Below are positions 1 through 27,263 of a stretch of 27,263 nucleotides of DNA, one piece after another. Made by a program: the position numbers and the translations under genes. The stretch is from a virus. Where the stretch lies: positions 1 to 27,263 of the IMG/VR virus record IMGVR_UViG_3300017749_000104. One strand, given 5' to 3'. Under the pieces are notes generated by a model that worked only from the letters and a program-made list of their open reading frames with translations, was not told the origin of the DNA and searched no databases. Every line of letters begins with the position of its first letter. The stretch's first letter is position 1.

Positions 1-123
1 AAAACTTGACAGAACTGACACTAAAAAAGAAGCGATGTTGGAAGCATTGGAGAAGTCGTTGAGCATTGTATCCACCGCTTGTAAGATGGTCGATATATCG
101 CGGCAGACCCATTACGCATGGCT
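1..123. repeat. Contig-end direct repeat, left copy (circular overlap)
   Basis: Bases 1-123 are identical to 27141-27263 (offset 27,140). The repeat begins inside the terminase small-subunit gene. Joining the ends restores that gene with an upstream start, so the repeat is most simply an assembly overlap of a circular or circularly permuted genome. A true short direct terminal repeat would leave the gene split. Confidence 0.95.
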
Positions 124-334
124 GAAGTCAGACGAAGAATATAAGAAGGCGGTAAACTCCATTCAAGACGGTGTTCTCGACTTCGCAGAAAGCCACCTCT
201 ACAAGCTCGTGAAGGAAGGCAACCCCGCCGCTACTATCTTCTTCCTAAAGACTAAAGGCAAGAAGCGCGGATATATCGAACGGCAAGAGATAGAGGTAAC
301 CGAGAAGAAGCCGCTCTCCTGGCTCGATGAGTAA
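1..334 (+). CDS. terS: Terminase small subunit, 3' part (gene crosses the circular junction)
   Basis: TerS recognises phage DNA and recruits TerL for headful or site-specific packaging. In this copy the frame is open from the first bases. The ATG at 35 is internal, because across the junction the frame starts at 27130 and gives about 114 residues. The N-terminal part carries a helix-turn-helix (residues ending with SRQTHYAWL), of the type used for DNA binding in small terminases of the phBC6A51-like group. The acidic/basic C-terminal tail ends in SWLDE. The gene overlaps terL by 8 bases, as expected for a translationally coupled packaging pair. Family assignment rests on the HTH, the size and the position before terL. 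Confidence 0.8.
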   Translation, partial: KLDRTDTKKEAMLEALEKSLSIVSTACKMVDISRQTHYAWLKSDEEYKKAVNSIQDGVLDFAESHLYKLVKEGNPAATIFFLKTKGKKRGYIERQEIEVTEKKPLSWLDE

Positions 335-1478
335 ACTCCCCGCGACATATTACCACGTCAGGAACTCAAAGAAACGCATCCAGGTACATCAAGGCGGGAC
401 ACGATCCGGCAAGACGTACTCGATACTTCAAAGCCTCATAGAGCTATGCCACAAGAACAGCGGCCTCGTAGTGACCATCTGCCGAAAGACATTCCCCGCC
501 CTCCGTGCTACGGCTATGAGGGACTTCTTCGAGATACTCGAAAACGAAGACGCCTATAACGTCGAGCTTCACAACAAATCTGAAGCCACTTACCAGCTAT
601 GGGGAAACCTCGTGGAGTTTATTTCCGTTGACCAGCCCACGAAAGTGAAAGGCCGTAAAAGAGATGTGCTCTTCGTGAACGAATGTAACGAGCTAGCATT
701 GGAGGACTGGCGGCAACTTATCCTCCGAACCACGGGAAGAATAATAGTAGACTTTAACCCCTCCGACGAATTCCACTGGCTTTACGACTTACCCAAACGC
801 GATGATTGCGACTTCTTTAAAACCACGTACAAGGATAACCCGTTCCTGCCGGAAAGTGTACTCCTGGAAATTGAACGCTTCAAAGAAGCAGACGAAAACT
901 TCTGGAGGGTGTACGGACTCGGAGAGCGAGGAACAAGCCGAGCGACCATCTTTACCCATTGGAAAGAAATAGACCAAATACCGAATGAATACAAGCTACT
1001 CAACATCGGACTCGACTTCGGATATACGAACGACCCGACCGCCATCGTGCGGGTGTACACCGACGGTCACGGATTCGCGGTCGATGAACTCTGCTACGCA
1101 ACGCGCCTTACTAACTCAGATATTGCAAAAAGCCTCCGCGATAACGGAGTGCATCGATCTGATGTTGTTATATGTGACTCCGCAGAGCCCAAAAGCATCG
1201 ACGAGATACACGGTCACGGATTCAATACTCACGGAGCAAGAAAGGGAAGAGATTCAGTTAGAAGCGGAATCCAGTTCCTCCATTCGCGCCCGCTTCTTAT
1301 CACGTCTCGGAGTGTGAACCTTATCAAGGAACTACGCAATTACAAATGGAAGGAGGATAAGAACGGCAAGCAGCTAAACGAACCAGTAGACTCATTTAAC
1401 CACGCTATCGACGCGATGCGGTACGCGATTACTTTCAACCAAACGAACCCCAACTTTAGGGCATACGCTATCGGATAG
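327..1478 (+). CDS. terL: Terminase large subunit (packaging ATPase/nuclease)
   Basis: 383 residues. TerL powers DNA translocation into the prohead and cuts the concatemer. The N-terminal ATPase has a Walker A motif GGTRSGKT (residues 23-30) and a Walker B DVLFVNE (113-119). The C-terminal RNase H-like nuclease shows GLDFGYT with metal-binding Asp230, a middle CDSAEP segment, and the late FNHAIDAMRY block with Asp362. This arrangement fits the Terminase_3/PBSX-type group. It is compact compared with the usual 400-550 residues, but both catalytic domains look complete. It overlaps terS by 8 bases and is followed by an 83-base gap that holds a promoter for the next small unit. Confidence 0.93.
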   Translation: MSKLPATYYHVRNSKKRIQVHQGGTRSGKTYSILQSLIELCHKNSGLVVTICRKTFPALRATAMRDFFEILENEDAYNVELHNKSEATYQLWGNLVEFISVDQPTKVKGRKRDVLFVNECNELALEDWRQLILRTTGRIIVDFNPSDEFHWLYDLPKRDDCDFFKTTYKDNPFLPESVLLEIERFKEADENFWRVYGLGERGTSRATIFTHWKEIDQIPNEYKLLNIGLDFGYTNDPTAIVRVYTDGHGFAVDELCYATRLTNSDIAKSLRDNGVHRSDVVICDSAEPKSIDEIHGHGFNTHGARKGRDSVRSGIQFLHSRPLLITSRSVNLIKELRNYKWKEDKNGKQLNEPVDSFNHAIDAMRYAITFNQTNPNFRAYAIG

Positions 1479-1496
1479 AAAAAAAAGAAAGAAAAG

Positions 1497-1529
1497 TTTG
1501 GAAACTAAAAGAAAAGTTCCCTATCTTTG
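1497..1529 (+). promoter_or_regulatory. Bacteroidota-type promoter (TTTG-N21-TATCTTTG)
   Basis: TTTG at 1497-1500 is followed after 21 bases by TATCTTTG at 1522-1529, an exact TAnnTTTG -7 element. The spacing is inside the TTG-N17-23-TAnnTTTG range reported for Bacteroides/Flavobacterium primary-sigma promoters. It sits in the A-rich terL-1562 gap, 32 bases before the next ATG. It probably lets the small genes at 1562-1866 be transcribed by unmodified host RNA polymerase. Confidence 0.75.
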
Positions 1530-1561
1530 AGACATCAGAACGAACGGAAAAACAACAAGCC

Positions 1562-1792
1562 ATGAACATTCAAGACGCAAAATTTAAGAAGCAGTTTGCA
1601 GGGGAGTACCGAATCGAAGGAACTTTTAAAGGGAGAGAGGTTGCAATCGAAGCGAGCCGACAAGACAACGGAAGTTTTAGCTGGACAGCGTACGTCGAGG
1701 GTTGCTACGTAGACGGAGACCGAGGATGGACGCTTACCTACCTTAAGCAAGTCGTCCGACTTGGCCCACAGGACTTCTTTTCAAACATCTAA
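1562..1792 (+). CDS. Hypothetical protein, first gene of a moron-like unit
   Basis: 76 residues, no family recognised. It looks like a small soluble beta-rich protein: a basic N-terminus, then alternating polar and aromatic segments with GTFKGREVAIEA (about 20-31), a tryptophan-rich middle (SWTAYVEG) and RGWTLTYLKQVV near the C-terminus. No signal peptide or membrane segment is visible. It has its own Bacteroidota-type promoter just upstream. Its stop overlaps the start of a 24-residue ORF, and a strong terminator follows at 1868. That isolation inside the structural operon suggests a gene expressed independently of the late genes, such as a host-directed or exclusion function, but nothing in the sequence proves this. 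Confidence 0.7.
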   Translation: MNIQDAKFKKQFAGEYRIEGTFKGREVAIEASRQDNGSFSWTAYVEGCYVDGDRGWTLTYLKQVVRLGPQDFFSNI

Positions 1793-1866
1793 TGAGCAAC
1801 GAACCCGAATGGTTTCAAGAGGTGCTTGACCGCACCGAACAAACCGAATCCTTCCTCCTGTCTTAA
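1792..1866 (+). CDS. Tiny ORF, 24 residues
   Basis: The ATG at 1792 overlaps the stop of the preceding gene (TAATG), the same coupling seen at many real genes here. It reads MSNEPEWFQEVLDRTEQTES and four more residues, then TAA at 1864-1866, two bases before the terminator stem. The product is an acidic, helix-prone peptide. It could be a true microprotein or simply translated leader to the terminator. No homology is recognised. Confidence 0.4.
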   Translation: MSNEPEWFQEVLDRTEQTESFLLS

Positions 1867-1867
1867 C

Positions 1868-1891
1868 AGCCCCTTCGGGGGCTTTTTTTTT
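1868..1891 (+). terminator. Intrinsic terminator
   Basis: Perfect stem AGCCCC (1868-1873) / GGGGCT (1878-1883) with a TTCG tetraloop, followed by a run of nine T (1883-1891). It closes the small unit that starts at the 1497-1529 promoter. It would also attenuate read-through from terL into the tail genes. Confidence 0.85.
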
Positions 1892-1942
1892 GCCCTAACT
1901 TTCCGGACGTAAGGAAACCGAACAAAGCAAGTTATTTAAACG

Positions 1943-2437
1943 ATGGAATTACGCCTCCCTCATAGATGGTCGGATCTCACGCTCGGAGAACTGCAAGTAA
2001 TGATGACAAGCGAGAACCAACTCGAACGCATCTCAATTTGCACGGGGCAATCCGTGGACAAGTTGCGGACCATGCCGCAGAAGCTCATAGAAGCCGCTGG
2101 AGCGCATATAGATGAATTACTAACCAAAGAGACCGCACGATTTGAAAAGGTCGTTGAGATGGACGGTAAACGCTTCGGTTTCGTTCCCGATTGGGATGCG
2201 TTCACGGCGGGCGAATGGATTGACCTTGAGAATCACCTCGAAGACTTCTGGAAGAACGCACACAAAGTCATGGCGGTGCTTTTCCGGGAGGTAACTTACG
2301 AACTCGGGGAGGCTTACGAGGTGAAGAAGTACACAGCCAAAGAAGACGCATCGATATTTGAGGAGATGCCCGCCGACCTCGTATCCGGTACGCTGCTTTT
2401 TTTTGGACTACCAGAAACGAACTGCTGCACAGTATGA
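1943..2437 (+). CDS. Probable tail assembly chaperone (gpG-like, zero-frame product)
   Basis: 164 residues ending shortly after a homopolymer T8 run. The opening (LPHRWSDLTLGELQ) and the layout match a Bacteroidota phage family that I take to be tail assembly chaperones: an N-terminal helix bundle, a central KRFGFVPDWDAFTAGEWIDL segment and a hydrophobic GTLLFFG near the end. These proteins coat the tape measure during tail assembly. The last ten residues after T8 look out of character, and downstream frames carry protein-like continuation to 2624, so this ORF is probably the short form of a frameshifted pair. Unusually, it lies about 8.6 kb from the tape-measure gene rather than next to it. 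Confidence 0.6.
   Translation: MELRLPHRWSDLTLGELQVMMTSENQLERISICTGQSVDKLRTMPQKLIEAAGAHIDELLTKETARFEKVVEMDGKRFGFVPDWDAFTAGEWIDLENHLEDFWKNAHKVMAVLFREVTYELGEAYEVKKYTAKEDASIFEEMPADLVSGTLLFFGLPETNCCTV
2397..2404 (+). promoter_or_regulatory. T8 run, candidate translational slippery site
   Basis: The 1943 gene is read here as CTG CTT TTT TTT GGA. A run of eight T permits slippage of tRNA-Phe. A -1 shift enters a frame open to 2595 (beginning WTTRNELLHS). A net -2 or +1 shift enters the frame open to 2624 that carries a convincing C-terminal domain. An indel from sequencing or replication in the homopolymer is the main alternative. Confidence 0.5.
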
Positions 2438-2624
2438 AGTACTCTTTACTGGAGGCAGCGGAGGCAGCGATCCAGTCGGCGAAAAATGGGGGTGGTATCA
2501 CGTCCTCCACGCCCTCGCAGGCGAAGACCTCCTCAAGATGGACAAGGTTACGGAACTCCCTATTCAAGTCGTCTTCCAACATCTCAGTTATTTAAAAGAC
2601 AAGCTCGCACATGATCACGTTTAA
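2403..2624 (+). CDS. Frameshifted C-terminal extension of the tail chaperone (gpGT-like)
   Basis: This frame is +1 (equivalently -2) to the 1943 gene. From the T8 run it reads LDYQKRTAAQYEVLF, a Gly/Ser-rich linker, then KWGWYHVLHALAGEDLLKM and a helical end LSYLKDKLAHDHV. The GW...LA..D..K.D.V...P pattern and the codon usage look like genuine protein, not a shadow frame. It has no good start of its own; the in-frame ATG at 2358 lies deep inside the upstream gene. It therefore probably reaches the ribosome by frameshifting, as in lambda G/GT. Alternatively, part of the join runs through the third frame (ATG at 2434, coupled ATGA, 53 residues to 2595). It ends 14 bases inside the fiber gene. 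Confidence 0.5.
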   Translation: MDYQKRTAAQYEVLFTGGSGGSDPVGEKWGWYHVLHALAGEDLLKMDKVTELPIQVVFQHLSYLKDKLAHDHV

Positions 2625-5600
2625 TAACATAGTCGAACGCTTCAAGGTATTCGCGGAGAATCACTTCTTTATAGAAACCTTTTCGTTTGGCTCTCCCGAT
2701 GACGTAGACCTCACGAAATTCACTTCCTTCCCGCTCATGCATCTCGTTTATACGGGGGCTACCTACGACCCGGGAACCAAGACCTATAACCTGGAGGTAT
2801 ATATCCTCGACGTACCCGCCGACAAGACGAAGAAGGTAGACCGACAGAAGGAGGTAGTAAGCGATGCGGAGCAATGCGCAGAGGATATAATCGCGGACAT
2901 TAAGAACGGGGGGAACATCTTCCTTTTCGCACAAGATTACGAGGTACTAAACGCGACGACTACACCGCTCGAAGAAGAGACGAAGAACGTACTTTCCGGT
3001 GTGCTGCTGGACTTGTCGGTTTCTATCCCGTACGAATGGGATGCTTGTAACGCTCCTATTGACGGGGTTAGCCCCGAAGGCGGGGACGAAGTAGCGTATG
3101 CCCGACGGGGTATCCTTCGAATGTTAACGGTCGATGGTGCTACCGACGTTCTCAGCGTTCGCACGATCAAGGTAACGAACGGCACGTTAAGTGATGACGG
3201 GGACGGGGTTGTTACTTTGAACACCGGAGGCGGTGGCGCGGAATCGTTAAACGATTTAACAGACGTAACTATCACGGCTCCGCTTGTTACGGGGCAAACA
3301 TTGGTCTATAATCACGACGGCTCCCCGCGAGGCTTTCACAATTTATTAAACTCGCTCGCAAATCTGAGCGATACAAATATTACTTCGACGCCTTCGGCGA
3401 ATGCGTTTCTAAGGTATGTAGATGGGGCATGGGAGGCAGTGCCCGTATCGATCCCAAGCCCGCCACCAAGTACGACGGATGGACTAACTGAGGGAACTAC
3501 AAACCTATACTTCACAGAGCAACGCGTTAGCGATAATTCCGATGTATCGACCAACTCCGCAAAGGTTGGGATTACGACACAACAAGCCAGCGACATAACA
3601 GCTAACAACGCGAAGACGGGAATCACACCTACCCAAGCGGGAGAGATAACCGCGAACACGGCAAAGATTAGCTACACAGACGCCTCTGCCGTTGCAGCTA
3701 ATACGGCAAAGGTTGGGATAACGACACAGCAGGCTTCAGACATTACAGCTAACAATTCAAAAGTCAGTTACACCGATGCAAGCGCAGTAGCGGCAAACAC
3801 TGCAAAGAACAGCTATCCAAGCGCCGACGCCTCTAAATTAGCGGGCATAGAAACGGGCGCAGAGGTAAACACGGTCGACGACGTAACAGGGGGCACGGGA
3901 TTAACGGCAAGCCCTACCACAGGAAACGTAGTCTTGAACCTTGATGACACGGCAGTAACGGCGGGAAGCTATACAAGCGCAGACATAACCGTTGACGCGC
4001 AAGGCAGAGTAACGGCGGCAGCCAACGGAAGCGGCGGCGGTGGTACTTCTTATCATGACCGCTTTGCAACCGACGCGGAGACCTTTCGAAGCGGTGCAAC
4101 GGATACGGTCGAACTGTACTATACAGCGAAGGCAGACGGCGACGGTTTAGCGGAGAGCGCAAGCAGCGACACCCCAACGGCGGGCAAGGTCATAAACCGA
4201 AAAATATACTACTCAGAGGCAGCCTTTGCGGATCCTGACACGGGCACATGGCTAGAGTTTACACCAGCACCCGCCGACGATGCTTCATTTGCTACGGTCA
4301 AAGCGGCGCTTTTGGAATACCTTAAAGCGAGGACGGGCGGCACCGTGCCGATATCGCTCAAACAAACGTGGGAGGAGGTAGCGCAAGCTCCATCGTTTAC
4401 GGGTCTATTGAATGAGAGTTACGGAAGCGGGGCAGAGGCGGCGTATAGCACGAGGCGTTTGAATGGCAACGTAACGGACTGCATGGTTATTCGCAGGGCT
4501 TCGGATTCGACGACTACCACGATAGGCTTCGACGGTTCAGGCAATATCGACGAGAGCGCGATTACGACGTTTTGCACGGGTACGAGTTGCACGGTGGTCA
4601 CTTGGAAAGACCAAAGCGGAAACGGGAATGATGCGACGGCGGCGGCACAAGCTAACGAGCCAACGATTTACACGGGTGGAGCGTTGGTGAAGGAGAACGG
4701 AAAAGTGGCGGTAGAGTTTGATGGAAGCGATGACGTTCTCGGATATGATGCGACGTTAACCAACTATGACGATATTTCAATTTTCGCCATAATTCAAAAC
4801 AGCAGTTCAGTTGGTGATGACCAGCGTATAATTTCTTGGGGAAATTCAACAAGCGATACACCTATTTACGCGCCGATGCAGTCAAAAAAACTGAACTCAC
4901 CAGAAGGAACGGCGGTATTATTAAGGCAGACCACGGCACAAGTAGACCAAACAGAATCAGCAAGCGATGGATACGGTTTAATTTGTTTCGAAGCTGACGC
5001 AAACGGCATTGAATTATTTAAAAATGGATCGAGCACATTTAGCAAAACTTTTACGCTGGACACTTACACGCTAAATCAGTTTGGAATAGGAGCGTTACGC
5101 AGAACATCGAACGTGTCCCACTATGAAGGCGCAATTCAAGAAGCGCTAATCTACGCTTCTAACAAATCCAGCGACCGCACTTCCATCGAATCCAATATCG
5201 CCGACTACTTCACACAAAACACGCCGCTGCTCGACACGTATACAGGAGCGGCGGCGGCCTACTCTTTGCGCAAGCTGCGAACCGCTTACAGCGGTAGCGC
5301 CATTCGCGTGCGACGAAGCAACGACAACGCAGAGACGGATATCGGTTTTAACGTATTCGGTGAGCTTGACACCGTGAGCCTTGCGGCGCATTGCGGTTCG
5401 AATGACGGATTTGTAAAAACGTGGTATGAGCAAAGCGGAAGCGCATACAACGCAACGCAAAGCGTGACATACTATCAGCCAAAGATTTACGACGGCACCG
5501 GAGGGACTATAATGTTAAACAATAAGCCAGCCGTAGAATTTCAAGACTTCTCAGATAGGTTGTTAAGTTCTAGCGCCAGCGAATTCACTAACAACCTTAA

Positions 5601-6033
5601 TAATGAATTGTATTGTGTTGGCTCTTATGGCACTTTGAATGCAGGTAATCAGTATTTAGGAGGGGCAAAGATTGGTAGTAGTTCGCGGGGGCTTATGATA
5701 GGCACAAATTCTAACAGTAACCAAATTCGATACCATTGCGACGGAGGAGCGTTTGAGGTTGCGACAGGCGGAACATTAGTATCAGATACTCAAGTTTTGC
5801 ACGGAGGCACCTACAACGGCACAACAAGAACAGGGCGTTTGAACGGTTCTGCTGTTGGCACGAATACAGACGCGGCAAATCTTGGAACAGGACATCAATA
5901 CTTTTTAGGTAACCATCCTGACTTGACGGCAGGCGGAGATAAAAAATTACAAGAGATCATTATTTATGCCTCTTATAATTCAAACGAGGCAGGCATTGAG
6001 AGCAACATAAACACCTTCTACTCTATCTACTAA
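2611..6033 (+). CDS. Large tail fiber / receptor-binding protein with two tandem lectin-like domains
   Basis: 1140 residues, the longest gene. Residues 1 to about 156 form a distinct alpha/beta domain, resembling short stand-alone tail proteins of Bacteroidota phages, which probably docks to the tail. Residues 297-414 are short Ala/Thr/Asn repeats (ITANNAK, AVAANTAK, VGITTQQASD) of trimeric-fiber type, ending in the common KLAGIETGAE hinge. Two C-terminal domains of about 270 residues follow (about 598-873 and 874-1140). Each has an AYS-R-L start (Tyr612, Tyr884), an RR-S/T-D-IGF strand and a W..QSG-N-A block (Trp665, Trp938). The pattern recalls the arabinofuranosidase-type concanavalin-like fold, implying glycan binding on the host surface. 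Enzyme activity is not claimed. The next gene starts at its stop (TAATG). Confidence 0.8.
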   Translation: MITFNNIVERFKVFAENHFFIETFSFGSPDDVDLTKFTSFPLMHLVYTGATYDPGTKTYNLEVYILDVPADKTKKVDRQKEVVSDAEQCAEDIIADIKNGGNIFLFAQDYEVLNATTTPLEEETKNVLSGVLLDLSVSIPYEWDACNAPIDGVSPEGGDEVAYARRGILRMLTVDGATDVLSVRTIKVTNGTLSDDGDGVVTLNTGGGGAESLNDLTDVTITAPLVTGQTLVYNHDGSPRGFHNLLNSLANLSDTNITSTPSANAFLRYVDGAWEAVPVSIPSPPPSTTDGLTEGTTNLYFTEQRVSDNSDVSTNSAKVGITTQQASDITANNAKTGITPTQAGEITANTAKISYTDASAVAANTAKVGITTQQASDITANNSKVSYTDASAVAANTAKNSYPSADASKLAGIETGAEVNTVDDVTGGTGLTASPTTGNVVLNLDDTAVTAGSYTSADITVDAQGRVTAAANGSGGGGTSYHDRFATDAETFRSGATDTVELYYTAKADGDGLAESASSDTPTAGKVINRKIYYSEAAFADPDTGTWLEFTPAPADDASFATVKAALLEYLKARTGGTVPISLKQTWEEVAQAPSFTGLLNESYGSGAEAAYSTRRLNGNVTDCMVIRRASDSTTTTIGFDGSGNIDESAITTFCTGTSCTVVTWKDQSGNGNDATAAAQANEPTIYTGGALVKENGKVAVEFDGSDDVLGYDATLTNYDDISIFAIIQNSSSVGDDQRIISWGNSTSDTPIYAPMQSKKLNSPEGTAVLLRQTTAQVDQTESASDGYGLICFEADANGIELFKNGSSTFSKTFTLDTYTLNQFGIGALRRTSNVSHYEGAIQEALIYASNKSSDRTSIESNIADYFTQNTPLLDTYTGAAAAYSLRKLRTAYSGSAIRVRRSNDNAETDIGFNVFGELDTVSLAAHCGSNDGFVKTWYEQSGSAYNATQSVTYYQPKIYDGTGGTIMLNNKPAVEFQDFSDRLLSSSASEFTNNLNNELYCVGSYGTLNAGNQYLGGAKIGSSSRGLMIGTNSNSNQIRYHCDGGAFEVATGGTLVSDTQVLHGGTYNGTTRTGRLNGSAVGTNTDAANLGTGHQYFLGNHPDLTAGGDKKLQEIIIYASYNSNEAGIESNINTFYSIY
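3559..3830 (+). repeat. Coding repeats in the fiber shaft
   Basis: Imperfect direct repeats within the fiber gene. The block starting GCAAAGGTTGGGAT at 3559 recurs at 3706, 147 bases (49 residues) later, with shorter units of about 15 residues (TANNAK/AANTAK plus GIT or YTD) between them. Third-position differences show that the copies are not recent. They encode the predicted trimeric shaft. Confidence 0.75.
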
Positions 6034-6428
6034 TGCAGTATATAATCGTTTTACCTGAAGGCACATTGACAAGCGAGAAGCGCGCCAACTCCATCACGCG
6101 CGAACTCTACAACATTACAACGCCGCTAGCCGTGCAGGAGCCGTACCAAAAGGATGGCACCGTGTTCGGCGTTCTCGTACACCCTGACGGCGTACAGCAC
6201 GCTTTGCAAGTGGATACCGGGTACACCATCCCCGTACACCCGCAAGCGACCTTGGAGAAGCTGGTTTCTTTGTTTCCTGAACTCACAGAACAAGAACGGT
6301 TCAACCTTCAATCTTACGTCCTTAATTCTAACTCATTCCGGTTTGGGCACATAGTACCCTCGACGACTACGATCCGGGACGAACAATACATGATTGAAAA
6401 TGGCTGGTTTCCTAAAGAAGATATCTAA
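6033..6428 (+). CDS. Conserved hypothetical protein downstream of the fiber
   Basis: 131 residues, soluble, with no membrane segment. It begins MQYIIVLPEGTLT. It has a VLVHPDG segment (about 47-53), a second HPQATLEKLVSLFPELTEQE helix and a C-terminal ENGWFPKEDI. The overall pattern resembles small proteins found next to fiber genes in Bacteroidota phages, for which I know no function. Its start overlaps the fiber stop (TAATG), so it is co-translated with it. A fiber chaperone or a small tail component is possible, but this is inferred from position only. Confidence 0.7.
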   Translation: MQYIIVLPEGTLTSEKRANSITRELYNITTPLAVQEPYQKDGTVFGVLVHPDGVQHALQVDTGYTIPVHPQATLEKLVSLFPELTEQERFNLQSYVLNSNSFRFGHIVPSTTTIRDEQYMIENGWFPKEDI

Positions 6429-6777
6429 GGTTCTTTGCCTTATCGTTTTGGCGGCGGTAGCTATCCCGGTTGGGATCGTGTTTACCGTCCTCGATGCTTT
6501 ACTGTTTACCGCACAAAACCTCGTGAGAACGATTTGGGAGCTTATATACGGCTTCTTCGGTTCTGTATCAAAGGTGGTATCCGTTTGTTCGGGATCGTTC
6601 CTTACAAGGCTTCTAACGAAGCGAGGCGTTCCCTTCGGTACTTATTCCGTATCTGCGGTACTTGGAGCTAACCAACGAGAGAAGACACTATCAAACGTGG
6701 GCGCTTGGCTCGCTGAACTCCTGGACAGCATCGAAGCAAACCACTGCAAGAAGGCAAGCGAAAACGCGGGAATATGA
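6400..6777 (+). CDS. Small membrane protein of unknown role
   Basis: 125 residues from the ATG at 6400; a TTG at 6394 would add two residues. A basic N-terminus (FLKKISK) precedes a long hydrophobic stretch at about 11-38, long enough for one or a tight pair of membrane segments. A second weakly hydrophobic amphipathic part follows at about 42-62. The C-terminal half is polar. It overlaps the previous gene by 29 bases and couples to the next by ATGA. It may be a membrane-associated accessory such as a holin-like or exclusion protein, but the lysis genes are elsewhere (18389-20130). No family recognised. Confidence 0.65.
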   Translation: MAGFLKKISKVLCLIVLAAVAIPVGIVFTVLDALLFTAQNLVRTIWELIYGFFGSVSKVVSVCSGSFLTRLLTKRGVPFGTYSVSAVLGANQREKTLSNVGAWLAELLDSIEANHCKKASENAGI

Positions 6778-6899
6778 ACGACACGATAAACGGGATAATA
6801 CAGTATTTTGGGGCTATGCCGCCGCCATATAATCCGTTGTACGATCTTAACAAGGACGGGTTTATAAGTGTACTCGATTTATTACTAGCTCTCTCATGA
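6774..6899 (+). CDS. 41-residue EF-hand/dockerin-like microprotein
   Basis: The ORF runs from ATG 6774 (overlapping the previous TGA) to TGA 6897-6899, which overlaps the next ATG at 6896. It is a perfectly coupled gene. The C-terminal half contains DLNKDGFISVLDLLLAL, which fits the calcium-loop pattern D-x-N-x-D-G-x-I-x-x-x-D and the hydrophobic LLLAL helix of one dockerin/EF-hand repeat. The N-terminal half (INGIIQYFGA, then MPPPYNPLY) is hydrophobic and Pro-rich. A single Ca-binding loop suggests that it docks to a partner or stabilises a structural protein. The loop is seen in sequence; the binding role is inference. Confidence 0.65.
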   Translation: MNDTINGIIQYFGAMPPPYNPLYDLNKDGFISVLDLLLALS

Positions 6900-7456
6900 A
6901 GAACCTAAACGAGGTAATTATTCGCTTTGCAGATGAAGTCGTGAAGTCGGCACGTCGGCACCTTGGGGGGCGTAGGATAGGCAAGAACAAGAGTTACGGC
7001 GTAGCAACTGGAACGCTTAAACGATCGCTTTCGTATCGCATAAGGGTACGAGGTAACGAGGTGCGGGAGGTCACCTTCGGGGCGAGGGGCAAGGCGAACA
7101 AATACGCCGCCTTTCTGCATTGGGGGGTAAACGGTACAGAGAAGAACCAAAAGAGCCCGTTCTTTAAGTTTCGCAAACAACCGCCTTCCTCGGTCTTTAT
7201 CCCGTGGATTCGCTCTAAGGGCATACGGCTACGCGATGAAAAGGGGCGATTTAAGAAACAAAGCGAGAGCAACATGAACAGCCTCGCGTTCTTAATTGCT
7301 CGCAGCGTAAAACGTAAGGGAATCGTTGGACTGCGGTTCTATGAGAAAGCCTTCACCGCCGTCTCAGGTCGCTTCAATAAACAAATAGGCGAAGCGGTAG
7401 CGGAAGACTTAAAAGACAAGTTCAAGTTAAATCTCGGTAATATAACAGTAAAGTAA
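6896..7456 (+). CDS. HK97 gp10-like tail completion / neck protein
   Basis: 186 residues, strongly basic. The N-terminal helix (FADEVVKSARRHLG) is followed by the family signature in which a GVATGTLKRSLSYRI strand leads to KYAAFLHWGVNGT. Later come PWIRSKGIRLRDEKGRF and LAFLIARSVKRKGI. This order (helix, RS-Y strand, YA-F-HWG turn, IA-I--KGI helix, C-terminal helix) is that of HK97 gp10-like head-tail joining/tail completion proteins, which cap the tail tube or form the neck. The start at 6896 overlaps the EF-hand ORF stop. The next gene begins at its own stop (TAATG). Confidence 0.75.
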   Translation: MKNLNEVIIRFADEVVKSARRHLGGRRIGKNKSYGVATGTLKRSLSYRIRVRGNEVREVTFGARGKANKYAAFLHWGVNGTEKNQKSPFFKFRKQPPSSVFIPWIRSKGIRLRDEKGRFKKQSESNMNSLAFLIARSVKRKGIVGLRFYEKAFTAVSGRFNKQIGEAVAEDLKDKFKLNLGNITVK

Positions 7457-8715
7457 TGGCATCTATTGACAACGGCCCAACCGCAGGCTCTTGGTTACCA
7501 GCCGGGCAAAAGCTACTTTTTACTCTTGTCCCCGATGAAACGGTAACATCCGACTATCGATATATAGTCCAGATAGAGGAGAACGGTACAATTATTTCGA
7601 AGGTTTATCTCTCTCCGAATCCAGTAAATACCGCCTTCTTGGATTTATCCGAGGCAATACTTGGGCGCTTAGAAGTAGACGCATTCAAATACGGCTCAAC
7701 CGCAACAATACACTCGCTTCATAACAAGGTGTATTCACGCTCGAACGGAAATATCAAGCGATACCGTATAAAGGTGGGACACTTCGACGGGAGCAGCGAA
7801 TCTCTTGCGGATGATACGTCCGGATATTACTACCTCTTTGCCGGATACGAACAACTCTCGCAAGGGCTGTTCCCTTCGTTCGCGGATTATTACGGTTCAA
7901 CTACCTCAAAAAAGGTATGGTTGACGGATCGCGTACCCGTGAGCAACGTAATAAACGTAAAGGCAGCCATTGAAGATAACGGGGTCGCCGCCTTCATAAA
8001 CTCGGACGATACCGGGTCCCTTATTACTCAGCTTACGTTTAAGGTTTACGACACGTTAGGCAGTCAGGAAGCCACGCTCGAATACGTGGTTAATGCGACC
8101 AACGGCGGCCTCGTCCCTACTACGGCATGGGCCGACTCTACAACGGACGGAAGTTTGTTATATGCATACGTATACCCGGCTTCGTTTGCAGCCCTTACAA
8201 GCGAGCTAAACGGAGTCACGGAGGGTTGGGCTTATTACGATGTTATCCCAAGCACCACAGGCGGGCCAGTAGGCAACACGCTACGCATTACGAACGACTG
8301 CCGATATAGCAAGAACGAAGCGGTTCAGCTTGCTTGGGCGAATACGCGCGGCGGGTGGGATTACCTTAGATTCAACGGCAAGAAGCAAAAGACGCTCACA
8401 AGGGAAGAGAAGACGTACCGAAAGATAGTCGGCGATTACAGCGGGGCGCAGTATCAAATCGGCGGCAGCGAGCGACAAATAAAGCCGTATCAACTAGAGG
8501 CGAAAGAACGCTACCAGTTAAACGGCATTCTCACGATAGAGGAACTCACCTTGCTCCAATTCTGCATGAGGAGTAAAAACGTCATGGCAAGGATTGACGG
8601 CATATGGGTTCCCGTTACCATCTCCACGAACTCGATCCAGGTAGAAGAAGAGACCGTTTCGAAGGTGTTTGTTACTTCGTTCGACGTTGAACTTGCACAG
8701 ATAATCCGATGCTAA
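7456..8715 (+). CDS. Putative structural (distal tail) protein
   Basis: 419 residues, beta-rich, with no membrane segment or catalytic motif. N-terminal GSWLPAGQKLLFTL and YRYIVQIEENG look like an immunoglobulin/FN3-like strand pattern. The middle includes YRIKVGHFDG and SGYYYLFAGYEQL, and the end carries a YQLEAKERYQLNG...LTIEEL and PVTISTNS segment. Proteins of this type precede the large baseplate-like protein in Bacteroidota siphophages, so a distal-tail or tail-tip role is likely. Its exact role is unknown. It overlaps the next gene by 7 bases. Confidence 0.7.
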   Translation: MASIDNGPTAGSWLPAGQKLLFTLVPDETVTSDYRYIVQIEENGTIISKVYLSPNPVNTAFLDLSEAILGRLEVDAFKYGSTATIHSLHNKVYSRSNGNIKRYRIKVGHFDGSSESLADDTSGYYYLFAGYEQLSQGLFPSFADYYGSTTSKKVWLTDRVPVSNVINVKAAIEDNGVAAFINSDDTGSLITQLTFKVYDTLGSQEATLEYVVNATNGGLVPTTAWADSTTDGSLLYAYVYPASFAALTSELNGVTEGWAYYDVIPSTTGGPVGNTLRITNDCRYSKNEAVQLAWANTRGGWDYLRFNGKKQKTLTREEKTYRKIVGDYSGAQYQIGGSERQIKPYQLEAKERYQLNGILTIEELTLLQFCMRSKNVMARIDGIWVPVTISTNSIQVEEETVSKVFVTSFDVELAQIIRC

Positions 8716-10937
8716 GACTCACGATCGACGGAAACGAAATAGAGCTGTACGAGAATGAACCCGTAAACCTCTCGTATCAGTTCAGCAACTTGCAAGAAAT
8801 CAACGCGAGCAGTTCAAGCTTTTCGCAGACCTTCCGCGTACCCCTGACCAAGAAGAATCAAGATTACTTCGGCCCTGTTAACGAGTTCGGACTCATTCCG
8901 GATTGGAACCCGAAGACCAAAGTAGACGCGGAGCTTACTTACAACACCATTCCGGTCATGCGGGGCTTTGTCCAGGTGAAGGCGATATACGTTCAGAAGG
9001 GCAAGTATGCAGACGTTGAAGTCGTCTTCTTTGGTGAGACGGCCAACCTTTCGCGAGACATTGGGGATGCGATGCTTTCAGACCTCGACCTTTCTACTTA
9101 CAATCACACGCTTAACGCTACGCAAATTGTATTGAGTTGGGCGGGCGGCCTTTCAAGCGGTGCAATCCGTTACGGCCTTCCTGACAAGGGGCAGAACTGG
9201 ACAAGCGAAAACATCTGGACCAATACTAACCCGCTCGAACACGGAGACTTTACCCCCTACTTCCGCGCTTCTAAGTTGTTAGAAGAGATTCTGACGGATG
9301 CGGGGTATACAATGGAGAGCGGCTTTTTCGACGGGGCTACGGGCTTCGAAGAAATTACGGATCTCTATTTGTTAATGAACAACGGCAACCGTAGTCCGAT
9401 AGGAACACAAATGCCGCAGACCGCTACAATGCTGGTTGGCTATCAATCAGACCAAAGCGGACTATTTGGAAACACGTTCAGCAACTTTCCCACGTTGAGC
9501 GAAAGCAGTCCTTTTTTTGATACTGGAAACAATTTTACTGGGGTATCATATACGCCGCCTTTTCGGGCTCTTTACACTTTTCGAATTAATATATTTGGAC
9601 GGTTGAGCCACAGCAGCCACAACATCAGCATTCGATTAGCTAAGCAATTCTCCACGTCTATTTTTGACGCTATTACAGATATGCCAGCGGCAATATTTGA
9701 CGACGTAACGCACAGTTTCATAACCCCTCCTATATTGTTGGATACTGCGGATTTTGTAAATCTGCAATATAAGAACGACACCAGCAGCCACACTTTAGCC
9801 GTAGACGGTGACGGTACAATTAGCCCGGAATCTACGTGGCTGGAAATCGTAGAAATAACAGACCCTTCGAGCGGGCAAACGGTGGACGTGGCCGCTAATA
9901 TGCCCGTTATGAAGCAGATAGATTTCGTGTCGGGTTTGCAGAAGATGTTTAACCTCGTATTTATCGCCGATAGAAACAACGCGAAAAAGCTATACGTTGA
10001 GCCGTTTAATACTTACATAGCCGGAGGCGCACAAAAGGACTGGACGAATCTAATAGACCTCTCTAAAGACATTACAATAGAGCCAACGACGGACCTACAA
10101 TCGAGGCGGTACGATTGGACTCATTCGAACGGAAAAGACCTTGTTAACGATTTGGTATTCAAAAACGCGTCACGGGTGTACGGGCGATATCGCGTGGACG
10201 ACCCGGAGAACGATTTCGCATCGGGTACGAAAGAGATTAAAAGCCCGTTCGCTCCGCACGTCGCCTCCTATATTCCGGAAACTCAATTCGCCGTCCACCG
10301 GATGTTGGTAGACACCGACCAAGACGACAAGCGAATTAAAGACCCGCTTCCGCGTTTGGCCTTTTGGAACGGCGGAATAGCTGGTTCAGTTTACTTCTTT
10401 AACGATGCTAATTCTGCTGCGCAAACCGCTACGGCGTACCCCGCCTTCTCGCAGTATTCCGTTTTAGAGGCTTCAGTTGAGGACGAAGATTTGAGTTTCG
10501 GACCGGAGCAACCTTTCCACATCGTAGAAGCCAACCCGCTAAACACGTTGTATTACAAATATTGGTCGCCTTTCGTGAATCAGTTGTACAGTTCCGACGC
10601 TCGCAAGCTCACCGCGTTCTTTCGGTTGACACGGGCGGACATTGCTACGTTCGAGTTTTCGGATAAGATTTACCTCAAGGATACCTACTGGCGGATCCTT
10701 TCAATCTCGTATGACGCCACAGGTGAAGACCTCGTTAAGGTGGAGCTGCTCAAGGTGTTGAGCGACATTCGCGATTGCCAATTTATACCGACGGGCATAG
10801 ATAAGGCAAATGGTAAAATTCAGTTCTCAAACCCGGCAGGCGCAACGGTTGACCAAGTAACGCGGGTATGTTGTGAGAAGTATGGCTACCGCTACGATAA
10901 CTCCACTTCACATTGTTACCAACAATTCGAGCAATGA
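8709..10937 (+). CDS. Large tail-tip / baseplate-hub-like protein
   Basis: 742 residues. The N-terminus (IDGNEIELYENEPVNLSYQF, then SSSFSQTFRVPLTKKN) follows a pattern I know from large tail proteins of Bacteroidota phages, where a short beta domain precedes a hub-like body. The central part has the DFTPYFRASKLLEEIL helix followed by a DAGYTME strand, and MKQIDFVSGLQKMFNLVF, a combination typical of tail-hub (gp44/gpD-like) proteins. The C-terminus carries Cys residues (CCEKYGYRYDN). It probably forms the tail tip between the tape measure and the fibers. Specific enzymatic activity is not visible. Confidence 0.65.
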   Translation: MLRLTIDGNEIELYENEPVNLSYQFSNLQEINASSSSFSQTFRVPLTKKNQDYFGPVNEFGLIPDWNPKTKVDAELTYNTIPVMRGFVQVKAIYVQKGKYADVEVVFFGETANLSRDIGDAMLSDLDLSTYNHTLNATQIVLSWAGGLSSGAIRYGLPDKGQNWTSENIWTNTNPLEHGDFTPYFRASKLLEEILTDAGYTMESGFFDGATGFEEITDLYLLMNNGNRSPIGTQMPQTATMLVGYQSDQSGLFGNTFSNFPTLSESSPFFDTGNNFTGVSYTPPFRALYTFRINIFGRLSHSSHNISIRLAKQFSTSIFDAITDMPAAIFDDVTHSFITPPILLDTADFVNLQYKNDTSSHTLAVDGDGTISPESTWLEIVEITDPSSGQTVDVAANMPVMKQIDFVSGLQKMFNLVFIADRNNAKKLYVEPFNTYIAGGAQKDWTNLIDLSKDITIEPTTDLQSRRYDWTHSNGKDLVNDLVFKNASRVYGRYRVDDPENDFASGTKEIKSPFAPHVASYIPETQFAVHRMLVDTDQDDKRIKDPLPRLAFWNGGIAGSVYFFNDANSAAQTATAYPAFSQYSVLEASVEDEDLSFGPEQPFHIVEANPLNTLYYKYWSPFVNQLYSSDARKLTAFFRLTRADIATFEFSDKIYLKDTYWRILSISYDATGEDLVKVELLKVLSDIRDCQFIPTGIDKANGKIQFSNPAGATVDQVTRVCCEKYGYRYDNSTSHCYQQFEQ

Positions 10938-11122
10938 GGAATCTTGATAACCACCGTTATATAGGAGAGGCAATACAACTACTGCAAGCCAAAGGTGAAC
11001 GGGTTCGAGTCCCGCTTTGGTTTAAGGTATTGGATTGGTTTCTCGCTACTCTTTACGTTTCTGTTCTTGGATTCGTTATATATAAAATTGGCTCATGGCT
11101 ACTCAGCAAGATTACGTTTTAA
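10934..11122 (+). CDS. Small single-pass membrane protein
   Basis: 62 residues from the ATG at 10934, which overlaps the previous TGA; an upstream TTG at 10913 would add seven residues but is less likely. The N-terminal half (HRYIGEAIQLLQAKGERVRVP) is helical and basic. Residues 34-57 form one membrane segment, followed by a short LLSKITF tail. It overlaps the tape-measure gene by 28 bases. Position between tip and tape measure suggests a tail accessory or an ejection-related membrane protein, but nothing further is supported. Part of the DNA resembles a tRNA T-arm; see rejected items. Confidence 0.65.
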   Translation: MRNLDNHRYIGEAIQLLQAKGERVRVPLWFKVLDWFLATLYVSVLGFVIYKIGSWLLSKITF

Positions 11123-12684
11123 AATTTAGCGCGGATACGGGCAACGTAAACAGCGCAATTCAGGACGTTCAAACGGGCGTAGAGGGAACGAGTGGAGCGG
11201 TATCGGGACTCACCAACCAGCTCGACAAGATGACGGGCGGAGCCGTTTCCGGCTTCCGCAATCTTACCGGAGGACTAAAGAACGGGGTCACGGGGTTGAA
11301 GTCGTTCAAGGTCGCCCTCGCTGCTACGGGAATAGGGCTTCTTCTTGTGGCTATCGGTTCACTTGTCTCCTTCTTCACAAGCACAAAGAGAGGAGCGGAA
11401 CAACTCAAAGTAGCAACTGCGGCCCTAGGTGCTGCCTTCGACGTTTTACGCGATCGCGTTTCCAAGATTGGGGGCGCATTGGTGAAGTTTTTTACCGGGG
11501 ACTTCTCCGGAGCTTTGGAAGATGTTAAGGCTTCATTTACTGGAATCACTGACGAGATAATCCGAGAGACAAAGGCGGCCTCCGATTTAGAGCAAGCTAT
11601 GAACCGCCTAAAAGATGAAGAACGCGAGTTCACCAAAGCACGAGCGAAGACCAATTTAGAGATATCTAAGGCGCGTCTTTTGGCAGAGGACGACACATTG
11701 ACCGTAGAGGAGCGAATAAACGCCTTACAACGCGCCGTAGAGCTTGAGCAAACGACCGTAGATGAACAACTGCGGCTAGCTGAAGAGCGGGCGCGTATAG
11801 CACGGGAACAAGTCGCACTCGGTGAAAGCCTCGAAGAAGACCTCAATCGAGTAGCAGAAGCAGAGGCGGCGGTACTGGATCTACAATCGGCTTCACTTCG
11901 TACTCAAAAGAGACTGCAAACAGAACTCAATTCGTTACGTACCGAAGGTATCGCCAAAGCTAAGGAGGCGGCACAAGCGGAAATCGACCTAATGAAGGCG
12001 ACGGCAGAGGCCAACGCCAAGAGAAGAGAGGAAGACACCAAGACGCTACAAGTAACAACGGAGAACCAAGACAAGACCCTCCAAGTAAGTACAACGAGCC
12101 TTGCAGACCAAGTACTAGGAACGGAGACAGCGGAAGAAGAAAAGCGCAGATTGCGCCGTGAAACATTTGACGACTTCAAAGACGGTGCAGAGCTAGCGGG
12201 TCGGCAAGCCTTGGAATTCGCTCAAATGGCTTTGACCTTCCTTGGCGATTTGAACACGATCTTTACACAAGACGAAGAAAAGCGAGCAAAGCGAAGTTTT
12301 GAAATCGGTAAAAAGCTCGCCATTGTTACGACCATTATGAACACAGCCGAAGCCATAGGATCCGCACTTGCAAAAGACGGAGTTGGCCCAGGCTCTCGAT
12401 TTCTTGCAGCGGCGGCAGCCGGGGCAGCAGGAGCGGCACAAGTTGCAACGATAAGCCGACAGCAGTTTAACGCAGGAGGTACAACGGGTGGCGGGGCTAC
12501 AACAAGCGTAGACCGCCCGAACCTTACCGAACCACCATCACCCACAGCCCCTCAACTCGATCTCGGTTTTTTAGGGGGTGGAGCAGGGCAAACGGGCTTC
12601 CGTACCTACGTCGTATCCTCGGAAGTATCGAACGCCCAACAAGCCAACCAACGTATTAACGACCAAGCTACACTTGTAGGATGA
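11095..12684 (+). CDS. Tape measure protein
   Basis: 529 residues. It sets tail length and is ejected during infection. It has a repetitive Gly/Ser-rich N-terminus, a hydrophobic segment at about 73-94 (ATGIGLLLVAIGSLVSFF) and long Arg/Glu/Ala heptad-like coiled coil at about 150-345. A second helical block (about 365-415) and an Ala/Gly-rich stretch (AAAAAGAAGAAQVATI) precede a Pro-rich C-terminus. At the usual 0.15 nm per residue the tail would be about 80 nm, which fits a short siphovirus. The assembly chaperone is not adjacent as usual but lies upstream of the fiber. It couples to the protease gene by ATGA. Confidence 0.85.
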   Translation: MATQQDYVLKFSADTGNVNSAIQDVQTGVEGTSGAVSGLTNQLDKMTGGAVSGFRNLTGGLKNGVTGLKSFKVALAATGIGLLLVAIGSLVSFFTSTKRGAEQLKVATAALGAAFDVLRDRVSKIGGALVKFFTGDFSGALEDVKASFTGITDEIIRETKAASDLEQAMNRLKDEEREFTKARAKTNLEISKARLLAEDDTLTVEERINALQRAVELEQTTVDEQLRLAEERARIAREQVALGESLEEDLNRVAEAEAAVLDLQSASLRTQKRLQTELNSLRTEGIAKAKEAAQAEIDLMKATAEANAKRREEDTKTLQVTTENQDKTLQVSTTSLADQVLGTETAEEEKRRLRRETFDDFKDGAELAGRQALEFAQMALTFLGDLNTIFTQDEEKRAKRSFEIGKKLAIVTTIMNTAEAIGSALAKDGVGPGSRFLAAAAAGAAGAAQVATISRQQFNAGGTTGGGATTSVDRPNLTEPPSPTAPQLDLGFLGGGAGQTGFRTYVVSSEVSNAQQANQRINDQATLVG

Positions 12685-13619
12685 ATATATTAGAACTAGT
12701 AATAGACGAAGAGGCGGAACTCTACGGAATAGACGCTATCTCCCTCGTAGAACAACCCGCTATTGAATCGGACTTCATAGCGATGAACGCCCAACTCTTG
12801 CAATTCAAAACGCAGGACCAAGAGAAGCGAATTGTAATGGGCGCGGCTCTCATTCCGGATAAGCCTATATATCGCAAGAACGGAGAGGAAGAGTACTACG
12901 TGTACTTTTCGAAGAAGACGGTCCGCCGGGCTATGGAGCTGTACTTTAAGAACGGAAACCAAGCGAACGCCACGCTAGAACATGAGCACACTTTGAACGG
13001 GCTGCACGTCGTAGAGTCATGGATCGTAGAAGGAGAGCAAGACAAGAGCCGTATGTACGGGCTAGAAGTCCCCGTGGGTACGTGGATGGTTTCTATGAAG
13101 GTAGAGAATGACGCGATTTGGGAGAAGTTCGTAAAGGAGGGCAGCGTGAAAGGCTTCTCAATAGAAGGGTATTTCGCGAATAAGTACGAGCTAGCGAAGG
13201 CCACGGTAAAGAAGGACAAGCGATATAAGAAGGGAAAGCGCGTAGATATGGAGTCGTATAGCGATTACCCCGACGCGGTAAAGAACAACGCAAAGAGGGG
13301 TATTGAATTGAACGAGAACCAAGACAATAAATGCGCTACGCAGACGGGCAAGGTACGGGCGCAGCAACTTGCCAACGGTGAACCTATATCGGAGGAGACA
13401 ATTAAGCGAATGTATTCGTACCTCTCAAGGGCAGGCGAGTATTACGACCCTAACAGTACCACCGAATGCGGGACTATCTCCTATCTATTATGGGGAGGCA
13501 AAGCGGGCCTCCGTTGGGCGAAGTCCAAACTCACAGAGCTTGAGTTGCTGTGGGCGGTAGAGATGGAGTTAGCACTTGAGTACCTGGAGGAGCGGTTGAG
13601 TAAGGAACAAGGCGAGTAA
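12681..13619 (+). CDS. XkdF-like prohead protease with extra C-terminal domain
   Basis: 312 residues. Residues 1 to about 190 match the XkdF/peptidase S78-like pattern: MGAALIPDKPIYR (about 53-65), YVYFSKKTV, the ATLEHEH histidine motif (His101), ESWIVEG, GTWMVSMKV and KGFSIEG with candidate nucleophile Ser160. It would process the scaffold and capsid during maturation. Residues about 195-300 form a separate domain with YPDAVKNNAKRGIELNE, GKVRAQQLA, TIKRMYSYLSRA and CGTISYLLWGG, a module I know as an appended domain in other phage head proteins, of unknown role. The gene lies immediately before scaffold and capsid genes, as expected. Confidence 0.8.
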   Translation: MNILELVIDEEAELYGIDAISLVEQPAIESDFIAMNAQLLQFKTQDQEKRIVMGAALIPDKPIYRKNGEEEYYVYFSKKTVRRAMELYFKNGNQANATLEHEHTLNGLHVVESWIVEGEQDKSRMYGLEVPVGTWMVSMKVENDAIWEKFVKEGSVKGFSIEGYFANKYELAKATVKKDKRYKKGKRVDMESYSDYPDAVKNNAKRGIELNENQDNKCATQTGKVRAQQLANGEPISEETIKRMYSYLSRAGEYYDPNSTTECGTISYLLWGGKAGLRWAKSKLTELELLWAVEMELALEYLEERLSKEQGE

Positions 13620-13645
13620 ATCGTTATATAACAAATCCCTCGAAG

Positions 13646-14230
13646 ATGACACTAAAAGAACGTATCTCCGAAATCTTTGACAAGTACTCTGTTGAGTTGT
13701 CGGTCGAAGAGAATGCGGAGGTAAAATTTGCAGTTGCTACGCTAGACAGCGGGCAAGAAATCCAAACCGAGGCGGACTCTTTCGCGGTCGGTGCTTCTGT
13801 TTTCGTAGTAAATGACGAAGGCGAACAAATCCCTCTACCCGATGGTGAGTATACTTTGCAAGACGGCTCTATGTTGGTCGTCGCTGAGGGTGCAGTTACC
13901 GAAGTAAAGGAGGCAGCCGAAGAGCCAGCCGTTGAAGCGGAAGAGGAAAAGGAAGAAGAGATGACCGCAGAGGTCAAAGAGGTTGAAGCATCTACCGAGG
14001 TATTAACACGCGAAGACGTAGCAGGCATGATTGCCGAAGCTATCGAAGCAACAAAGGCGGAGTTCTCTTCACAAATCGAAGAGCGCGATGCAAAGATTAC
14101 GGAGTTGAGTAAGCAGGCCACGAAGAGCCTCTCACGCGCTCCAAAGATGGAGGCGCCAGTTTCCGTCGATTTGAAAAGTTTATCAATCCAGGAGCGCGTC
14201 GCCGCGATCCACAACCAATTCTCTAAATAA
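13646..14230 (+). CDS. Scaffold-like capsid assembly protein
   Basis: 194 residues, very acidic. The N-terminal half is a small beta domain (GQEIQTEADSFAVGASVFVV, PLPDGEYTLQDGSMLVVAEG). The middle is a Glu/Ala/Val-rich disordered stretch (about 85-120). The C-terminal half is a coiled coil (about 120-160) ending in a basic LSIQERVAAIHNQFSK tail. This layout, plus position between protease and major capsid with a TAATG overlap to the capsid gene, fits a scaffold that is removed by the XkdF-like protease. No enzyme motif is present. Confidence 0.75.
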   Translation: MTLKERISEIFDKYSVELSVEENAEVKFAVATLDSGQEIQTEADSFAVGASVFVVNDEGEQIPLPDGEYTLQDGSMLVVAEGAVTEVKEAAEEPAVEAEEEKEEEMTAEVKEVEASTEVLTREDVAGMIAEAIEATKAEFSSQIEERDAKITELSKQATKSLSRAPKMEAPVSVDLKSLSIQERVAAIHNQFSK

Positions 14231-15156
14231 TGGCTAACGCTACAGTTGGAGTCGGCACTTACGCCGGCGAAGCGGCACGTCCTTACGTAGCCGCCGCGAT
14301 TTTGTCTGCGGACACTCTCGCAAACGGTTACATTTCCGTTCTTGAAAATGTACATTCAAAAGCGGTTCTCCGCAAGTTCTCCGGCGCGGCAATCCAAGCA
14401 AACGACGACTGCGCTTTCACTACACCGGGCTCAGGTGAATTAACTTTGGGCGAGGCGGTTTTGACCGCTTCGGCTTTAAAGGTTAATGAGCAGGTTTGTA
14501 ATGCTGACCTTCGAGCGACTTGGGAATCTGCCCAGATGCGCGGACAATCTTCAGCGGCTCCCGCTGACTTCTCTGCTTTCGTTGCTCAGTACGTAGCCGC
14601 AAAGGTTGCTGAAGGCATTGAGCGAAACATCTGGCAAGGTAACTACGATTCTACCGACGGTGGAACTGATGGTACTTACACTTCATTTAACGGTATATGC
14701 GCCCAAATCGTAGCGGGAACACCTGGCGAAGAAGATACGTTCTCGGGTGCAACTACTGCTGCAAACATTCTGACTCGCATCGGCGACTTAGCTGTTCCTA
14801 ACGTAATCGCTGGAGACCCTGATACGAAGCTCTTCATGAGCCGCGCTATGAAGCAGTTGTACTACAACGCTTTGGCCGATACGTATAATTTGCCTTTCCA
14901 CGCTGAGGGAGCCGCTAACCAGTACAACGGTTACGAAATCATTACTCCCGGCGGTATGCCTGACGACACTTTCTTGTTCGCTAAGGGTGAGAACTTGTAC
15001 TTCGGAACAAACCTTTTGACTGATCACATTCAAGCTTCTGTTTTGGATTTGACAGGCGTAACGGGTGACGACGTTACTCGCGTTATCATGCAATTCTCAG
15101 GTGGTACGCAAGTGGTAGACCTCGACTCTATCGCAGTTGGTCGCCGTTCAGCTTAA
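14230..15156 (+). CDS. Major capsid protein (HK97 fold)
   Basis: 308 residues. It starts at the scaffold stop (TAATG). The N-arm (about 1-30) leads into an E-loop-like region with many small residues. A spine helix region follows (FVAQYVAAKVAEGIERNIWQGN, about 117-138), then the A-domain core with SRAMKQLYYN and NGYEIITPGG, a pattern shared by HK97-type capsids (an NGY-I-P-GMP-D strand pair). It ends with GGTQVVDLDSIAVGR. There is no delta domain since scaffolding is a separate gene. The codon mix here is more regular (GCT, GTT, ACT) than in neighbours, consistent with a very highly expressed gene. A G/C hairpin follows at 15164-15188. Confidence 0.85.
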   Translation: MANATVGVGTYAGEAARPYVAAAILSADTLANGYISVLENVHSKAVLRKFSGAAIQANDDCAFTTPGSGELTLGEAVLTASALKVNEQVCNADLRATWESAQMRGQSSAAPADFSAFVAQYVAAKVAEGIERNIWQGNYDSTDGGTDGTYTSFNGICAQIVAGTPGEEDTFSGATTAANILTRIGDLAVPNVIAGDPDTKLFMSRAMKQLYYNALADTYNLPFHAEGAANQYNGYEIITPGGMPDDTFLFAKGENLYFGTNLLTDHIQASVLDLTGVTGDDVTRVIMQFSGGTQVVDLDSIAVGRRSA

Positions 15157-15163
15157 TTGAATC

Positions 15164-15188
15164 GGGGAGGGGCCTTAAATCCCTCCCC
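15164..15188 (+). terminator. Hairpin after the capsid gene (weak terminator or mRNA stabiliser)
   Basis: GGGGAGGG (15164-15171) pairs with CCCTCCCC (15181-15188) around a 9-base loop, in the capsid/tail-tube gap. There is no T tract after it, so it may protect the capsid mRNA 3' end or reduce read-through rather than stop transcription. Confidence 0.55.
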
Positions 15189-15204
15189 ACAATTCCTCTA
15201 ACTC

Positions 15205-15726
15205 ATGGCTTGTAGTATTACAGTTTCAGGGCGTTCCTTCCCCTGTAAAGACAAAATCGGAGGAATCAAGCGCGTGTGGGTGAAAGCCTTCGATGCGGCG
15301 GATTGGGGAACGGTTGCAAACGGCGCTATTTCTGACGCTGCATCTGCGATTACCGTATTTGGATTTGAACTCACCAAGAACAGCGGTTCATTCCAGCAGA
15401 CCGTAACGGCCTCAGTTGAGAACGGAACGGTATTCTTTTCGCAGGTGGTAGAGTTGACTTTGCCCAATTTGGTAGCTGCCGATTCGGAAGAGCTGTACGA
15501 CCTTCTAAAAAGCCGCCTTTGCGTTATCGTTCAAGACAATAACGACAACTACCTTATCATGGGGCACACCACCGGAGCGGAAGCCACCGGGGGAACCTTC
15601 GGAACGGGGACCGCGAAGGGCGACCTTAACGGCTATCAAATCCAACTGACAGCAGAAGAGGCCATACCAGCCCCTCACCTTACTACCCTAACAGGCGGAA
15701 ACGTGACATTCACGGCTGGAAGCTGA
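15205..15726 (+). CDS. Major tail tube protein
   Basis: 173 residues, beta-rich. The family pattern I know from Bacteroidota siphophage tail tubes is present: N-terminal CKDKIGGIKRVWV, the SFQQTVTASVENGTVFFSQ core, ELYDLLKSRLCVIVQDNNDNY, then a TGTAKGDLNGYQIQLTAEE strand pair and a final PAPHL segment. It would polymerise into the tail tube. Position directly after the capsid gene, and flanking hairpins on both sides (15164-15188 and 15762-15792), suggest that its mRNA is handled as a separate, abundant segment. Confidence 0.8.
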   Translation: MACSITVSGRSFPCKDKIGGIKRVWVKAFDAADWGTVANGAISDAASAITVFGFELTKNSGSFQQTVTASVENGTVFFSQVVELTLPNLVAADSEELYDLLKSRLCVIVQDNNDNYLIMGHTTGAEATGGTFGTGTAKGDLNGYQIQLTAEEAIPAPHLTTLTGGNVTFTAGS

Positions 15727-15761
15727 TTTCATTTTTGTTTGGTTCAAAGGTTACAGGACGG

Positions 15762-15792
15762 GGGAGGGCATTAGTCCTCCCTTTTCTTTTTT
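15762..15792 (+). terminator. Intrinsic terminator after the tail-tube gene
   Basis: GGGAGG (15762-15767) pairs with CCTCCC (15776-15781) around an 8-base loop, followed by a T-rich tract (TTTTCTTTTTT, 15782-15792). It lies 35 bases after the tail-tube stop and 3 bases before the next ATG. It would partly end transcription of the highly expressed capsid/tail-tube segment before portal and connector. Confidence 0.75.
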
Positions 15793-15795
15793 AAT

Positions 15796-16200
15796 ATGAT
15801 TACACTCACACCCAACAGCTCGGAAGAACAGTTCATTTACCTCACGCTTCAAGAGGCTAAAAAGGACTTCGACGCGTTTACTCATTACCTCGTTATCTTT
15901 ACGAGCATGGCAAGCCTGGACACTTACGCGATGGTTGGGAATGTCGATGCAGATAACGCACGATATACGAAACTCTCCGTACTAACTAACCAACCCCTCG
16001 GGGCTTCGGGGCGGGTTCTTCTTACTGATTCGGGTCAGTATACGTACGACGTATACGGGCAAAACTCAAGCACCAACCTAAGCCCTACGGATGCAAGCGT
16101 TGAGGGTCTAATTGAACGCGGCACGCTTACGGTAACCGGAGAAACGGGATACACGATACCGAGCATAACCATTCCCGATAACGTAATATATTACCAGTAA
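15796..16200 (+). CDS. Conserved structural protein, role unknown
   Basis: 134 residues, beta-rich, no membrane segment. It begins ITLTPNSSEEQFIYLTLQEA. It has NARYTKLSV and RVLLTDSGQYTYDVYGQNS in the middle and ends with TVTGETGYTIP. The LT-GQY-Y-VY pattern is familiar from small proteins encoded in capsid/tail regions of Bacteroidota phages, perhaps a capsid decoration or tail protein, but I cannot name its function. It starts three bases after the terminator and its stop overlaps the portal start (TAATG). Confidence 0.65.
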   Translation: MITLTPNSSEEQFIYLTLQEAKKDFDAFTHYLVIFTSMASLDTYAMVGNVDADNARYTKLSVLTNQPLGASGRVLLTDSGQYTYDVYGQNSSTNLSPTDASVEGLIERGTLTVTGETGYTIPSITIPDNVIYYQ

Positions 16201-17828
16201 TGGAAATTCTACAACTCAGCAAATACGAGGAGCGTAGTTATCGCGAAACGCCCAACCGCGAGGGCTTCGTAAACTACGGAGATGATAACCTTTTCCCTCA
16301 ATACCTCGTTGACCTCTACCACTCCTCCGCCACTCACAACGCTTTAGTTACCTCTATTGCGATGATGATTTTTGGCGAAGGCTTCGACGCTTCAGACCTA
16401 GAAGGCCGCCTCGCTTCCGACCAATGGAATCTAAATAACGAACTGCGGAAGGCGTGTCTAGATTTCAAGATTCAAGGCGGATTCGCTCTCGAAATCAACT
16501 GGAGCCTCGACCGCACTACGATCGCGAACGTCTCACACCTACCTTTCGAGAACGTCCGTAGCGGCTTCGTAAATGAAGAGGAGAAAGTCGAATACTATTA
16601 CTACTCTAAGGACTGGACCGATAAGCGACAAGAGCCGGAGGAGATTTGTTGTTTCGACGTAGAGAAGAAGATCGACCACCCTACACAGATTATGTACGTG
16701 AAGCCGTTCTCTCCAGGTTCATTCTATTACCCTAAGCCCGACTACGTTGGCTCAATAAACTACATAGAGCTAGACAAAGAGATTTCGATTTACCACATTA
16801 ACAATATGCAGAACGGCATGAGCCCCTCGTTCTCCATTCACTTTAAAAACGGTATACCTCCGCAGGAAGAAAGAAACCGTATTCGCATGGATATAGAGCG
16901 GCAGTTGAGCGGAGCGGGCAACGCGGGCAAGTTCATCGTTACTTACTCCGACGATCCCGATAGAAAGCCGGATTTTGAGCCGTTCCAATTATCGGACGCG
17001 CATAATCAATACCAATTTCTCAGCGAGGAGGTCACCGCAAAGATTATGATCGGCCACCGCGTTACGTCTCCGCAGATGTTTGGGGTTGCTGTGCCGGGTA
17101 AGTTGGGCGGCGGGGGAGAGCTTGCAGAGAGTGCGGAGCTATTCGAAAAGAACGTAATTCGCCCGGCTCGACAAGTAGTAGAAGAGGCCGTAAAAACGCT
17201 TCTAAATGCCGCAGGGCTTCAAAGCCGACTTGTTCCCGTTGCTACCGAATTAGCCGCAGATTTCGAAGGCCCAAAGGTAGAGGCGGCTGAATGGCTAATC
17301 GAACAAGGCGAAGAGATGGGGGACGATTGGGAACTCATTGAGGACGTAGAAGTTGATTACGACCTGGAAGAAAAGCGGGATGCGATGCTGACCTTTGCCA
17401 ATGTACCAAGCTCCAAGCCGCAAGCGAAATCCGAACAAGACACGGAGATTATCAAGGTACGCTATACATACGCTCCGGACCGTTACAGCGATGACAGCCG
17501 CGAGTTCTGCAAGAAGATGGTAAACGCGAAGAGGGTGTACCGAAAAGAGGATATAATAGCCGCAGGAGACCGCGCCGTTAACCCTGGATTTGGCCCTAAC
17601 GGAGCGGATACTTACTCGATTTGGCTCTACAAAGGCGGGCCTAGATGCCAGCATTTTTGGAAGAGGCAAACATACCTCCGCAAAAACAACAAGAAGATCT
17701 CTGTAAACCAAGCGAAGAAAGCCATTCGCGAGGCCGGAGTTGGCGCGAAGCGCCTCGAAGAAAACGATCGCAGAGTTGCAACACGTCCAACCGATATGCC
17801 CAACCAAGGCTTTTTAAACCCTCGATAA
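16200..17828 (+). CDS. Portal protein with C-terminal extension
   Basis: 542 residues. The portal forms the DNA entry ring of the head. Opening NYGDDNLFPQYLVDLYHSSATHNALV and IMMFGEG-type helices, the YHINNM segment, and the late SDAHNQYQFLSEEVTAKIM helix followed by PQMFGV give the typical portal layout (wing, stem, crown). Residues about 420-540 form an extra Cys-containing domain (FCKKM, KRVYRKEDI, NPGFGPNGADTY, KGGPRCQHFWKR) that I know as a tail on other Bacteroidota portals. Its role is unknown. The portal sits after capsid and tail-tube genes, not between terminase and protease as in most tailed phages. The connector follows directly. Confidence 0.75.
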   Translation: MEILQLSKYEERSYRETPNREGFVNYGDDNLFPQYLVDLYHSSATHNALVTSIAMMIFGEGFDASDLEGRLASDQWNLNNELRKACLDFKIQGGFALEINWSLDRTTIANVSHLPFENVRSGFVNEEEKVEYYYYSKDWTDKRQEPEEICCFDVEKKIDHPTQIMYVKPFSPGSFYYPKPDYVGSINYIELDKEISIYHINNMQNGMSPSFSIHFKNGIPPQEERNRIRMDIERQLSGAGNAGKFIVTYSDDPDRKPDFEPFQLSDAHNQYQFLSEEVTAKIMIGHRVTSPQMFGVAVPGKLGGGGELAESAELFEKNVIRPARQVVEEAVKTLLNAAGLQSRLVPVATELAADFEGPKVEAAEWLIEQGEEMGDDWELIEDVEVDYDLEEKRDAMLTFANVPSSKPQAKSEQDTEIIKVRYTYAPDRYSDDSREFCKKMVNAKRVYRKEDIIAAGDRAVNPGFGPNGADTYSIWLYKGGPRCQHFWKRQTYLRKNNKKISVNQAKKAIREAGVGAKRLEENDRRVATRPTDMPNQGFLNPR

Positions 17829-18392
17829 ATGGCACTAACAGCAGAAGTCCTTTTCGTTAATCCGGACTATATCAAGCGGATTACCAATATTAACGGAAGC
17901 ATCGAGGATGCTTACCTCGTGCCGTCTATCATTCTTGCACAGGACAAGTATATCCAGCTCTATTTGGGGACGGATTTACTAGAGAAGCTCAAGAGCGATA
18001 TTTCCGGCTCTTCTTTATCGGGCGATTACGCTACGCTAATGGATTCGTACGTTCGCAAGGCTACTCTTTGGTGGACGATGGTGGAGCTTATCCCTTCGTT
18101 ATACGTGAAGATGGATAACGGCTCGCTTGTTTTGAGGGTCTCAGAAGACACGCAAGCGATAAGCCCGGACGACTTGCACCGCGAAGTAGAAAGAGCGCGG
18201 CAGAACGCCCAATTCTACGCCTACCGCCTTTACAAATACCTCTGTAATAACCTTAGTTTGTTCCCGGAATACAATTCTAACACGGGCGCGGATATGCTAC
18301 CGCAGCCAGCGGACTACTTTCAAAGCGGCATGAGCATAAGCGGAGGCACTACGTATCCTCTCCCGGTAGACCTTAAAGCCTACTTTGGATGA
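17829..18392 (+). CDS. Head-tail connector / adaptor (DUF6712-like)
   Basis: 187 residues, mostly helical. It begins immediately after the portal stop. The pattern LVPSIILAQDKYIQLYLGTDLLEKLK, a KATLWWTMVELIPS helix and QNAQFYAYRLYKYLCNN resembles the DUF6712/gp6-like adaptor family that binds under the portal. The C-terminus carries a Gly/Pro-rich tail. It closes the structural block; its TGA overlaps a possible small ORF at 18389, and the lysis genes follow. Confidence 0.7.
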   Translation: MALTAEVLFVNPDYIKRITNINGSIEDAYLVPSIILAQDKYIQLYLGTDLLEKLKSDISGSSLSGDYATLMDSYVRKATLWWTMVELIPSLYVKMDNGSLVLRVSEDTQAISPDDLHREVERARQNAQFYAYRLYKYLCNNLSLFPEYNSNTGADMLPQPADYFQSGMSISGGTTYPLPVDLKAYFG

Positions 18393-18517
18393 GAAAGAGC
18401 CGAAAGGAAAACATAACACTTCTAAAAAGGTTTCTCGATGACCTCAACCGAAATAATACTAATGATTCTCCCAAGCGCGGTCGCGATCGTGGGAGTGTGG
18501 GTAAACCTAAACCGTGA
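18389..18517 (+). CDS. Possible small basic ORF, 42 residues
   Basis: The ATG at 18389 overlaps the connector stop (ATGA) and reads MRKSRKENITLLKRFLDDLN and then a Pro/Arg/Gly-rich tail to TGA 18515-18517. It overlaps the next gene (18438) by 80 bases in another frame. The first 17 residues look like a basic helix; the rest has shadow-frame character. It may mainly serve to carry ribosomes to 18438. Confidence 0.3.
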   Translation: MRKSRKENITLLKRFLDDLNRNNTNDSPKRGRDRGSVGKPKP

Positions 18518-18638
18518 GATTGAGAAGCTCAAGGGGCGCATTATCCGCGTAGAGTCCGACAAAGACGAATTGAAGCAGATGATGAAAGAGGTAATCGAAG
18601 CGGTGCATAAGATCGAATTGATGCTTGCAAAGAAATGA
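18438..18638 (+). CDS. Small membrane + coiled-coil protein (spanin/holin-accessory-like)
   Basis: 66 residues. One membrane segment at about 5-23 is followed by a charged coiled coil at about 25-63 (REIEKLKGRIIRVESDKDEL). This N-terminal anchor with an extended coil recalls inner-membrane spanins (Rz) and XhlA-type lysis accessories, though it is shorter than Rz. It couples to the endolysin gene by ATGA, which supports a lysis role. No partner lipoprotein is seen. Confidence 0.6.
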   Translation: MTSTEIILMILPSAVAIVGVWVNLNREIEKLKGRIIRVESDKDELKQMMKEVIEAVHKIELMLAKK

Positions 18639-19003
18639 GATACTTTACCTCTGACGAATTCAATTCTCCGGACGACCGCAACAGCGGAGAGATGATGGAT
18701 CCCGACTTTCTCGCAATGCTGGATGAAGCGAGAGACTGCGCAGGCATTCCGTTCGTTATAACGTCAGGGTTTCGCACCGTTTCACACAATAAGAAGTTAA
18801 TAAAGGAGGGTTACAACGCTTCCAGGAACTCTTCGCACCTTTTAGGTTTAGCCGCTGACATATACTGCACCGACAGCCGAAGCCGATACATCATCCTCGA
18901 CGCACTTCAGGAAGTGGGATTCACGAGAATAGGAATCGCCCCTAATTTCTTGCACGTGGATTTAGACATTAACAAACCGCAGCACCGTATTTGGGTGTAC
19001 TAA
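18635..19003 (+). CDS. Endolysin, M15-type peptidase
   Basis: 122 residues, a single zinc peptidase domain with no signal peptide, so it probably needs the holin for release. It cleaves peptidoglycan cross-links or stem peptides. Visible family features are the VITSGFR strand, the SSHLLGLAADIY motif giving His68 and Asp75, and FLHVDL giving His107 and Asp109; together these form the M15_3 zinc and catalytic site. Length is normal for the catalytic domain alone, so there is no cell-wall-binding domain. It is coupled to the upstream membrane protein and directly abuts the phosphoesterase gene. Confidence 0.85.
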   Translation: MRYFTSDEFNSPDDRNSGEMMDPDFLAMLDEARDCAGIPFVITSGFRTVSHNKKLIKEGYNASRNSSHLLGLAADIYCTDSRSRYIILDALQEVGFTRIGIAPNFLHVDLDINKPQHRIWVY

Positions 19004-19708
19004 ATGCCTCGCCCTCGCCTCACCTCTCGCCAGTTCAAAGCGCTTCAAAACCTAAAGAGTAAAGAGCGGCGAATTCTTGTAATTGGTGACCTGCATTGCC
19101 CGTTCGAGTTGGACGGTTATTTGGAGTTCTGCGTAGACACCTATGAAAGGCACCTTTGTAACCAGGTCGTTTTCATTGGGGATATAATAGACAACCACTA
19201 CGCGAGCTATCACGAGACCGACCCCAACGGCATGGGCGGAGCGTATGAACTCGCACAAGCCATAGAACACGTAGAAGCGTGGTCGCAAGCATTCCCGGAG
19301 GCGGACGTTATAATCGGCAACCACGACCGTATAATTATGCGCAAGGCGTTTAGTTCATCAGTCCCCAAGGAATGGATAAAGGACTACAACGAGGTACTCG
19401 GTACTTCGTGGAATTGGGTAGAGCGTATCGAGTACGATGGAGTTCAATACGTCCACGGCGAAGGAGGCACCGCCCGCACCAAGGCAAAGAACGACTTCCA
19501 GTCTACCGTTCAAGGCCACATCCATACACAAGCCTACGTTGAGTGGATGGTAGGAAACAACTTCAAGCTCTTCGGTATGCAAGTGGGTTGTGGTATTGAC
19601 CGTGACAGCTACGCGGCAGGGTACGCAAAGCACTTTAAAAAGCAGGCGATAGGGTGCGGCGTAGTCATCGGCGGGCATACCGCGTTTAATGTATTAATGG
19701 AACTATGA
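19004..19708 (+). CDS. Calcineurin-like metallophosphoesterase
   Basis: 234 residues. All five motifs of the superfamily are present: GDLHCPF (Asp29, His31), GDIIDNH (Asp60, with Asp63/Asn64), GNHDR (Asn106, His107, Asp108), a lone VHGE (His151) and GHIHTQ (His172, His174). So it should be an active two-metal enzyme. The substrate could be a nucleotide, a nucleic acid or a protein phosphate; the sequence does not say. It lies between endolysin and holin. Its first base follows the endolysin stop, so it is part of the lysis operon. Confidence 0.85.
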   Translation: MPRPRLTSRQFKALQNLKSKERRILVIGDLHCPFELDGYLEFCVDTYERHLCNQVVFIGDIIDNHYASYHETDPNGMGGAYELAQAIEHVEAWSQAFPEADVIIGNHDRIIMRKAFSSSVPKEWIKDYNEVLGTSWNWVERIEYDGVQYVHGEGGTARTKAKNDFQSTVQGHIHTQAYVEWMVGNNFKLFGMQVGCGIDRDSYAAGYAKHFKKQAIGCGVVIGGHTAFNVLMEL

Positions 19709-20130
19709 AGAAGAAACTCAAGCACACTAAGTTAGGCGCGTGGTTTAGAAACAAAGCGCCCAAGGCTTTCGAGGCTATCGGCGACGTAATACCAGGAGGC
19801 GACGCGATTAAAGCGATAGGCGCGTTAATAGACGCAACCACGGAAAGCGAAGAAGAGAAGAAGCAAGCGCGGCTCATGCTTGCAGAATATGAGAACGCGG
19901 ATCGCGCAAGCGCAAGGGAACGAGAGGTTGAGATAGTGCGCACCCTCAAGCGGCGCGACTGGATGCAATCCTTTGTAGGGATGGCCGCCATGATTATAGG
20001 TATTGTTATGGTAGTCTGGGCGAAGTCGGGCGTTGAGGATAAAGAGATATTTTTTCACATCCTCGGATTCGCAGAAGGTACCCTCGTGGGGCAGGTGGTT
20101 AACTATTACTTCGGTTCATCTCAAAAGTAG
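19705..20130 (+). CDS. Holin (3TM-type family)
   Basis: 141 residues. The basic N-terminal amphipathic part (KKLKHTKLGAWFRNKAPKAF) and a charged helix (about 50-85) precede two membrane segments, about 90-106 and 115-136, and a short tail. This resembles the phage holin families seen in GTA and flavophages, in which a helical soluble part leads two or three C-terminal membrane helices. It would open the inner membrane for the endolysin. It is the last gene of the late region; a strong terminator follows at 20182-20214. Confidence 0.75.
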   Translation: MKKKLKHTKLGAWFRNKAPKAFEAIGDVIPGGDAIKAIGALIDATTESEEEKKQARLMLAEYENADRASAREREVEIVRTLKRRDWMQSFVGMAAMIIGIVMVVWAKSGVEDKEIFFHILGFAEGTLVGQVVNYYFGSSQK

Positions 20131-20181
20131 TATATTAGCGCTTCTAGGTTTTGACCTGTTTGTTTTTTCGTTTGTACAGGG

Positions 20182-20214
20182 GAGGGAGGCTCAACGGGGC
20201 TTCCCTCTTTTTTT
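20182..20214 (+). terminator. Strong intrinsic terminator at the end of the late region
   Basis: GAGGGAGGC (20182-20190) pairs with GCTTCCCTC (20199-20207), nine pairs with one G-T wobble, around an 8-base loop. It is followed by seven T (20208-20214). It ends the lysis operon 52 bases after the holin stop and 12 bases before the early promoter. Confidence 0.88.
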
Positions 20215-20225
20215 GTCCAAATAAT

Positions 20226-20256
20226 TTTGTGGAATGGAAAGTTTTGTATAGCTTTG
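20226..20256 (+). promoter_or_regulatory. Bacteroidota-type early promoter (TTTG-N19-TAGCTTTG)
   Basis: TTTG at 20226-20229 and the exact TAnnTTTG element TAGCTTTG at 20249-20256, with a 19-base spacer. It sits immediately after the late terminator and 22 bases before the ATG at 20279. It should be recognised by the host primary sigma factor, so it is the best candidate for the main early promoter of the methyltransferase/replication region. Confidence 0.8.
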
Positions 20257-20278
20257 GCCTCAACAAACGATTTAAACA

Positions 20279-20554
20279 ATGGAACAAATACTAGAATCAG
20301 TCCACGTTGATTTGCTCGACTCAATGACGTTAGAGGTTTACTTCTACCGCAAAGCATACGATCAACCCACGCTCGAAGGAGCATCCAAGAACAGCGAGAT
20401 TAACGGCCCACGCTTTACGCCCATCACTATCGAGCGCGTCTTTCTATGCAAAGGAGGCACAAGTAAATTCGATATAAGCGAGATACACGTAAGCCGTTAC
20501 CTCGATATTGACATGAAACAACTGAAGTACGACCTTCAAACCCGTATCCTATGA
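20279..20554 (+). CDS. First early gene, hypothetical
   Basis: 91 residues, no family recognised. It starts at the first ATG after the promoter. It is a mixed alpha/beta soluble protein with HVDLLDSMTLEVYFYRK at the N-terminus and the FDISEIHVSRYLDIDMKQL segment near the end; no membrane part. First genes after an early promoter often target the host, but this one has no recognisable motif. It couples by ATGA to the next small ORF. Confidence 0.65.
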   Translation: MEQILESVHVDLLDSMTLEVYFYRKAYDQPTLEGASKNSEINGPRFTPITIERVFLCKGGTSKFDISEIHVSRYLDIDMKQLKYDLQTRIL

Positions 20555-20724
20555 ACCAATTGAAAGACGACGTACAAAAATTCTATGCATGGGCGCGGAA
20601 GGAGTACGAAGGCGAAGAAATAGAACGGCTAATCTTTGACGTACATTCTGCCATTACTAACCTAGAACGACATATAAACAATGAATTCAAAAGAAAAGCA
20701 ATGGGCAAGACCCGTATGCGTTAA
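20551..20724 (+). CDS. Small early ORF, 57 residues
   Basis: The ATG at 20551 overlaps the TGA of the previous gene, and the frame reads to TAA 20722-20724. Product MNQLKDDVQKFYAWARKEYE continues as a charged helix with EEIERLIFDVHSAITNLER, ending KTRMR. It looks like a small helical, probably oligomeric protein. It overlaps the next ORF by 44 bases in another frame. No family recognised. Confidence 0.55.
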   Translation: MNQLKDDVQKFYAWARKEYEGEEIERLIFDVHSAITNLERHINNEFKRKAMGKTRMR

Positions 20725-20860
20725 GACTAGCGTACACGTACAGCCAACGCAGAACTTTAACCAATGGCAAGAAGAACTCGGAGAAGAGGAACGCTTCCGC
20801 CGATTGATTGACAACTTCAAGGCGGATCTAATCCACGCCTATACAAACCGAAAGCGATGA
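20681..20860 (+). CDS. Small early ORF, 59 residues
   Basis: The ATG at 20681 lies in the 3' end of the previous ORF, and the TGA at 20858-20860 overlaps the ATG of the helicase-methyltransferase gene (20857). The product begins MNSKEKQWARPVCVKTSVHV, then has a Gln/Asn segment and a charged helix (EERFRRLIDNFKADLIHAY). No motif is recognised. The tight overlaps on both sides support that it is translated. Confidence 0.5.
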   Translation: MNSKEKQWARPVCVKTSVHVQPTQNFNQWQEELGEEERFRRLIDNFKADLIHAYTNRKR

Positions 20861-23013
20861 ATTACGACACTTTCATAGAATCAAAAAAGCGCAATTTGCG
20901 AGATGTTGGATTTCACTGTACAGAGTTGAATGAACAGCTTTTCCCGTTTCAACGCGACATAGTACACAAAGCGCTCAAGCGTGGCAAATACGCAATCTTT
21001 GCAGACTGTGGACTGGGTAAAACTTTCATGCAGTTAGAATGGGCTGCACGCGTATCGGAACACGAAAACATGCCCGTGCTGCTGCTTTGTCCGCTTGCAG
21101 TAGGAGCGCAAACCATACGCGAAGCAGAGCGTTTCGGTATTGACGCGCAAAAGTTCCCGAATGGCAAAGTGCAAGTGTTGAATTACGATCAGATAGAACA
21201 CGTAGACCCGCGCAAATTTGCGGGAATTGTACTTGATGAATCGAGCATATTAAAGAATATGCAGGGCAAGATGCGGAACGCAATAATAGACAAGTTTAAA
21301 AACACCGGATACAAACTAGCTTGCACGGCTACCCCTTCTCCAAATGATCCCGTGGAACTTGGTAATCATTCTGAATTTTTGGATGTTATGAAAATGACCG
21401 AAATGAGCGCCATGTACTTTGTCCACGATGGCGGCAACACTAACAAGTGGAGGTTAAAAAAACACAGCGTAGAACACTTCTATCAATGGGTAGGCACTTG
21501 GGCCAGCGTGCTTCGCAAGCCTTCAGATATTGGACACGAAGACGAAGGGTACGATTTGCCGGATCTGAATTTTTACGAGACGACAATAGAAACCGACCAA
21601 CGAAATAACGGGATGCTCTTTAATGAGGTAGCGGTAAGTGCTACTAACTTTAACCAGGAGCTACGACTTACAAAACTGGACCGCATCGAGCAGGCCGTGA
21701 ACACTGTTAACCGAAGTGAAGAGCCTTTTATTATTTGGATACGTCAAAACGAAGAAGGCGAGCTATTGCGCAAGCTGCTACCGGATGCCGTGGAGGTCAA
21801 AGGATCGGATAAAACCGAAGACAAAGAGAAGGCGTTTATGGATTTTGTAAACGGTAAGTTTAGAATCTTAATAACGAAGCCGAAAATAGCTCAGTTCGGT
21901 CTAAACTTCCAGCACTGCCAGAACCAGGTCTTTGCGGCGTTGGACTTTAGTTTTGAAGGGCTTTACCAAGCTATTAGAAGAAGCTACCGTTTCGGACAAA
22001 AGAACGAAGTGAACATATACATTATAACAACCGACACCATGCAAAACGTAATAGAGACTATAAAACGAAAACAAGACCAATTCGAAGAGATGAACAAAGC
22101 AATGACAAGCGTAATAAACGGGCAACACGCGCAAGAAGAAACTAACTATAACACCGAAGACGACGGATGCGAATGGTACGATATACGCAACGGAGACAGC
22201 GTAAAATTGATACAGTTACTCGATGATGAAAGCGTAGGGTTCAGCGTGTTTAGTCCACCTTTTGCGGACCTGTACACTTATTCCAGCTTTGCCGAGGATA
22301 TGGGAAACAGTGCGAACTGGGAAGAGTTTCTCGTTCACTTTGATTTCCTGGTGAGTGAGATTTACCGCATAACGCAAAGCGGGCGAAACGTTGCAGTTCA
22401 TTGCATGGATTTAATGATAAAGAAAGGTGTCGAGGGGTTTCGAGGTATGCGGGACTTTTCCGGAATGATTCGCGAGGCATTCGAGAAGCACGGGTTTATT
22501 TATCATTCTAGAGTAACAATTTGGAAAGACCCTGTGATTCAGATGCAGCGAACAAAGGCCATAGAGCTGCTGCATAAGCAAGTGAAAAAAGATAGCACTA
22601 TGAGCGCGGTAGGTCTCCCGGACTACGTTCTTGTTTTTAGAAAGGACGGCGAACGAAACAACCCTGTAACGAATACAGATCTTCCGGTTGATCTTTGGCA
22701 AAAATACGCTTCTCCTGTTTGGATGGACATAAACCAGACTAACACGCTGCAATACACAACCGCACGAGACAACCGCGATGAAAAGCATATATGTCCTTTA
22801 CAGTTAGATACTATTGAGCGATTGATCCATCTATACACAAATGAAGGAGATGTAGTATTTACTCCTTTCTTGGGTATTGGATCAGAAGCTTATCAAGCTG
22901 TTAAAATGGGGCGCAAGGCTATCGGGTTTGAATTAAAGCCTAGCTACTACCATATAGCACGCCAAAACATGATGAGCATAGTAGAAAGCAAAACACAAAA
23001 AACACTTTTTTAA
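20857..23013 (+). CDS. SF2 helicase - DNA methyltransferase fusion
   Basis: 718 residues. The N-terminal half is an SNF2/SF2-like ATPase: a Q-tip region near FPFQRDIV, Walker A CGLGKT (residues 51-56), DESS as motif II (127-130), TATP as motif III (157-160) and RRSYRFGQ as motif VI (374-381). The C-terminal half is an amino-methyltransferase of beta order: SPPF catalytic motif IV (466-469) comes first, target and linker region next, then SAM-binding TPFLGIGS (669-676) and GFELKPSYYHIARQN. It could modify N4-cytosine or N6-adenine; the target is unknown. There is no nuclease domain and no cognate endonuclease nearby, so a self-protecting orphan modifier is likely. A gap of 20 bases separates it from the next gene. 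Confidence 0.85.
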   Translation: MNYDTFIESKKRNLRDVGFHCTELNEQLFPFQRDIVHKALKRGKYAIFADCGLGKTFMQLEWAARVSEHENMPVLLLCPLAVGAQTIREAERFGIDAQKFPNGKVQVLNYDQIEHVDPRKFAGIVLDESSILKNMQGKMRNAIIDKFKNTGYKLACTATPSPNDPVELGNHSEFLDVMKMTEMSAMYFVHDGGNTNKWRLKKHSVEHFYQWVGTWASVLRKPSDIGHEDEGYDLPDLNFYETTIETDQRNNGMLFNEVAVSATNFNQELRLTKLDRIEQAVNTVNRSEEPFIIWIRQNEEGELLRKLLPDAVEVKGSDKTEDKEKAFMDFVNGKFRILITKPKIAQFGLNFQHCQNQVFAALDFSFEGLYQAIRRSYRFGQKNEVNIYIITTDTMQNVIETIKRKQDQFEEMNKAMTSVINGQHAQEETNYNTEDDGCEWYDIRNGDSVKLIQLLDDESVGFSVFSPPFADLYTYSSFAEDMGNSANWEEFLVHFDFLVSEIYRITQSGRNVAVHCMDLMIKKGVEGFRGMRDFSGMIREAFEKHGFIYHSRVTIWKDPVIQMQRTKAIELLHKQVKKDSTMSAVGLPDYVLVFRKDGERNNPVTNTDLPVDLWQKYASPVWMDINQTNTLQYTTARDNRDEKHICPLQLDTIERLIHLYTNEGDVVFTPFLGIGSEAYQAVKMGRKAIGFELKPSYYHIARQNMMSIVESKTQKTLF

Positions 23014-23033
23014 ACCCCTAAAAACCAAACAAC

Positions 23034-23408
23034 ATGGGAACAAGTAAAGTAAAGACCATTCAACCGAATGGCACGTATGAAGGTCGTAACGGCCTAATGT
23101 ACAAGTTTGAAATCGGACTAGAAGACGGAGCGAGCGGAGAGGTATCGGCGAAGACGATAGACCGCTGGAATGTCGGCGACGAAGTAGAATACGAAATAAC
23201 GCCTAGCAAGTGGGGCGACCGTATGAAGCTGACGAAGCCCGGGTTTACGCCTAACCAAGGCGGGAGCCAAAGCCCGGACATACAAAAGCGTATAGATGCT
23301 AGCTGGGCAATCGGTCACGCTATCAATCAGGAGAGCGATCCGGAGAAGATTATCGAGGCGGCTGAATGGTTATTGAAGATCCGCAACACCTTAATCTCTA
23401 AGCTATGA
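23034..23408 (+). CDS. Small OB-like protein, possible ssDNA-binding accessory
   Basis: 124 residues. The N-terminal half forms a five-strand pattern: VKTIQPNGTYEGRNGLMYKFEIGLEDG, then GEVSAKTI, GDEVEYEI and DRMKLTKPG. This suggests an OB-fold like that of SSB-like or replication-accessory proteins. The C-terminal half is helical (ASWAIGHAINQ, IIEAAEWLLKIRNTL). It lies between the helicase-methyltransferase and two HTH genes, in the early operon, and is ATGA-coupled to the next gene. Binding to DNA is inference. Confidence 0.55.
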   Translation: MGTSKVKTIQPNGTYEGRNGLMYKFEIGLEDGASGEVSAKTIDRWNVGDEVEYEITPSKWGDRMKLTKPGFTPNQGGSQSPDIQKRIDASWAIGHAINQESDPEKIIEAAEWLLKIRNTLISKL

Positions 23409-23689
23409 GCAAGAGCGAAAAAATACGCGCGTATTTACGCAAGCATCCAAACGCGAAAATAGAAACCATGTCGAAATACTGCAAATGCAGTCCGGGACTT
23501 GTGTACTACGTCATAGCAGAAGATCGCAAAAAACGCAACGAAAACGACCCGCATAAGGGTATACCTACCCTAACGGTAGATAATGCAAGGAAGGCCCCTC
23601 AAAACGCGCCTGCGGGCATTGAGAACAAGCGGGTAGTAGTAAAGAAGTCGTTCCTGTGGGGCGCATTTAAATTTGAACGCTATGAATAA
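23405..23689 (+). CDS. Small helix-turn-helix protein
   Basis: 94 residues. Residues 5-45 form an HTH-like tri-helix (IRAYLRKHPNAKIETMSKYC, then SPGLVYYVIAEDRKK), with recognition helix near 29-40. The rest is a basic, Pro/Ala-rich linker (about 48-76) ending in KKSFLWGAFKFERYE. It is a likely DNA-binding regulator of early genes. It is coupled to the OB-like gene upstream and overlaps the next HTH gene by 8 bases. Confidence 0.6.
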   Translation: MSKSEKIRAYLRKHPNAKIETMSKYCKCSPGLVYYVIAEDRKKRNENDPHKGIPTLTVDNARKAPQNAPAGIENKRVVVKKSFLWGAFKFERYE

Positions 23690-23897
23690 TATTAAGCTCT
23701 TTTTGATTCGCAACTACGGATCACTCGAAAAGGCCGCCTATCATTTGGACGTAACGGGAGCGACGGTCCGCAACTGGTGCGGTACGCGCCCTCGGAATAT
23801 GCTCAAGTACATTCCGGAGATAAGCCACCAAACCGGCGCGAACTACGCCGAAATCATAGAGGAAGTTATTATCTGTGAAGAAGAGGGGGCGCTTTAG
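23682..23897 (+). CDS. Small Cro/CI-like helix-turn-helix protein
   Basis: 71 residues from the ATG at 23682; the TTG at 23673 would add three. A helix-turn-helix is clear: GSLEKAAYHLDVTGATVRNWC, with recognition helix VTGATVRNW, followed by a helix with LKYIPEISHQTGANYAEII. It resembles single-domain phage repressor/Cro-type regulators. Its acidic tail (EEVIICEEEGAL) ends inside a terminator stem. No repressor partner or integrase is seen, so it may regulate lytic gene timing rather than lysogeny. Confidence 0.6.
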   Translation: MNNIKLFLIRNYGSLEKAAYHLDVTGATVRNWCGTRPRNMLKYIPEISHQTGANYAEIIEEVIICEEEGAL

Positions 23898-23909
23898 CCC
23901 CCTTTTTTT
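23885..23909 (+). terminator. Intrinsic terminator overlapping the end of the HTH gene
   Basis: GGGGGC (23885-23890) pairs with GCCCCC (23897-23902) around loop GCTTTA, followed by seven T (23903-23909). The TAG stop (23895-23897) lies within the hairpin. It closes the early operon from 20279. The next gene starts 13 bases later. Confidence 0.85.
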
Positions 23910-23922
23910 CCATCTTTGAACC

Positions 23923-24576
23923 ATGCAAAGAGAATTCAAAGGCGTATGGATACCCAAGGAAGTTTGGTTGAACAAGGAATTAAGCCTAACAGAGAAAGCC
24001 TTGCTCGCTGAAATAGATTCCTTCACTGGAGAAGGGAAGGCCTTCTACAAATCGAACGAGACTATCCAGGAGGAGTACAAAGTTTCCCGACCTACGATCT
24101 CCAAATCACTCAAGAAATTGCAGGGGATGGGGTTCATAAAGATTGAGTTCGATGGACGCAGAAGGAAAGTAACCTATCAGGCAGACCGTAAAAATTTTAC
24201 GGGCAGGGGGAAAGATTCTTACGGGCAGACCGTAAATAATTTACGTGCAGCAGGAAAGAATAGTACCTCTATTAATACAGTTAAAGAACAAGTTAAAGAA
24301 CAAGTTAAAAAGAATAGGGGGTTTACACCCCCGAACCTCGAGGAATGTATGTCCACATTTGAAGAAGCAGGAAGCACCACCGACGAAGGCGAAAAATTCT
24401 TTAATTTTTACACCTCCAAAGGATGGATGGTCGGCAAATCCAAGATGAAAGATTGGAAGGCAGCCGCCCGGAATTGGATAAAACGAAACAACAATGAACA
24501 GCGAAACACAACTACAAGTAAGACAAGCCCAAGCAGAGATGAGTTTGACAACTATATCCGGCACGGGATTATTTAA
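23923..24576 (+). CDS. Replication initiator (winged helix; lambda O-like role)
   Basis: 217 residues. An N-terminal winged helix (about 20-82: SLTEKALLAEIDSF, then SRPTISKSLKKLQGMGFIKIEF) is joined by a polar linker (about 86-135, with VKEQVKEQVKK). A C-terminal helical domain (about 138-190) carries the FYTSKGWMVGKSKMKDWKAAARNWI signature of phage replisome organisers. It probably binds the origin and recruits the helicase loader. The linker-coding DNA contains repeats (24180-24312) that look like the origin itself. It overlaps the next gene by 83 bases. Confidence 0.75.
   Translation: MQREFKGVWIPKEVWLNKELSLTEKALLAEIDSFTGEGKAFYKSNETIQEEYKVSRPTISKSLKKLQGMGFIKIEFDGRRRKVTYQADRKNFTGRGKDSYGQTVNNLRAAGKNSTSINTVKEQVKEQVKKNRGFTPPNLEECMSTFEEAGSTTDEGEKFFNFYTSKGWMVGKSKMKDWKAAARNWIKRNNNEQRNTTTSKTSPSRDEFDNYIRHGII
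24180..24312 (+). other. Candidate replication origin (iteron-like repeats in the initiator gene)
   Basis: Direct repeat GGCAGACCGTAAA at 24180-24192 and 24224-24236. Perfect inverted arms CCGTAAAA/TTTTACGG around one base (24185-24201) and CGTAAA/TTTACG around TAA (24231-24245). A further half-site TTTACGTGCAG ends at 24250. Then a 12-base tandem repeat GTTAAAGAACAA at 24280-24291 and 24292-24303 with a partial third copy from 24304, in an A/T-rich stretch. Clustered binding sites beside an A/T-rich block within the initiator linker mirror the lambda ori in gene O. Confidence 0.6.
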
Positions 24577-25060
24577 GTACACCCCGGAGGAGTGTTGGGA
24601 GCAAGGCACCAACATAAAAACCGCGCTCCGGGTAATGCCCGAAGAAACCAGGGCGGCGGTTATCTCCATGATCAAGAAAACGGTCGATTTCATCGACGCG
24701 AAGAAGACACTCCAGAGCTTCGAAGATGTAGCACTTTGCGCGGAGATGGTCTTCGAAGTATTCCCCGTTTTGAAATTGGAGGAATTCAAGCTAATTTGTC
24801 AGCGCATGATGACGGGCTACTACGGCAAATATTACGAGAGGCTAAAGATTCAGGAGTTTCGCGAGTGCATCGTAAAGCACGAGGAGGAACGCGCCCCGAT
24901 TCTAGAGCGAAAACATAAGCAAGTAACGCGAGGAGCGGAAGACCCTACCAACGTCCCCAAATACGATGCAGAAGCGGCAAAGCTCGCTTGGAGAATGAAG
25001 AACAACCCTTTTTTGATACCGGGAAAGAATGGGAATAGCAAAGACGAAAAGCAAACTTGA
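24494..25060 (+). CDS. Possible helicase loader / replication accessory (DUF6633-like)
   Basis: 188 residues from ATG 24494; an in-frame ATG at 24539 would reduce the 83-base overlap with the initiator and give 173 residues. Mostly helical: MPEETRAAVISMIKKTVDFI, TLQSFEDVALCAEMVFEVFP, LKLEEFKLICQRMMTGYYGKYY, then KHEEERAPILERK and a polar C-terminal tail. The YYGKYYERL pattern matches a Bacteroidota replication-associated family (DUF6633-like). Position directly after the initiator suggests a role like lambda P, loading the host helicase. No ATPase motif is visible. Confidence 0.5.
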   Translation: MNSETQLQVRQAQAEMSLTTISGTGLFKYTPEECWEQGTNIKTALRVMPEETRAAVISMIKKTVDFIDAKKTLQSFEDVALCAEMVFEVFPVLKLEEFKLICQRMMTGYYGKYYERLKIQEFRECIVKHEEERAPILERKHKQVTRGAEDPTNVPKYDAEAAKLAWRMKNNPFLIPGKNGNSKDEKQT

Positions 25061-25427
25061 TTCTATTTTTTCGCAGTTCATCCGCTTGCGTGGATCCAAC
25101 GAAGAAGGTTGGGGAAATTGCTACACGTGCGGTCGTTTGAGGCACTATAAGGAAGTAGACTGCGGTCACTTTATCACGCGGGCAAAGCTCGCCACGCGAT
25201 GGAAGGAGGAGAACTGCCAGTTCCAATGTAAGCAATGCAATATGACCGGAGGCCAGCAGTACGTTTTCGGTAAAAACCTCGATGCGCAATACGGCGAAGG
25301 AACGGCGGAAGCCATCCTCATAGAGAGCAACAAAACGAAAAATTGGACCGTTGAAGAACTCGAAGAGAAGTGCAGATACTATCGAAGGAAGGTAAATGAA
25401 ATCAAGGCACACAGAGGACTGGAATGA
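25029..25427 (+). CDS. ninG: NinG-like recombination protein
   Basis: 132 residues. The lambda NinG/Rap family binds branched DNA and aids recombination. A Cys-rich zinc site is evident: CYTC (Cys31, Cys34), DCGHFI (Cys45, His47), then CQFQCKQC (Cys63, Cys67, Cys70), followed by the family GGQQYVFGKNLDAQYGEG block and a C-terminal coiled helix (VEELEEKCRYYRRKV). Length is shorter than lambda NinG (about 200) because the N-terminal extension is absent. It overlaps both neighbours by about 32 bases. Confidence 0.8.
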   Translation: MGIAKTKSKLDSIFSQFIRLRGSNEEGWGNCYTCGRLRHYKEVDCGHFITRAKLATRWKEENCQFQCKQCNMTGGQQYVFGKNLDAQYGEGTAEAILIESNKTKNWTVEELEEKCRYYRRKVNEIKAHRGLE

Positions 25428-25869
25428 ATTCTTAACACGGAATTATTCGAAACTCCTCCACGTTGCCAAACGATGGACGGAGGATCCAGGCGACCTTGTG
25501 CACCATGTTTATTTGCGCTGTATTGATAAGCGATATATGGAGAACCCTTTCGGGTACTTCGTGAAGGCTATGTACTTCGAAGCGACACGCGGAAAATTTA
25601 AGGAACTGTATAAAACAAACGACAATGAACCCCAAGAACAAGCGACCGAAACCGACTGGAGCAAAGCACTCCAGCGCGAACAGCTTGAACTTATTCTGGA
25701 CCGTCTCTCATGGTTCGACAGAACATTATTTGGGCTATATCTCAGCGGATGGAATATGGCTGAAATATCTCGACGGTCTGGCATTGGAGAATCGACCCTA
25801 TATCGCTCACTACACCTTACCCGAAAAACCTTAAAGAATGTTCTTCGTAACAGGACAGAAGAGGACTGA
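25396..25869 (+). CDS. Sigma-factor-like transcription regulator
   Basis: 157 residues. The N-terminal part recalls sigma region 2 (RNYSKLLHVAKRW, then DPGDLVHHVYLRCIDK and NPFGYFVKAMYFEATRGKFKE). The C-terminal part is a clear region 4-like HTH (LDRLSWFDRTLFGLYLSGWNMAEISRRSGI, with recognition helix GESTLYRSLHLTRKTL, about 119-145). It is the size of a compact ECF sigma factor. In this genome it would be made early and may redirect host RNA polymerase to late genes, where I found no standard host promoter. It overlaps NinG and the zinc-cluster gene by 32 bases each. Confidence 0.65.
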   Translation: MKSRHTEDWNEFLTRNYSKLLHVAKRWTEDPGDLVHHVYLRCIDKRYMENPFGYFVKAMYFEATRGKFKELYKTNDNEPQEQATETDWSKALQREQLELILDRLSWFDRTLFGLYLSGWNMAEISRRSGIGESTLYRSLHLTRKTLKNVLRNRTEED

Positions 25870-26221
25870 CCGCCTCGCTATTTGCTACGACTGCGAATAC
25901 TTCGTTACCCTTACGAAGAGTTGCGGCCCCCTGGTAACAGAAGCCTTTACCGACTCGAAGTTGTGCGGCTGTCATATGCCTACGAAGACACGGTTAAAGG
26001 TAGCTTCATGCCCCCTCGGTAAATGGGAGGCAGAGATTAGCGCGAAAGACCTCGATGCGATTCGGGAACTAATCGAGAACCCACGCAATGCAACGAACGG
26101 AGACCTTGCAGAATTGTACAGCAAGGCCACCGGAACAAATACAAAAGCCTCTCAATGCAGTAGCTGTAACAGGAGGATGCTAAACGAACTCAAACAACTC
26201 TTAAAAGATGGCACTACCTAG
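25838..26221 (+). CDS. Zinc-cluster protein of unknown role
   Basis: 127 residues. Cys/His clusters: Cys16-x2-Cys19, Cys29, Cys43-x-Cys45-His46, Cys58, and a distal CSSCNRRM (Cys107, Cys110) before a helical end (LNELKQLL). The number and spacing suggest at least one zinc or iron-sulphur site. Such proteins are common in small Bacteroidota phages near replication genes but have no known function to my knowledge. It overlaps the sigma-like gene by 32 bases and the next ORF by 14. Confidence 0.6.
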   Translation: MFFVTGQKRTDRLAICYDCEYFVTLTKSCGPLVTEAFTDSKLCGCHMPTKTRLKVASCPLGKWEAEISAKDLDAIRELIENPRNATNGDLAELYSKATGTNTKASQCSSCNRRMLNELKQLLKDGTT

Positions 26222-26357
26222 ACCCAACAAAAACGAAAACCGCTACCAATACATGAACCGCTGTATAAATACGGTGGTCACGAAGCGAGACTATCCCGAT
26301 GCAGATCAACGCGTTGCTGTATGTTCTGCCATATGGAAAGAAGACACGCAGGAATGA
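26208..26357 (+). CDS. Small conserved-looking ORF, 49 residues
   Basis: ATG 26208 to TGA 26355-26357. It reads MALPRPNKNENRYQYMNRC, then TVVTKRDYPDADQRVAVCSA and an IWKED end. The pattern P-NKNE...RC......YPD..QR.AVC..IW recurs in small phage proteins with two Cys (here Cys19 and Cys38 approximately). A metal or redox site is possible. It is ATGA-coupled to the next ORF. Confidence 0.6.
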   Translation: MALPRPNKNENRYQYMNRCINTVVTKRDYPDADQRVAVCSAIWKEDTQE

Positions 26358-26557
26358 GCTACACCAAAGAAGAACGCGACGAGATCGCTCACAACATCCG
26401 CGAGTACATGAAGCAACCCAAGAAGGAGAAGTTTGAAACCGTATCCTATGAGAAGATAAAGGTGCTTCACCGCAGAGAACACAACATGACCCACTACGAC
26501 CGCGAATGGCTCGAAACCATTGCACAAGATGTTGAAGGGCGTATATTGCACCCATGA
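26354..26557 (+). CDS. Small charged ORF, 67 residues
   Basis: The ATG at 26354 overlaps the previous TGA and is the preferred start; an upstream non-ATG extension exists but is unlikely. It begins MSYTKEERDEIAHNIREYMK, followed by a Lys-rich KQPKKEKFETVSYEKIKVLHRR and a helical end (HYDREWLETIAQDVEGRIL). Highly charged and soluble, no family recognised. Its stop overlaps the next start. Confidence 0.55.
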   Translation: MSYTKEERDEIAHNIREYMKQPKKEKFETVSYEKIKVLHRREHNMTHYDREWLETIAQDVEGRILHP

Positions 26558-26775
26558 GAAACGCACGAAAAGCCCTACTCCACGCGAAGAACTTTCTACT
26601 CATTACGGAGAACGCCGAAGTAGTGCGCCTCCATACGGGGTCAGATCCCGCAACCCTCCTCCTAACTTTAGCCGTTCATAATGTCGAATTCAGACAAACC
26701 CTCGAGGCCGTCATCGTTCAAGCTCACGAAGCTCTCGGAGATTCGGGAGAACCCGAACAACCCGCGGACGATTAA
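26554..26775 (+). CDS. Hypothetical protein, 73 residues
   Basis: It starts MRNARKALLHAKNFLLITEN, helical, with VRLHTGSDPATLLLTLAVHNVEF in the middle and an acidic, Pro-rich tail (GDSGEPEQPADD). No membrane segment or recognised motif. The last 95 bases overlap the N-terminal extension of the ParB-like gene in another frame. Confidence 0.5.
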   Translation: MRNARKALLHAKNFLLITENAEVVRLHTGSDPATLLLTLAVHNVEFRQTLEAVIVQAHEALGDSGEPEQPADD

Positions 26776-27130
26776 AGAAGACAAGTTCGAGAAACTCGTT
26801 CGAAGCATCCAGACCTTCCCGGAGATGCTCGAAGCGCGTCCCATAGTCGTAAACCCGGACGGCGTAATCATAGGGGGGAATATGAGATACAAAGCCTGCA
26901 AAGCCGCAGGACTCAAAGAAGCACCCGTTTACTTCGCTACTTGGGGAGAAGCCAAAGAAAGAGAGTTCACAATTAAAGACAACACAAGCGCAGGAGAACA
27001 CGACTTCGACGTCCTCGCCAACGAATGGGACGCAACCGAATTAAACCAATGGGGTCTTAACGTATGGGATCCACAAGAAGAAGAGCAAGAGAAAGAGGAG
27101 AAACCAAAATGCGAACTCTGCGGTAAATAA
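26681..27130 (+). CDS. ParB N-terminal-domain-like protein
   Basis: 149 residues. The ParB/sulfiredoxin-like fold is seen in KLTKLSEIRENPNNPRTIK (about 14-32), then RPIVVNPDGVIIGGNMRYKACKAAG (about 53-77), with the GGNMRYKA box that in this superfamily binds nucleotide. It is followed by a helical end and an acidic tail with CELCGK. In many phages this domain precedes a methyltransferase; here only the domain is present and a separate methyltransferase lies at 20857. It may bind DNA or hydrolyse CTP/ATP. The in-frame ATG at 26681 is the only good start. The stop overlaps the terS start (TAATG). Confidence 0.7.
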   Translation: MSNSDKPSRPSSFKLTKLSEIRENPNNPRTIKEDKFEKLVRSIQTFPEMLEARPIVVNPDGVIIGGNMRYKACKAAGLKEAPVYFATWGEAKEREFTIKDNTSAGEHDFDVLANEWDATELNQWGLNVWDPQEEEQEKEEKPKCELCGK

Positions 27131-27263
27131 TGGAAGCGGTAAAACTTGACAGAACTGACACTAAAAAAGAAGCGATGTTGGAAGCATTGGAGAAGTCGTT
27201 GAGCATTGTATCCACCGCTTGTAAGATGGTCGATATATCGCGGCAGACCCATTACGCATGGCT
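27130..27263 (+). CDS. terS: Terminase small subunit, 5' part (continues at position 1)
   Basis: The ATG at 27130 overlaps the stop of the upstream ParB-like gene (TAATG) and reads MEAVKLDRTDTKKEA into the frame that continues at position 1. This adds 15 residues before the internal ATG at 35. The TAATG coupling, common in this genome, supports it as the true start. The 3' part and the functional evidence are given in the entry for bases 1-334. Confidence 0.8.
   Translation, partial: MEAVKLDRTDTKKEAMLEALEKSLSIVSTACKMVDISRQTHYAW
27141..27263. repeat. Contig-end direct repeat, right copy (circular overlap)
   Basis: Exact second copy of bases 1-123. Removing one copy leaves 27,140 unique bases. 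The reading frame entering this copy from 27130 continues without a stop into the frame that ends at 334. Confidence 0.95.

Follow-up and report, generated by a model that had tools for sequence, protein, structure and literature searches.

A putative exchange cassette for small genes at the terminase junction of phages with probable marine Bacteroidota hosts

What is a small, self-contained transcription unit doing between the terminase gene and the virion genes of a phage? The question is raised by a 27,263-nt viral sequence (positions 1 to 27,263 of IMG/VR record IMGVR_UViG_3300017749_000104), analyzed here over its whole length and called the window. The initial annotation had recognized in it an exact Bacteroidota promoter (1497-1529), a 76-aa ORF, a 24-aa ORF, and a strong terminator (1868-1891), all of which are present, and had read them as a moron-like cassette.

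The cassette and its setting in the phage genome

An exact 123-bp direct repeat at its ends (1-123 and 27141-27263) shows that the window is a complete phage genome that closes into a circle, with 27,140 bp of unique sequence, and its annotated genes are carried on the plus strand. Since the contig is a complete circular genome, the cassette is located at the border of the early-plus-terminase block and the structural (virion) block rather than within one uninterrupted structural operon. Of the earlier description as a closed cassette inside a continuous structural operon, the closure by an own promoter and terminator therefore stands, while the placement does not. The features of the locus and of the genome around it are as follows.

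327-1478, plus strand: terL, the fixed upstream flank (Pfam Terminase_3, 5e-20; Terminase_3C, 3e-19)
1479-1912, plus strand: whole insert of 434 nt, delimited by comparison with the empty junction of L013 and L014
1497-1529, plus strand: promoter of the Bacteroidota housekeeping-sigma type, TTTGGAAACTAAAAGAAAAGTTCCCTATCTTTG, with TTTG at 1497-1500 and the -7 box TATCTTTG at 1522-1529
1530-1561, plus strand: leader; in other cassettes AGACATCAAACGAAACAAACAGA, common to unrelated phages
1562-1792, plus strand: ORF76, 76 aa, the variable cargo of this phage
1792-1866, plus strand: ORF24 (MSNEPEWFQEVLDRTEQTESFLLS), a coupled 24-aa microprotein, part of the 3' constant end
1868-1891, plus strand: intrinsic terminator AGCCCC-UUCG-GGGGCU-U9, 3' constant end
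1892-1903, plus strand: GCCCTAACTTTC, a terL-site-specific box behind the terminator, holding the -7-like TAACTTTC
1913-1942, plus strand: ancestral junction sequence, the sole remainder in empty relatives
1943-2437, plus strand: downstream structural gene, the other fixed flank (phrog_32199, 6e-11, function unknown)
20185-20256, plus strand: terminator of the structural operon, then a second exact host-type promoter
25396-25869: gene for an ECF-like sigma factor (Pfam Sigma70_ECF, 4e-5; PHROG 1740, 1.5e-8)

The promoter has the layout TTTG-N21-TATCTTTG and fits TAnnTTTG, the consensus of Bacteroidota housekeeping promoters (PMC9723704), which would allow the host polymerase to transcribe the cargo before the late program and independently of it. 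Exact host-type promoters occur only twice in the window, at 1497 and 20226, and the pattern by itself is not rare (0.48 expected; 9 of 100 shuffles reach two). The terminator hairpin has a folding energy of -11.8 kcal/mol and is followed by nine U residues, with a z score of -1.9 for the hairpin alone, and the start of ORF24 overlaps the stop of ORF76 as TAATG. Promoter and hairpin are weak when taken alone; it is the comparison between phages, described below, that places the cassette beyond chance. The box behind the terminator is possibly a transcription restart element. A scan of viral contigs recovered TTTTTTTNGYCCTAACTTTC once per contig in 50 contigs, and in all 43 loci that the scan added to the list it lies at the junction of terL and the downstream gene.

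The hosts are probably marine Bacteroidota: the promoter is of their type, and the portal protein has its nearest relative in Nonlabens phage P12024S from seawater (34% identity). An Rfam scan of the window returned no RNA family. The downstream flanking gene is tail-chaperone-like from its position only. Near the 3' end of this 164-aa ORF there is a T8 run (window 2390-2440; ORFs 1943-2437 and 2358-2624), and in L082 and L076 its counterpart continues in a single frame to 218 aa; the gene may code for a tail assembly chaperone that is extended by programmed frameshifting. Elsewhere in the genome, positions 20857-23013 encode a single protein of 718 aa in which a DEAD/ResIII helicase is fused to an N6/N4 DNA methylase.

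Junction states and constant ends at the terL site

Searching the viral collection with TerL gave 80 relatives whose terL products are at least 83% identical, and the states of the junction were followed on a tree of 78 rows. In L013 and L014 (TerL 95%), only 30 nt, GGAAACCGAACAAAGCAAGTTATTTAAACG, separate the terL stop from the next ATG, and these match window 1913-1942 exactly, which is why the insert is taken to span 1479-1912. An empty junction of 29-30 nt is found in 28 of the 78 relatives, these two included, and the adjacency of terL and the next gene in cassette-free phages, a check named in the initial annotation, is thus observed. Counted as unique sequences, because some contigs contributed more than one locus, 9 junctions are empty, 15 hold a CACGCA filler, and 41 hold a cassette. 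The filler (L020, 6147-6255; also L005, L011, L058, and others) is made up of CACGCA repeats at a spacing of 11 nt behind CGGGnnACCCG and contains no evident gene.

Turnover at the junction is rapid. When the fewest changes are assumed on the TerL tree (78 rows), the cassette must have been gained or lost at least 15 times, and well supported (starred) branches force at least 12 of these changes; the cargo state changes at least 29 times. The state differs even between pairs of phages with terL up to 98.6% identical. Cassettes of types A to C begin immediately behind the terL stop and precede any filler. Those of type D (L035, L038, and L044) instead follow GGAAACC; the one in L038 lies 3' of the filler, and those in L035 and L044 are flanked by the direct repeat GGAAACCAAAC. 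These differing positions argue for several independent insertions. ORF76 itself was found in only two phages among 2.9 million viral contigs, the window's own record and L007. A fixed structural gene present in all relatives, the outcome that the initial annotation had set against its own proposal, is excluded by this distribution and ruled out by the empty relatives. Together, the empty junctions and the rarity of ORF76 support the moron idea, which the recurrence of the same frame elsewhere extends to a shared cassette system.

While the cargo changes, the ends of the cassette are retained. The 58 cargo ORFs from all sites fall into 36 families without detectable similarity, with lengths of 34 to 109 aa (median 74.5; the shortest is truncated at a contig end). 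A host-type promoter, TTG-N17-24-TAnnTT[TA]G, is present in 51 of 54 distinct upstream regions, compared with 0.19 in shuffles, and upstream of the -7 box the sequence varies among phage groups. At the other end, all complete terL-site cassettes of the TerL-based set finish with a GCCCC-loop-GGGGC-T hairpin and then GYCCTAACTTTC; across cassettes the loop of the terminator varies and the stem is conserved.

The 24-aa ORF accompanies differing cargos in 13 of the 41 unique terL-site cassettes and is found at other sites as well; being absent from most cassettes, it is not essential to the frame. Within its main variant, the changes are mostly synonymous, and this, with its recurrence, rules out a chance origin of the ORF. 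In L127 and L133, the same peptide opens an ORF with a different continuation, and at 13604-13945 of L127, a peptide related to ORF24 forms the N-terminal part of a longer protein. To judge from these sequences, a larger gene may have been the source of the microprotein. We also noted that the unrelated cargos of L045 (402-558) and L066 (87-357, both counted from the terL stop) have in common their last codons (NKVIQE) and the nucleotides just behind them, as if recombination had cut within the 3' coding end.

Shared cargos at other sites and in other phages

Other sites were located with the 24-aa peptide and the leader TTTGAGACATCAAACGAAACAAA as queries, so that the loci outside the terL site are biased toward similarity of these shared motifs, while the terL-site set was collected by TerL alone. 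Site 2 lies after the structural operon of window-type phages, where the place corresponding to window 20185-20256 is occupied in L141 and L144 by a cassette of the same family. Site 3 lies behind the major capsid gene, ahead of the next head gene, in a phage group without a terL match (L128-L132, L137, L139, L140, L142, L143, L146, and L147), and further sites are represented by L127, L133, and L145. Site 3 has its own counterpart of the post-terminator box, GTCCGTATTTTAG or AGCCGTATTTTAG (for example, in L131 and L153), again with a -7-like element; from the boxes at the two sites, transcription of the virion genes might start anew.

Eight or more cargo families recur across sites or phage groups, examples being the pairs L066/L146, L092/L137, L022/L128, L059/L129, L047/L130, L115/L144, and L116/L127. 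Pairs with the same cargo at different sites are 84 to 99% identical in nucleotides over the cargo, and their similarity is high from about -40 nt to the terminator and near background beyond; in pairwise sequence comparison, the breakpoints coincide with the conserved ends. In contig 3300048115_000173, which has both site 1 and site 2, the two cargos differ. L142 carries two cassettes in tandem, and L153 has the second of these alone. A search of 198 genomes from a single bacterial order did not detect the leader, and the frame therefore seems to be phage-borne. Among annotated phages, one match to the leader lies inside a gene on the opposite strand and was considered a chance match.

Taken together, these comparisons show insertion and loss of the cassette at a fixed junction, replacement of cargo with retention of the ends, sharing of cargo across phages and sites, and stacking. 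The evidence is drawn from metagenomic contigs, some of which may be chimeric. In one of them, L138 (690-1300), a terL-site cassette runs straight into the early (site-2) genes and skips the virion genes; L138 may have arisen by recombination of one cassette site with another or by deletion, or it may be an artifact of chimeric assembly.

Cargo function and the proposed exchange system

ORF76 evolves as a protein, according to the comparison with its L007 counterpart: the two are 87% identical, 30 of the 43 nucleotide differences fall at third positions, and dN/dS is 0.09. Purifying selection was likewise seen in 12 cargo pairs (dN/dS 0.04-0.33). The initial annotation had recognized no family for the encoded protein, and indeed ORF76 had no significant match in Pfam, PHROGs, PADLOC, PDB, phages, or plasmids; a second viral scan with the two-sequence alignment revealed no further homolog, and the AlphaFold2 model, beta-rich and of low confidence (pLDDT 56), is too poor for fold searches. 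Among 41 cargo representatives, two matched Pfam (one of them a winged-helix, TrmB-like protein), four matched PHROGs of unknown function, and none matched PADLOC, which consists of defense models, making this negative weakly informative on anti-defense proteins. As no cargo matches a known anti-defense protein, their function is argued by analogy: like the archaeal virus genes that share a promoter, the cargos would be host-directed or anti-defense. Proteins that are small, soluble, orphan, rapidly exchanged, and under purifying selection are what is expected of proteins aimed at changing host targets.

On this evidence, we consider it probable that the window cassette represents a moron slot filled by an exchangeable cassette, with cargos that most likely serve anti-defense or other host-directed functions. 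It is unlikely that the cargos are instead superinfection-exclusion or lysogenic-conversion proteins of prophage origin, as in lambdoid morons. A host-type promoter and a terminator of its own within the late region give the cassette the classical layout of such genes, and its turnover is rapid; but none of the 51 distinct cargos has a membrane segment (19-residue hydrophobic), no integrase or repressor was noticed among the window ORFs and family matches, and a comparison of TerL with genome_contigs gave relatives of 37 to 44% identity only, with no close prophage relative and no host named. The absence of membrane segments also disfavors superinfection exclusion of the membrane type among the functions that the initial annotation had suggested. 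A purely regulatory role, in which the cassette insulates transcription at the terminase/structural boundary and the small ORFs are filler, seems to us improbable. The terminator does sit where an early-plus-terminase transcript would reach the structural genes, the phage has an ECF-like sigma factor, and the -7-like TAACTTTC lies within the box; against this, the junction is empty in 28 of 78 relatives, the cargos are under strong purifying selection, and identical cargos are found at other sites where the box sequences differ.

The mode of movement deserves the same scrutiny. Insertion is precise at the terL stop, direct repeats of GGAAACCAAAC surround type-D cassettes in L035 and L044, and there are tandem arrays, as a dedicated site-specific element (integron-like or recombinase-driven) would produce. 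Yet cassettes travel without a recombinase gene, types A to C and type D are placed differently relative to the filler at the terL site, and the cassette ends vary between sites, so we regard such an element as no more probable than the insulator and favor plain homologous recombination. Least probable of all is a role for ORF76 in decorating or assembling the virion, as a dispensable protein that varies among phages: it does lie among virion genes, but the same frame holds 36 unrelated families, is also found beyond the virion region (site 2), and has a separate host-type promoter.

How, then, would an exchangeable cassette work? Its 5' constant end consists of the -7 half of the host-type promoter and an A-rich leader, and its 3' constant end of the intrinsic terminator, often with the 24-aa microprotein; one (sometimes two) small cargo genes lie in between. 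During coinfection, homologous recombination within these short conserved ends (the leader and the terminator region) would let an incoming cargo replace the resident one or stack on it. The leader is likely the 5' recombination arm, although it could be kept for translation instead. Some tail and enzyme genes are common to the phage groups, which may consequently share hosts, permitting coinfection. The host housekeeping RNA polymerase would read the promoter, so that cargo synthesis would start early or go on for as long as the cell contains the phage genome, while the ECF-like sigma factor, a candidate activator, may serve the late genes; the terminator would confine the transcript and shield the virion genes from the cassette. 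Like the other cargos, ORF76 is predicted to be small and soluble and to act on host targets, most likely as an inhibitor of defense systems or of other host functions. More tentatively, and with some doubt, we suggest that exchange could be population-wide: otherwise dissimilar phages, with probably the same marine Bacteroidota as hosts, would draw on one pool of small host-directed cargos in interchangeable promoter-leader/terminator frames, through fixed slots at virion-gene boundaries, with tandem stacking and with the 24-aa peptide as a partner or regulator.

Several known systems resemble this one in part. Morons, a concept of Juhala, Hendrix, and colleagues, are known from lambdoid and other prophages; they are extra genes with a promoter and a terminator of their own, inserted between two genes that adjoin each other in relatives, and most relatives lack them. 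At the sequence level, the cassette has the same adjacency of its flanks in relatives and its own promoter and terminator, and it seems dispensable, being missing from many relatives. It differs in that the promoter-leader and terminator frame is reused with 36 unrelated cargos in otherwise different phages, and in that the window phage, unlike lambdoid moron carriers, has no sign of lysogeny. Integron gene cassettes are promoterless, carry attC, and are moved by IntI, whereas the cassettes described here have their own promoters, occupy several sites, and come without a recombinase gene. In the acr-aca loci of Pseudomonas phages, a variable small gene is followed by a recurrent gene in one slot between virion genes, much as in the cassette, but an Aca helix-turn-helix regulator would be far larger than the 24-aa peptide, which many cassettes lack.

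The PeSLs of T4-like phages, whose original accounts are reportedly those of Arbiol in 2010 and Comeau in 2014, come close to the mode of action proposed here. PeSLs are composite promoter-terminator mobile regulatory cassettes, whose short conserved promoter/terminator sequences are thought to drive the shuffling of small genes (PMC4503421). The cassettes are similar in having such sequences flank shuffled genes and in the terminator-promoter composite formed by the tandem cassettes of L142, and dissimilar in their Bacteroidota promoter type, in their phages and hosts, in their single-cargo slots at defined junctions, in the distinct 5' and 3' constant ends, in the recurrent coupled 24-aa ORF, and in a cargo pool that spans phage groups. 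The window is a 27-kb phage with a Bacteroidota promoter, not a T4-like phage with early sigma-70 promoters; to judge by its sequence, the cassette probably works like a PeSL and yet is not one. Archaeal viruses carry many unrelated small accessory genes under one conserved promoter region, which led to anti-defense genes (PMC11065993); the present cassettes, known from sequence alone, belong to Bacteroidota phages, have a constant terminator end as well, and occupy few slots rather than a dispersed early regulon. The SAS/ESAS sequences of cluster K mycobacteriophages are short conserved sequences at the starts of small genes, which their authors suggest as possible recombination targets (PMC3203893), but SAS are tied to the translation starts of many genes per genome, while the cassettes form a promoter-plus-terminator frame at few sites. 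No description of this cassette system was found in the literature searched, which, given its partial coverage, is weak evidence.

The promoter-leader and the terminator form a sequence handle that retrieves at least 36 uncharacterized small-protein families from phages of a major marine bacterial phylum, with purifying selection wherever it could be tested. If the cassettes do form an exchange system, the promoter-leader could be used as bait for new anti-defense families, as a promoter already has been with success in archaeal viruses (PMC11065993). The locus also makes testable how phages may swap accessory genes without harm to their virion operons, since the sequences reveal the site in its empty and its filled form as well as the cassette ends and the breakpoints.
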